A DNA stretch of 42,325 nucleotides, from positions 1 to 42,325 of the IMG/VR virus record IMGVR_UViG_3300046454_000747; one strand, written 5' to 3'. This document shows, piece by piece, positions 1-42,325 of this stretch. The stretch is from a virus. A program made the translations under genes and the position numbers. Below the pieces are notes generated by a model. That model made no database searches. It had not been told where the DNA came from and saw only the letters and a program-made list of their open reading frames with translations. Each line of letters opens with the position of its first letter. The stretch's first letter is position 1.

Positions 1-22
1 TGTTGATCCTCAGTCATTAAGC
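1..22 (+). promoter_or_regulatory. Early-region bipartite motif, copy 1
   Basis: TGTTGA, six bases, then GTCATTAAGC. Read on the minus strand it is GCTTAATGAC-N6-TCAACA, and its TAA overlaps the stop of the leftmost gene. If the molecule is circular this copy lies upstream of the small terminase gene at the other edge. It belongs to a family of seven good copies in the early region. The function is unknown; an operator is an inference. Confidence 0.5.
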
Positions 23-289
23 GTTTGTGACTTCCCCGCGGGTTATGTTCCCGTGCCAGCCGCACGATTTCTTGCGGCCGTGGGCCGCGAATCGAATGCT
101 CGGGAGCACAGTCAGAGAATCCCAGTTCATCCTCCTGCCGTCATAGTTCCAGTTCCAAATCGCTTTCTCCTGGTCGGGCGGCCCTGCCGAGCACTTAATG
201 GAAACCGTGTATGGTGCTCCGCATCGCGGACAGTCAAAGCGCAAACTGCCATCGCCCCAAAACTGCGGATTTAACGACGAAAGTTTCAT
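17..289 (-). CDS. Small Zn-binding phage protein (DUF6527-like)
   Basis: A 90-residue protein with a CPRC knuckle near residue 20 and a second Cys/His pair near the end (CGWHG) followed by ITRGEV. The pattern of a CxxC, an aromatic-rich middle, LTVLPSI and C-WHG-I--GEV resembles the small zinc-binding DUF6527 proteins common in phages; that assignment is from memory of the pattern. I start at the ATG at 289 because GAGGGG lies ten bases upstream. An ATG at 307 overlaps the previous stop as ATGA and would add six residues. It is the last gene before the left edge, and its function is unknown. Confidence 0.65.
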   Translation of the reverse strand: MKLSSLNPQFWGDGSLRFDCPRCGAPYTVSIKCSAGPPDQEKAIWNWNYDGRRMNWDSLTVLPSIRFAAHGRKKSCGWHGNITRGEVTNA

Positions 290-303
290 CGGTTGATTTC
301 CCC

Positions 304-543
304 TCATTTGCAGATTGTGGAATCCCAGCCATAGTAAACCGGGAAAGCGTCCTCATCCCGCGCGCGGTGCATCTCTTCACCGGTCAGGCAGCGCCGGCCC
401 TTTGAGTCGACGCACACCATGTCCCGGCCTCCAATTCTGCGCTGTGCAGCATTAACCCAATGCTGAAAGGTGTCGAATTGACCGTCCAGCAGAAGCTCAA
501 ATTTCGGCAGAGATTTCGGCATTGCGCGCTGACTCTTTCTCAT
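304..543 (-). CDS. Hypothetical phage protein, 79 aa
   Basis: A short soluble protein with a conserved-looking core (FQHWVNAAQRRIGG, then VCVDSKGRRC, then RARDEDAFPVYYGW). It has two cysteines and no membrane segment. It overlaps the following gene by ATGA, which supports translation. An alternative ATG at 522 has a weak AAAGAG ribosome site, whereas the ATG at 543 has none. I do not recognise the family. Its place among small early genes suggests an accessory early function, but nothing in the sequence specifies it. Confidence 0.6.
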   Translation of the reverse strand: MRKSQRAMPKSLPKFELLLDGQFDTFQHWVNAAQRRIGGRDMVCVDSKGRRCLTGEEMHRARDEDAFPVYYGWDSTICK

Positions 544-608
544 TCGCTGTTAAAAGATGGCACGGGCAGGATTCGACACCTGCTCCACGTCTGGTCACAA
601 GCCGGAAT

Positions 609-936
609 TCAGGAGCCGACCGCCCCTACCCTCAGCCGTCGCTGTAAGTTGTAATCTTCGGGCCTTTGCAGGTTGATCGTGCCAGCCTGAAGCTGAACAC
701 TGGGCCTGCTCTGCCGCCCTTGGGTCGTGTTTGTGTGATCGTGTCCTTCCACGATGCCGTGCCAAAATGTTAAAGGGACCGTCGAAACGACTTCGCCGCA
801 CTGCCCTCGGAGTGTGGCAATCAATTTTCAAGACGCACTCCGATTCGCTGGTCGGGGAGTGATCTGACTTGATCGCAGGCCAGCGATAGCCCGGATTGCT
901 TAGCGTGGTCAGCATCTCTTTTTGACGCCTCGGCAT
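609..936 (-). pseudogene. Possible small early gene with a frameshift
   Basis: The frame opening at ATG 936 looks coding for about 43 residues (MPRRQKEMLTTLSNPGYRW onward), then becomes Arg/His-rich and poor. From about 815 a second frame, shifted by +1, looks much more protein-like (LTFWHG, EGHDHTN, LQAGTINLQRPEDYN) and runs to a stop at 609. Motif copy 2 sits 22 bases upstream of 936, as it does upstream of other early genes, which supports a real start there. Either one extra base interrupts the gene (mutation or sequence error), or only one of the two frames is real. The uninterrupted first frame would end at 595. Confidence 0.35.
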
Positions 937-957
937 GTTAAGACGGTCCCGATTGCT

Positions 958-979
958 GGTTGACCAAAACTCATTCAGG
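958..979 (+). promoter_or_regulatory. Early-region bipartite motif, copy 2 (degenerate)
   Basis: GGTTGA, six bases, CTCATTCAGG. It keeps the six-base spacing but is weaker in the GTCATTAAGC half. It lies 22 bases upstream of the ATG at 936. Confidence 0.4.
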
Positions 980-1222
980 GTTAAAAAATTCGCGGGCTAA
1001 ATCATCCGGAATTCTCGCCCGCTCCTCGAGACACTTTAGGACGGCCCGGGCGATGAGCCCCTTAACGCGGAAGCCTTCGGGATCGATTGGTGGGCACTCC
1101 GTCCGATTGTTGTTCCACCAGGCAATGTCACGCAAACATTGATCGCACTCGGAAATGACGTTGTGGCATGTTCGCATGAGCCTTGTTCGGGCCGCTTCTG
1201 CTTCTTTTTGTCGGTTCGTCAT
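971..1222 (-). CDS. Hypothetical early protein, 83 aa
   Basis: A soluble, charged, mostly helical-looking protein with four cysteines (TCHN, ECDQC, ECPP, LKCLEE). It starts at ATG 1222 with AGGTG seven bases upstream, and motif copy 3 directly precedes that site. There are no recognisable domain motifs. The C-terminal part (RVKGLIARAVLKCLEERARIPDDLAREFF) looks like a helical pair. It lies immediately downstream of the XRE regulator gene and is probably co-transcribed with it. Confidence 0.65.
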   Translation of the reverse strand: MTNRQKEAEAARTRLMRTCHNVISECDQCLRDIAWWNNNRTECPPIDPEGFRVKGLIARAVLKCLEERARIPDDLAREFFNPE

Positions 1223-1231
1223 CGCTTCACC

Positions 1232-1253
1232 TGTTGACTAAACGTCATTAAGC
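1232..1253 (+). promoter_or_regulatory. Early-region bipartite motif, copy 3
   Basis: TGTTGA-N6-GTCATTAAGC, a full match. It overlaps the last codons of the XRE gene and ends ten bases before the start at 1222. Confidence 0.55.
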
Positions 1254-1504
1254 GGCTTCCAAATCTCATCAACAGTCTTTCCGAAAAACTTCGCGATCTT
1301 GCGTGCGCTCGTCAGCATCGGGTCTGTGCCGTGCTCGATGTTCCACAGCCCGGCTTGCGTCATCCCGATTTCTTCGCCGACTGCCTTAAGGCTCAGCCCG
1401 AGTTCCAATCGCATTTCAGCAAGGCGACAATCGTGAACCGGATGGCGGCCTTTCGGGAGGCGGCTTTTCCTTTTTTTGGCTGCAAGGCGTTCGGCTGGAG
1501 TCAT
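1238..1504 (-). CDS. XRE-family helix-turn-helix regulator
   Basis: An 88-residue DNA-binding protein. A basic N-terminus (AAKKRKSRLPKGRH) is followed by a Cro/C1-type HTH at about residues 25-75: LGLSLKAVGEEIGMTQAGLWNIEHG, then SARKIAKFFGKTVDEIW. This is the canonical XRE pattern with a recognition helix around TQAGLWNIE. The ATG at 1504 lies just after the previous stop; a TTG at 1510 is an alternative. It is the only obvious Cro/C1-like factor in the window, so it is the first candidate for lysis-lysogeny or early-gene control and for binding the nearby bipartite motif. It is transcribed with the early genes, not divergently as a lambda-type repressor would be. Confidence 0.85.
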   Translation of the reverse strand: MTPAERLAAKKRKSRLPKGRHPVHDCRLAEMRLELGLSLKAVGEEIGMTQAGLWNIEHGTDPMLTSARKIAKFFGKTVDEIWKPLNDV

Positions 1505-1506
1505 TG

Positions 1507-1692
1507 TCAATACTTCCCGTTTTCCGGGTCGAGTTCATCGGCCAGCGCACGCAGGTGAGCGAGCGGCCCAAATGGTGAATTGTCTTTAAGATCGACGACC
1601 AGCGGTTTTCCGTCCTTGCCGATAGTGTCCTGCACGGCTCTTACCAGTCCCCACAATTCATCAGTGTTTCGAGTTGTGTCGGCGTCGGTCAT
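1507..1692 (-). CDS. Hypothetical early protein, 61 aa
   Basis: A small acidic protein (MTDADTTRNTDELWGLVRAV onward, ending ADELDPENGKY). I chose the ATG at 1692 because AAAGGGG lies seven bases upstream; the longer reading from 1800 overlaps the neighbouring gene and looks like a shadow. Motif copy 4 lies 20 bases upstream. No domain is recognised and there is no membrane segment. It is probably translated with the XRE gene, whose ATG follows its TGA by two bases. Confidence 0.6.
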   Translation of the reverse strand: MTDADTTRNTDELWGLVRAVQDTIGKDGKPLVVDLKDNSPFGPLAHLRALADELDPENGKY

Positions 1693-1711
1693 GCGGGATC
1701 CCCTTTTCTCT

Positions 1712-1733
1712 GGTTGATAAACGGTCAGCGCGG
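1712..1733 (+). promoter_or_regulatory. Early-region bipartite motif, copy 4
   Basis: GGTTGA-N6-GTCAGCGCGG. The first half and the GTCA core are conserved; TTAAGC is replaced by a GC-rich variant shared with copy 5. It lies 20 bases upstream of the start at 1692. Confidence 0.45.
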
Positions 1734-2009
1734 CTAAGGGCGCGGGTCTTCGTTGTCGAAGTAGGCGAGCAGCTCCACGCAGAGCGTCGTCGCGCGGCAC
1801 AGTGTTTCCTCGATTTGCTCGCAGCGGCCGTTATTGATGTTGATCGCAATTCCAAGGTCGGTCAACAACTCTTTCACGTGCCTGGCCTCTAACATTGGGC
1901 TCGGCCGGAATCGAACCGGCTGTCGCAACTCTTGGGGGTCTTTAATGGGGCCTCGCTGGGAGTGCGTATCGTGCGCACCTGCCGTCGCTGGTGTTTCTTC
2001 ATTCTGCAT
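1734..2009 (-). CDS. Hypothetical early protein, 91 aa
   Basis: The N-terminal half is polar and probably disordered (Gln, Thr, His and Arg rich). The C-terminal half is helical with two cysteines (RHVKELLTDLGIAI, then EETLCRATTLCVELLAYFDNED). The ATG at 2009 has AAGGGG about nine bases upstream; a longer start at 2054 lacks a good site. No known family is recognised. It is one of a run of single-domain early genes, each following a bipartite motif. Confidence 0.55.
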   Translation of the reverse strand: MQNEETPATAGAHDTHSQRGPIKDPQELRQPVRFRPSPMLEARHVKELLTDLGIAININNGRCEQIEETLCRATTLCVELLAYFDNEDPRP

Positions 2010-2068
2010 TGTGAACGCCCCTTCCGAATGAACCGACCCGGTTGTCCGCACCACGCGGCCCGAACCCT

Positions 2069-2090
2069 TGTTGATTGATAGTCAGCGCCT
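2069..2090 (+). promoter_or_regulatory. Early-region bipartite motif, copy 5
   Basis: TGTTGA-N6-GTCAGCGCCT. It overlaps the 3' end of the gene that stops at 2082 and precedes the gene that starts at 2009 or 2054. Confidence 0.5.
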
Positions 2091-2303
2091 CGACGGGGCG
2101 GACAGGGCCAGGTCGAGACGCCTGATGAGTTGATTCGCGACCGTCTCTGCGACTTCCCCCGAAAAAGGGTATCTACGATGCGCCATGGCCGCGGTCACCA
2201 GGCATAGGGCCAGCGCTTGCTCGCTGGCGGTGAAATCCTCTGCTTTGCCCTCGGGCCTGCTCGCGGCCCCAATTCGTCGCATGTATTCGGCGAGTGTTGG
2301 CAT
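2082..2303 (-). CDS. Hypothetical early protein, 73 aa
   Basis: A small helical protein starting MPTLAEYMRRIGAASRP and carrying EQALALCLVTAAMAHRRYPF and VAETVANQLIRRLDLAL segments. The hydrophobic stretch near residues 30-42 is moderately apolar and may be a buried helix rather than a membrane span. An upstream start at 2324 adds seven residues and lacks a better ribosome site. No family is recognised. Confidence 0.55.
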   Translation of the reverse strand: MPTLAEYMRRIGAASRPEGKAEDFTASEQALALCLVTAAMAHRRYPFSGEVAETVANQLIRRLDLALSAPSRR

Positions 2304-2323
2304 TCTTACGCTCCAAAGCCACA

Positions 2324-2341
2324 AATGACTTGATGTTATCC
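2324..2341 (+). promoter_or_regulatory. Weak variant of the bipartite motif
   Basis: AATGAC-N6-TTATCC. It keeps TGAC and the six-base gap but replaces TCAACA with TTATCC. It lies 21 bases upstream of the start at 2303. A similar TTAT-type variant occurs at 7406-7427. Confidence 0.25.
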
Positions 2342-2536
2342 GACCGGATTGGCCACGACGTCGGCGAGTTCCGCGGCCCGGTCGTCATGCAGGATGATGA
2401 ATGTCAGTCCGGTATCATCGATGCGAATTGACATGCTTTTGACGACGCGTGTGCGGTTCGAATTGCTGTCCTTTATCAGCAGTCTCCCCTGTTTCTCGGC
2501 CCCGGACAGGAATTTGAGCATTTCTTCGACAGTCAT
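2336..2536 (-). CDS. Hypothetical early protein, 66 aa
   Basis: A small mixed alpha/beta protein: an N-terminal helix (TVEEMLKFLSGAEK), then a beta-rich section (RVVKSMSIRIDDTGLTFIIL). GGGGG lies about eight bases before the ATG. Motif copy 7 lies 13 bases upstream. There are no cysteines or membrane segment, and the family is not recognised. Confidence 0.6.
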   Translation of the reverse strand: MTVEEMLKFLSGAEKQGRLLIKDSNSNRTRVVKSMSIRIDDTGLTFIILHDDRAAELADVVANPVG

Positions 2537-2548
2537 CGATCCCCCAAT

Positions 2549-2570
2549 GCTTAATGAGTCCCGATCAACA
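2549..2570 (-). promoter_or_regulatory. Early-region bipartite motif, copy 7 (opposite orientation)
   Basis: On the plus strand it reads GCTTAATGAG-N6-TCAACA, so the motif is inverted relative to copies 1-5, with the same spacing. It lies in the gap between the ParB-like gene and the gene starting at 2536. Confidence 0.5.
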
Positions 2571-2575
2571 CGATT

Positions 2576-3580
2576 TCACTTCCTGGCCCGAACGAAGACG
2601 AGTAATTCCCGGACGGCGGCATCGACGCGTTTTCGATCCTTGATGTCGAGTAGCTCGACGAGACGGTTTTCGACGGTCGCCCAATCCTCGGCCTGGTCGG
2701 TGGGAGGCTTCATCTCCGGCTTCGCGGTCTCGGCCTTGCGGGCATCAATGCGACGCTGGACGGGCGTCGCTCGGGTTTTCACCAATCCCTGTTCGACGGT
2801 TTTGAATTTGCCTCCCCCGATTCCCGCGGCGAGCTCGACTACCTTGGCGGCCGGCAGGTCACGAACTAGCTTTGCGGCGGCATCCGACATTTTCACCTGG
2901 CCGTCCATCAGCTTTCGACCGACGATCGATCCGGGCCCCCCCAGGCGATCGACCGCTTTCGAGAAAACTCCATTTCGTTTGACGGTCGCGGGCGAGACGT
3001 TCGATTCTTTGGCGATCCGGACGGCCGTTTTTCCCTTCGGCTTATGGCCGTTTTTTAAGGGCTCAACTTGAGCCCTTAAATTCTTGGGGCGGCCGTGCGG
3101 CTGGCTCTCATTTTCCAGCCGTTTACCGATCAGATAGGCTCGCTGTTCATCGCTGACATTGCGACGGGCGAGCTGCAGTCCCAGCACAAAATCAATTGCC
3201 TCGGCCCTTCCGGAGAAAGTCATCCATTCGACGTCGTATTGGATTTCGAAGGCGTCGCAGATCTCTTTGCGATTGTGCCCATCGAGCAGAAATCCTGTTT
3301 CGGACCAGCCCTTGAGGCGATCGAGGCAGCCCTCGGCCCGCAGACTCTTCTCGAGGTCGGTCCGTTCCTGCTTCGACAGCGTGGGAATTAGATCCCGAAT
3401 CTCCGGGTCGATCGACAGCGGCGGTCTGACATCTGGATCATTGTGAGCAATGCCGGCCGGTACAGTCGTGCTGTTCAGGCCGGGGTGAGTCGGCGGCTTG
3501 ACCCGCAGATTAAAACCGATCCCATTTCCTTCAGGGGCGGCGACTTCCGCGGTCCCCTTTGCTTTCTTGCCAAGGCGCAT
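2576..3580 (-). CDS. ParB/RepB-like DNA-binding protein
   Basis: A 334-residue protein. The ParB-like sulfiredoxin-fold core lies near residues 70-125 (ERTDLEKSLRAEGC, then FLLDGHNRKEICDAF, a variant of the ParB box GxxRxxA region). Next is the DEQRAYLIGKRLENE helix typical of this group, then an HTH-like segment around residue 190 (KTAVRIAKESNVSPATVKRNGVFSKAV) and a charged C-terminus (VENRLVELLDIKDRKRVDAAV). ParB-like proteins bind specific DNA and some partition or regulate replicons. No ParA ATPase is present, so a regulatory or replication-accessory role is more likely than partition. It is followed by a motif copy and small genes. Confidence 0.75.
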   Translation of the reverse strand: MRLGKKAKGTAEVAAPEGNGIGFNLRVKPPTHPGLNSTTVPAGIAHNDPDVRPPLSIDPEIRDLIPTLSKQERTDLEKSLRAEGCLDRLKGWSETGFLLDGHNRKEICDAFEIQYDVEWMTFSGRAEAIDFVLGLQLARRNVSDEQRAYLIGKRLENESQPHGRPKNLRAQVEPLKNGHKPKGKTAVRIAKESNVSPATVKRNGVFSKAVDRLGGPGSIVGRKLMDGQVKMSDAAAKLVRDLPAAKVVELAAGIGGGKFKTVEQGLVKTRATPVQRRIDARKAETAKPEMKPPTDQAEDWATVENRLVELLDIKDRKRVDAAVRELLVFVRARK

Positions 3581-3591
3581 GGCGAATCCCT

Positions 3592-4386
3592 TCAGGCGTT
3601 AAGGAAACGTCCGCGGAAACAGGGCACGTCGCCGAGTTTTTCGCGCAGGCGTTCACCAATGAAAGTGACTTCCAGTTCGATCGCGTTGTGAACGGCCAGG
3701 GGAAACGGGATCAAGCGGAATTCTCTCTCCTGCGGAGAAAACTCGAACACGCATTTGATGCCCTGGCGTTCGACCAATGAGGGATCGTCGAACGTCCGAA
3801 CGTCGAGTATCAAATCGTCGGGGCATTCCCCGGCCCCGCTCACAGCCTGGGCCTCGATGTCGTTCCCCAGCGATTCCCGGGCATTGCTGAACTGGCCCAC
3901 GGCGCCCGACATATTGGCGAATTTCAGGTCGCTTACCCAGTTGAAGAGTCGCGGGTCGCGCTGGCATTCCCCCAGGTCGGTCCGCAATAGCTTGCGGAAT
4001 GCCTTCTGGTCGTAGCCCGGCCGATCCTTTTCCAGCCTGGCCAGCAGGACCATTGTCGGCGTTAATGTCAGCGACATGGTGGCGAAATCGCGGCGGGTAT
4101 CGTCGTCGATAACGACGGCGACCCCGGTCCGGTCATACCACACGACGGTATGTTCGGAGCCCTTCTCTTGAACGAATCGCTCAACCTCATCGAGTGTGAT
4201 CAGGCGATGATTGCGGCCAGCCGGCATGGCGATCTGCTTTTCGAATTTACCGTCGGCTCCGACGGTCAAATAGACGTGCGGCGGCTCGGCCTGCGGTTTT
4301 ACGATCGCAAGTTTTCCCTCGGCTCCCTTGGCGGCAACTGCTGTGTCCTGAATCAACTTAATTGCATCCGTCAAAATTCCTTCCAT
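3592..4386 (-). CDS. DUF2303-like (YfdQ-type) phage protein
   Basis: A 264-residue soluble protein. The order of segments matches the YfdQ/DUF2303 family as I remember it: an N-terminal beta section (PHVYLTVGADG), a 'w---f' centre with TPTMVLLARLEKD, a helical FRKLLRTDLGEC segment, and a beta-rich C-terminus (IKCVFEFSPQEREFRLIPFP, then IGERLREKLGDVPCFRGRF). Family members are early phage proteins of uncertain function, often near recombination or replication genes. AAAAGGATG precedes the ATG. The assignment is moderate because only the layout and the C-terminal pattern support it. Confidence 0.6.
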   Translation of the reverse strand: MEGILTDAIKLIQDTAVAAKGAEGKLAIVKPQAEPPHVYLTVGADGKFEKQIAMPAGRNHRLITLDEVERFVQEKGSEHTVVWYDRTGVAVVIDDDTRRDFATMSLTLTPTMVLLARLEKDRPGYDQKAFRKLLRTDLGECQRDPRLFNWVSDLKFANMSGAVGQFSNARESLGNDIEAQAVSGAGECPDDLILDVRTFDDPSLVERQGIKCVFEFSPQEREFRLIPFPLAVHNAIELEVTFIGERLREKLGDVPCFRGRFLNA

Positions 4387-4444
4387 GCTGCATCCTTTTC
4401 AAAATAAGTGGCGATTGAGAACGAAACGAACTGAATTGAATGGG

Positions 4445-4774
4445 TCAGGCCAGAGCAGGATCGTCCGCGACCTGAGCGTCGAACCGCAGACCGGCCTTCG
4501 AGGGGCGCATCTTGAAATCGCGAGTTCGGAATTTCGGCACGGCGGCGTTAGCGTCGATCGACACCTTAACCTCTTCGCACTGCCCCGTTTCGGGGTCGGC
4601 GACCGGCTCAAATTCGAGCTGAAACGTCAACTTACGTTTCTTCTTTTCGCCTGGGCGATTCATGCAGTCGTTCGTAATGAGCTGCAGGTGCTTTTGAAAC
4701 AGCAGCTCAATTTTGGGCTCAAGCACTTCCAACGTGGCGAGCGTCAATTGTTCAAGTTGAACAGCCATGTGCAT
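4445..4774 (-). CDS. Hypothetical early protein, 109 aa
   Basis: Mixed alpha/beta: a helical N-terminus (LEQLTLATLEVLEPKIELLFQKHLQL), a basic stretch (RPGEKKKRKLTF), then beta strands alternating acidic and apolar residues (FQLEFEPVADP, EEVKVSIDANAAV). GGAGG lies four bases before the ATG at 4774 and ten before a second ATG at 4768, so either start could be used. It sits between a Zn-finger gene and the DUF2303-like gene in a replication-associated cluster. No family is recognised; nucleic-acid binding is only a guess from the basic patch. Confidence 0.65.
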   Translation of the reverse strand: MHMAVQLEQLTLATLEVLEPKIELLFQKHLQLITNDCMNRPGEKKKRKLTFQLEFEPVADPETGQCEEVKVSIDANAAVPKFRTRDFKMRPSKAGLRFDAQVADDPALA

Positions 4775-4810
4775 GGTTCCTCCGTGGTTAGAACAACAGA
4801 TAAATGTGAG

Positions 4811-5281
4811 TCAGTATGTCGGAAATTCGGATTCAAGGTGCGCGCCCGGAGGTCGCAGGAATGCTTCGGCCTCGCTCACGGTGCGCTCGGCGCGCATAAT
4901 CGAATCCGGCAAATGGAAAGGCGGCCCCTGGATAACTGTGCATGATCCCGATGCGAAACTCTGGGCCAGAATGTTTGCTTGCAACTGGTCGGCAAGCTCG
5001 AGCGGGGCGGCAATCGGCGTCATCCAGAATACGGCGCCCCCATCTGGCGGCTGAACCGCAATTCTGAATTTTCTCGACGATCCAGGGGGCGGCGCCGGCC
5101 TCATTCGCTGGATTTCGGCCTCGTCCGGCCAACCAGGCGGCTTTGCCATGCCATCGCCGCCGCAACGAGGACACTGAACGCGTCGCCAGAATTTCCACGC
5201 TGGCGACGCGGGATCGTGAATCCAGCCGCATCCCGGGCCGGCCGGGCCGGTCCCGCAAGTCCTGCAATAGTTGAATCCCAT
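4811..5281 (-). CDS. Hypothetical protein with DnaJ-like CxxCxG zinc knuckles
   Basis: A 156-residue protein with two CxxCxG elements near the N-terminus, CRTCGTG (about residues 6-12) and CPRCGGDG (about 37-44). Together they could bind one zinc as in DnaJ cysteine-rich domains. The rest (RKFRIAVQPPDGGAVFWM, then LADQLQANILAQSF) looks like a compact alpha/beta domain. It starts at ATG 5281, 15 bases downstream of motif copy 8. It lies between PolX and a small gene. No function can be assigned. Confidence 0.6.
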   Translation of the reverse strand: MGFNYCRTCGTGPAGPGCGWIHDPASPAWKFWRRVQCPRCGGDGMAKPPGWPDEAEIQRMRPAPPPGSSRKFRIAVQPPDGGAVFWMTPIAAPLELADQLQANILAQSFASGSCTVIQGPPFHLPDSIMRAERTVSEAEAFLRPPGAHLESEFPTY

Positions 5282-5295
5282 TATTGCACCCGAAT

Positions 5296-5317
5296 GATTA
5301 ATGACCCGCCGTCAACA
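5296..5317 (-). promoter_or_regulatory. Early-region bipartite motif, copy 8 (opposite orientation)
   Basis: On the plus strand it is GATTAATGAC-N6-TCAACA. It lies within the 41-base gap between the PolX-like gene and the Zn-knuckle gene, 15 bases upstream of the latter. Confidence 0.5.
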
Positions 5318-5322
5318 AGGGT

Positions 5323-6021
5323 TTAACGATTGAAGGCCGGTTGCTGATGACGGCACTCGTCGACCTGGGCCTCGGCGGGAAGGCGCAGGAAATTCAACAG
5401 GCGGTCGGTTGTTCGCTCCCAGGCCAGCCATGTCGGCAGGCCCAGTGCGGCGAAAAAGTCCTCTTCCTCGGGCGTCTCAATGACCCCCGACGGTCCCCAG
5501 AGCGATCCGCGATGTTGATTGAGACCGTCGGGCATAGCGCCCCCGTTCGAGCGTTTGGTAACAACCAGATGGCCGAACTCGGCGGGACCAGTGCGGATAG
5601 CGAGCAATGCGCCCCAGCTCGCGGGGGGCGTCACAATGAACAAATCGACCTTTATGCCGTCCCAGTCGAGTCGCTTATAGCGTCGGCCGTTTCTCTTCAG
5701 GTCTTGATCGAACTGAAGCGGGCCTGGGCCGGAACAAACCCGATTGAGCAATCTGTCGATCACCGTCGGGATTTTCTCCGGATCGATCGCGTCGACCGGC
5801 TCGGCGAATAACGCCGCGGGGCGCTTCGATGGCAGCGGCTGACAAACGATTTCGATGTCCTTCACGAATGGCTTGCGGCGACGGATGCTCCCGGCGACAA
5901 CAGCCCGATCGCCTTCGCATACCGGCGCGATCAGATCAATAATTTTGTCCGCAATGTCCGCGGCGATCTTCCAGGAAACGCTATCCTTCGGCTCTATCAA
6001 GACGTTCGGTTCTTCGATCAT
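5323..6021 (-). CDS. DNA polymerase X-like nucleotidyltransferase
   Basis: A 232-residue cytoplasmic protein with the Pol-beta/PolX palm signature: AGSIRRRK (G44-S45 with R47-R48), KDIEIV (D55 and E57) and the third carboxylate in GIKVDLFIV (D126), followed by RTGPAEFGH, the counterpart of the nucleotide-binding segment. Such enzymes add nucleotides in gap repair or template-limited synthesis. It has the palm and thumb only, without the N-terminal 8-kDa lyase domain or a C-terminal PHP nuclease. The D-x-E in place of D-x-D also occurs in this superfamily. It overlaps the initiator gene by ATGA, placing it in the replication operon. Confidence 0.85.
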   Translation of the reverse strand: MIEEPNVLIEPKDSVSWKIAADIADKIIDLIAPVCEGDRAVVAGSIRRRKPFVKDIEIVCQPLPSKRPAALFAEPVDAIDPEKIPTVIDRLLNRVCSGPGPLQFDQDLKRNGRRYKRLDWDGIKVDLFIVTPPASWGALLAIRTGPAEFGHLVVTKRSNGGAMPDGLNQHRGSLWGPSGVIETPEEEDFFAALGLPTWLAWERTTDRLLNFLRLPAEAQVDECRHQQPAFNR

Positions 6022-6920
6022 AATTCGGACTCCTGACGGTCTAGGTAACGCAACGCCTGGGACGCCCAGTCGTCGTCAATCAACCCGGCAAACCAGCGGC
6101 GATCGCGAACATTAACGGCAAAGGCGGCCGGCCCGGGCGCTTCCCGATTCGATCGTTTCGCTTCGTTGTGACGGCGAAATACTGAATGGGCCGCGGCGAA
6201 AATTCTGTGTTTGTCCTCGGTGAAAGCCCGCCCCGTGGCGACGGCCCATTGAAACCACTCGTCAATCCTGTCGGGGTTCGAGAGATCATCAATCGACAGC
6301 ATAAAAAAAAGTGCCGGTCTGCCCGGCAAATTTGCCGGTCTCTGAGCAACCAGTGTTCTTTGACCATCAATGGTTTTGGTAATGGTTAATGTGGTGTTTT
6401 CATTCGAAAACAATGGTAATGGTAAAGACCGGCAAATTTGCCGGTCAGACCGGCAATTCTGCCGGTCTTCCCCGTTTAACAAATTGTTGGCGACATCCCT
6501 CCCCAAATTACCGGCGTCCGCGGCTCCCGCGTGTTCCACGCCGGCGGGTGACAATTCACCCCCAACCCTCCTGGTCAATCGTTCGACGGCAAACCAGTCG
6601 ACTCGATCAACCCCATTTTCGCCTGGCCCGCTCGGATCCTCGGAAAACAAAATCTGCAGGTCCGAGAAGTCCTGTCGCCAGTTCCGCAGGCAGCGCTGGC
6701 TAATGTCCAGCTTCGCTGCCATCACTTCCTGCCCGCGGCGATAGCAGCCATCGCCGTCTGAGTTTTTTGCCATCGCGACTAGCCAGGCGACGAGTCCTTT
6801 TTGTCGCTTGGCCGAGATTACCGGCGGGTCCCTGATCTTCAACAGCGCCGCGATCTCAAGTTTTCTGTCTTGCGAAAGCGGTAATTCGAGTTGCCCCTCC
6901 GCAGCCTCCTGCTGGCGCAT
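6018..6920 (-). CDS. Replication initiator-like protein with internal origin
   Basis: A 300-residue protein. The N-terminal winged-helix/HTH region (about residues 20-95: KLEIAALLKI, KRQKGLVAWLVAMAKN, GQEVMAAKLDISQRCLRNW, FSDLQILF) resembles phage O-type initiators. A polar linker (about 145-205) is encoded by palindromic iterons and reads as repetitive DRQ-CRS units. The C-terminal domain contains IDEWFQWAVATGRAFTEDKHRIFAAAHSV. The presence of binding-site-like repeats inside the gene, as in lambda O, is what makes initiator likely; no catalytic helicase or primase motif is visible. It starts the replication operon just after csrA and overlaps PolX by ATGA. Confidence 0.7.
   Translation of the reverse strand: MRQQEAAEGQLELPLSQDRKLEIAALLKIRDPPVISAKRQKGLVAWLVAMAKNSDGDGCYRRGQEVMAAKLDISQRCLRNWRQDFSDLQILFSEDPSGPGENGVDRVDWFAVERLTRRVGGELSPAGVEHAGAADAGNLGRDVANNLLNGEDRQNCRSDRQICRSLPLPLFSNENTTLTITKTIDGQRTLVAQRPANLPGRPALFFMLSIDDLSNPDRIDEWFQWAVATGRAFTEDKHRIFAAAHSVFRRHNEAKRSNREAPGPAAFAVNVRDRRWFAGLIDDDWASQALRYLDRQESEL
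6312..6467. repeat. Candidate replication origin: palindromic iterons flanking an AT-rich stretch
   Basis: Two 20-bp palindromes, GACCGGCAAATTTGCCGGTC at 6427-6446 and a near-copy with AATTCT centre at 6448-6467, are spaced 21 bases apart. A third copy is at 6321-6340 (one mismatch), preceded by a half site TGCCGGTC at 6312-6319. The roughly 80 bases between the two clusters (6345-6425) are markedly AT-rich (TGGTTTTGGTAATGG, GTGTTTTCATTCGAAAAC), unlike the surroundings. Iterons plus an AT-rich unwinding element inside an initiator gene is the lambda origin design. Confidence 0.7.
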
Positions 6921-6936
6921 CGTGAGTCCTTTCCAT

Positions 6937-7134
6937 TCATGCGTTGACCGATTCCCGGGCGACCGAACTGGCTATTGATCTGCATGGTTGAATCAATTCC
7001 CTTCTTTCAATTCTGACGTCCTTGGGCGCTCGGAATCCGAGTCGGGCCTTTCCCGATGCTGTTGAACAAACGAAGACCTCGATATTTCCGTCGATGACTA
7101 CTGAACGGCCCTGGCGGATCGACAAAACAAGCAT
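6937..7134 (-). CDS. csrA: CsrA-family RNA-binding translational regulator
   Basis: A 65-residue protein that starts MLVLSIRQGRSVVIDGNIEV and continues with ARLGFRAPKDVRIERREL, the full CsrA/RsmA beta-strand order. R6 of the first strand and a VxIxR-type segment near residues 42-47 correspond to the conserved RNA-binding surface. CsrA dimers bind GGA-containing hairpins near ribosome sites and block or alter translation. AAGGGAG lies four bases before this ATG; the longer reading from 7227 has no such site. It is the first gene after the integrase and heads the early operon, so the phage may regulate its own or host mRNAs. A 16-base gap leads to the initiator gene. Confidence 0.92.
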   Translation of the reverse strand: MLVLSIRQGRSVVIDGNIEVFVCSTASGKARLGFRAPKDVRIERRELIQPCRSIASSVARESVNA

Positions 7135-7347
7135 GATCTCCCTTAAAAAGTGGAATAGAAAACGGCTACTGCCGTGCCTGTGGACGCAGGGCGGATCGAG
7201 TGCTAGGCGGCAATGACTTGGGACCATAGTTCGACCGGCTTGCTACGAACTGGGAAAGTCCGTCACGGCAGAGCCACACGAAGACCGCGGCGACATCATG
7301 GCGCCGCGGGTAACGGACGGGACCGCCCCGCCCCGAAAACGGTAGGG

Positions 7348-7384
7348 CCCCGCGGGAGGATGCGTCCATCGACTCCCGGCGGGG
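7348..7384 (-). other. Stable hairpin upstream of csrA
   Basis: CCCCGC-GGGAG-GATG pairs with CATC-CTCCC-GCGGGG around a four-base loop, with a small bulge. On the minus strand the apex reads GATGGACGCATC, placing GGA at the loop edge. TTTT follows about eight bases later, so it might also act as a weak terminator for the integrase transcript. Confidence 0.45.
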
Positions 7385-7433
7385 GCAGGCAGCAGCGCCT
7401 GGAATGCTTAATGACTCGCGGTTATTTGCAAAA

Positions 7434-7529
7434 GACGGGACCGGATTTGCGACGACGAGTCGCGGGAACTTTTCAGCGGTTCCGATAACGGGCCCGGTCC
7501 CGTCGACGCCTCGAATAAAATCGGAACCG
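7434..7529 (-). ncRNA. Candidate pseudoknot-forming RNA element
   Basis: Stem A is GACGGGACCGG at 7434-7444 paired with CCGGTCCCGTC at 7494-7504 (11 bp, perfect). Stem B is CGGTTCCGAT at 7477-7486 paired with ATCGGAACCG at 7520-7529 (10 bp, perfect). The order A-B-A'-B' is that of an H-type pseudoknot, or of two mutually exclusive folds. A third short pair (GACTCG 7413-7418 with CGAGTC 7456-7461) and GGAAC/GTTCC at 7465-7483 add further alternatives. The class is unknown. The pairing is directly visible; a functional RNA is inferred. Confidence 0.4.
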
Positions 7530-7605
7530 AGGCTGCCGCGACAAGCGGCTATCGAACCTTGCGACGGGCATCGATACGTCTTATGGGCCCCGGTTCCGTG
7601 TGCGG

Positions 7606-8592
7606 TTATTCGAATAGGCAAAGCTGGTCCTCCTGACTCTTTCCCGATGCCATCCGTCGCATCGTTTCCGGTAAGGGCAGCGCGGCGACCGCTGTTCGCT
7701 GCTGCTCGCTGATCTCGCCGATATAGTACCTGGCGGTCACTTGGGGCGAAGAATGCCCCAGTTCGCGTTGCACAAGCGGCAAAGGGCATCCGAGCTTTAC
7801 CAGCTCAGTCCCCTTCGTGCGTCGCAGTGCGTGAGGGAGCGCGTGATCGTTCGGCGGAATTCCAGCCCGCGATTGGAAGCGATGCAGGATCGTGTAAAAG
7901 TACCGGCGGCACTTCGTCCACGAAAACAGCTTCCCATCGCGCGAGATTGGGAGGCGTCGGATCGCCCAGATCGCTTCATCCGTCAGGAAGAACGCGCGTT
8001 CCCCGTCCGATTTGTCGTCTTCGGCGGGGACTCGCAAAATGCGGAGTGCGAGATCCTCTTCCGAAGGTCGGGGAATTTCGAGCATGGCGCCCGAGCGAAT
8101 CCCGGTAATATATGACAGCAGGAAAAACGTCTGCCACCAATGCGACGCTGGGCAATCGGGATGAGCCGGGATCGTCGCGAACTTGCAGGCATCGAGCGCT
8201 CGTCCGAACGCATCCTGCGTGACGCATGTCGGACGGCGACGCATTTCACGCTGCAATCGCATCCGGGGCGGCTGCCACGTCGGATCTTCGACCAGGCCGA
8301 GCCGATCGCGATGATAAGCGTCGGGGGCCAGGGCCGCTGCAAATGCCGCATTGAGATAGCGGATGTCGCCATTCAGAGTTGCTGGCGAAAGCGGCGCGCC
8401 CGCGCGGCCATTCTCCGCCTTGCGGCGCGTGAGATACGCGATGTAATTCCGATTCGTGATCCCTTCCAGAGTCGACGGATCCACATATCGGGTGAATCTT
8501 CCCAGGATTTCCCGCGCTTTATCCGCATTGCGAACCCCTCCATGGAGACCGAGCCATCCTAGGTACGCGTCTTTGTACGCGATCCAAAGCAT
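7606..8592 (-). CDS. int: Tyrosine recombinase (phage integrase)
   Basis: A 328-residue protein with an N-terminal SAM-like core-binding domain (about 1-110) and a catalytic domain carrying the tyrosine-recombinase set: R166 in YITGIRSG, K194 region, H254-x-x-R257 in PHALRR, H280 in ELGHS and nucleophile Y289 nine residues later in TARYY. It would catalyse attP x attB recombination. It lies about 725 bp from a 3' tRNA-Lys fragment that is the likely attP core and is read away from it, the usual integrase-att arrangement. A minus-strand terminator (8927-8955) shields it from late transcription, so its promoter should lie between 8593 and 8926. Confidence 0.93.
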   Translation of the reverse strand: MLWIAYKDAYLGWLGLHGGVRNADKAREILGRFTRYVDPSTLEGITNRNYIAYLTRRKAENGRAGAPLSPATLNGDIRYLNAAFAAALAPDAYHRDRLGLVEDPTWQPPRMRLQREMRRRPTCVTQDAFGRALDACKFATIPAHPDCPASHWWQTFFLLSYITGIRSGAMLEIPRPSEEDLALRILRVPAEDDKSDGERAFFLTDEAIWAIRRLPISRDGKLFSWTKCRRYFYTILHRFQSRAGIPPNDHALPHALRRTKGTELVKLGCPLPLVQRELGHSSPQVTARYYIGEISEQQRTAVAALPLPETMRRMASGKSQEDQLCLFE

Positions 8593-8926
8593 GTCGAAAA
8601 TCTCCGACTGAGACCGGCATCCTGCGGCGGCCTGCGGAGCGGGGAATTAAATGCGACCTGCCCCGCGCGCAACGCTGCCCGGATGTTCCGGCGTGCAGTG
8701 AAGGGCGCGGGACAGGCGCATAGAAAAAGCCTCGCTAACAGCAGTTGCCTTCCCGTGTCGTCGGAACGGGTAGGGCGTCGATCAAATCTCGTTTGAGTCG
8801 ATGCCCATTGACTGTCAGTGAGACTGTAATCCCAGAGTCAGAATGGAAGGGCCACCCACGAGGCAGCCGGCATCGACGACAAAAACCAAGGCGAGGTCGA
8901 GATTAGCGAGTGCTCAAAAAAATGCA
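8593..8926. other. Non-coding region upstream of integrase
   Basis: No gene is seen. It holds a hairpin at about 8750-8776 (CCCGT pairs with ACGGG, flanked by CCT/AGG) and a 9-bp inverted repeat, GTCGATGCC at 8797-8805 with GGCATCGAC at 8869-8877. This is the expected location of the integrase promoter and possible arm-type binding sites, but none can be defined by eye. Confidence 0.4.
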
Positions 8927-8955
8927 ACAAAAAAATCCGCGTCGATTCGCGGATT
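8927..8955 (-). terminator. Intrinsic terminator facing the integrase
   Basis: Read on the minus strand, AATCCGCG pairs with CGCGGATT (8934-8955, 8 bp perfect, six-base loop), followed by a run of seven T (8929-8935) and, after GTTGC, another T run. It would stop leftward transcripts arriving from the att region before they enter the integrase gene. Confidence 0.8.
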
Positions 8956-9064
8956 AGGACGGAAGTCAAAACACGGTTTGACGATCCGGCTTTTAATAAC
9001 TTTTCAGAAAGGCGGGTGAATGCCTCTGTTCGGCATATTACGGCGGGGACGATTCTTCAAATAA

Positions 9065-9174
9065 CTGATTGGCCGGCGAGAGTGCAGTGGGGTTGGCCTT
9101 AGTTCGATTGTCGTCGACATAACGGGGGCCTTACGGACACCCACACAACCCTTGCACTCTCGCCGGCAAATCAG
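9065..9174. repeat. Large imperfect inverted repeat near attP
   Basis: Arms at 9065-9095 and 9146-9174 pair over about 29 bases, with a perfect 14-bp core (CCGGCGAGAGTGCA at 9073-9086 with TGCACTCTCGCCGG at 9153-9166) and outer CTGATT/AATCAG pairs. The 50-base loop contains a further GTCGTCGAC palindrome. It could be integrase arm sites, a cruciform or a short transcript. No coding frame through it is convincing. Confidence 0.6.
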
Positions 9175-9177
9175 TTC

Positions 9178-9196
9178 AACGGACATTCTGTCCGTT
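9178..9196. repeat. Perfect 8-bp palindrome
   Basis: AACGGACA-TTC-TGTCCGTT, immediately adjacent to the large inverted repeat. It looks like an operator or a recombinase half-site pair. Confidence 0.5.
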
Positions 9197-9316
9197 GCAC
9201 ACATCGGCCTCGGTGTTATCGCAAATCGAGACGCTTTATCCGATGGCATTTCGACTTACGTCAAGTCTCGCGGCGCGTCCGAACAATTCAACGGACTGGC
9301 CGTGATAGACTTCAAG

Positions 9317-9363
9317 TGAGGGCGTTGGGATTCGAACCCAAGACCTACGGATTAAAAGTCCGG
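9317..9363 (-). other. 3' half of tRNA-Lys(TTT): probable attP core
   Basis: On the minus strand this reads, in order: an anticodon arm with loop CTTTTAA (anticodon TTT), a five-base variable loop AGGTC, a T-arm with stem TTGGG/CCCAA and loop TTCGAAT, the acceptor 3' strand CGCCCTC and discriminator A. There is no D-arm and no matching 5' acceptor (GAGGGCG) upstream, so this is a 3' fragment and not a working gene. Phages that integrate into tRNA genes carry exactly such a 3' copy to restore the host gene. It lies between the late terminator and the integrase. Confidence 0.75.
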
Positions 9364-9400
9364 GGAAGTCGCGCGGCACAGAATTCCCAGGCCGCAGGGT

Positions 9401-9457
9401 CGCGGCGGGGGCATGCGACTAGGTTTATAACCTAGTGCCATGTCGCCGAACGCCGCG
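9401..9457. repeat. Nested inverted repeats with a perfect 8+3+8 palindrome
   Basis: The centre ACTAGGTT-TAT-AACCTAGT (9418-9436) is a perfect 8-bp palindrome. CATG pairs sit outside it, and an outer perfect 7-bp pair is CGCGGCG (9401-9407) with CGCCGCG (9451-9457). It mimics a tRNA anticodon arm and acceptor but has no T-arm. It lies between the tRNA fragment and the late terminator, suggesting a protein-binding site at the attachment locus. Confidence 0.5.
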
Positions 9458-9460
9458 CAT

Positions 9461-9510
9461 AAAACCGCCCCGCCCCGGGAGTGGCCAGGCATCCTCGGGA
9501 CGGGGCGCGG
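9461..9510 (-). terminator. Late-operon intrinsic terminator
   Basis: On the minus strand a GC-rich hairpin (9465-9510, eight outer pairs with a two-base bulge plus inner CCC/GGG pairs) is followed directly by TTTTAT (9461-9464 onward). It lies 23 bases after the stop of the last late gene (9533) and ends a run of co-directional genes that begins with the terminase. Confidence 0.75.
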
Positions 9511-9532
9511 AAGCGACCGTGCTACGGCTCGG

Positions 9533-10585
9533 TCATTCCTGAATCGTTATGGTCCATTTCACTTCCGACTCGATGACTAGCTGGTAGGAACCTGGCGGAA
9601 GATCGGGGACGTCGACGGCGACGGGCTCCCTGCCGGCCGGACGCTTCGCCAAATCGCGGATGAACCCTTCCGGACCCCGTAGACTGATTCGAGCTCCGCC
9701 GGGGCAATGCCAGACGACCCGAAATCCTTGCTCGGTCGTCGTGAAGCTTAGATGCTCATATTTTCGCCCCTCGACGTGCTTAACGTCTCGCCATCCGCCG
9801 CGCACGCGGCGATCGTCGCGCGCCGCAATTCGGCGACTTTCACGTTTTGCTGCATTTTCGCGATCGATCTTTTCGGCTGCGGACTTGAGAACCGGATCAA
9901 CATAAACGATCTTCCCTTCAAGCTCTGCCCACATCAGATCCCAATCCGATCCCGCGTCGTTTGGTTCAAGGGAAAGCTGCCAACGTAGCCGAATCGGCAC
10001 GCCGCTTGCGTTTTTTGCATCGACGTATGATTTGACGGTGACAGATCGTTTGTCTTTTAGCGGGCGCTCGAACTCGCCCATTTCGGGAAATTCCGCGGTC
10101 TTAGGAGCCAACAGATATTCCGAGATTTCCTTTTTGCCGCGCGACCAGGCCGCCGCATCTTCTGGGAATGTCGGTCGCCGAAATGAGAGAGGGCTGAAAT
10201 AGAGAGCGGCGACTGTCGCCGCAAAGAGAGCGCCGACAGTCAGCGACTTTCTTCGGGAGATTTTCAATCGGTGCCAGCGGCTTGGCGCTGGAACGAAAAC
10301 AGTCTTCGCGGTCTCCGCCGCCTCGGCGGATCTGAAGACGATCGACAGCCCTCGGGCTTGCTCTTCCTGGATTTTTTGATTCTCGGCCGCTGTCACCTTC
10401 GCCCGCGCTTCGATCTGTTCGGCTCTGATGGCAGCAGCCAGATCATCGAATGCCGCCGGCGGAGAGGCTGCGACGGTCCGATCAACCTTCGCACAGGCGG
10501 GACAAAATTCCGGTATCGTCTTGCCAGCGGGAATCTTGAAGCGCTTCTGGCAGCCGGGGCAGACGAAACGGGTGAATTCGGGCAT
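9533..10585 (-). CDS. Zn-ribbon membrane-anchored hypothetical protein
   Basis: A 350-residue protein. The N-terminal zinc ribbon has CPGC (about residues 9-12) and CPAC (28-31), followed by an Ala/Glu helical section. One membrane span lies near residues 133-152 (SLTVGALFAATVAALYFSPLS), preceded by a basic stretch (RRK) that predicts a cytoplasmic N-terminus. The roughly 200-residue C-terminal part would be outside and includes a beta-rich end (YEHLSFTTTEQGFRVVWHCPGGARISLRGPEGF, then DVPDLPPGSYQLVIE) that resembles a small Ig-like fold. Next to the att site, it is positioned like a lysogenic-conversion (moron) gene. No known family is recognised. Confidence 0.7.
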   Translation of the reverse strand: MPEFTRFVCPGCQKRFKIPAGKTIPEFCPACAKVDRTVAASPPAAFDDLAAAIRAEQIEARAKVTAAENQKIQEEQARGLSIVFRSAEAAETAKTVFVPAPSRWHRLKISRRKSLTVGALFAATVAALYFSPLSFRRPTFPEDAAAWSRGKKEISEYLLAPKTAEFPEMGEFERPLKDKRSVTVKSYVDAKNASGVPIRLRWQLSLEPNDAGSDWDLMWAELEGKIVYVDPVLKSAAEKIDRENAAKRESRRIAARDDRRVRGGWRDVKHVEGRKYEHLSFTTTEQGFRVVWHCPGGARISLRGPEGFIRDLAKRPAGREPVAVDVPDLPPGSYQLVIESEVKWTITIQE

Positions 10586-10788
10586 GGTCGGGCCTGGCGG
10601 GAACTTTTCGGGAACTATTCCAGCCTACCCGCCAAAAAGCGAAATAACTACTCGTCAGCAATTGCTCTCGACGTCGCGGCCAAAATCAGGCAGATTCCCG
10701 GCTCAAGCCGCGGGGCCTGGGACGTTATTGCCCCCCTGTAGCGCCCGGCCCGCGCGGCACTTTGCACCCGACAGGATCATGCCCCGCG

Positions 10789-10944
10789 ATGCCCGCAGCC
10801 GTTCCTCAAAACGCAGAGAAGCCACGCCGACCAGCTCGGCGGCGGGATGCGCTGGCAAACGCTGTCGACAAACTGGCGGCGTGGTGGAAGGCCAAGGCGG
10901 AGCAGGCCCGACGGCCTCGGCCGCCGATCGCCTGGGCTGGCTGA
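10789..10944 (+). CDS. Small basic Ala-rich protein, 51 aa (tentative)
   Basis: A plus-strand frame with good third-position GC and a plausible peptide: basic N-terminal RRPARRRD, then NAVDKLAAWWKAKAEQARRP. There is no clear ribosome site. It is one of only two plausible plus-strand genes and would be divergent from the membrane-protein gene at 10585. The competing frame over the same bases reads as low-complexity. The role is unknown. Confidence 0.35.
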   Translation: MPAAVPQNAEKPRRPARRRDALANAVDKLAAWWKAKAEQARRPRPPIAWAG

Positions 10945-11027
10945 AACGCTGGCGAGACCGCGGGCGGAAATCCCGGCATCCGAAGAAGAAGAACGGAATC
11001 AGCCGGTTCCGGATTGTGCCGGATCCG

Positions 11028-11192
11028 ATGCCCGACGAAATCGAACAGCGCGCGCGGGAGATCCGCCTGGGATGGGACGAGGTCACCGAGCGGCTTCGCC
11101 GCGGCCGAACGGCGGCGATCGACAGGGTTCAGGGTCTTTCCCGGCGATTAGTCCGTTGCCGGATCGGCGAGCCGTTCAGCGATTCGGAATGA
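11028..11192 (+). CDS. Small basic protein, about 54 aa (tentative)
   Basis: This frame reads MPDEIEQRAREIRLGWDEVTERLRRG, with AREIRxGWxExxxxxRR resembling short planctomycete hypothetical proteins as I recall them. The coding look extends upstream to about 10945 (LKRWRDRGRKSR, KKKNGISRFRIVPDP), so the true start may be the GTG at 11016 or further upstream. Its last 17 bases overlap the convergent nuclease gene. The start and existence are uncertain. Confidence 0.4.
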   Translation: MPDEIEQRAREIRLGWDEVTERLRRGRTAAIDRVQGLSRRLVRCRIGEPFSDSE

Positions 11193-12048
11193 GCTCGGCC
11201 GGCTCGGCCGCCTCGAGCAGCTCCTGCACGTCTTCGTCGACCAGATCGAAGAGATCAAACCCGGTGAGCTCCTCGACGTCGCGGATCCGCCGCAGGTAGC
11301 TCGACCAGGGCCCGGCAATGTCCTGCACATTCGGCATAATCACGGCGAGCGTCGGCGTTTTCCTGCCGACCCGTTTCAAATCGTTCCCTTCCTTGTCATC
11401 GAGCACCAGGGCGACCGCCCAGCACCAGGCCGGCACGTCGAAGCCGCTGCCGGGCTGTTTCGTATGTTCCCATTCGGGCCGCGTTCGACCTAGGGATTGC
11501 CGAAAACCCTTATCACCGAGGCCGCCGCGACCCGCCGGGCCGGCGACAACATAAAGTTCCTTACCCTCGGCTGCCTTATCCCGGCGATATTCTTCATGCT
11601 GATTCCAGGGGCCGCGGTTCACCGCCGGCGCCTGCGGAAAACAGTTCGTCGTTTTGAAGGTGTTTTTCTGTCCCTTCGATCGGCGGGAACGGTCCTTCGA
11701 GGGGCAGATATGACCTTTGTCGAAGCCGCTGTTGCCGTAGAGCTGCACCGGCGTCCGCGGAAAGTTCGCCGGCAGCTCCTCGTCGCGACTGAAATCCAGT
11801 CCGGACCGGTCCGCATTGCCGACGTCCTCGGCCGCCAGCCGCCAGGAAACCCAGTTCGCCAGCCCGGTACCGGCGTTGTAGGAATAAGCATACTCGTCGC
11901 GGATCACGAGATAATTGTTCGCGTTCGCGGGATCGTGCGACGCCTGGGATGGATTTCCCATCGTCAGATGCACGCTTAGGGATTCCTGGGCCTGGCCGCG
12001 AGTTGCCGGCAGCCAGAAGAGCATCAGGCAGACAATCGGAAATCGCAT
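11176..12048 (-). CDS. Secreted DNA/RNA non-specific endonuclease (DKGH, beta-beta-alpha-metal)
   Basis: A 290-residue protein with an N-terminal Sec signal peptide (MRFPIVCLMLFWLPATRGQAQ, cleavage near residue 20). It then carries the NUC1/Serratia-type endonuclease fold: GFDKGHICP with D110-K-G-H113 (H113 as general base), then TTNCFPQAP-VNRGPWNQHE, where N144 is the metal ligand. These enzymes cut single- or double-stranded nucleic acid with Mg2+. Export suggests action in the periplasm or outside: host DNA degradation at lysis, reduction of lysate viscosity, or exclusion of incoming DNA. It lies directly downstream of the second recombinase. Confidence 0.88.
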   Translation of the reverse strand: MRFPIVCLMLFWLPATRGQAQESLSVHLTMGNPSQASHDPANANNYLVIRDEYAYSYNAGTGLANWVSWRLAAEDVGNADRSGLDFSRDEELPANFPRTPVQLYGNSGFDKGHICPSKDRSRRSKGQKNTFKTTNCFPQAPAVNRGPWNQHEEYRRDKAAEGKELYVVAGPAGRGGLGDKGFRQSLGRTRPEWEHTKQPGSGFDVPAWCWAVALVLDDKEGNDLKRVGRKTPTLAVIMPNVQDIAGPWSSYLRRIRDVEELTGFDLFDLVDEDVQELLEAAEPAELIPNR

Positions 12049-12060
12049 CGCGCGTTCCTT

Positions 12061-12975
12061 TCAGCCGGGCTTTTCGGGCGGAATGTCCGGTTTCTTCGGT
12101 GGCGGCTTTTCCCCGGGCGAGAGATCGGGCACGTTATCCTGGCCGGCTGTCGCCTCGGTCGCGTCGCGATGCAGATAGATCTGCGTCGTGGCAATGTTGG
12201 AATGCCCCATCAGGAGCGAAACATCCCCGAGGGGCGTGCCGGCCCGCAGGCATTCGGTCGCGAAACGGTGCCGCAGATGATAGAGCACCAGGTCGCGTTT
12301 GAGCCCGGCGGCGTCGCGCAGTTTCCGGAACATGCTCGAGAGATTGGCCACGTCCCAGGCCCCGCCCCTCGAGGAAAGAAATACCGGGCCCTCGGTCCGG
12401 TCGCCGATCGCCTGCAGGATCGTCGGCAGCAGTTTTTTCCCCAGAGGAATAATCCGCGGCTTGCCGGTTTTTTTGGCGGTCTTATGTTGTTTCAATTCGA
12501 TCCGCGGCCGGGCATCGCGGATCACGTCGGCGATCGTCGCCGCGCACAGCTCGCCGGGCCGGGCCCCCGACTGGGCCAGGGCGGTGCAGATCAGCAGGAA
12601 GGCGGGCGAGGCGTGTTTGAAAACCGCCGCGATTTCGTGGGCCTCTGGAATCCGTTCCCGCCGGTTGCCGCGCGGTTTATCCAGTTTTGTAAACCACGGC
12701 TTACGAAGTAGATTTTGTTCAACAGCGAATGATTGCAGGCTCGTCACAGCGACGGCGTTGTGCCGGCGGGTCGTCGCCGAAAGTTCGCGCGTCCCCTTGA
12801 ACCCCGCTTCGTGCAGGTATTCATCGATCTCGAGCGAGCGGAGTTTATCGGCGGGTCGGCTGCCGAATTTCGCAACGAAGAGCCGGAGACGGCTCCGGTA
12901 AAATCGGACGGTCTTTTCCGATTTGTGTCGGCAGTTGTAACCGTCGAACGCGGCCCAGATTTCGGCGATCGTCAT
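12061..12975 (-). CDS. Second tyrosine recombinase inside the tail operon
   Basis: 304 residues from the ATG at 12975, five bases after the previous stop; the longer reading to 13107 overlaps that gene and looks like a shadow. The N-terminal SAM-like domain (1-100) includes KTVRFYRSRLRLFVAKFG. Catalytic set: R139 (SGARPGEL), a Lys in the KTAKKTGKPR beta-hairpin, R235 in LYHLRHRFAT (the usual His at -3 is Tyr), H258 (LLMGHS) and Y267 (TTQIY). The C-terminal tail is Pro/Lys-rich. It resembles XerC/D-like recombinases. It lies after the fibre-adaptor genes, far from attP, so it may invert fibre DNA, resolve multimers or be an insertion. Confidence 0.9.
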   Translation of the reverse strand: MTIAEIWAAFDGYNCRHKSEKTVRFYRSRLRLFVAKFGSRPADKLRSLEIDEYLHEAGFKGTRELSATTRRHNAVAVTSLQSFAVEQNLLRKPWFTKLDKPRGNRRERIPEAHEIAAVFKHASPAFLLICTALAQSGARPGELCAATIADVIRDARPRIELKQHKTAKKTGKPRIIPLGKKLLPTILQAIGDRTEGPVFLSSRGGAWDVANLSSMFRKLRDAAGLKRDLVLYHLRHRFATECLRAGTPLGDVSLLMGHSNIATTQIYLHRDATEATAGQDNVPDLSPGEKPPPKKPDIPPEKPG

Positions 12976-12980
12976 TTGGA

Positions 12981-13331
12981 CTATTTCGCACTCACGAGGA
13001 GCTGGCAGACCTGGACCCGCGTGCGGCTTAGATTCGTGGCGCAGGAGACAGTCAGCATATACGTCGTGCCGTCCGTGCCGCCGGCGACATGAAACGTTAC
13101 GCCGCAACCGATCTGCACCGTGCCGCCTCCCTCCTCGGCATCGTTGACGAACGTCGATCCATTGACCGCCTTGGCGGTGATCGTCAAATCATTCCCGCCG
13201 GTGATCGTCGGCGTTCCTGTGAGCGTTTCGCCGGCGTTGAGAAGGAGCGAGAAATCGGCGCTGAAGTCGAGCACTTCGAGAGGATGTTTGACCTTCGGAT
13301 GGCGGGCGCTGGTCGCGAGATTCGGGTACAT
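12981..13331 (-). CDS. Fibre-tail adaptor-like protein
   Basis: A 116-residue beta-rich protein. The pattern KHPLEVLDFSADFSLLLNAGETLTGTPTITGGNDLTI, ending with a TYMLTVSCATN strand, matches small phage proteins often annotated as fibre-tail adaptors or Ig-like neck-fibre components (LDY-DWs-wL-aGETI- pattern, from memory). It would sit between the tail tip and fibres. It is in the fibre cluster after two short proteins, all co-directional with 4- to 6-base gaps. Confidence 0.55.
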   Translation of the reverse strand: MYPNLATSARHPKVKHPLEVLDFSADFSLLLNAGETLTGTPTITGGNDLTITAKAVNGSTFVNDAEEGGGTVQIGCGVTFHVAGGTDGTTYMLTVSCATNLSRTRVQVCQLLVSAK

Positions 13332-13337
13332 GACGGT

Positions 13338-13544
13338 TCACCTGGGAATATGGGGCACGAATGAGGTTCCGCGGGCGGCGGCGAGCCAGGTCTGGCCGCG
13401 GGCACTGGCGACGAATCCAACTCCCCGTAATCCTGTGGCGAACGTCAGCTCAGGAATCACCGTCGGCGGCGGCCCGCTCCCCGGCCCGCGGGGAAACAAT
13501 GCCGGCGAAAAGAGACCGGGTTGAAATAAACCGTTCGGAAACAT
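13338..13544 (-). CDS. Short Gly/Pro-rich tail-region protein, 68 aa
   Basis: A small apolar protein (MFPNGLFQPGLFSPALFPRG onward). The repeated LF-P-LF pattern followed by a Gly-rich segment resembles short fibre-associated proteins. The start overlaps the previous stop as TGATG, a strong sign of coupled translation. It has no membrane span of usual length. The function is unknown. Confidence 0.6.
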   Translation of the reverse strand: MFPNGLFQPGLFSPALFPRGPGSGPPPTVIPELTFATGLRGVGFVASARGQTWLAAARGTSFVPHIPR

Positions 13545-14440
13545 CAGGTTCCATCCGTGGTTACCGCGGTGCGGTTATTGTTCGCGTCGATCGTCGCCGT
13601 AATGCGGTTCTTCGTATCGGCCAGGTCGCGCGTGTTGATCGGTCCGTTGGGGGCGCCGTTGAGTTTTCCGGCGACCGCGGAGCGAATGATGCGCAGCGTC
13701 TGGATGAACGTTTCCGCCCCTTCGCTTGCTGCCGCGAAAAGTGCCGCGGGAACGGCCGCCAGATTCGTAAGAATGGTTGACGCCTTGTTATCCGCGGATG
13801 CGGCGCTCGCGCCGACGGCGGCGACATCGGCAGCGATCGATCCGTTTGCCGGCGCGCCGAGTCGTGTGTAAATCGCCCCGGCGCCCGTGTTGACGTCGGT
13901 CAGGATTGTGCCGGTGTCCGATTTGATGGCGGCAATATCGGCCGCAGTGCTAGCGCCGGCCGGAGCGCCGAGCCGGGCGAAAGCGTCGCCGCTCATTGCG
14001 GGGGCTGTCGCACCTTTCCAGTTGATGACATTCGCATCGGCGTTGCCGGAGCCATCGACGCTGAATTGCCCGGCGCCGACGCCGTTCGTATGCACGCCGC
14101 CCGAAGCATTCGCGGCGGCGGATGGAAGCGCATCGAATCCGGCATTGTGAGGGTCGGCGACCGTGAAGACATCGCCGGCGTCGCCAATCGTCGCCTCGGC
14201 ACCGCGCCAGGCGACGGGGCCCTGCGTGCCGGTGTCGGTCGTATCGAGCGTGAACTTGTAAAATCCGCTCGAAATCTCGGTGGCATTGAGGGCGCCGACA
14301 TTAGGATTTCCGAACGCTGCACCGTTTTTTGAGATCGTCACGGCGATGGTTTTTCCGGTCGCCGGCGTCTTTCCATCGGACGAGAGAAAGGCGCGGAAGA
14401 TGACCAGTTTCGAAACGCTCTGCGGGATTCTTTCGGCCAT
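13544..14440 (-). CDS. Fibre/neck protein with Ala-rich repeats
   Basis: A 298-residue protein. The N-terminal beta domain (about 1-95: SKLVIFRAFLSSDGKTPATGKTIAVTISKNG, then EISSGFYKFTLDTTDTGTQGPVAWRG) is the kind seen in phage fibre N-termini. A linker is followed by near-repeats RLGAPAGASTAADIAAIKSDT and RLGAPANGSIAADVAAVGAS, typical of trimeric fibre shafts, and a C-terminal coiled region ends with ITATIDANNNRTAVTTDGT. It probably links fibres to the tail or neck. It is translationally coupled to the short protein downstream. Confidence 0.65.
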   Translation of the reverse strand: MAERIPQSVSKLVIFRAFLSSDGKTPATGKTIAVTISKNGAAFGNPNVGALNATEISSGFYKFTLDTTDTGTQGPVAWRGAEATIGDAGDVFTVADPHNAGFDALPSAAANASGGVHTNGVGAGQFSVDGSGNADANVINWKGATAPAMSGDAFARLGAPAGASTAADIAAIKSDTGTILTDVNTGAGAIYTRLGAPANGSIAADVAAVGASAASADNKASTILTNLAAVPAALFAAASEGAETFIQTLRIIRSAVAGKLNGAPNGPINTRDLADTKNRITATIDANNNRTAVTTDGT

Positions 14441-14443
14441 TGT

Positions 14444-16126
14444 TTAACCTAACGCAGAGAGCCCGGAGGCGAGAATTGATCGATTCTGACCGGCGCCGCC
14501 AACTGGATCGGCATGTTGACTTGCCCCGACATCCTGCGCCGTCGTCGTGCTAACGCCGGGGAGCGCTCCAATAATCCCGAACGCGCGCAAGAGAGCGCCG
14601 CCGCCCGCTGTCGTATTCGTGCTGAAGTCACCGCCCGCGGAATTCGTGAATGGGTTCGCGCTCAGCGTGATATTCCCGAGCTGCGAGTCGAGCGATATAT
14701 TCGTCGCGAAGTTCGTCGAGTTGTTCCCGGCGGCGCAACTGATGAGAAACATAATGTCGGTCGCGGCTGTGCAATTGTATCCCAGCCCCGTATTGCCATA
14801 GCTGACGCAGTTGATGCAGCTCATCGAGATATTGATCGCGAGACTCGCGCCGCGGAAACCATCGCCGCCGTTGCCGAAGGCTGTGCATTGGACGTAAGTT
14901 CCTGTTACCCCTGATGCAAAGAATCCGTGACCGCCGCCGCTGTTGTTGACGCTCAAACAAAACACCGCCGCCATCACATTGACGATTCCGTTTGTCGAGT
15001 TCGACCAGGCGACGCAGTAGAGCGCCATCGCGCTTGAACCGGTGATCACGTTTGTCGTAGCGCAGCCCGTCGCGTCACAAAGAATCGCCCCGCCGACGCC
15101 CATGCTAATTCCGCCGCCGGTACAATTTTTTACTGTCACATAGTAGGCGCGCAACACGTTGATGCCGATTGAGGTCGTCTTTGATGCGCAATCTAGAATT
15201 AGGAAACTCGCCAGCGACTGCCCGGTCGCTTTTACTATTGTGAAAGCCGAGATCGCTCCCGATGCTTGAAAGATCGGTCGAGCGCTCCCCGTCGGCGAGT
15301 CGCCGCGCAGAGCGTTATAGCCAATCACCCAAGTCATGTTTGCGTTGCTCGTCGCGTTGGGCAGCGTCATACACCCGCCGCTCACGTTGCCCGTCGCCGA
15401 GGTGATCAGGAAGGTGTTATTGCCCTTCGCGTAAACGTGATTTCCGGAGACCATGTTCGCCCCGGCTTGGCCAGGCGATGCAAGACAACCGCCGACAGTC
15501 ACTGTCACGCTAGCACCATTGACGAGCGAAGCGCCGCCCGTCACCGTGCAACTTACGCCGGCGGTCACGGCGGTTACTTCGTAGATGCCGGTCGTATTTC
15601 CGCCGCCGGAGATAAAGATTCCATTGCCGAGCCAAGATTTTGCTGCCGACGCCGTTGTGACGGTCGTTGTCGCTGTGGTTGTGGCCGCGCCCGTCGTGAA
15701 TGAGGGCGTTCCGGCTTGCGAGTAGTCGACCCCGCCCGTCCCCGACGCAGTGCCAGAGACGTAAGAGCCGTTGACACAACCCGCGACGGTGTTGACCGCG
15801 TATGGGCCGGGCGTCGAATAGAGCACTGCCGCGCCGATCGCCGCATTGACTGTCGCGACGCCGCCCGCGACTGAGGTGATTTTATACCAGCCGGGGAGCC
15901 AATTCGTGCCGCCTTGAATGAAGACCCAACTGCCTACGTCTCCCGCGACAAAAGTGTATGACGCTGAAGATATTTTGTAGACGCTCGGCGTCGATGTGTC
16001 GCAAGATAGATTCGTGAGAAAGTTCGCGCTGCCTGGATTGAACCAACCGGGGTTTGTGTCGCTGCCCGCGTTCCCATCGGAACCGAGCGCAGCGACTTCG
16101 AGGCATCCTGCCGTCGCGAGAGCCAT
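14444..16126 (-). CDS. Parallel beta-helix tail fibre / tailspike-like protein
   Basis: 560 residues, Gly/Ser/Thr/Asn-rich. The N-terminal module includes GWFNPGSANFLTNLSCDTST and WVFIQGGTNWLPGWYKI. The central and C-terminal part shows right-handed parallel beta-helix turns: short strands with N-S-GGGHGFFASGV, FGNGGDGFRGASLAINIS, YGNTGLGYNC and similar repeats every 20-25 residues. It is cysteine-rich for a fibre. I chose the ATG at 16126, which overlaps the previous TGA as TGATG; a longer frame to 16249 overlaps a neighbour. It is probably a receptor-binding or surface-glycan-degrading fibre. No catalytic residues can be assigned by eye. Confidence 0.75.
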   Translation of the reverse strand: MALATAGCLEVAALGSDGNAGSDTNPGWFNPGSANFLTNLSCDTSTPSVYKISSASYTFVAGDVGSWVFIQGGTNWLPGWYKITSVAGGVATVNAAIGAAVLYSTPGPYAVNTVAGCVNGSYVSGTASGTGGVDYSQAGTPSFTTGAATTTATTTVTTASAAKSWLGNGIFISGGGNTTGIYEVTAVTAGVSCTVTGGASLVNGASVTVTVGGCLASPGQAGANMVSGNHVYAKGNNTFLITSATGNVSGGCMTLPNATSNANMTWVIGYNALRGDSPTGSARPIFQASGAISAFTIVKATGQSLASFLILDCASKTTSIGINVLRAYYVTVKNCTGGGISMGVGGAILCDATGCATTNVITGSSAMALYCVAWSNSTNGIVNVMAAVFCLSVNNSGGGHGFFASGVTGTYVQCTAFGNGGDGFRGASLAINISMSCINCVSYGNTGLGYNCTAATDIMFLISCAAGNNSTNFATNISLDSQLGNITLSANPFTNSAGGDFSTNTTAGGGALLRAFGIIGALPGVSTTTAQDVGASQHADPVGGAGQNRSILASGLSALG

Positions 16127-16440
16127 CAGTATTTCTCTAGTTCGAACCCGATCGGGAGTTTCCCGCCGTACAGCGATTTGAAAAAGACTCGCGCTTCTGA
16201 CTTCGTTCGCGCCGTGCACCCCGCATCTGGCCGTTGCGGAGATCTCCATCGGGGCATCGTCTGCATTACTGGCGACGACTGCCCGTTGTTCATTTTCTTC
16301 ACTTGCGAGCGTACGACGGCTTGTTGCAATGCCTGCAAGTCGCCTTCAGACATGCTGCGCCTGATCGACTCCGGCAACTTTGAAACGTCGACGCCCTGCG
16401 GGAAGAATCGCAGAGCGCCGAGATTTGATCTGTCGACCAT
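16126..16440 (-). CDS. Hypothetical tail-region protein, 104 aa
   Basis: A small basic protein (VDRSNLGALRFFPQGVDVSKLPESIRRSMSEG, then DLQALQQAVVRSQVKKMN, then TKSEARVFFKSLYGGKLPIGFELEKY). Its start overlaps the upstream stop as TAATG and its stop overlaps the next start as TGATG. A longer start at 16485 is possible (AGGGG seven bases upstream). The compact shape between two fibre genes suggests a fibre chaperone or adaptor; this is inference only. Confidence 0.6.
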   Translation of the reverse strand: MVDRSNLGALRFFPQGVDVSKLPESIRRSMSEGDLQALQQAVVRSQVKKMNNGQSSPVMQTMPRWRSPQRPDAGCTARTKSEARVFFKSLYGGKLPIGFELEKY

Positions 16441-16787
16441 TAAAGGGGAACCGGGTTGATGGGGAGTTTCTGAATTACCGGCCATTGCCCCTGTAATCCT
16501 TGCACGAGCGCCAGCGCGGCGGCGGCGTCAGTCGTCGCGCCGGTGATGATCGCGACAAGATTCGTGATGAACGTATTCCACGCCAGAATATCGGCAGGCG
16601 TCGCCAGATGTGGGACGCCGTCCGAGCGCCCATCGGCCCATGTCGGGCTGTTCGTCAGATTGGCATAAACGTCGCCGATGTTCGCGAGATCGTTCTGGCT
16701 GCGCTGCACAAGCCCGACAACGTCGGTGCATCGTGGGCGTACGCGATTGTCGCAGAACGCCTGTACCTGTTGATTGGTTGCTGGCAT
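16440..16787 (-). CDS. Hypothetical tail-region protein, 115 aa
   Basis: A soluble, largely helical protein (NQQVQAFCDNRVRPRC at the N-terminus, then ADGRSDGVPHLATPADILAWNTFITNLVAIITG, then AAAALALVQGLQGQWPVIQ). GGAAG lies seven bases before the ATG. The hydrophobic helical stretches are too polar to be a clear holin. It lies between the beta-helix genes with a 43-base gap upstream. The family is not assigned. Confidence 0.65.
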   Translation of the reverse strand: MPATNQQVQAFCDNRVRPRCTDVVGLVQRSQNDLANIGDVYANLTNSPTWADGRSDGVPHLATPADILAWNTFITNLVAIITGATTDAAAALALVQGLQGQWPVIQKLPINPVPL

Positions 16788-16830
16788 CTCACTTCCTTAT
16801 TCAAGCTGGCCAATGCGTAATGACGGCCAT

Positions 16831-18546
16831 TTATTTGGCGACTTCGAAGACGCTGGATGAATTGACCTGGATCGAGACGCCGCCGGCATCCAGCGATGGG
16901 ACCTGCAGGGGCGCCGTCCAATTATTCCAAGCCGGATTGGCGACCAGGAACCATTTGCCGGGCGATGACGTGGTATAGATGCGGGTTTTGTAGCCTACCG
17001 GGTAGAACTGCATCAGCGTCGGATTGATGTCGGCGAACTGCGGTGAGGTCCCGGCCGCGTTTAGTTGCACACGATCCGAACGGAATTGCAGATAGAGGAT
17101 GCCGGTGTTAGGTGCGGTCTGCGTGTAATGACCTGGAAAGAAATCAATTTTGCAGCCGGCATATTGCATCTTCTCATAGGTGTTGCCGGCCCAGATTCCG
17201 ACGTGGCCGTTATAGTTGTATCCGGTGTCGACCGCGTCGCCGCGGAAAACATTGGAGTCCACGACAAAGCCGGAATAGTCTCCGCCGTAGAATCCGCCTT
17301 CGAGTAGCCAGCCCCGGTTGACGATATTTTTTGTGAGGCTGAGATTGGGGAAATCCTCACCTCCGTGCGCGGCCGTCACGTCGTAATTCTGATTACATAG
17401 CAAACAGCCCCAATCAATTTCGTTCTGGGTAACGTTCCAATTTCCAAAGCCGCGTTGTTCAATTGCTCCGAGTCCTAAGATCGATGTGATCATGGCTTGG
17501 TACGCGGTCATGCGCGTAAATTTGTTGTTCTGCACCTCGACGTTGTAGGCGCTCTCCGAGAAGAGAATGCCCCGATAACACAAATCAAATTTCGAATTGA
17601 CCGCTTTGTAAAAACTGCCGCGGTATCCGATATGCACATTGCCGTTTCCGCAGCCCTGCACAATCGAATTGGAAAATGTCTGACCAAGGCCCGGGGACAT
17701 ACACATACACTCTGTCCCGTTGTAGGCGCTATGTGCGAAGTCCGTCCCGCCCAATGCTGACGATTCAATCGTAATGGCGGGCACGCTGATCATGCTCGCG
17801 TTACTGCCCCAGGCGGTCGAATTGACGAAGTAAAAACTAGGCGACGCCGATTCTCCCGAATAGACATTCTCACCGGCCCAATTGCACGTATTGAAATTGA
17901 AAAACAGGATCCTCGTCGAGGCGACAGAGTTTGCGAACGCGACAGCTTTATGCGTAACGTCCCAACCGTTGCCCGTCGCTCGATCTGCGCCGACGAGCGA
18001 ATAGCCGGTGTATGGGAAGTTCCCATTGAGCGAGAGACCGCGAAACTGGATCGTGTCGATCGGCCCGGCGGCCTGGCCGTCATATCCGAAGCCGAACATT
18101 TTGAAGCGTGAAATTTTCGCATAGGAATCGGTCGTCTTAACCCAGGTCGTTTTCGGGTCTTTCAATCCGGGCATGAGCCCGGACAGAATCGATTTCGTCG
18201 GACCATCGCCGGAAAAGACGAGATTCCCCATATTGATTCGGAAGATGATCGGCCAGCCCGGGTTGACGTCAGTCGGTTGGCCGCAGACGAGGTAAACGCC
18301 GGCCGGGAAATAGACATTCCCCGAGCCGTTCGAAACCGCCGCGGCGATCGCCGCCCTGATGGCAACCGTATCATCGCTGAGACCGTCCCCCTTGGCCCCG
18401 AAATCCTTCACATTGAAAACCCGAAAGCCGGGGTCGGCGCAGATCTGCTCGAAGCCTGTCGGCGGCACCGAGGGATCGGCGCCGGGCTGGGCGAATGCGA
18501 CCGCGGACGAAAACAAAATCAGGAAACAGGCGAGAAGGTGACGCAT
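16831..18546 (-). CDS. Pectate-lyase-like tailspike with signal peptide
   Basis: 571 residues. A textbook Sec signal (MRHLLACFLILFSSAVAFA) is followed by the Pectate_lyase_3/GH28-like start motif VFNVKDFGAKGDGLSDDTVAIRAAI (about residues 43-68) and NVYFPAGVYLVCG, then beta-helix turns (ILFSESAYNVEVQNNKFTRMTAY, LTKNIVNRGWLLEGGFYGGDYSGFVVDSNVF). Such domains in phages form depolymerase tailspikes that bind or cleave surface polysaccharide. The ATG at 18546 has GGAG six bases upstream; the TTG at 18558 is less likely. A cleavable signal peptide is odd for a virion protein and suggests export from the infected cell. Confidence 0.8.
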   Translation of the reverse strand: MRHLLACFLILFSSAVAFAQPGADPSVPPTGFEQICADPGFRVFNVKDFGAKGDGLSDDTVAIRAAIAAAVSNGSGNVYFPAGVYLVCGQPTDVNPGWPIIFRINMGNLVFSGDGPTKSILSGLMPGLKDPKTTWVKTTDSYAKISRFKMFGFGYDGQAAGPIDTIQFRGLSLNGNFPYTGYSLVGADRATGNGWDVTHKAVAFANSVASTRILFFNFNTCNWAGENVYSGESASPSFYFVNSTAWGSNASMISVPAITIESSALGGTDFAHSAYNGTECMCMSPGLGQTFSNSIVQGCGNGNVHIGYRGSFYKAVNSKFDLCYRGILFSESAYNVEVQNNKFTRMTAYQAMITSILGLGAIEQRGFGNWNVTQNEIDWGCLLCNQNYDVTAAHGGEDFPNLSLTKNIVNRGWLLEGGFYGGDYSGFVVDSNVFRGDAVDTGYNYNGHVGIWAGNTYEKMQYAGCKIDFFPGHYTQTAPNTGILYLQFRSDRVQLNAAGTSPQFADINPTLMQFYPVGYKTRIYTTSSPGKWFLVANPAWNNWTAPLQVPSLDAGGVSIQVNSSSVFEVAK

Positions 18547-18658
18547 TGAGCGCTCCAAGAGTTTCGAGAGGGTTGCCCGCGGACGAATGGTCTTACGTGA
18601 TTGGCGCAGGGGCGGGAACGGGAATCCGAGGGCGGATTTTTGTAATCTTTTCCAGCAA

Positions 18659-19228
18659 TCAGATAGGTTTGCGGGCGAACCAGATGCGGGTGTTTGTGGC
18701 GACTACGAATTGCGGGAATTGCTCGTTAACGGCGCGCATCACGCCGACATGCACCGGCCAGTAATCATGGCCGCAGATCAGACCACCGGGTTTGACGATT
18801 TCACGCCAGGCCTGGATGTCGCCGTTCACATGCTCGTATTCGTGGCTGGCGTCGATCCAGACCGAATCGAGCCTGACGTCCCGGGTAAATAGCGCGCGCG
18901 CGGCCTCCATCGAACCAAAACCAAATTCCTCAAAGGTCAGGCTCGAATGTTCGGTACGCATTGCCGCTAACGTGGCGTCGCGCACTCCGCGAATCCAGTT
19001 CGGCCCGGGCATCCTACTATCCGGCAACGAGGGAAAGTCATAATCGACAAGATAGACCGTCGCATGACTCATCCCGCCGCATGAAGCGAACAACGAGCGC
19101 CCGCAGTAGACGCCGACCTCAGCGTGGGCTTTCGAGCCCTTCAGGTTTTCGAAAAGCCAGTTTAGTTCCGCGGGCCAGGTCTGGCCCGGAATTTCGTAGG
19201 CGCGTTCGACCGCTTCATTCTGGAGCAT
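18659..19228 (-). CDS. Class I SAM-dependent methyltransferase (Methyltransf_24 type)
   Basis: A 189-residue Rossmann methyltransferase. Motif I is AEVGVYCGRS (about 36-45). Next is an acidic strand end VDYDF, then DSVWIDASHEYEHVNGDIQAW (about 121-141) with the D-x-x-H and downstream Asp typical of the CmcI/Methyltransf_24 group, then KPGGLICGHDY. The DASH and GHDY pair often bind a metal and the acceptor, usually a sugar or small molecule. It starts one base after the stop of the PRTase-HAD gene, so the two are translated together. The location among fibre genes suggests modification of a glycan, a nucleotide-linked sugar or a virion protein. Confidence 0.82.
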   Translation of the reverse strand: MLQNEAVERAYEIPGQTWPAELNWLFENLKGSKAHAEVGVYCGRSLFASCGGMSHATVYLVDYDFPSLPDSRMPGPNWIRGVRDATLAAMRTEHSSLTFEEFGFGSMEAARALFTRDVRLDSVWIDASHEYEHVNGDIQAWREIVKPGGLICGHDYWPVHVGVMRAVNEQFPQFVVATNTRIWFARKPI

Positions 19229-19229
19229 T

Positions 19230-20522
19230 TCAAAAACACCTCCCCGCGGCGGGGCAGACGACGATTCCCCCAGATACCTGGGCGATCATTTGTGCCTGAT
19301 GTGCGTCGGACTCGACGAAGAGAGGCGGCTGAATTTGCCGACGTTGGGCCATGAATTGTTTGTAATGCGTCCCCTTCCAATGACCAATATCGGCCGCCGC
19401 GCGCTCCCGGTTATTCGCCCAGGGGCCCATGATGAGTTTTGAAACGCTCATTCCGTGGCCGGCCAGCCAGTCGAGCGTCGCGGCGCGATACTTTTCCAAT
19501 CGGGCCGTGACGATCAGTGGGATCGAGGCCTTGCGCACATAATAGAGCGGCTCGGCGGAGGCGATGAAACCGGCATAGCGCGGGCCGTCGTCGTCGTCCT
19601 GCGGCGCGCAATCGCGGCAGAGGATGCCGTCGAAATCGACCGCCATTGCCGGGGTCAGAATCGAATTGAACATGTTCCATTCAAGCACGTGCGGCCACGG
19701 CAAATGTCGCGTGAAGATTTTCGGCTTCTCCGTGGCGTTCGGATTGACGTAGACCGCGGCCGGGATCGCCTCGGGATAGCTTTTGTGCACCATCGGCATA
19801 ACGTGCCGCAATGAGTTGCCGGTCATGCAGGTATCGTCAACAACAACAACCGGGCCGCGGTCGTTCGTCGCGCCGGTGAGCCGCCAGCCGTTGCCCCCAT
19901 CGACAATGTCGGCGGCGGACTGGCGGACGATCGAGAGCGGCCGATGCAGCAGCATGGAGATCATTGTCGCCGCGCAGAGCCCGGATCGGGCCACACCGAC
20001 GATGCGCGAGGTATTGGCGGGAAGTTTCGATGCCAGGGCCTTAACGTCGTGCATGTAACGTTCGACGGTGACGAACTCGGGAATACTGCCCGGAACGAAA
20101 TGGAACGCCTTTCCATAGCCATTCATGGCGCCGGCTGTCCGATTGATGATCGGTGGAAGCGGCTCCCGTTTCTTGAGCGTCGGCACCATGTAGCCTTCCG
20201 GCAGTTTGTGATCGGGGCAATCCGAACACGAGCGAACGCCGGCGACCGCCTTGTCGATACAGCATTCGCCATGCTTGGAACATTTGAGAACTTTCAGCAC
20301 AACGCCTTCCCGGCAGCCGGGGCACTGTTCACGCCGCAGCTCCTCGCCGCGGTGAATGCACGGACCGCGGGAAAGACGTATTTCATATTGCGCACTGACC
20401 GGGATCTGGCAGACGTGCGAAATAATCTCTTCGCGAGGCACCTTGACTTTGCAGCGACCGCATTCATATCGCGGCTGCTCGCCGTTCACTGCGCCGACCG
20501 GGGCGAATTGATTGATCTGCAT
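19230..20522 (-). CDS. Zn-ribbon / phosphoribosyltransferase / HAD-phosphatase fusion
   Basis: 430 residues. The N-terminal Cys/His cluster (CGRC at 21-24, H36/C38, CPGC at 67-70, C81, C87-C88, CSDC at 99-102) can bind several zincs. A type I PRTase domain follows (about 150-285), with VGVARSGLCAATM and the PRPP-binding motif VVVVDDTCMTGNS (225-237). A HAD domain (about 292-425) has DFDGIL (D296, D298), T339 in LIVTARL, a Lys near 383-388 and the acidic VESDAHQ (E404, D406). All key residues are present, so both activities look intact. The TGATG overlap at 20522 fixes the start. The substrate is unknown; a base, nucleotide or nucleotide-sugar is plausible. Confidence 0.8.
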   Translation of the reverse strand: MQINQFAPVGAVNGEQPRYECGRCKVKVPREEIISHVCQIPVSAQYEIRLSRGPCIHRGEELRREQCPGCREGVVLKVLKCSKHGECCIDKAVAGVRSCSDCPDHKLPEGYMVPTLKKREPLPPIINRTAGAMNGYGKAFHFVPGSIPEFVTVERYMHDVKALASKLPANTSRIVGVARSGLCAATMISMLLHRPLSIVRQSAADIVDGGNGWRLTGATNDRGPVVVVDDTCMTGNSLRHVMPMVHKSYPEAIPAAVYVNPNATEKPKIFTRHLPWPHVLEWNMFNSILTPAMAVDFDGILCRDCAPQDDDDGPRYAGFIASAEPLYYVRKASIPLIVTARLEKYRAATLDWLAGHGMSVSKLIMGPWANNRERAAADIGHWKGTHYKQFMAQRRQIQPPLFVESDAHQAQMIAQVSGGIVVCPAAGRCF

Positions 20523-22015
20523 CAGGAGTTGCCCGCGAAGCAGTAGATATTTCCTGGCAAGCCGAAGGCGTTGCAATTCGTCGTCGACGTGATTCGATTC
20601 GTCTCGTCATGCGAACAGGTCGAGCTAATGAAGATCCAATTGCAGACGTAGCCCGTCCACTGCAGTTCCATGCAGACCTGGCATGTCGTCGGGACACAGG
20701 GATAGCGCCCCGGTGGTTTGACGGGTTGGCCGTTCGGATCAAGAATCGGATTTCCATTCTGATCGATCAGAAAGGCGGCCGGGTCGACTGTGATCGTCGG
20801 CGGAAAGTCGCCATTTGGAAAGGACCCACCGGCGTCAGCACCGTTGCTGACATAGGTGAATGTGTTACTTCCTTCGCAGTTCCAGTAGGCGATTGGACAA
20901 GTGTAGAAAACGGAGAATGAACCGACGCCATTGGAACTTAGGCGAAGCGTCAAGGTAACGTTTCCGACCCCGTCGCACGGCAGCGTGAGGGTCCCAATGA
21001 TGGCGTAGAAAAAGCTGTTCGGAAATGAGCCGGCGAAGATCGAGCCTGTCCAATTGCACCCGTCGCCTTCATACAACATCGTCAACGGCCCATAAGGGCC
21101 GTGCGTCGGGTAGCCGACGGCCCCGAGGATCGAATCCCAGGCGTCGAAGGTCCATCCCAACGGCACGCCATAGGGGCAACTGCTGTCGCAGCAGCCGCCT
21201 ACGAGAGCCGTATAGAGGATCTCGGATTTCTTCGTCACCGTGATGCAGATTTCCCGCGGCCAGGTCGGACACGGCAGCGGAAACGTCGTATTGCATTTGA
21301 TCGTAAAACACGATTCGCAGGTGCAACAGAAGTTGTCACATGACCAGGTGAGAATTGAGACGTTGTCCTTCAAAAGATCGATCGCGGCGGACACGACGCC
21401 ATTCGACGCCGGGTAGACGGTTAGCTGCCATTGGAAGGTATGAGCCGCGCCATAAATGATTGCACTCAGCCAGACGCAGGGAGAGCTCGGGCCGCCGTAG
21501 GAAGCCGATTCACTGAAGAAGACGGCGGCCGGGCCTGACAGAGTGATAGGACCGTAACTGTCATTGCAGGCGAACGTCGCGAAATTCAGAATCCACGGAT
21601 CCGCGCTACAGGGACAAATCTGGCAATGGAGCGAGAGATCGGAACCGTTGTCGACGCAGGTCATCAGATCGCCGGAGCCGGTCGCCGTGGCAGCGTTGGA
21701 AACGCCGGGGCCCTCGAGCCACCATCGGTTGCCGCGTTTTTCCGCGCTGACCAACGACCCTTTATCGGGAATGACGCCCGACGTGATCCCCAGGAATGCA
21801 AATTGATCCGTCAAAACCCCGGCGTCGACGTCCATGCCCGGCGTTTTTGGGAACGTCGTATCCCGCAACATCTGGCCATAAACCACGTGGCCGCGTATGG
21901 GATAGGGCGCCCCCCCAGGGCCCGCGACCGTAATAAAAAACCGGACCAGACGTTCGGTGGGGAACGCGGGGCGGTCTTTTTTGCGGCGGTGAAAGTCCTG
22001 GTCGGTATCGTGCAT
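20522..22015 (-). CDS. Cysteine-rich tail-associated protein, 497 aa
   Basis: A beta-rich protein with about 28 cysteines, clustered as LHCQICPC, SCDNFCCTCESCFTIKC, GGCCDSSC, TCPIAYWNC and TTCQVC. The N-terminal roughly 90 residues are cysteine-free and look like a structural attachment domain (VRFFITVAGPGGAPYPIRGHVVYGQ). The rest has repeated GxLxL-C-GxG strands. Spacing and pairs suggest disulfides formed outside the cell, or metal binding. No signal peptide. The TAATG overlap couples it to the hub-like protein, and TGATG couples it to the PRTase-HAD gene. It may be a tail-tip receptor-binding or fibre protein. The family is not recognised. Confidence 0.65.
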   Translation of the reverse strand: MHDTDQDFHRRKKDRPAFPTERLVRFFITVAGPGGAPYPIRGHVVYGQMLRDTTFPKTPGMDVDAGVLTDQFAFLGITSGVIPDKGSLVSAEKRGNRWWLEGPGVSNAATATGSGDLMTCVDNGSDLSLHCQICPCSADPWILNFATFACNDSYGPITLSGPAAVFFSESASYGGPSSPCVWLSAIIYGAAHTFQWQLTVYPASNGVVSAAIDLLKDNVSILTWSCDNFCCTCESCFTIKCNTTFPLPCPTWPREICITVTKKSEILYTALVGGCCDSSCPYGVPLGWTFDAWDSILGAVGYPTHGPYGPLTMLYEGDGCNWTGSIFAGSFPNSFFYAIIGTLTLPCDGVGNVTLTLRLSSNGVGSFSVFYTCPIAYWNCEGSNTFTYVSNGADAGGSFPNGDFPPTITVDPAAFLIDQNGNPILDPNGQPVKPPGRYPCVPTTCQVCMELQWTGYVCNWIFISSTCSHDETNRITSTTNCNAFGLPGNIYCFAGNS

Positions 22016-24255
22016 TACAGTGAGAGCTTGCGGAGTTTGCGGGGGGTGAAATCGAAGTTCTCGACGCGCAGTTTGGTGCGCTGCTTCTGCCGATCGAAGG
22101 TAATCGAGGTGATCTGCGGATAGAGCTTTTCTGCCTGTTCAACCGAGTTGCGGTTGAATGAAATGTTCCTGCCGTTGATCGCCGTCACAAGCTGGCCGAT
22201 CTGATAACCGGTTTGGATCCCGGCGACCTCGAATTCACAGGACAACCGGGCCGCCTGCTCGAGCGTCCGTAGCGTCTCACAATAATGCGTCAGGAGATCG
22301 AGGTCATTGACCGTGTCGTCGCCGTATTTTTCTCCCAGAAGGGCAGATTTGTAGATCGTGGGATAGGGACCGGTACCGGGAATGTCGAGATCTTGAATCT
22401 GGCGGAAATGGAACCTGTCGGACAGATCGACGAAGAGCTGGATCGTGTTCCCATTGGGAGAAAGGTTTTCAGTGACCGCGATGTATTGCAGTCGGTCGTC
22501 TCCGCGAAGACAGGCCGTGATTCGCAGCCGGGCCGCCCCCGCCGTGCCGCCGCGGGCCGGGTCATCAATCTCCATCAGAGCATCGGGCGGCGTAGCGCCG
22601 CTGAAATAGATCCCGCATTCCTTTTCAAGAACGTGGAACCCGGCATTCACCCAGGCGTCCGCCCCTTCGCGTGGAATTGTTTTCCAGGCCGCGGGATCGC
22701 TGTCGCTCGATACGGTCGGATCGCGATATTGCAAATAGACTTCGCGCCTCTCGCCATCGAGGGATTTCGTCAGGCAGTGATGGAACCTGCGGCGCTTCGC
22801 CTCGGCATTCGGTCCCAAGAGCGGCTTCAGGTCAAATGGTTTATCGGGGATCGTGGCGAAGGCGATCCGCGTGTTGCAGTAGTCGCCGGCCTCATTGAGA
22901 ACCCATTTGCGCCAGGCGTTCGGGTGTTCTTTGAAAACCGATTCGTCGTCCGAATCGTCGGCGCCATCATCGACCTTGCGAAGCTGATCGGCGGTGAACT
23001 CTTCATCTTCATCCGGCCATCCGCGGTACAGCTCGAACGTGGCTTCGAATTCGTTTAATGAACCCTGCCCGATGATCTCATTGGCGACGTCGGCCCAGTT
23101 CCATTCCGCCTCAATGTCCGGGACGTTTGATAATGCGGAATTGAGTGATGTCGGCGGATTGGTGATCGGCTGCAGATAGAGCTTGACCTCTTCGCCTGCC
23201 CCAAGTTGAAACACGCGAATGTGATTCGTGACGACTGGTGGATCAAGCGACGCTCCGCTGGAATCGGTTTCCTCGAGTACCGGCTCAATGAACCAGTTAT
23301 AACCGAACCGGGGCAATAGAAGATCGAGCAGTTCCGGGAGCCGTTTTCCGCGCGGCAAATGCACATTGCGTAAGACGGGAGACTGATTCGTCGCCTGCTC
23401 TTCGTGCAGTGTTTGATCGGCCTCGGCTTCTGCCTCAGTCTCTTCGCCATCGGCCTGGTCGGCTGTCTCGTCGGTCTGGTCGGCTGCCTCGGCCTCGGCG
23501 TCATCGACCGCCTCGTCTCCCGATTGGTCGACGGTGTCACCGGGCGGCTCGAAAATCGCTTGCAACTCCTTGAGCGTCGGGTTGGCGATGAATGTCTCAT
23601 CGGGATTGCAGGCCCAGCAAAGCGAATGGACGGCATACGCCAGCGTCCATTCGAGCGGCAAATGGCCGGTGGCCTCCATCGCCGTTCCTGTGCGTGCCGC
23701 CTCGGGATTGATCCACAGCGAATAATTATCGGCGTCTTCGGTGGCCGTGATGTTCAGCATGAACAGCCGGTTATCTTCAATACGGCCGTCGATCTCGGGC
23801 TGAAAAATGATGGGGTGATCTGGCGTGAGAATGGTTGCGTTGTCTATGTCCAGAACTTTCGGTCCCAGTAAAACGTCGCCGAAATGCCAGGGTTCGATGC
23901 GGGCGGTGGCGTTCTGACTTTCGGCGCGGTCGATGCGAATCGCGGAGGTCCCGAGCTCCCCCGAGAAAAGGCATCCCAAAGAATCGCCGCCAGCGGGATC
24001 GACCAGGTGGATCTGAACGCGGGTCGATTGGTTGGTAGGCGTCTCGACGTCTTCCAGATGTTCACCGGCCGCGGCCAGATCGAAACGCAATTCGCAATGA
24101 TCGAGCCGGTGTCCGCCGGCCGAGCGGGTCACCGAGAGGGCCTGGTAATTGTCGGACACATCCTTTGGCGTCGGATCGAGCCGGTCTTCCTTCATGCGCA
24201 CCTCGAGCGGCTGGGCACGCGCGGCAAAGACCAATGGAGAATTGGGAACTGTCAT
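22015..24255 (-). CDS. Large tail-tip / baseplate hub-like protein with acidic linker
   Basis: 746 residues. The N-terminal domain (about 1-235: CELRFDLAAAGEHLEDV, LGCLFSGELGTSAIRIDR, WHFGDVLLGPKVL) has the beta-barrel style of phage hub or late-control proteins. Residues 238-292 form a low-complexity acidic linker of Asp/Glu/Ala/Gln/Thr (ADQTDETADQADGEETEAEA). The C-terminal domain includes LPELLDLLLPRFGYNWFIEPV and ends with GYQIGQLVTAINGRNISFNRNS, KLYPQITSITFDRQKQRTKL, resembling a tail-tip attachment domain. It follows the tail genes as expected for the central tip protein. The exact family is uncertain. Confidence 0.6.
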   Translation of the reverse strand: MTVPNSPLVFAARAQPLEVRMKEDRLDPTPKDVSDNYQALSVTRSAGGHRLDHCELRFDLAAAGEHLEDVETPTNQSTRVQIHLVDPAGGDSLGCLFSGELGTSAIRIDRAESQNATARIEPWHFGDVLLGPKVLDIDNATILTPDHPIIFQPEIDGRIEDNRLFMLNITATEDADNYSLWINPEAARTGTAMEATGHLPLEWTLAYAVHSLCWACNPDETFIANPTLKELQAIFEPPGDTVDQSGDEAVDDAEAEAADQTDETADQADGEETEAEAEADQTLHEEQATNQSPVLRNVHLPRGKRLPELLDLLLPRFGYNWFIEPVLEETDSSGASLDPPVVTNHIRVFQLGAGEEVKLYLQPITNPPTSLNSALSNVPDIEAEWNWADVANEIIGQGSLNEFEATFELYRGWPDEDEEFTADQLRKVDDGADDSDDESVFKEHPNAWRKWVLNEAGDYCNTRIAFATIPDKPFDLKPLLGPNAEAKRRRFHHCLTKSLDGERREVYLQYRDPTVSSDSDPAAWKTIPREGADAWVNAGFHVLEKECGIYFSGATPPDALMEIDDPARGGTAGAARLRITACLRGDDRLQYIAVTENLSPNGNTIQLFVDLSDRFHFRQIQDLDIPGTGPYPTIYKSALLGEKYGDDTVNDLDLLTHYCETLRTLEQAARLSCEFEVAGIQTGYQIGQLVTAINGRNISFNRNSVEQAEKLYPQITSITFDRQKQRTKLRVENFDFTPRKLRKLSL

Positions 24256-24267
24256 GGGCGGCGAGTA

Positions 24268-24981
24268 TTACCAGGGGAGCGCACTGCCGGCCGTCGCGAT
24301 CGTCGGGCCCGTGGCGTCGGCTTGCACGGATATCCCTGACAGGAGCGTTACGACCGTCGCGCCGTTTTCGGCGGTTATCTGGTAGGTATAAGGGCCGACG
24401 TCGACCAGGGCGGGGGTTTGGATTTCGTAGATTCCGGCAGCGACAAATGGCGTCGTCACGTCGGCGGGTGAGCTGGGCCCGGCGGTCCGATGGATCCTGA
24501 AAAGCGCGGGTTGAACTCCAGTCAACGCGATTTGGTACTTAAAACGGATCGTGACGATACCGCCATCATTCAAAATCGGGGAGAGCAAAATGGCCGTTCC
24601 GTTGATCGTGCTGGCGTCATTGCGCGAGCCGTCAAGGTCGACCCGGACCGGCGAGAGGATCGTCTCGTTTTCCACGTCGTTAAAAAACGTCCGCACCTGG
24701 GCGTAAACCGTTTTCGAGGCGAGCGCCACGGGCAGGGCGTAAGCGAAAGCGGCCGTCGGATCATTCACGCTGCCGACGCGGGCAGTTTTCAGGGTATTCG
24801 TCCCGCCGATCTTCGAACCTCCCATGGCGGTAAAATGGCCGCCCTGCGGCCAGGCCCGCATGTTCCGGTAGACGATCGACGCCGGCCCGGGATCGGGGGA
24901 GCCGCTGCCGATATAGAGCGACGCCCCCTTGCCCGAAAAGGGCTGGTTGGAGCGTGTCGATTTGCGGGGAACGAGGCGCAT
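24268..24981 (-). CDS. Tail protein with Ig/fibronectin-like strands
   Basis: A 237-residue beta-rich protein: ASLYIGSGSPDPGPASIVYRNM, ALASKTVYAQVRTFFNDVENET, IVTIRFKYQIALTGVQPALFRIHRT, GIYEIQTPALVDVGPYTYQITAENG. Alternating strands of 8-12 residues fit one or two Ig/FN3-like domains, as in tail-tip proteins that bind carbohydrates. A basic N-terminus (RLVPRKSTRSNQ). It starts three bases after the preceding gene's stop. Function by position only. Confidence 0.6.
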   Translation of the reverse strand: MRLVPRKSTRSNQPFSGKGASLYIGSGSPDPGPASIVYRNMRAWPQGGHFTAMGGSKIGGTNTLKTARVGSVNDPTAAFAYALPVALASKTVYAQVRTFFNDVENETILSPVRVDLDGSRNDASTINGTAILLSPILNDGGIVTIRFKYQIALTGVQPALFRIHRTAGPSSPADVTTPFVAAGIYEIQTPALVDVGPYTYQITAENGATVVTLLSGISVQADATGPTIATAGSALPW

Positions 24982-24984
24982 CAG

Positions 24985-25875
24985 TTATCCGTGATTCGGA
25001 ACGGTGTCTTCGAAGACCCAGGTATTGCCGTTTTCGACGAGCGTCGCCCGGTACCAATACAAACGATCGGCGGTGAAACCGGGCGAGGCCTTGGTCAGTT
25101 CGAACCGTCCCAGCGCGTTGACAGTTGTCGCCGCGATCGTGAACAGGTCGGCCCCTGCCCCATATTGCCGTACGGCCAGGGCCAGCGTCGCCGCGGGGGC
25201 ATATGTCTCGAGGGGAATCCGATAGCCGTTTCGGGAGAGCGAGGCGCACAGGTCAAACGTCGTGCCGGCGGTCGATTCGAAGACCGGGTTAAATTTGAGT
25301 TCGATCCGTCCCGACCCCTCGAAACCATATTCGAGCTGGAGGCGTTCGGGCGTGCCGATGATCGTGTCGGTCGCCGGTACCGGGAACGTCCCGACGGGGG
25401 TATAGGCCGCGATCGCGAAGTCCATCAAGTCGCCCGAGGTGTGAACCAACGTCATGTCGAGGCTGGCAATATAGTAACTCGAGGACCCGCCAGGGTCGGT
25501 TTGTTCGGTGGCCGTCAAATAGGGAGTCGCATTGAGGTCGATCGTCCCGTTGGCCGTGGCATTCGGTACCGCCTCGCTGACATTGATCTGCGTATTGCCG
25601 CCAGAGAACGAGCTGCCCGCGCGAATCGTGTAAACGCCATCATTCCCGGTCGACCCGCGAATGCGGATCTTTTTCCCGGTCGTCAGTGACGCCGTGACAT
25701 CGGTCGCGCATTTGAACCAGCCGCTGCCCGCGCCAGCGGCATTAACGCCGTTGACCGCTTTGGAAAGAAGCGCCTTAAGCGTGTTGTCGGCGAAATCGAA
25801 AAACTTTCCGGTCGGGTCGATGATCGAAAAGTAATCATTGTGGCCGGCGGTGTCTTGTATGCGAAGTGTGCGCAT
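24985..25875 (-). CDS. Tail-tip region structural protein, 296 aa
   Basis: A soluble alpha/beta protein, beta-dominated, without cysteine clusters: FSIIDPTGKFFDFADNTLKALLSKAVNGV, GVYTIRAGSSFSGGNTQINVSEAVPN, YIASLDMTLVHTSGDLMDFAIAAYTPVG, RLQLEYGFEGSGRIELKFNPVFE. It sits between the small membrane protein and the Ig-like protein. AAGGGA lies about ten bases before the ATG. It is probably part of the tail tip. No known family. Confidence 0.55.
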   Translation of the reverse strand: MRTLRIQDTAGHNDYFSIIDPTGKFFDFADNTLKALLSKAVNGVNAAGAGSGWFKCATDVTASLTTGKKIRIRGSTGNDGVYTIRAGSSFSGGNTQINVSEAVPNATANGTIDLNATPYLTATEQTDPGGSSSYYIASLDMTLVHTSGDLMDFAIAAYTPVGTFPVPATDTIIGTPERLQLEYGFEGSGRIELKFNPVFESTAGTTFDLCASLSRNGYRIPLETYAPAATLALAVRQYGAGADLFTIAATTVNALGRFELTKASPGFTADRLYWYRATLVENGNTWVFEDTVPNHG

Positions 25876-25902
25876 GAATCACATTCCCTTGTGAATTCGG
25901 AT

Positions 25903-26193
25903 TTAGGCCGGGGCTGTGCCCGCTTTGCCGGGCTGGACGGAGATCCGGGCCATGCAGCAGTGGCCTTGCTGGGCCTCGATGCGGATCGTTGACTCTTTGA
26001 TCTCGGCGACGTCGTCGCGCATCTTGACGGCGGCCCCCGCGACGGTCGGCACGGCTGCTACGACGACCCCCACCAGCGGCTCGGCAACTTTCGAGGCGAA
26101 CCAGCGGGAGGCCCGCCAAAGCGCATAACCCACGACGCAGAGCATGACCGCCCAGGGGCCGTTTTGTTTTGCGTATTCGATCCAGACGTCCAT
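25903..26193 (-). CDS. Small membrane protein, holin candidate
   Basis: A 96-residue protein starting MDVWIEYAKQNGPWAVMLC, with one clear membrane span (about residues 12-28, PWAVMLCVVGYALWRAS) and a second weaker apolar stretch (PLVGVVVAAVPTVAGAAV). A polar, charged C-terminus with HCC follows. AAGGAG lies six bases before the ATG at 26193; a GTG at 26208 overlapping the upstream stop is an alternative. Size and topology fit a phage holin, and it is the only such candidate in the window. It lies in the tail region rather than beside an endolysin, so the assignment is tentative. Confidence 0.55.
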   Translation of the reverse strand: MDVWIEYAKQNGPWAVMLCVVGYALWRASRWFASKVAEPLVGVVVAAVPTVAGAAVKMRDDVAEIKESTIRIEAQQGHCCMARISVQPGKAGTAPA

Positions 26194-26204
26194 GTCCGTC
26201 TCCT

Positions 26205-26840
26205 TCACCAGTTGTAAGAAAAGCCGACGTTAAGCACTGCGCCGGAAACGCTTTCGGTCAGCCGGCTGCTGTCGGGATTGATCGCCACGTCGGGCGGCCG
26301 GGCGATGATTGGGCAGGCGATCGCCAGCTCGGCCCCTCGGTTCCCCTGGGGGAGCGTGCCATCCCGGCCGGCGACGCCGAAATTCCAGGTACCGCTCCCC
26401 TCGAGGGGATCGGTGAGATACTTGTATTGCCGGTCGACGTCAAACGGGATGAGCGTGATAACGTTCGCCTCGTCGACGGCGCCGCCCGGGGCGTCGCCAG
26501 AGACGATCTCAATCCCGACGACGCCCGCCGCGCCCCAGCCCGACGTCGTGAACGCCAACTGGGCCCGGTTGTAGGGACGCGGCGGGAGGGCACTTCCGAA
26601 GTCGGTATGTCGATCGTCCGCCGTCACGGCGCAGAGCTGCAGCTCCTCCGGGTAATGTGATGCGACAAAGATTCCCTGCACGTTCCGGGCGGCGAATGAA
26701 CCCGACACGCCGACGAGTGTTCGCCCGCAATAGAGCTGGTGGAAGCGATCGGTATAGGTCGACGTGAAGCGCACCAGGAGCGTTTGCGGCGCAATCCACT
26801 GCGCGCTGGTCATCGCAAAGCCGCCTAAGAGTGCTGACAT
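26205..26840 (-). CDS. Tail-region structural protein, 211 aa
   Basis: A beta-rich soluble protein (QTLLVRFTSTYTDRFHQLYCGRTLVGVSG, IFVASHYPEELQLCAVTADDRHTDFG, GVVGIEIVSGDAPGGAVDEANVITLIPFD). The end SVSGAVLNVGFSYNW looks like a closing strand pair. The recurring RLVGVSG/FVASHYP style resembles tail-tip proteins that measure along a beta-sandwich. The start has no strong ribosome site. No family assigned. Confidence 0.6.
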   Translation of the reverse strand: MSALLGGFAMTSAQWIAPQTLLVRFTSTYTDRFHQLYCGRTLVGVSGSFAARNVQGIFVASHYPEELQLCAVTADDRHTDFGSALPPRPYNRAQLAFTTSGWGAAGVVGIEIVSGDAPGGAVDEANVITLIPFDVDRQYKYLTDPLEGSGTWNFGVAGRDGTLPQGNRGAELAIACPIIARPPDVAINPDSSRLTESVSGAVLNVGFSYNW

Positions 26841-26852
26841 ACGGTCAACCGT

Positions 26853-27104
26853 TTATTGTGCCGGCGGGGAGGGGGAGCCATTCTGAGTGGCGTCCAGCTT
26901 GACCTCTTCCGCCGGCAGTTCGGGGAGTTCGTGACGGCCGGAAAGCACGTGCTGCCAGGCCATTTCGAAAATGAGATATGGAACATTCGGCGGGCAGAAC
27001 CGCACAAACGCCTGATGGCAGGTAATGTTTGCAACGTCATTTGCCGCCACGAATGCGACGATTTTAGGAACGAGGACCGCCGCGGCAGTGCAGGATAGAA
27101 TCAT
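26853..27104 (-). CDS. Small hydrophobic N-terminus protein, 83 aa
   Basis: Begins MILSCTAAAVLVPKIVAFVAA, a short apolar helix that could be a signal or a membrane anchor. It is followed by a Cys-containing section (NITCHQAFVRFCPPNVPY) and a Pro/Glu-rich tail. I chose ATG 27104 because it overlaps the upstream stop as ATGA; a longer frame to 27143 is less likely. Possible second lysis-type candidate, but nothing specific supports this. Confidence 0.5.
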   Translation of the reverse strand: MILSCTAAAVLVPKIVAFVAANDVANITCHQAFVRFCPPNVPYLIFEMAWQHVLSGRHELPELPAEEVKLDATQNGSPSPPAQ

Positions 27105-27517
27105 GGTTTTCGTTGTCTCCAGAGAAGATGGCCGGCGACGCACCAGCCCAGGTTGCCGGCCCCATCGAAAAACCGGGCGCCCCGCGGGTACCCGAGAAAT
27201 GTGCAGTTGTTGTATTGGCCCGTAATGTTGCCGCTCATCACGACAGCCCCCAGCAGCAGACCGATCTGCGTGTCGATCGTCTGCAGGTCGGTCCCGAGAA
27301 GTACGGCTGAGGCATATCCGGTTAGCCAGTATTCGCAGGAGAGATCCCGTCCGCCGGGCGCTCCGATGAGATGCGATTCCCCCAGAACGCCGAAGAACTT
27401 TTCCTGAATCAGTTCGGGCTCGAAGTCACCCGAGGGGATTACGTCGCCATGCAGCGAGCTCGACGCGAACGTGAAATTCGATCCAGCCGTTCCGGAAATG
27501 TATTGGTTAATGGCCAT
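27101..27517 (-). CDS. Hypothetical tail protein following the tape measure
   Basis: A 138-residue protein, beta/Gly-rich (ISGTAGSNFTFASSSLHGDVIPSGDFEPELIQ, then LIGAPGGRDLSCEYWLTGYASAVLLGTDLQTIDTQIG, GQYNNCTFLGYPRGARFFDG). ATG overlaps the tape-measure stop as TGATG. The position directly after the tape measure is that of distal tail or tail-tip connector genes in siphophages. The shape fits a structural ring protein; the family is not recognised. Confidence 0.6.
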   Translation of the reverse strand: MAINQYISGTAGSNFTFASSSLHGDVIPSGDFEPELIQEKFFGVLGESHLIGAPGGRDLSCEYWLTGYASAVLLGTDLQTIDTQIGLLLGAVVMSGNITGQYNNCTFLGYPRGARFFDGAGNLGWCVAGHLLWRQRKP

Positions 27518-29034
27518 CAGCCGCCCCCTTGCTGATTCGCCGCGCCGGGACCCATCAGCGGAACCGGCTCCAGTTTGCCCTTGTCGCGGGCGATGTCATT
27601 GCTTTCCTGCTGCAGCCGAACCAGTTCATCGAGCCGCGTGGCGACGTTTTCGAGTGCGGAGGCATCGCCAGGCGAGGCGAATTTCTCGGCATTACGGATC
27701 CGCGACGCCGCGGCTTCCTCGGGACTGATGCCCCGGGCGACGTCGGCGGCAAACCGAACCGATGCCCCGAAGCGATGCAGAACGCCAAGGCCATGCGCGG
27801 CCAGGACCTCTTCGAGTCCTTCGCGGCCGACGGCGACATCGGCCCCGAATCGATCGTCGATCTGTGCCGATTCTGCCGACCCCTTGAACAATCGCTGTTT
27901 TCTGGCGAGTTGTACCGATCTCAGGCCGCCGATGTCCCCCATCAGCTCCTTATAGACCGCCTCGCCCGTCGCTGGATCGATCACGTTTTTGAGAGCCGCT
28001 TCGTATTCCTTACGCTCCTGCGTGCCGGCGTCGCTGCTTAAGAGACCGCGGATCGTCGGTAGGGCCGTGGCCTCGAAACTGGCCCCTTCGAATTTCTTGG
28101 ACTTGCCGCCGACCTTGTACTTCCCACCTTCGAAGAACTTTTTCCAGGCCGCCGGGCCGCCCGCCTGCACGGCGCGGATTCTCTCTTCGGTGTTCTTCAA
28201 GTCTGGGAAACGTTCCTCGAGTTGTTTCGCCAGGCTGATCGAGGCCGTGCGCGATCGGCGCCCGGTCGGATCGGCCTCGCCCAGAGACAATGTCGAGAGC
28301 AGTCCGCCGGCCTGCTGCAGGTTGTCGCCGAATTTTGTAACGCCGACGATGCCTGGTGCGATATGTTCGGCGGTCCCCTGAAAATCGGTCACGCGCGCCG
28401 CGCGGGAGACGCTGGCGAAATAACCGACGGCCGCCTCGGGCGAAATGTTTCCCCCCTTGCTGATGTCGAGCACGGCCCCAGAGAGGAGTTTCGCGGCTTG
28501 CGGGTTGAACGGAAGGAGAGCCGCCGAGGCCTTTGTCGCCCCATACGCCTGCATGGCCGATTTATCGCCGCGGGCCGACAGGGCGTCCGAAAATGCCAAC
28601 GTGAAATCGCGTTCGCTCAGCCCCGTTTCTTTCGAGCCCTGGCGAGTGAGTGCCAGGAGTTTCTTGCGATCGACGACGTCATCTTTGCCGAGGTTAATGA
28701 TCGCCTGCGACTGGGCGTCGGCCAGCGAAATCTGAATATCGGCCGCGGCTTTCTGCCGGCGGATCAGGTCTTCATATTCACGTTTGAGGACGGCGACGAT
28801 CGCAGTAATCCCGCCAATCGTGCCGCCAATCCCAGTGATTGCCCCGGCGAATTTCGTCAGGCTTGAATAACCGGCATCGGCCCCGCTCGACAGCCCCTTA
28901 CCAGCCTTTTCACCTGCCTGCGCGAGTTTCTCGAGGGCAGCCTGGTTTTTGAGGATCTGCGCCTGTTGCCGCTGCCAGACGGCGATCATGGCGGCATCGT
29001 TGCCGGAGATCGTGATTTTGATATCGTTCGACAT
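27517..29034 (-). CDS. Tape-measure-like protein
   Basis: 505 residues with a helical N-terminus and coiled-coil tendency (AVWQRQQAQILKNQAALEKLAQAGEKAGKG), a Gly/Ile hydrophobic hairpin (about 63-85: FAGAITGIGGTIGGITAIVAVL) and long helical segments (KKLLALTRQGSKETGLSERDF). This is the normal design of siphophage tape measures, which set tail length and help DNA delivery. With about 0.15 nm per residue, a tail near 75 nm would be expected if the whole protein counts. Position after the tube protein and two small genes fits. It is short, and no lytic domain is visible. Confidence 0.75.
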   Translation of the reverse strand: MSNDIKITISGNDAAMIAVWQRQQAQILKNQAALEKLAQAGEKAGKGLSSGADAGYSSLTKFAGAITGIGGTIGGITAIVAVLKREYEDLIRRQKAAADIQISLADAQSQAIINLGKDDVVDRKKLLALTRQGSKETGLSERDFTLAFSDALSARGDKSAMQAYGATKASAALLPFNPQAAKLLSGAVLDISKGGNISPEAAVGYFASVSRAARVTDFQGTAEHIAPGIVGVTKFGDNLQQAGGLLSTLSLGEADPTGRRSRTASISLAKQLEERFPDLKNTEERIRAVQAGGPAAWKKFFEGGKYKVGGKSKKFEGASFEATALPTIRGLLSSDAGTQERKEYEAALKNVIDPATGEAVYKELMGDIGGLRSVQLARKQRLFKGSAESAQIDDRFGADVAVGREGLEEVLAAHGLGVLHRFGASVRFAADVARGISPEEAAASRIRNAEKFASPGDASALENVATRLDELVRLQQESNDIARDKGKLEPVPLMGPGAANQQGGG

Positions 29035-29037
29035 GCG

Positions 29038-29676
29038 TCACGTCCCCGCTCCCAGAATGGCGAATAGGGAGCGTTTCAGGTTGTCGGTGTCGAACAATCG
29101 GGCCTGCGAGACGACCTCGGGCAATAGCCGGTAATTGATCCGCAGCCCTTGCAGGACGAACTCAGCCGCGTCGGCAAAATCGTAAGTCGTCCCTTCGCTG
29201 GCCTCGGCGAAGAGGGCCAGCCAACGGAGGTAGTCGAGATAGAAGGCGTGAAATCGGCGTTGGATTTCATACCGCCAGGTCCCATCGTCCTGCATCTTCA
29301 GGTCGGCCGTAAGCTCTTTCGCCAGCGGAATGAGCCATTCGTTGCCGTCGCCGAGCTGGACGCGACTGCCGGGCTGCGGGTACGGCCTGGCGAGGTCTGC
29401 CGGCGTCAGGGGAAAATCGTTCCAGAGGCCGACCCAGAAGCGACCGGCGGCCAGGCCGTCGCGGGGGACGGCCGGCAGCCAGGTCTGTTTGTCTGGTTGA
29501 TACCCAATCAACGCATGCCCGGGCCGGCGCCAGGCGATAATAACGCCGGGACCCTCGACCGGGCCCTTGGCCTCGGGCATGAATTCAGCCCCGACGATGA
29601 AGTCGGCCAGGCCGAGCTCCTCGAGCATCCGCGGATCCTGTCCGCGGGCATTGGGTATCCACAACTGATAATGCAC
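29038..29676 (-). CDS. Hypothetical protein before tape measure, 212 aa
   Basis: A soluble alpha/beta protein (YQLWIPNARGQDPRMLEELGLADFIVGAEF, then GVIIAWRRPGHALIGYQPDKQTWLPAVP, then RYEIQRRFHAFYLDYLRWLALFAEASEG). It starts at GTG 29676, with AAGGA five bases upstream. Between the tube and tape-measure genes siphophages usually encode tail assembly chaperones with a programmed frameshift; no slippery site and no overlapping frame is evident here, so chaperone is only a positional guess. Confidence 0.55.
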   Translation of the reverse strand: MHYQLWIPNARGQDPRMLEELGLADFIVGAEFMPEAKGPVEGPGVIIAWRRPGHALIGYQPDKQTWLPAVPRDGLAAGRFWVGLWNDFPLTPADLARPYPQPGSRVQLGDGNEWLIPLAKELTADLKMQDDGTWRYEIQRRFHAFYLDYLRWLALFAEASEGTTYDFADAAEFVLQGLRINYRLLPEVVSQARLFDTDNLKRSLFAILGAGT

Positions 29677-29687
29677 GGCATTCCTTT

Positions 29688-29936
29688 TCAGGAGGCGGCT
29701 GGAAGATTCACCTTGAGCCCGAGATCGAGGCCCGCGGCGACGAGCGCGTCAAACGCGGTCTGCATACTGGCGACGTCGGCGTCCGCCTTGCCTTGGCGTT
29801 GATTGACAACGGCCTGGGCATCGGTCAGGGCTTGTTCGGCCTGGCCGAGCGATTGACCGTCTTCGGCGACCGTCGCCGCCAGCGTGTTGAGTGCCTGAAC
29901 ACCGGAATTGAAAGCGGCAATTTTGGCTGCATCCAT
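29688..29936 (-). CDS. Small helical protein before tape measure, 82 aa
   Basis: An Ala/Gln-rich, predicted coiled coil (AKIAAFNSGVQALNTLAATVAEDGQSLGQAEQALTDAQAVVNQ) ending with DALVAAGLDLGLKVNLPAAS. GGAGG lies eight bases before ATG 29936. It could be a tail assembly chaperone or a short tail structural protein; position and composition are the only evidence. Confidence 0.6.
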   Translation of the reverse strand: MDAAKIAAFNSGVQALNTLAATVAEDGQSLGQAEQALTDAQAVVNQRQGKADADVASMQTAFDALVAAGLDLGLKVNLPAAS

Positions 29937-29988
29937 CGCGAAAACCTCCAGAAGTAGAAACGGGGAAATGGCCCGAAAATTGGAAACG

Positions 29989-30867
29989 TCAGGGGATCGC
30001 GTGCGCGGACGAGCTCGCCAGCGACTTGCCGATGATTTTCATTGTCGCTTTGCCGTTCGACGTGTCGGAGGCGTCGGCCCCCTGGATCACACGCAGCCCG
30101 GTCCCGAAGCTGCATTGCACATGCCCGGCGGTAACGTCGGTCACGAATGTTCCGCCGTCGCTTTTCTTGCGGAAGTAGGCGGCGGCGGTCGTCATGGAGT
30201 TGAACAACGGGCCATAGGTGTTCATGGCGTCGAAGTTCTCGAAGGTCACGTCTATGCTGGGATTTCGTTCTTGGATAAATGCGATCGTCGGATAGACCGC
30301 TCCATCGAAGCGTTTGACAACCAGGCCGATTCCCGGGTCGACGCGAATCGATTCGACCTGGGTCAATTGCGTGCCGTCCAGATACATCGGGCCCATTGCA
30401 TAGGCGGTGCCGTAGGCCTGCGCGCCGAGAGCCTGATTGACCGATGACGTTACGGGAACCGTCAGACCATCGGTCGAGAGAAAGCATCCCTCGATTTCGG
30501 CGACGGCCCCCTCGTCCCCCTGGCTGGCGGAAATTCCCTTGAGAATGAAGAGCCCATTGGTGCCGTTCAAAACGAAATTCGTGCTGCCGCCGGCGAAGGT
30601 CCCGCCGTTTGCCCGGCGGTTCCAGGGAATCGTGATCGTGCCGGAACTGACGAACAGCCCGCCGGTGACCGAGCAAGCCGCCAGAACGCCGGTCAGATCC
30701 ATCGATTCGAAGGTGACCCGCGGCTCGGCCCCTTTCACCACGATGTTGGTGGGATCGAGAGCGCCAGACTGGCGAAGCGATTGCGATTCGACCGACGGCA
30801 GAAAACTGGTGCGCTTGATCTGATGCAGGGTATTCGCACCGAGGACCGCATCGTATAGGACGTCCAT
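29989..30867 (-). CDS. Tail tube (major tail) protein-like
   Basis: A 292-residue beta-rich protein. N-terminal MDVLYDAVLGANTLHQIKRTSF, central strands (EPRVTFESMDLTGVLAACSVTGGLFVSSGTITIP, FVLNGTNGLFILKGISASQGDEGAVAEIEG) and a C-terminal AGHVQCSFGTGLRVIQGA match the beta-sandwich tube fold in style. It lies after the neck genes and upstream of the tape measure, exactly where the tube gene sits in lambda-like phages. No contractile sheath gene is present, supporting a siphovirus-type tail. Confidence 0.65.
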   Translation of the reverse strand: MDVLYDAVLGANTLHQIKRTSFLPSVESQSLRQSGALDPTNIVVKGAEPRVTFESMDLTGVLAACSVTGGLFVSSGTITIPWNRRANGGTFAGGSTNFVLNGTNGLFILKGISASQGDEGAVAEIEGCFLSTDGLTVPVTSSVNQALGAQAYGTAYAMGPMYLDGTQLTQVESIRVDPGIGLVVKRFDGAVYPTIAFIQERNPSIDVTFENFDAMNTYGPLFNSMTTAAAYFRKKSDGGTFVTDVTAGHVQCSFGTGLRVIQGADASDTSNGKATMKIIGKSLASSSAHAIP

Positions 30868-30879
30868 GTCTTAGATTCC

Positions 30880-31368
30880 TTAAGGCGTTGCCCCAATTCG
30901 CCGCACGCCGCGGCGGCGGGCGAACTCGGGTGTTTTGACGAGCTGCATGTAATCCTGTTTCATCCGCCCGGCCATGCGAAAAATTTCACGGTCGGAAATC
31001 GCTTCGACTTCCCGCCGTCGCTGTTCGCTCATCGGATAATGATTTTTCGCCGTGAGCGTGGCATGGTCTTTCGTGGCCCGGACAACCGATTCGCGAATGA
31101 CAATCGTCCGCATCAGGCCGGTATAAACGAGCGGCCGATCGGGGTCTTTCCCCTGTCGAGCCTTTCTATTTTTCCATCGCCGGGAACGAGGGGCATAACC
31201 GTAGGCGCCGTGCGGCTCGGTCTCGGGAACTTTCTCGAAGTGCCGCGGCAGGATTTTCTCTTTGTGCCGCTGCATCGCCTCGCGATAGAGACGGTTCATC
31301 AGCCGTTTGTGCGCTGGCTCCGTGCACAAACTCGCTTCGTAGCTGAATTCAAGTTTGAAAATGCTCAT
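30880..31368 (-). CDS. Neck / tail-completion-like protein, 162 aa
   Basis: Highly basic and helical (KRLMNRLYREAMQRHKEKILPRHFEKV, then APRSRRWKNRKARQGKDPDRPLVYTGLMRTIVI). The PLVYTGLMR element with long basic helices resembles gp10/HK97-type or lambda Z-type tail-completion proteins. The ATG at 31368 directly abuts the upstream stop. The position between the head-closure and tube genes is consistent. The family call is from pattern and place only. Confidence 0.6.
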   Translation of the reverse strand: MSIFKLEFSYEASLCTEPAHKRLMNRLYREAMQRHKEKILPRHFEKVPETEPHGAYGYAPRSRRWKNRKARQGKDPDRPLVYTGLMRTIVIRESVVRATKDHATLTAKNHYPMSEQRRREVEAISDREIFRMAGRMKQDYMQLVKTPEFARRRGVRRIGATP

Positions 31369-31854
31369 CTACCCCTGCCAGTTGAGATCGAGATCGCAGA
31401 CCCAGAAGTCGGCCCCGTCGTTGTCTTTTGGATCGGCCCGGCCGATCGCCGTGATTTTGTAGCCGAGGATATTCAGGTACCCGCCGACGCCGGCCAGGGC
31501 GAACATTTCCGAGAGCACGCCGCCGAGCGCGTTGTAGAACCAGATGCGCGCGTCGCGGACGACGCCGGCATAGGCCGCCGGCGTCGGCACCTCGATGATG
31601 CACTCGACCGTTCCGTTGCCGAGCAGGCCCGTCGTGGTGATCTTGTCGAACCCGATATCGTCAATGTGATCGAGCAGGGCCCGCGGCCGGGCGTCGCCGT
31701 CGGCATTCTCGTCGGTCTCGCCGATAAACACCCTGGCCGCCGCGGCAGCAGAAGTAGAAACCTGCATTAGACCCTGGAACGTGACCGACGCGGCCAGCGT
31801 CTGCTGGGCGTAGTAAAGCGGCAGAGAAACGATGCCGGTGGGGGAAACGCTCAC
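31369..31854 (-). CDS. Neck protein, probably tail terminator-like
   Basis: A 161-residue alpha/beta protein: PLYYAQQTLAASVTFQGLMQVSTSAAAAARVFIGETDEN, then LLGNGTVECIIEVPTPAAYAGVVRDARIWFYNALGGVLSEM, with a C-terminal strand WVCDLDLNWQG. The GTG start at 31854 overlaps the previous stop as GTGA. Size and order suggest a tail terminator or head-tail connector. The family was not verified. Confidence 0.55.
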   Translation of the reverse strand: MSVSPTGIVSLPLYYAQQTLAASVTFQGLMQVSTSAAAAARVFIGETDENADGDARPRALLDHIDDIGFDKITTTGLLGNGTVECIIEVPTPAAYAGVVRDARIWFYNALGGVLSEMFALAGVGGYLNILGYKITAIGRADPKDNDGADFWVCDLDLNWQG

Positions 31855-32252
31855 AGGAGCCGGCCCCCCTTCCCGTTCCGGATCTCCATTTCGCGGAATT
31901 CGAGATTGCAGACCGTCGCCGGTTCAGTGCCGCGGGAAATGCTGCGAACGGTCCATTGCCGAAGTGGCGGCGTAATACCGACTTGCGCCGGATTGGCCCA
32001 GTCGGCGGCAGGGGCATAAATGTCCCGAGCGTCGGGAACAATCGTCGAGTCGAGGATCGTCAGCGCGACTTTCCGCAGGTTCTCGTGACCGCGGACCGGC
32101 GTGTCCTGGGAATCATCCTCGGCCCAGATTGCGACGATAGAAACGGGCGACAACAAATCGCCCAGGGGATAGCGCACCACTGCCTCGCCGAGCTGCTCAG
32201 AGAGCACCGGGATCGCGTGATTCTGGAAGAGCGTGGCGAACTGACTGGCCAT
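31851..32252 (-). CDS. Head-closure-like protein, 133 aa
   Basis: FATLFQNHAIPVLSEQLGEAVVRYPLGDLLSPVSIVAIWAEDD, then RKVALTILDSTIVPDARDIYAPAADW and VCNLEFREMEIRNGKGGRL. A short N-terminal helix plus beta-barrel matches small head-tail joining proteins (lambda FII or ATP-binding-sugar-transporter-like group) in size and pattern. It is the first gene after the major capsid gene and its downstream hairpin. Presumed to close the capsid portal vertex. Confidence 0.6.
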   Translation of the reverse strand: MASQFATLFQNHAIPVLSEQLGEAVVRYPLGDLLSPVSIVAIWAEDDSQDTPVRGHENLRKVALTILDSTIVPDARDIYAPAADWANPAQVGITPPLRQWTVRSISRGTEPATVCNLEFREMEIRNGKGGRLL

Positions 32253-32282
32253 GAACGGCGGTCTCGACTGCAGGAAACCGGG

Positions 32283-32328
32283 AAGAGAACAAGCCGATGC
32301 AGTGCCTCCTGCATCGGGCTTGTCTCTT
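32283..32328. terminator. Long hairpin after the capsid gene
   Basis: AAGAGAACAAGCCGATGCAG pairs with CTGCATCGGGCTTGTCTCTT around a six-base loop, with one or two bulged bases. It lies 20 bases downstream of the capsid stop (32348) and 30 upstream of the next start. There is no clean T run, so it may be a partial terminator or an mRNA-stabilising hairpin. Confidence 0.6.
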
Positions 32329-32347
32329 CACCGTTTTGACGCCTCGA

Positions 32348-33373
32348 TTACAGAATTCCCGTCAGGTTGTACCCGGCGGTCGCATACATAATCTGGATGT
32401 CCCAGTCGGTCCGGGCACGGATCACGGAACCGCGGACGCGTTCGTCGCGGTATTCTTCCATGATGAGGGCCAGTTCCTGATCGTCGCCGAGCGACGTCGG
32501 GGCCTCGCCGCCGGCGGCACCGTTCCAGATGAACGAGCGACCGAAGCACGGCTCCTGCGGATCTTCGGTTTCAGCGACACGACCGACGAATGCCGTCGTA
32601 TCGGGCCAGATGCGGGCGAAGGTCGGCGTGGTGTTGTTCTGGTTGGCGGTATTCTTGAAACCACCTCCCGAAGCGCCACCGACGCCATTTCCGGCGACAA
32701 CCAGATTCTTGATGCCGATGCAGGCAGCAAGAAGGCCAGCCAATTCGGCCATTGTGGCGGTCTTCGTATATTGCACGCGGCTTACCACCTGGGTCGAATT
32801 CATCGCATGCCAGAACGCGAGCGAATTGAAAGCGACAATATTCGGCTCCAGTCCCGAATTGAGACGGACGGCCTCCATTGCCTTATGAATATCATCGATC
32901 GGCGTCGCGTTCGCATGCGTAGACCACACGCCGTTAAGCACACCGCCCGTTAACGCTCCTGTGAACGTCCCGGTATTGATGACCGCCGCGGCGCAGGCTC
33001 GCTCGAAATCTTCGAGGACAAAGTTCTGAGTCCGCTGCGAGTGGACCGCCTCTGCGTTCAGGATGCCGGCGTAAATCGCGAGCTGACGATCGTCGATCGC
33101 GCTTTCGAAACCGTGTTCCTGGGTGCTGTAGCTATATTTGTCCATTTCGAAGCTACCGCGCTTGTAACCGGCGCCTGAAGCGCGGGTCGTATCGGGCCCG
33201 GCCGAAATCAATTGATTCGGCGGGATCTTGCCGACGTCGGCGGCCTGAATGCCGACGAGGCGCGGCACCAGGATCGAGGGACCGATATATCCCTTCCGGT
33301 TCGCCTCGAGGTCGAATTCGGCCATCGGGAGCGACAAATCGTAACGGGTGATTGTTCCTACTGAACCAAGCAT
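32348..33373 (-). CDS. Major capsid protein (HK97-fold, lambda E-like)
   Basis: A 341-residue protein. It starts MLGSVGTITRYDLSLPMAEFDLE and has the usual order of HK97-fold elements: the E-loop region early (YIGPSILVPRLVGIQAADVGKIP), a long spine helix (LEDFERACAAAVINTG), P-domain strands, and a C-terminal A-domain ending RARTDWDIQIMYATAGYNLTGIL, typical of major capsid proteins of the E family. It follows the protease/scaffold and cement genes. AAAGGAATG precedes the start. Hairpins lie on both sides, as expected for the most abundant transcript segment. Confidence 0.85.
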   Translation of the reverse strand: MLGSVGTITRYDLSLPMAEFDLEANRKGYIGPSILVPRLVGIQAADVGKIPPNQLISAGPDTTRASGAGYKRGSFEMDKYSYSTQEHGFESAIDDRQLAIYAGILNAEAVHSQRTQNFVLEDFERACAAAVINTGTFTGALTGGVLNGVWSTHANATPIDDIHKAMEAVRLNSGLEPNIVAFNSLAFWHAMNSTQVVSRVQYTKTATMAELAGLLAACIGIKNLVVAGNGVGGASGGGFKNTANQNNTTPTFARIWPDTTAFVGRVAETEDPQEPCFGRSFIWNGAAGGEAPTSLGDDQELALIMEEYRDERVRGSVIRARTDWDIQIMYATAGYNLTGIL

Positions 33374-33394
33374 CGTGCATTCCTTTGCGAAAAA

Positions 33395-33422
33395 TTGTCA
33401 GTTGTCAGTTGTGAGTTGCCAG
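33395..33422 (-). repeat. Four tandem 7-nt repeats upstream of the capsid gene
   Basis: TTGTCAG, TTGTCAG, TTGTGAG, TTGCCAG in tandem. The last unit recurs in the arm of the hairpin at 33432-33459. The capsid ribosome site begins a few bases beyond. Confidence 0.6.
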
Positions 33423-33431
33423 AGCAGCCGC

Positions 33432-33459
33432 CGGTTGCCAGCCGGACGGCTGGCAACCG
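33432..33459. terminator. Perfect 13-bp hairpin between cement and capsid genes
   Basis: CGGTTGCCAGCCG and CGGCTGGCAACCG are separated by two bases. No T run follows directly on the minus strand. It may act as a processing, stabilising or attenuating element, or be a mobile hairpin repeat together with the 7-nt repeats. Confidence 0.6.
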
Positions 33460-33475
33460 AGAACTGAGAACGTCG

Positions 33476-34324
33476 TCAGCCACCGTTGCGAATCACGGAC
33501 AATAAATCGAGTTCGGCCTGGTCACCGGCATTTGCCACACTCCAGGTAGCCGTTACCGAAATCACCTGCGAAGCGGTTGTGTCGATCGTCGTCGAGGCCA
33601 GGTTGAACGGTTTCGCGGTCACGGTGCCGGGCGTTCCCAGCCCCTGCGTTCCGACCGCAATAAAGGTTCCCGAGGCCCCGACGGTACGGATCATCAACAT
33701 GGCATCGATCAAAGCGATATCGCTGTTCGCGACGTCGACCGCCGCCGTGGCCACAACGACCGTGGCGCCGATTTTCAATTTGAGTGTCAGCGTGTCGGTC
33801 GAGTTCGTCGCGGGGCAGAGAACGTGCGCGATCACGTGGATCATGTCGCCGACTTTGAGAACGTTCGGGGCGATCGTGCACGTTTTATTGAACGCGGTCT
33901 CGGTGTTTACGTTCGTGATCACGTTCGAAACGCCGGTCGACGTGTAAATCATGCCGCCGCGATCGTCGACGCGAAATACTTCGATCCAATCGCCGGCCGT
34001 CGCCGCGGACGTGCAGGCGACGCCGATGTAATAACCTGTCGGATTGGCGGAGACCTGGCCGAGCACGTCGGCGAAGACGTCGGCCCATTGCGAAATGGCG
34101 CCCGAGGCGACCATCATGCAGGTTCCCGGGGCATGGCGGGAAACAACCGATGCATAGTTCCCCTGGCCGAGACCCGAGGCGAGATAATTCTGGGCCAAGG
34201 TGCCGTCTTCGCGATCGTTGGCGTCGGCCAGGGCCAGATTGCTCCCGACCATGATCACCCGCAGGCAGGCCGCGAGCGCGCCCGTCTTCGGGAAAGTAAC
34301 CAGAGCTGACGAGTTGACTTGCAT
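33476..34324 (-). CDS. Capsid cement / decoration protein with jelly-roll tail
   Basis: A 282-residue protein. The N-terminal roughly 110 residues (LAACLRVIMVGSNLALADANDREDGTLAQNY, RHAPGTCMMVASG) resemble DUF2190-type capsid cement proteins. The C-terminal part (about 140-282) is beta-rich with Ala/Thr/Val strands (TDTLTLKLKIGATVVVATAAVDV, MLMIRTVGASGTFIAVGTQ) like a jelly-roll. It may be a fusion of cement and surface decoration domains that stabilises the capsid after expansion, as lambda gpD does. The order protease-cement-capsid matches lambda. Confidence 0.65.
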   Translation of the reverse strand: MQVNSSALVTFPKTGALAACLRVIMVGSNLALADANDREDGTLAQNYLASGLGQGNYASVVSRHAPGTCMMVASGAISQWADVFADVLGQVSANPTGYYIGVACTSAATAGDWIEVFRVDDRGGMIYTSTGVSNVITNVNTETAFNKTCTIAPNVLKVGDMIHVIAHVLCPATNSTDTLTLKLKIGATVVVATAAVDVANSDIALIDAMLMIRTVGASGTFIAVGTQGLGTPGTVTAKPFNLASTTIDTTASQVISVTATWSVANAGDQAELDLLSVIRNGG

Positions 34325-34376
34325 GTTATGAGCTCCTGAAAAAGTTTGTGATTTGAATTGGATGCCCCCGTTTCGC

Positions 34377-34411
34377 GACTTTTGTACAGGGGGTGGGTGT
34401 ACAAAAGTCGG
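34377..34411. terminator. Perfect 13-bp hairpin between protease and cement genes
   Basis: CGACTTTTGTACA at 34377-34389 and TGTACAAAAGTCG at 34399-34411, with a nine-base G-rich loop. It lies just upstream of the protease/scaffold stop at 34416 (34377 is lower on the plus strand), in the gap before the cement gene. No T run. Likely an mRNA-processing or attenuation element. Confidence 0.6.
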
Positions 34412-34415
34412 CGAA

Positions 34416-34898
34416 TTACCCCTCGAAGCGTTCGCCGATCAGTGCATGGACCTTGGGGCTGTTGGTCGCTTCGAGATAGGCCCGATGCAATTCGGGATTC
34501 GCCCGGGCAACCGCCCTCGTGGCTTCGGAACGACCCATTCCATTGCGCATCCGTTCGCCGACCAGGCGGGACATTTCAGCTTTCGCGTCGCCGTCGAATT
34601 CCGACGTCGAGGCGGCTTCGGTCGCCGCGCTGGCTGCGGTTTTGCGGGTTCCGGTCGTCAGGACCGGCGCGCCGCTCTTCTTGGCCTTGGCGAGCTCGGC
34701 CTGGCTGGCATCGAGCTGGGCCTGCAGGTGCTCGGTCCAGGCCCCTTGCGCCTGCGCCATTGTGGCGCTCCGCTCGAGCTGCCCCATCAGAAAGGCGGCA
34801 TCGGCTTTCGGGAATGCGGCTTTGAGCTGCTGAACGCTCGCGGCCTGGGGGATAACTTCGGTTTTCGTTTCGTTGGCCGCTGCATTTTCGCCGCTCAT
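34416..34898 (-). CDS. Nested scaffold protein (Nu3-like) from internal ATG
   Basis: In frame with the protease, ATG at 34898 (and ATG at 34904) follow AAAGGA at six bases. This is the same ribosome-site type used before the capsid gene. The product would be about 160 residues: MSGENAAANETKTEVIPQ, a long helical QLKAAFPKADAAFLMGQLERSATMAQAQGAW, and a helical C-terminus. Lambda makes Nu3 scaffold from an internal start inside gene C; the same design is likely here. Confidence 0.65.
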   Translation of the reverse strand: MSGENAAANETKTEVIPQAASVQQLKAAFPKADAAFLMGQLERSATMAQAQGAWTEHLQAQLDASQAELAKAKKSGAPVLTTGTRKTAASAATEAASTSEFDGDAKAEMSRLVGERMRNGMGRSEATRAVARANPELHRAYLEATNSPKVHALIGERFEG

Positions 34899-35819
34899 TT
34901 TCATTCCTTTGCGAGTAGGGGTGTTGGGTGTTGGATTTGAAATCGGCGAAGCCGAGCCAAGCGTGGCCAGTGCCGTTAATGTGGCATCGAAACTCTGGAT
35001 GCCGTCGACAAGCCCCAGCGAGAGGGCATTTCTGCCGACGTGCACGCGCCCGTCGGCCAGGCCCGCGGCGACCTCGGCGGAAAGTTTCCGGCCCTTGGCC
35101 ACGGCGGAGACGAATTGCGAATTGAGATCATTCACGAGCCGCTGCAGTTCCCCCAGGTGTTCGGCGGTGATTTCGGTTCCGGGCGTGCCGACGCCCTTCA
35201 TCGCCCCCGCGCGAACGACATGCACCTTGACCCCCTTCTGGGCCGCGGCGGCGGAATAATCCTGCACGGTCATGTAAGTTCCGATGGAACCGATCATCGC
35301 CGTAGCGTTGGAATAGACCTTGTCGCATTGGCTGGCGATCCAGTAAGCCGCCGAGGCGGCCAGGTCCTCGACGTAGGCATAACAGGGTTTGCCGGCGGCG
35401 ATCGCCGCGGTGACCTCGTCGGCCAGGTCGGACGTGCCGGCGACGGTGCCGCCGGGCGAGTCGATCCGCAGTAGGATGGCTTTGACTGCAGGATCGGCGA
35501 CCGCCTGGCGGATCTGCCGGCGGGCATTGACGGTCGACGTGCCGCTCGAAAGCGAGCCGACCGATTTCATTAGCGTTCCCGACAAATTCACGACAGCGAC
35601 GCCGTCCAGCAGCTCGGCCGCGGCGTTGGCCCGCGAACTGGCCGCCGCGATGGCGGCCGGCTGTTGATTCAAACTGACGTGTGCGACCAGATTCAGGCCG
35701 GTCACATGCTCGACAACGCCGCGAAATGTTTCCTCGGCAATCGCCCAGACCCCGAAATACTGTTCGGCGGCGGAGATCACCGGCTGCCCGGTCAGTTCAA
35801 GTGTGATTTCGTCTTTCAC
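34416..35819 (-). CDS. S49-family head maturation protease (lambda C-like) with fused scaffold
   Basis: A 467-residue protein. The protease domain (about 70-290) has the SppA-type signature: RIDSPGGTVAG (121-124 SPGG), then Ser156 in EDLAASAAYW, and Lys208 in AGAMKGVGTPG, a spacing of 52 residues, as in the Bacillus SppA Ser-Lys pair. The C-terminal part is a helical, Ala/Gln-rich scaffold. This cleaves scaffold and capsid N-termini during head maturation. The start is GTG at 35819, overlapping the portal stop as GTGA. A nested scaffold start is described separately. Confidence 0.88.
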   Translation of the reverse strand: MKDEITLELTGQPVISAAEQYFGVWAIAEETFRGVVEHVTGLNLVAHVSLNQQPAAIAAASSRANAAAELLDGVAVVNLSGTLMKSVGSLSSGTSTVNARRQIRQAVADPAVKAILLRIDSPGGTVAGTSDLADEVTAAIAAGKPCYAYVEDLAASAAYWIASQCDKVYSNATAMIGSIGTYMTVQDYSAAAAQKGVKVHVVRAGAMKGVGTPGTEITAEHLGELQRLVNDLNSQFVSAVAKGRKLSAEVAAGLADGRVHVGRNALSLGLVDGIQSFDATLTALATLGSASPISNPTPNTPTRKGMKMSGENAAANETKTEVIPQAASVQQLKAAFPKADAAFLMGQLERSATMAQAQGAWTEHLQAQLDASQAELAKAKKSGAPVLTTGTRKTAASAATEAASTSEFDGDAKAEMSRLVGERMRNGMGRSEATRAVARANPELHRAYLEATNSPKVHALIGERFEG

Positions 35820-37429
35820 TTGTTCCCTTTCTGGGCGCCTTGTTTTTTGGGGCCGCTTCCGGCGTTCTGATCGGCGTTCGTATTGGCCGCCGTCACGTCA
35901 TCCGTTCCCTGGAGGGAAACCTGGACGCCATCGGGCGTCGGCAGGCTGAGCAGCTCGCGCCACTGCACCGGCGGATCGTCGGGGAAATCGGCGTTCAATT
36001 TTGCGGCAGCCTGTTTAGCTTTGCGGATCGCCAGGGCATTGTCTTCGACGATCTCCGTGGAGGTCGTTTCCCAGTTGTCGCCCCGTTCCTGCTGGATCCG
36101 CCTGGGCGATGTGAGGGCGTTGCGCTGGCGAAGCAAATCGGTCGACGCATCTTTCAGCGGATCGATGTACGGCCAGCGGGGCGGCTCCCAGCGATGATTA
36201 AAGATCCGATCGCCGAGCTTGCCCGCGATGGCCCGCAGGGCCCGATCCTCGTCGATGAAGTCGCGGACCTTCCATTTATAGATCGGGCGATGCCAGCGTC
36301 CGACCAGGGCCGCCTGGTTGCGTCGCCAGCCCATCCTGGCCTGATCGACCGCCCCGCGGAAGCCGGAAAAGTTCGTTTCGCTGGCGTCCATCAGAGCGAC
36401 GACGAGGGGCAGCCCCAGATTGATGCTGATGACTGTCAGGATGTGTTTCATGTGGTTGAAAAATGACTCATTCGGCACGTTCGGGGCGAATCCCTCTAAT
36501 TTTTCGCCGCGTCGCCCGTAGACCTGCATTCCGGGGGCAATGCCCTCGATGGTGCGCGTCGAGCCATCGGTTTCGGGCTCGGTCCACCGCGTTCCGCCCT
36601 GGCCCGGCGGCGCATCGAGCGGCGCGGCCACGTCGAGCGATCTGAAAATCGCGAAACAGGCCGAGACCTGGGCTTTCACCAGGTGGGCGAAGTTGATGTC
36701 TTCGAACATCCCCAGGAAATCGAAGATCGGGGCGAAGGCCGATACGCCCCGCGTCTGGGTGACGCGCTTCGGGTTGTAGAGATGGACGATTTCGCGGTTG
36801 CCGTCGGCGTCGCGCGTCTTGTATGGGATGATGTCGCTGACCCGGCTCACTTGCGAGAGCGGCGAGACGTTGTCTTTAGTTAACCAGTATTCAATCCGGC
36901 GGCGGCGATCATCGAGCAGCACGCCATGCACACAGTTACGGCGGCTATTGCTGGGTGTTCGCGGGCGATGCGCCTCGACCATTTGCACAGCCCCCTCGGG
37001 GGTCAATAGACCCAGGACGTCGCCATCGACGAGCATGTGCCGGCTAGCGAGGGCTTCCATTTCGACGAATGAACATTCCTGCTGAATGTCGCATTCGTCG
37101 GCGTTTTCGGCCCAGGCGTTCCAGCGGTCGCGGAGGGCAGTATTCGCCCCGGCGTCGCCGGTGTCGGGCTCATTGGTCATCCCGTCCTGAACGAGATTGG
37201 TCACGGCCCGATCGACGATCGCCCCGACGACCGCATCGTTGCGGTCCATGTCCCGACTGTCTTCGAGAATTCTCAAAAAGTCGGTCTGGATGGCATAGTG
37301 GTAATCGGCGGTCGAGCCCATCGCGAGCGTGCCGGTTCGCAGCCTTCGAAACCGCGAACGCCGAGCCGCCGAATAATGCGCCTGGGCATCTTCGAAGTTC
37401 GTCGCCAGATTTTTGGGGATGGTTCGCAT
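35816..37429 (-). CDS. Portal protein (lambda gpB family)
   Basis: 537 residues. It starts MRTIPKNLATNFEDAQAHYSAARRSRFRRL and carries the lambda-family portal pattern: an N-terminal helical domain with DRNDAVVGAIVDRAVTNLVQDG, a wing/stem region (VSRVSDIIPYKTRDADGNREIVHLYNPKRV, RGVSAFAPIFDFLGMFEDINFAHLVKAQV), a GGTRWTEPETDGSTRTIEGIAPGMQV segment and the FRGAVDQARMGWRRNQAALVGRW helix seen in this family. The dodecamer forms the DNA entry channel. It lies before the protease as in lambda. Confidence 0.88.
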   Translation of the reverse strand: MRTIPKNLATNFEDAQAHYSAARRSRFRRLRTGTLAMGSTADYHYAIQTDFLRILEDSRDMDRNDAVVGAIVDRAVTNLVQDGMTNEPDTGDAGANTALRDRWNAWAENADECDIQQECSFVEMEALASRHMLVDGDVLGLLTPEGAVQMVEAHRPRTPSNSRRNCVHGVLLDDRRRRIEYWLTKDNVSPLSQVSRVSDIIPYKTRDADGNREIVHLYNPKRVTQTRGVSAFAPIFDFLGMFEDINFAHLVKAQVSACFAIFRSLDVAAPLDAPPGQGGTRWTEPETDGSTRTIEGIAPGMQVYGRRGEKLEGFAPNVPNESFFNHMKHILTVISINLGLPLVVALMDASETNFSGFRGAVDQARMGWRRNQAALVGRWHRPIYKWKVRDFIDEDRALRAIAGKLGDRIFNHRWEPPRWPYIDPLKDASTDLLRQRNALTSPRRIQQERGDNWETTSTEIVEDNALAIRKAKQAAAKLNADFPDDPPVQWRELLSLPTPDGVQVSLQGTDDVTAANTNADQNAGSGPKKQGAQKGNK

Positions 37430-37432
37430 CGA

Positions 37433-37756
37433 TTAGCAATAACCGGGGCCTGGCCAGCTCGAGCCGGGTGGGTAATCGCGGAAGTTCCCGAAGCCGGGAT
37501 GCACGACGTCGGGCGTGCCATGCGTGGCGAGCCAGGAACGGGCCTCGGTCAACTGACGCTGAATCATTTCGGTGTTGAACTCGACCGAGCCCCCTTTGCC
37601 GTGGGTGCTCTTGGCAGGAATTTTCAGCAGCAGCATCCGGCAGGCCGTCACGAACGCCTTGGCCTTCACCACGTCGTTGTCCTCCGCGTAGGAGGCGTTA
37701 TCGAGGTAGCTGTTCTCGATCTGCTGGAAGGTGCTGGCGGACGTGAGCGAGGACAT
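37433..37756 (-). CDS. Small head protein, gpW-like by position
   Basis: A 107-residue soluble protein (FQQIENSYLDNASYAEDNDVVKAKAFVTACRMLLLKIPAKS, then FNTEMIQRQLTEARSWLATHG) with a Pro/Gly-rich tail (NFRDYPPGSSWPGPGYC). It is located between the methyltransferase/terminase cluster and the portal, where lambda encodes W, a head-completion protein. No sequence motif proves this. It ends three bases before the portal start. Confidence 0.5.
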   Translation of the reverse strand: MSSLTSASTFQQIENSYLDNASYAEDNDVVKAKAFVTACRMLLLKIPAKSTHGKGGSVEFNTEMIQRQLTEARSWLATHGTPDVVHPGFGNFRDYPPGSSWPGPGYC

Positions 37757-37878
37757 TCGGAGCGTTCTGGCTGATTGTCGCCAAACGCGAAAGCCGACTC
37801 CGAAAGCGGATTTTTGGACGTCCTACGGATCGGACCGAGTCATTCGCGTCGATCCTGGGGCATCCTGGCGCGTCATTT

Positions 37879-39237
37879 TCAGGCCGCGGACCGCTTTTTC
37901 GCCTTTTTGGATTTGGCGGCAGCCTTTTGGCTCAGTCGCTCGGCGCGGACCTCGTCGAACGTCTGGCCGGTCGATTCGAGGACCGGTGGATTATCGGAGG
38001 CCTTCCTATATCGCTCGCAAATGACATCGCAGTGATTCGGTTCCAATTCGACCCCGAAGCAGCGACGACCCAGTTGCTGGGCCGCTATGAATTGTGGACC
38101 GCTCCCGGCGAATGGTTCGAAGCAGATCTCACCTGCCTGCAGATGTTTCAAAATCGGGATCGAAAACAACTCGACCGGCTTCGGCGTCGAATGGTCAAAC
38201 TCTTTCCGGTCAGCCTGGCTCACGCTCTTGAGCTCCCATACAGTCGTCTGCGTTCGTTCGCCATTCCCCTCGCCGTAGTCCGGCGGCTGCCTTCCCTTCA
38301 CCCATCCCATAAAGCATGGTTCGTGCTTCCAGTGATAATGTCCACGGCCCAGCAGCAATACCGGTTTGACCCAAATAATTTGCCGGTGTAGCACGACATT
38401 TGCGGCGGCGGCGGCGGCGGCGGCGGCGAAATATCCTTGGGTCAAATGCGCATGCCAAAGATACCAAGCCGATTTTTCGGCGAGCGCGGTATCGACCGCA
38501 GTCTTGAAAACGGACTCGAGGAACGCCTGCAATTTTTCGTCGGCGAGCTCGTCATTCGCCACCCGCGGCTTCGCCACCCCAGGGTTCGGACGATCATCGT
38601 TCGCATACGAGACGCCATAGGGCGGGTCGGTATTCATCAGTCCGGCCCGTTCGCCATTCATCACGCGGGCGACGTCCGCCGGCTTTGTCGAATCTCCGCA
38701 GAGCAATCGATGCGTTCCGAGAATCCAGAGATCGCCGATGCGAGTGACCGGAACTTTCGGGGGCGAAGGGACCTCATCTTGCTGCGGATCGGGGGCCGAC
38801 GCCAGGCCCGCGTCCTCAGCCAGGTCGTCGAGCATCTTTTGCACGTCGGCATTGCCGATATCGACCTCGCGCAACAAGGCGTCGAGTTTGGCGCAATCCA
38901 TTTCCGCCATGCCGGCCAGCGGATCGAGCGTCGCGAGCACCTTGCCGGCCTCGGCCTCGTTCAGATCAAGAACGAGCACCGGCACGATCTCATCGGGCGT
39001 CGTCTCGGCGCGCAAATGCCCGTCGACCAGCATCAGGCGGCCATCGGGCAGCTCGCGCGCGAGCAGGGCATCGGCATAGCCGACCTCGTCGAGCAGCCCC
39101 TTAAGGGCATTCTTCTGGCCCAGAGGATGCAGCCGCCAATTGCGCGGGTCGGCGAGCAGCTCGCTGGCTTTCACCCGACGCAGCTCTTTAATCCGATCGC
39201 GAATTCCCGGCGTTTTCGTCGCGGATTTCTTCGCCAT
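37879..39237 (-). CDS. ParB-like domain fused to DNA methyltransferase (N4/N6 type)
   Basis: 452 residues. The N-terminal ParB/Srx-like domain (about 15-110: VKASELLADPRNWRLHPLGQ, LMLVDGHLRAETTPD) is followed by a beta-class methyltransferase: motif IV NTDPPYGVSY (DPPY at 204-207) before motif I FEPFAGSGPQFIAAQQLG (FxGxG near 375) and CFGVELEPNHCDVICERY. The product would methylate adenine or N4-cytosine in DNA. Such ParB-MTase fusions are common in phage packaging regions and may protect DNA from restriction. A nine-Ala run near residue 255 lies between the halves. The C-terminus is basic (KAKKRSAA). Confidence 0.85.
   Translation of the reverse strand: MAKKSATKTPGIRDRIKELRRVKASELLADPRNWRLHPLGQKNALKGLLDEVGYADALLARELPDGRLMLVDGHLRAETTPDEIVPVLVLDLNEAEAGKVLATLDPLAGMAEMDCAKLDALLREVDIGNADVQKMLDDLAEDAGLASAPDPQQDEVPSPPKVPVTRIGDLWILGTHRLLCGDSTKPADVARVMNGERAGLMNTDPPYGVSYANDDRPNPGVAKPRVANDELADEKLQAFLESVFKTAVDTALAEKSAWYLWHAHLTQGYFAAAAAAAAANVVLHRQIIWVKPVLLLGRGHYHWKHEPCFMGWVKGRQPPDYGEGNGERTQTTVWELKSVSQADRKEFDHSTPKPVELFSIPILKHLQAGEICFEPFAGSGPQFIAAQQLGRRCFGVELEPNHCDVICERYRKASDNPPVLESTGQTFDEVRAERLSQKAAAKSKKAKKRSAA
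38404..38427 (-). repeat. GCC x8 microsatellite in the methyltransferase gene
   Basis: Eight GCC codons followed by GCA (plus-strand GGC repeat) encode nine consecutive alanines near residue 255, between the ParB-like and MTase-core segments. Being in triplets, length changes keep the frame. Confidence 0.8.
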
Positions 39238-39246
39238 GCTCTTTCC

Positions 39247-39549
39247 TTATTCGGCGATCGCCTCGGCCTGGGCGAGCTGCTCGAGCAGCCAGCGCAAGGC
39301 GTCGGGGCCGTTCTTAATGGGGGAGCCGTCCCGGAGACGTTCTGAGCGGGCATAGAGACCGTCAAACAGTTCCCGCAGCGCCGCCGACTGCATACTCGAA
39401 AGTTGCATGTCGAGGTGCCGCTGGACGTAGCCGGGCTGTCCGGCCATCAATGGGGCCTCGATGCGGACGGTTCGTTGCGTCGGTCCGCCGACGTCAGTAA
39501 TCGCGATTTTCGATTCCCCGTCTTCTACCTTCGTTTTCGCTCGCGCCAT
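39247..39549 (-). CDS. Hypothetical phage protein, 100 aa
   Basis: A soluble, charged protein (TKVEDGESKIAITDVGGPTQRTVRIEAPLMAG at the N-terminus, helical C-terminus LRELFDGLYARSERLRDGSPIKNGPDALRWLLEQLAQAEAIAE). It is nine bases from the SEC-C gene and ten bases from the methyltransferase gene. No domain is recognised. It might be a packaging or methyltransferase accessory. Confidence 0.6.
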   Translation of the reverse strand: MARAKTKVEDGESKIAITDVGGPTQRTVRIEAPLMAGQPGYVQRHLDMQLSSMQSAALRELFDGLYARSERLRDGSPIKNGPDALRWLLEQLAQAEAIAE

Positions 39550-39558
39550 CCGTGGCTC

Positions 39559-39753
39559 CTATTGAAGTGTGAGGTATTCGCCCGGACGGGCGCAACAGTT
39601 CTTGAATTTCTTGCCGCTGCCGCAGACGCATTTCGAGTTTCGCGGGACTTTCTTCCCGATGATCACCGTCTGAATTCGTTCCTTCCTGAATCGCGGCGCC
39701 ATGGCCGCTATCATCGCCAGTCGTGCGAAAAATCCGGGTGCATGGGCCGTCAT
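39559..39753 (-). CDS. SEC-C motif mini-protein, 64 aa
   Basis: The C-terminus KCVCGSGKKFKNCCARPGEY (C42, C44, C53, C54) is a SEC-C zinc-binding motif like that at the C-terminus of SecA. The N-terminus is basic and helical (FFARLAMIAAMAPRFRKERIQ). Stand-alone SEC-C proteins occur in phages and bacteria; the role here is unknown, possibly binding of a packaging partner. ATG overlaps the terminase stop as ATGA. Confidence 0.8.
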   Translation of the reverse strand: MTAHAPGFFARLAMIAAMAPRFRKERIQTVIIGKKVPRNSKCVCGSGKKFKNCCARPGEYLTLQ

Positions 39754-41711
39754 CGTTCGGTCACCAGGAAGGGGCGGCCGTCGGGGGTGGTGAATCCGGC
39801 CGGCCGTTCGCTTTGCTGTTGCGGGGCATTGCCGGCGTTTGGAATTCGCTTGAGCAGCGGCCAGCTCCGCCCGTTCTGCATCAAGAGCTCGGCCAAGGCC
39901 CTGTTATAGCGCAACGCGTCGCGCTGTTCGTTTTTGCCCGTTTTCCGCCAGGCCGAAACCAGATAGCCCGAGTTGTCGACCTCATCGTGGGCATATTCAT
40001 TGAGGAGCTGATCGAGAAACGAAAAATCCATCGCCGCCTCGGCGTTCACCGTGAAAATCGGGGGCTGGCCCGGCAGCGGATCGGTTTCAATGAGCGTCTG
40101 CACCCATCGCTGCGTACGCTCGGTATTGATTTCGAGATACAGCGGCAGCGTCGAAAAATGCGTCGGCGCGACCTGGGCCGCCGCGGCCCGTTTATAGGTC
40201 GGGTTGCCGTCCAGCGACTGCGGCCGGCAGAACTCGGGGAACGCCGAATGCCGCGAGCCCATACAGGGGAGACAGCCCGGTACCCGCCGGCAGAAAGCGT
40301 AAATCCGCTCGGTAACATGCCCGTCGCGAGCGTCCAGCAATACCCGAGCGGGGCGGAGCGGGTTTCCACGATCAGCATGGGGGAACGAGGCCCCGCGAAT
40401 CAGGGCCTCGACGTCTGCCTCGGAATAGCAAACGGCATAATCGACCAGGTGGCCCCGGGAATGCGGGCCCCAGGCAGTTGCCTGCCATTCGTACTGTTCG
40501 CCCCCCGCCTGCACGTCGACGGCCATCGTCAGGAAAACCGACCAGGCCGGGCAAAGCCGGCGAGCCTCGGCGTCGGGGCTGGCGAGGCGTTCGGCCAGCT
40601 CGTGCGCATGCACCTTGACCGGCTGCGGGTCCCATTCCTCGGCCTCGACTGAATTCTTGAAATCGCGGCGAGATTCACTGTCGTTCCGGCTGTCGAGGAA
40701 TTCGCCGACGAGCTGGCCCCATCCGGAGATTGCCAGGCTGTAGAGCGCCGACAAGGGGCCGAAACCGACATTCGGGCTGGCGACCCGCGGCTTTCCCGCG
40801 ATTTTTCCTTTGCGGTCGATCGATTGTCCCTCGGAGAGCCAGACGCCGGCACGCATCATCGCCGGCCGGTGTCGGTCTTCGATCCGTCCGAAGCAGAACT
40901 GGCATTCATACCAGGCCGAGGCGACGGCCATCGGCCGCTCGGAATGTTCGCCCGGGCGTTTATCCCAGCGCAGGCCGCCGGTCTCCTCCTGGCCGGTTCC
41001 CATCTTGAGGAGCTGGAATTCTCCGCAGTGCGGACACGGCACGTAACGGCGGCGGCGATCAGTCCCCGGGTCGTTCATCAGCCGGCCGATCCGGCAGTTC
41101 CCTTTGGTGCCAGGGCTCGACTCGAAAAAGTATTTCGATTCGAACGGATATAACAGGGCACGTTTGGTGAACAACTTGACAGGGTCCGCCTCGAAACTCT
41201 TTTTCGTCGTCCATTTCGATACTTCGCCGGCATGACCGTAACAGGCGGGAAACCCGGCCATGCTCGATGGAGAGCCACTGAAAGATTTGCGGATCCGGCA
41301 ACGCCGCAGGGCCACGAACCGTTTATTCCGCTGATGTTCTGGCTTGAGCTGCTCGCGCGTCGCCGCGCAGGCCTCGAGCATCGGATAGAGTTGGCTGTCG
41401 ATTGTGTCGTCAGCCTTGTCGTCGGTCGACGAGCCGAACAGCATCGGACGGGGCGCGTTGACGGCGAAGAAAATCAGCGCGGCAAGTGCCGTCGTGGTCT
41501 TCGCGTTGCGGACCGACCATTGCATGTAAATCTGCCTGACTAACGGGTCGTCGATGGCTTCGAGCACGCCCCGCACGTGCGGGAACAAATCGAGGTCGAA
41601 CAGACCGGGTGTTTCGGTTTCTTCGGGGATGACGATGTTGTCGGGGATCCACTGGACGGCCCGGACTCGATCGGGCGGGATCCAGGAGTCCCAGACTCGG
41701 CGGCTGAGCAC
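39750..41711 (-). CDS. terL: Terminase large subunit, GpA family
   Basis: 653 residues. The ATPase domain (1-200) has a Walker-A-like VRNAKTTTAL at about 67-76, degenerate like that of lambda gpA, and a GEVSKW segment where the Walker B Asp is not conserved. The zinc ribbon CPHC (226-229) and CQFC (270-273) is followed by the nuclease domain with MAVDVQAGG (D399) and LLDARDGH (D460), then YNRALAELLMQNG. It packages DNA into the prohead. The start is GTG at 41711, two bases after the small-subunit stop; ends with ATGA overlap into SEC-C. Confidence 0.88.
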   Translation of the reverse strand: MLSRRVWDSWIPPDRVRAVQWIPDNIVIPEETETPGLFDLDLFPHVRGVLEAIDDPLVRQIYMQWSVRNAKTTTALAALIFFAVNAPRPMLFGSSTDDKADDTIDSQLYPMLEACAATREQLKPEHQRNKRFVALRRCRIRKSFSGSPSSMAGFPACYGHAGEVSKWTTKKSFEADPVKLFTKRALLYPFESKYFFESSPGTKGNCRIGRLMNDPGTDRRRRYVPCPHCGEFQLLKMGTGQEETGGLRWDKRPGEHSERPMAVASAWYECQFCFGRIEDRHRPAMMRAGVWLSEGQSIDRKGKIAGKPRVASPNVGFGPLSALYSLAISGWGQLVGEFLDSRNDSESRRDFKNSVEAEEWDPQPVKVHAHELAERLASPDAEARRLCPAWSVFLTMAVDVQAGGEQYEWQATAWGPHSRGHLVDYAVCYSEADVEALIRGASFPHADRGNPLRPARVLLDARDGHVTERIYAFCRRVPGCLPCMGSRHSAFPEFCRPQSLDGNPTYKRAAAAQVAPTHFSTLPLYLEINTERTQRWVQTLIETDPLPGQPPIFTVNAEAAMDFSFLDQLLNEYAHDEVDNSGYLVSAWRKTGKNEQRDALRYNRALAELLMQNGRSWPLLKRIPNAGNAPQQQSERPAGFTTPDGRPFLVTER

Positions 41712-41712
41712 T

Positions 41713-42279
41713 TCAATCCTTCACCCCTTGTTCCAGACAACGGGCCATTTCCGCGCAAATCTTTCGGACGTCCCCTTCCCCCTCCGCCTGCAGCACCCGG
41801 TGATATTTCGCGGGCACGTGTTTGCACAGCATTTTTGGGAGCCGCATGAATCGATCCCTTGCCTGTTGTACGACTTCGACCGCGAACAACTCCCATTCAT
41901 CCCGCGGCAGCACGTTCCCGAGCTCGACCGCCTCCGACCGCTCCATCGCCGCGGCTTTGAGGCGATCCTGTTTCAGCCGTTCGCCTTCCCGGGCCAGCTT
42001 CAATTTCGTCGCCGGACTCAGGTTCTGCGTCTCGCTCGGCCGCCGCTGCAGATCGACCCAAGGATCAGTCTCTGATGGCAGGTAAATGCACTGCTGCCCT
42101 TCTTTCCGATGCGGCATGCCGGCATCACGCCAGCTCTTCACCGTCCGAGTCGACACTCCATATCGCCGCGAAGCCTCGAGATCCCCGCGGATTTCCGCCT
42201 CGCCCGCATTTTTCGACTTCGCGGCCTGTTTCGGCCGGTTTTTCGGGGCGCCGGAAGAAGAAGAAGCGTTTTTTTTCAT
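41713..42279 (-). CDS. terS: Terminase small subunit (Nu1-like DNA-recognition protein)
   Basis: 188 residues. The N-terminal basic region (KKNASSSSGAPKNRPKQAAK) is followed by a helix-turn-helix (ASRRYGVSTRTVKSWRDAGMP, about 35-56), then helical segments (TKLKLAREGERLKQDRLKAAAMERSEAVELG, WELFAVEVVQQARDRFMRLP). The HTH plus coiled helices before a GpA terminase is the lambda Nu1 layout; it would bind the packaging site. The ribosome site (TAAGG) is close to the ATG. It heads the late cluster at the right edge. Confidence 0.75.
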   Translation of the reverse strand: MKKNASSSSGAPKNRPKQAAKSKNAGEAEIRGDLEASRRYGVSTRTVKSWRDAGMPHRKEGQQCIYLPSETDPWVDLQRRPSETQNLSPATKLKLAREGERLKQDRLKAAAMERSEAVELGNVLPRDEWELFAVEVVQQARDRFMRLPKMLCKHVPAKYHRVLQAEGEGDVRKICAEMARCLEQGVKD

Positions 42280-42325
42280 GCCTTATCGACAGAAATTTCG
42301 CGAAAGCCACACCGCGCGGCGACCC

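Follow-up and report, generated by a model that had tools for sequence, protein, structure and literature searches.

A repeated TGA-N7-TCA dyad at early-gene junctions of an integrase-bearing phage: shared linkers, cassette edges and a putative operator role

Early region and junction copies

The stretch of DNA analyzed here (the window) is a viral record of 42,325 bases in which nearly all likely genes lie on the minus strand. Terminase and structural genes are found on the right, followed by an integrase (7606-8592), a CsrA-like gene, replication-type genes and small genes that continue down to base 1. A 15.2-kb contig (L009/L148), 99.8% identical over the first 6 kb, runs past the left edge of the window to terminase genes, and therefore about 4 kb of a genome of roughly 46 kb are missing from the window. 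Base 1 is also the divergence point of this contig and that of a second phage (L131), TCAACA being followed by CGCC in the former and by AGCG in the latter; the assembler probably stopped at this branch, which would explain why a copy of the repeat described below lies at the window edge. At 9313-9356 on the minus strand, the integrase gene is preceded by the 3' part of a tRNA-Lys-like gene (anticodon loop CTTTTAA), likely the attP core; ARAGORN called no whole tRNA there. A long inverted repeat (ACTGATTTGCCGGCGAGAGTGCA ... TGCACTCTCGCCGGCCAATCAGT; 9060-9185, minus strand) lies near this putative attachment site.

An earlier note on this DNA had listed seven copies of a 22-bp bipartite motif with constant spacing, all but one of them just before early gene starts. 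The seven copies and their spacing are all present in the window, and two further copies had been overlooked (291-312 and a weaker one at 524-545). The full 22-bp string is matched perfectly by only two copies, 1-22 and 1232-1253, and with a single mismatch by another two, 2549 and 5296 (4 hits at up to three mismatches versus 0.17 expected, a number reached in 0 of 100 shuffles), while the copies at 958, 1712 and 2069 have only the core and the TCAAC half in common with it. The invariant bases form a self-complementary dyad, TGA-N7-TCA, usually extended to (A/C)TGA-N7-TCA(A/G)C, with half-sites 11 bp apart from centre to centre, i.e., about one helical turn.

Seven copies follow the gene direction, on the minus strand. 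The first, at 1-22 (linker D, GCTTAATGACTGAGGATCAACA), has the TAA of the upstream gene inside it; the earlier note had set this edge copy apart from gene starts, which is contradicted by the overlapping contig, where the ATG of the next gene stands about 7 bp past the core. The copy at 291-312 (linker C, TGCAAATGAGGGGAAATCAACC) precedes the ATG of gene 17-289 by 4 bp and its TGA is the upstream stop; the weaker copy at 524-545 (linker H, GAATGAGAAAGAGTCAGCGCGC) precedes the ATG at 522. Further along are 958-979 (linker A, CCTGAATGAGTTTTGGTCAACC, then AGCAATCGGGA), 24 bp before the ATG at 936; 1232-1253 (linker F), the exact consensus, 12 bp before the ATG at 1222; 1712-1733 (CCGCGCTGACCGTTTATCAACC), 22 bp before the ATG at 1692; and 2069-2090 (AGGCGCTGACTATCAATCAACA), about 60 bp before a probable ATG near 2008, again with the upstream stop as its TGA. 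In these seven, it is the TCAAC/TCAGC half that points towards the downstream start, at a distance of 4-60 bp. The other two copies are inverted (plus strand): 2549-2570 (linker G), between a ParB-like gene (2576-3580, minus strand) and gene 2336-2536, with its core 18 bp before the ATG at 2536, and 5296-5317 (GATTAATGACCCGCCGTCAACA), with its core 20 bp before the ATG at 5281. The occurrence of both orientations, already noted before, is what would be expected of a DNA site.

Nine TGA-N7-TCA cores lie in the first 5.4 kb, all of them gene-junction copies, versus six in the remaining 36.9 kb. In a scan of the window for triplet dyads, this one ranks first of 1088 (9 observed versus ~1.0 expected; P=1.4e-6, or about 0.0015 after Bonferroni correction). 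With the spacing left variable, TTGA-Nk-TCA peaks at k=7 in 1-5400 (8 hits), compared with 0.73 per 5.4 kb elsewhere in the window and 0.79 in simulated sequence. A core is present within 70 bp upstream of the start in 7 of 13 early genes versus 0 of 39 other genes, a count in which a few of the listed late starts are approximate. The claim that late genes carry no comparable copies thus holds, the motif frequency there being that of background, and this extends to the weak variant at 16815-16836 that had been named as an exception: deviating at 3 of the 13 fixed bases, it cannot be told apart from background. A scan that includes it gave 7 forward and 8 reverse hits at three mismatches or fewer, versus 3 and 3 for a control pattern, and this variant and the other weak three-mismatch hits were dropped as background.

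A translation element similar to the start-associated sequences (SAS) of cluster K mycobacteriophages, in which a linker of stop, Shine-Dalgarno and start would adjust translation or coupling, the palindrome having no role of its own, is a possible but doubtful reading of this placement. In several copies the TGA doubles as the stop codon of the upstream gene, most copies are followed by a start codon within 4-24 bp, and GAGG or GGGG occurs within the N7 of copies 1 and 291 and of linkers in a distant relative (L010, see below). However, Shine-Dalgarno-like bases fall within the N7 of some copies only and are outside it or absent in others, with none in the N7 of 958, 1232, 1712 and 2069; any ribosome-binding stretch of the inverted copies (2549 and 5296) lies outside the motif; and the fixed TGA/TCA(A/G)C bases are not Shine-Dalgarno bases. 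By inspection, no RNA hairpin is conserved at the copies, as the bases flanking the core are unpaired (A opposite A or C). Part of the linker conservation may still be translational, since several linkers (1, 291 and several of L010) hold a Shine-Dalgarno-like stretch inside N7.

Linkers shared with other phages and exchange of a single gene

Absence from related phages had been put forward as an observation that would speak against the motif; this check was run, and the motif is present in relatives. The comparison comprises three phage lineages only, all of them metagenomic contigs. Within genome_contigs, no relative was confirmed by two scans (ParB-like and TerL alignments), and in the GenBank phage collection all protein relatives were distant and nothing matched 1-5400 at the DNA level.

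The closest view of an exchange comes from L131 and L138, two contigs that are 100% identical over 10.3 kb. The sole gene that both share with the window is the single-gene cassette 17-289 (minus strand, a DUF6527 protein), which together with its flanks makes up 308 bp at 100% identity; this block begins in the 291-312 copy and ends in the 1-22 copy, right after which the homology stops, and the L131 genes up- and downstream of the cassette differ from those of the window. A second block of 54 bp ends in the 524-545 copy, and a third, of 20 bp at the end of the array (AGCGCGCTGACAGGGAATCA), represents one more core copy. The sequences directly show the repeat and where it lies, that it is conserved in relatives and that the partner identity blocks begin or end at copies; these facts support the view that the junction element marks cassette edges. 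The earlier note missed this aspect, namely that the copies are, as judged from these alignments, seams where whole genes were exchanged.

A one-gene cassette swapped with its edges at the dyad might also suggest an integron-like, site-specific exchange, with a phage or host recombinase recognizing the dyad and moving single genes. We consider this extremely improbable, as no attC-type structure is present, each junction has its own N7 that is kept between phages, as homology would give, and the sole integrase found adjoins the tRNA-Lys-like 3' end, the kind of site at which prophages typically attach. The integron pattern (GTTRRRY / RYYYAAC with a foldable attC between) is also different in sequence, given that the half-site here, GTTGAY, departs from it and only 7 bp lie between the half-sites.

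The distant relative L010 (a 40.8-kb contig) encodes a ParB-like protein 60% identical to that of window 2576-3580. When the arrays that follow this gene in the two phages were compared, the five best exact matches (26, 15, 13, 12 and 11 bp) were all located in junction copies. The longest, of 26 bp, is in the copy at 2549-2570 and occupies the same place in L010; 15 bp of the copy at 291-312 are identical in both L010 and L131, and the copies at 958-979 and 1232-1253 share TCAACCAGCAATYGGGA and CGTTTAGTCAAC, respectively, with L010. Three exact matches of at least 13 bp were observed versus 0.045 in simulations and 0 on the reverse-strand control. The order of the matches is the same in both phages, except for two that overlap in one L010 junction, and no convincing protein similarity was found between the array genes of the window and of L010. 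Hence, the junctions keep their identity, most with the N7 as well, while the genes between them were replaced or diverged beyond recognition. In two of the L010 linkers shared with the window phage, one core base is changed (TGG-N7-TCA near 2095, TGA-N7-TTA near 2946). A linker common to L010 and L131 (ATGAGGTTCAGCGCGCC) is a shared junction that departs from the N7 spacing and was not counted as a core copy.

These observations could be taken as mere mosaic boundaries, with the linkers being relics of common descent and the breakpoints set by selection for intact genes, a reading that we regard as unlikely. The common junction order of the window phage and L010 is what descent would give, and the genes between junctions could be old and fast-evolving; however, different junctions of one genome have the core in common despite their unrelated genes, and two of the copies have the opposite orientation, so it is a repeated core and not just an inherited one. 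Moreover, the ParB coding DNA is 77% identical between the window and L010, whereas the linkers are identical over 11-26 bp. Random recombinants filtered for intact genes could account for part of the boundary pattern.

With array limits that were set after the data were seen, cores are enriched in the arrays of both relatives (L010: 3 in the array and 3 outside, P=0.002; L131: 4 and 3, P=0.0003). L148 contains 7 occurrences of the start-linked form and L131 contains 3, compared with no more than two in any of 151 unrelated loci, which had mainly been fetched for holding a motif-like string. Most of the loci obtained with the motif pattern scan (110) and with a AATGAGGGGAAATCA scan (26) gave no sign of further junction copies, and these served as negative controls.

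A putative operator and its candidate binders

Whether the motif is an operator array or a promoter element had been left as two alternatives, and the former is the one that fits. A promoter element before many early genes, read by a phage-specific or alternative sigma factor, is decidedly unlikely: the copies stand upstream of starts and at 960 one of them overlaps a sigma-70-like match that reads against the gene direction, but the core is self-complementary and its orientation two-way, several copies are so close to the start codon (4 to 24 bp) that a transcript could hardly begin in between, sigma-70-like sites are at chance level (3 in 1-7600 versus 2.3 expected), and no sigma factor was identified among the proteins scanned. 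The putative operator role, in turn, is suggested by the dyad symmetry, the half-sites about one turn apart, the two-way orientation, the restriction to early junctions and the conservation in relatives. Half-sites at such a distance are usual for many helix-turn-helix dimers.

Taken together, we hold with slightly better than even confidence that the repeat is a junction element of the early operon, combining a regulator's operator with a homology seam for the swapping of single-gene cassettes. Each copy would be a short palindrome packed between the stop of one small gene and the start of the next, at which a dimer of a phage regulator could read half-sites about 11 bp apart; occupying many sites along the operon, it would keep the early operon silent or tuned. 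The linkers would in turn offer short homology at which recombination swaps single-gene cassettes, since they are nearly the sole sequence common to otherwise unrelated early genes, and a swap at a linker would leave a gene's stop, operator and ribosome-binding context whole. Protein binding, repression and homologous recombination as the route of exchange are what we infer from this arrangement, and ordinary or annealing recombination over linkers of 11-26 bp is the simplest route. Very little probability is assigned to a combined scheme in which one phage protein recognizing the dyad both silences the early operon and directs cassette exchange between related phages, with N7 acting as the address that keeps the order.

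As binder, the earlier note had proposed the small XRE/HTH_3 protein encoded at 1238-1504 (minus strand). This proposal is weakened, and the candidate is a weak one: among viral contigs, only the window phage was found to encode this protein, and no HTH_3 domain was found in the 40.8-kb L010 contig that carries the same sites; thus, the XRE protein is not the general binder, unless the L010 contig, which may be incomplete, lacks the corresponding gene. The ParB-like protein (2576-3580) is an alternative candidate, being present in both the window phage and L010 and adjoining the best conserved copy. One of its hits is annotated as "pNOB8 ParB N-like protein", and a HMMER search of the PDB with it returned no relative.

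In three phages, the array is closed by a small opposite-strand gene (L148:6504-6716, L131:1032-1307 and L010:3298-3486, all on the minus strand). The L010 product is a ribbon-helix-helix protein, and the other two are similar to it by eye only. Such a protein was also considered as binder and set aside, as Pfam RHH_1 was matched by the one of L010 alone.

Comparison with known junction repeats

Several systems show a similar behavior. The promoter early stem-loop (PeSL) mobile regulatory cassettes of T4-type phages, reportedly described by Arbiol et al. in 2010, are said to be short conserved intergenic regulatory sequences, holding an early promoter and a stem-loop, where small early-gene modules shuffle. 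As in PeSLs, the junction copies mark the edges of exchanged modules, so that by seam function these cassettes may be the closest analogue; yet sigma-70-like sites are at chance here, no hairpin was seen at the copies by inspection, and the window phage, which bears an integrase, is of another kind than the T4-type.

In cluster K mycobacteriophages, SAS and extended SAS (ESAS) are short repeats that precede the starts of many non-structural genes by a few bp, mostly in one orientation with rare inverted copies, sometimes with the upstream stop inside and in half of the cases with imperfect inverted repeats; they are kept while the downstream gene families differ, and a function as homologous-recombination target was suggested by the authors (PMC3203893). 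SAS is an asymmetric 13-mer with a Shine-Dalgarno core in long intergenic gaps, and ESAS consists of 17-bp arms separated by a spacer of 4-13 bp (PMC3203893). The junction element works like SAS/ESAS, being likewise placed few bp before the starts of non-structural genes only and kept with changing downstream genes, but is not a member: the 13-bp SAS sequence GGGATAGGAGCCC is absent from the copies, which share TGA-N7-TCA instead, in a compact dyad of fixed spacing within tight gaps. In addition, single-gene exchange at the copies is seen directly here.

The stoperators of cluster A phages (e.g., L5) are many operator-like copies across the genome, largely in one orientation relative to transcription, and consist of asymmetric 13-bp sites bound by a monomeric repressor (PMC6550527, PMC9283540). 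Binding of this immunity repressor to stoperators blocks elongation. Many operator-like copies, largely in one orientation, are found in the window phage too, and by inferred role stoperators would be the closest analogue (PMC6550527). However, a near-palindrome confined to early junctions is found here, with a self-complementary TGA-N7-TCA core and asymmetric flanks in place of the asymmetric 13-bp site. Sharing, by analogy, the behavior of all three systems and failing the defining sequence feature of each, the element was filed under the broad kind of phage gene-junction repeats and under none of SAS/ESAS, stoperators or PeSL.

It has long been asked how phages can trade single early genes while their operons stay intact. 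In this group, the seams can be read directly, as the same short junction sequences recur in unchanged order in distant relatives, around genes that are unrelated, and the exact swap of one gene is seen between two of them. Should the dyad be an operator as well, a gene arriving through a seam would at once fall under the same regulator. For uncultured phages of this group, the motif also provides a means of finding the early-gene cassettes.

Some further features were observed. The L010 contig starts with a long tandem repeat of GGAGAC/GGATAC-type hexamers (1-300), just before the homolog of window gene 4445-4774. The CsrA-like protein of the window (6937-7227; Pfam CsrA, E=1.8e-14) has a weak match in the L010 contig as well. 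The protein at 5323-6021 shows weak similarity to nucleotidyltransferase domains (L544_NTransf, PolX) and is possibly a small DNA polymerase X-like protein. Finally, several near-identical palindromes of the GACCGGCAAATTTGCCGG type lie at 6300-6480, within gene 6018-6920.
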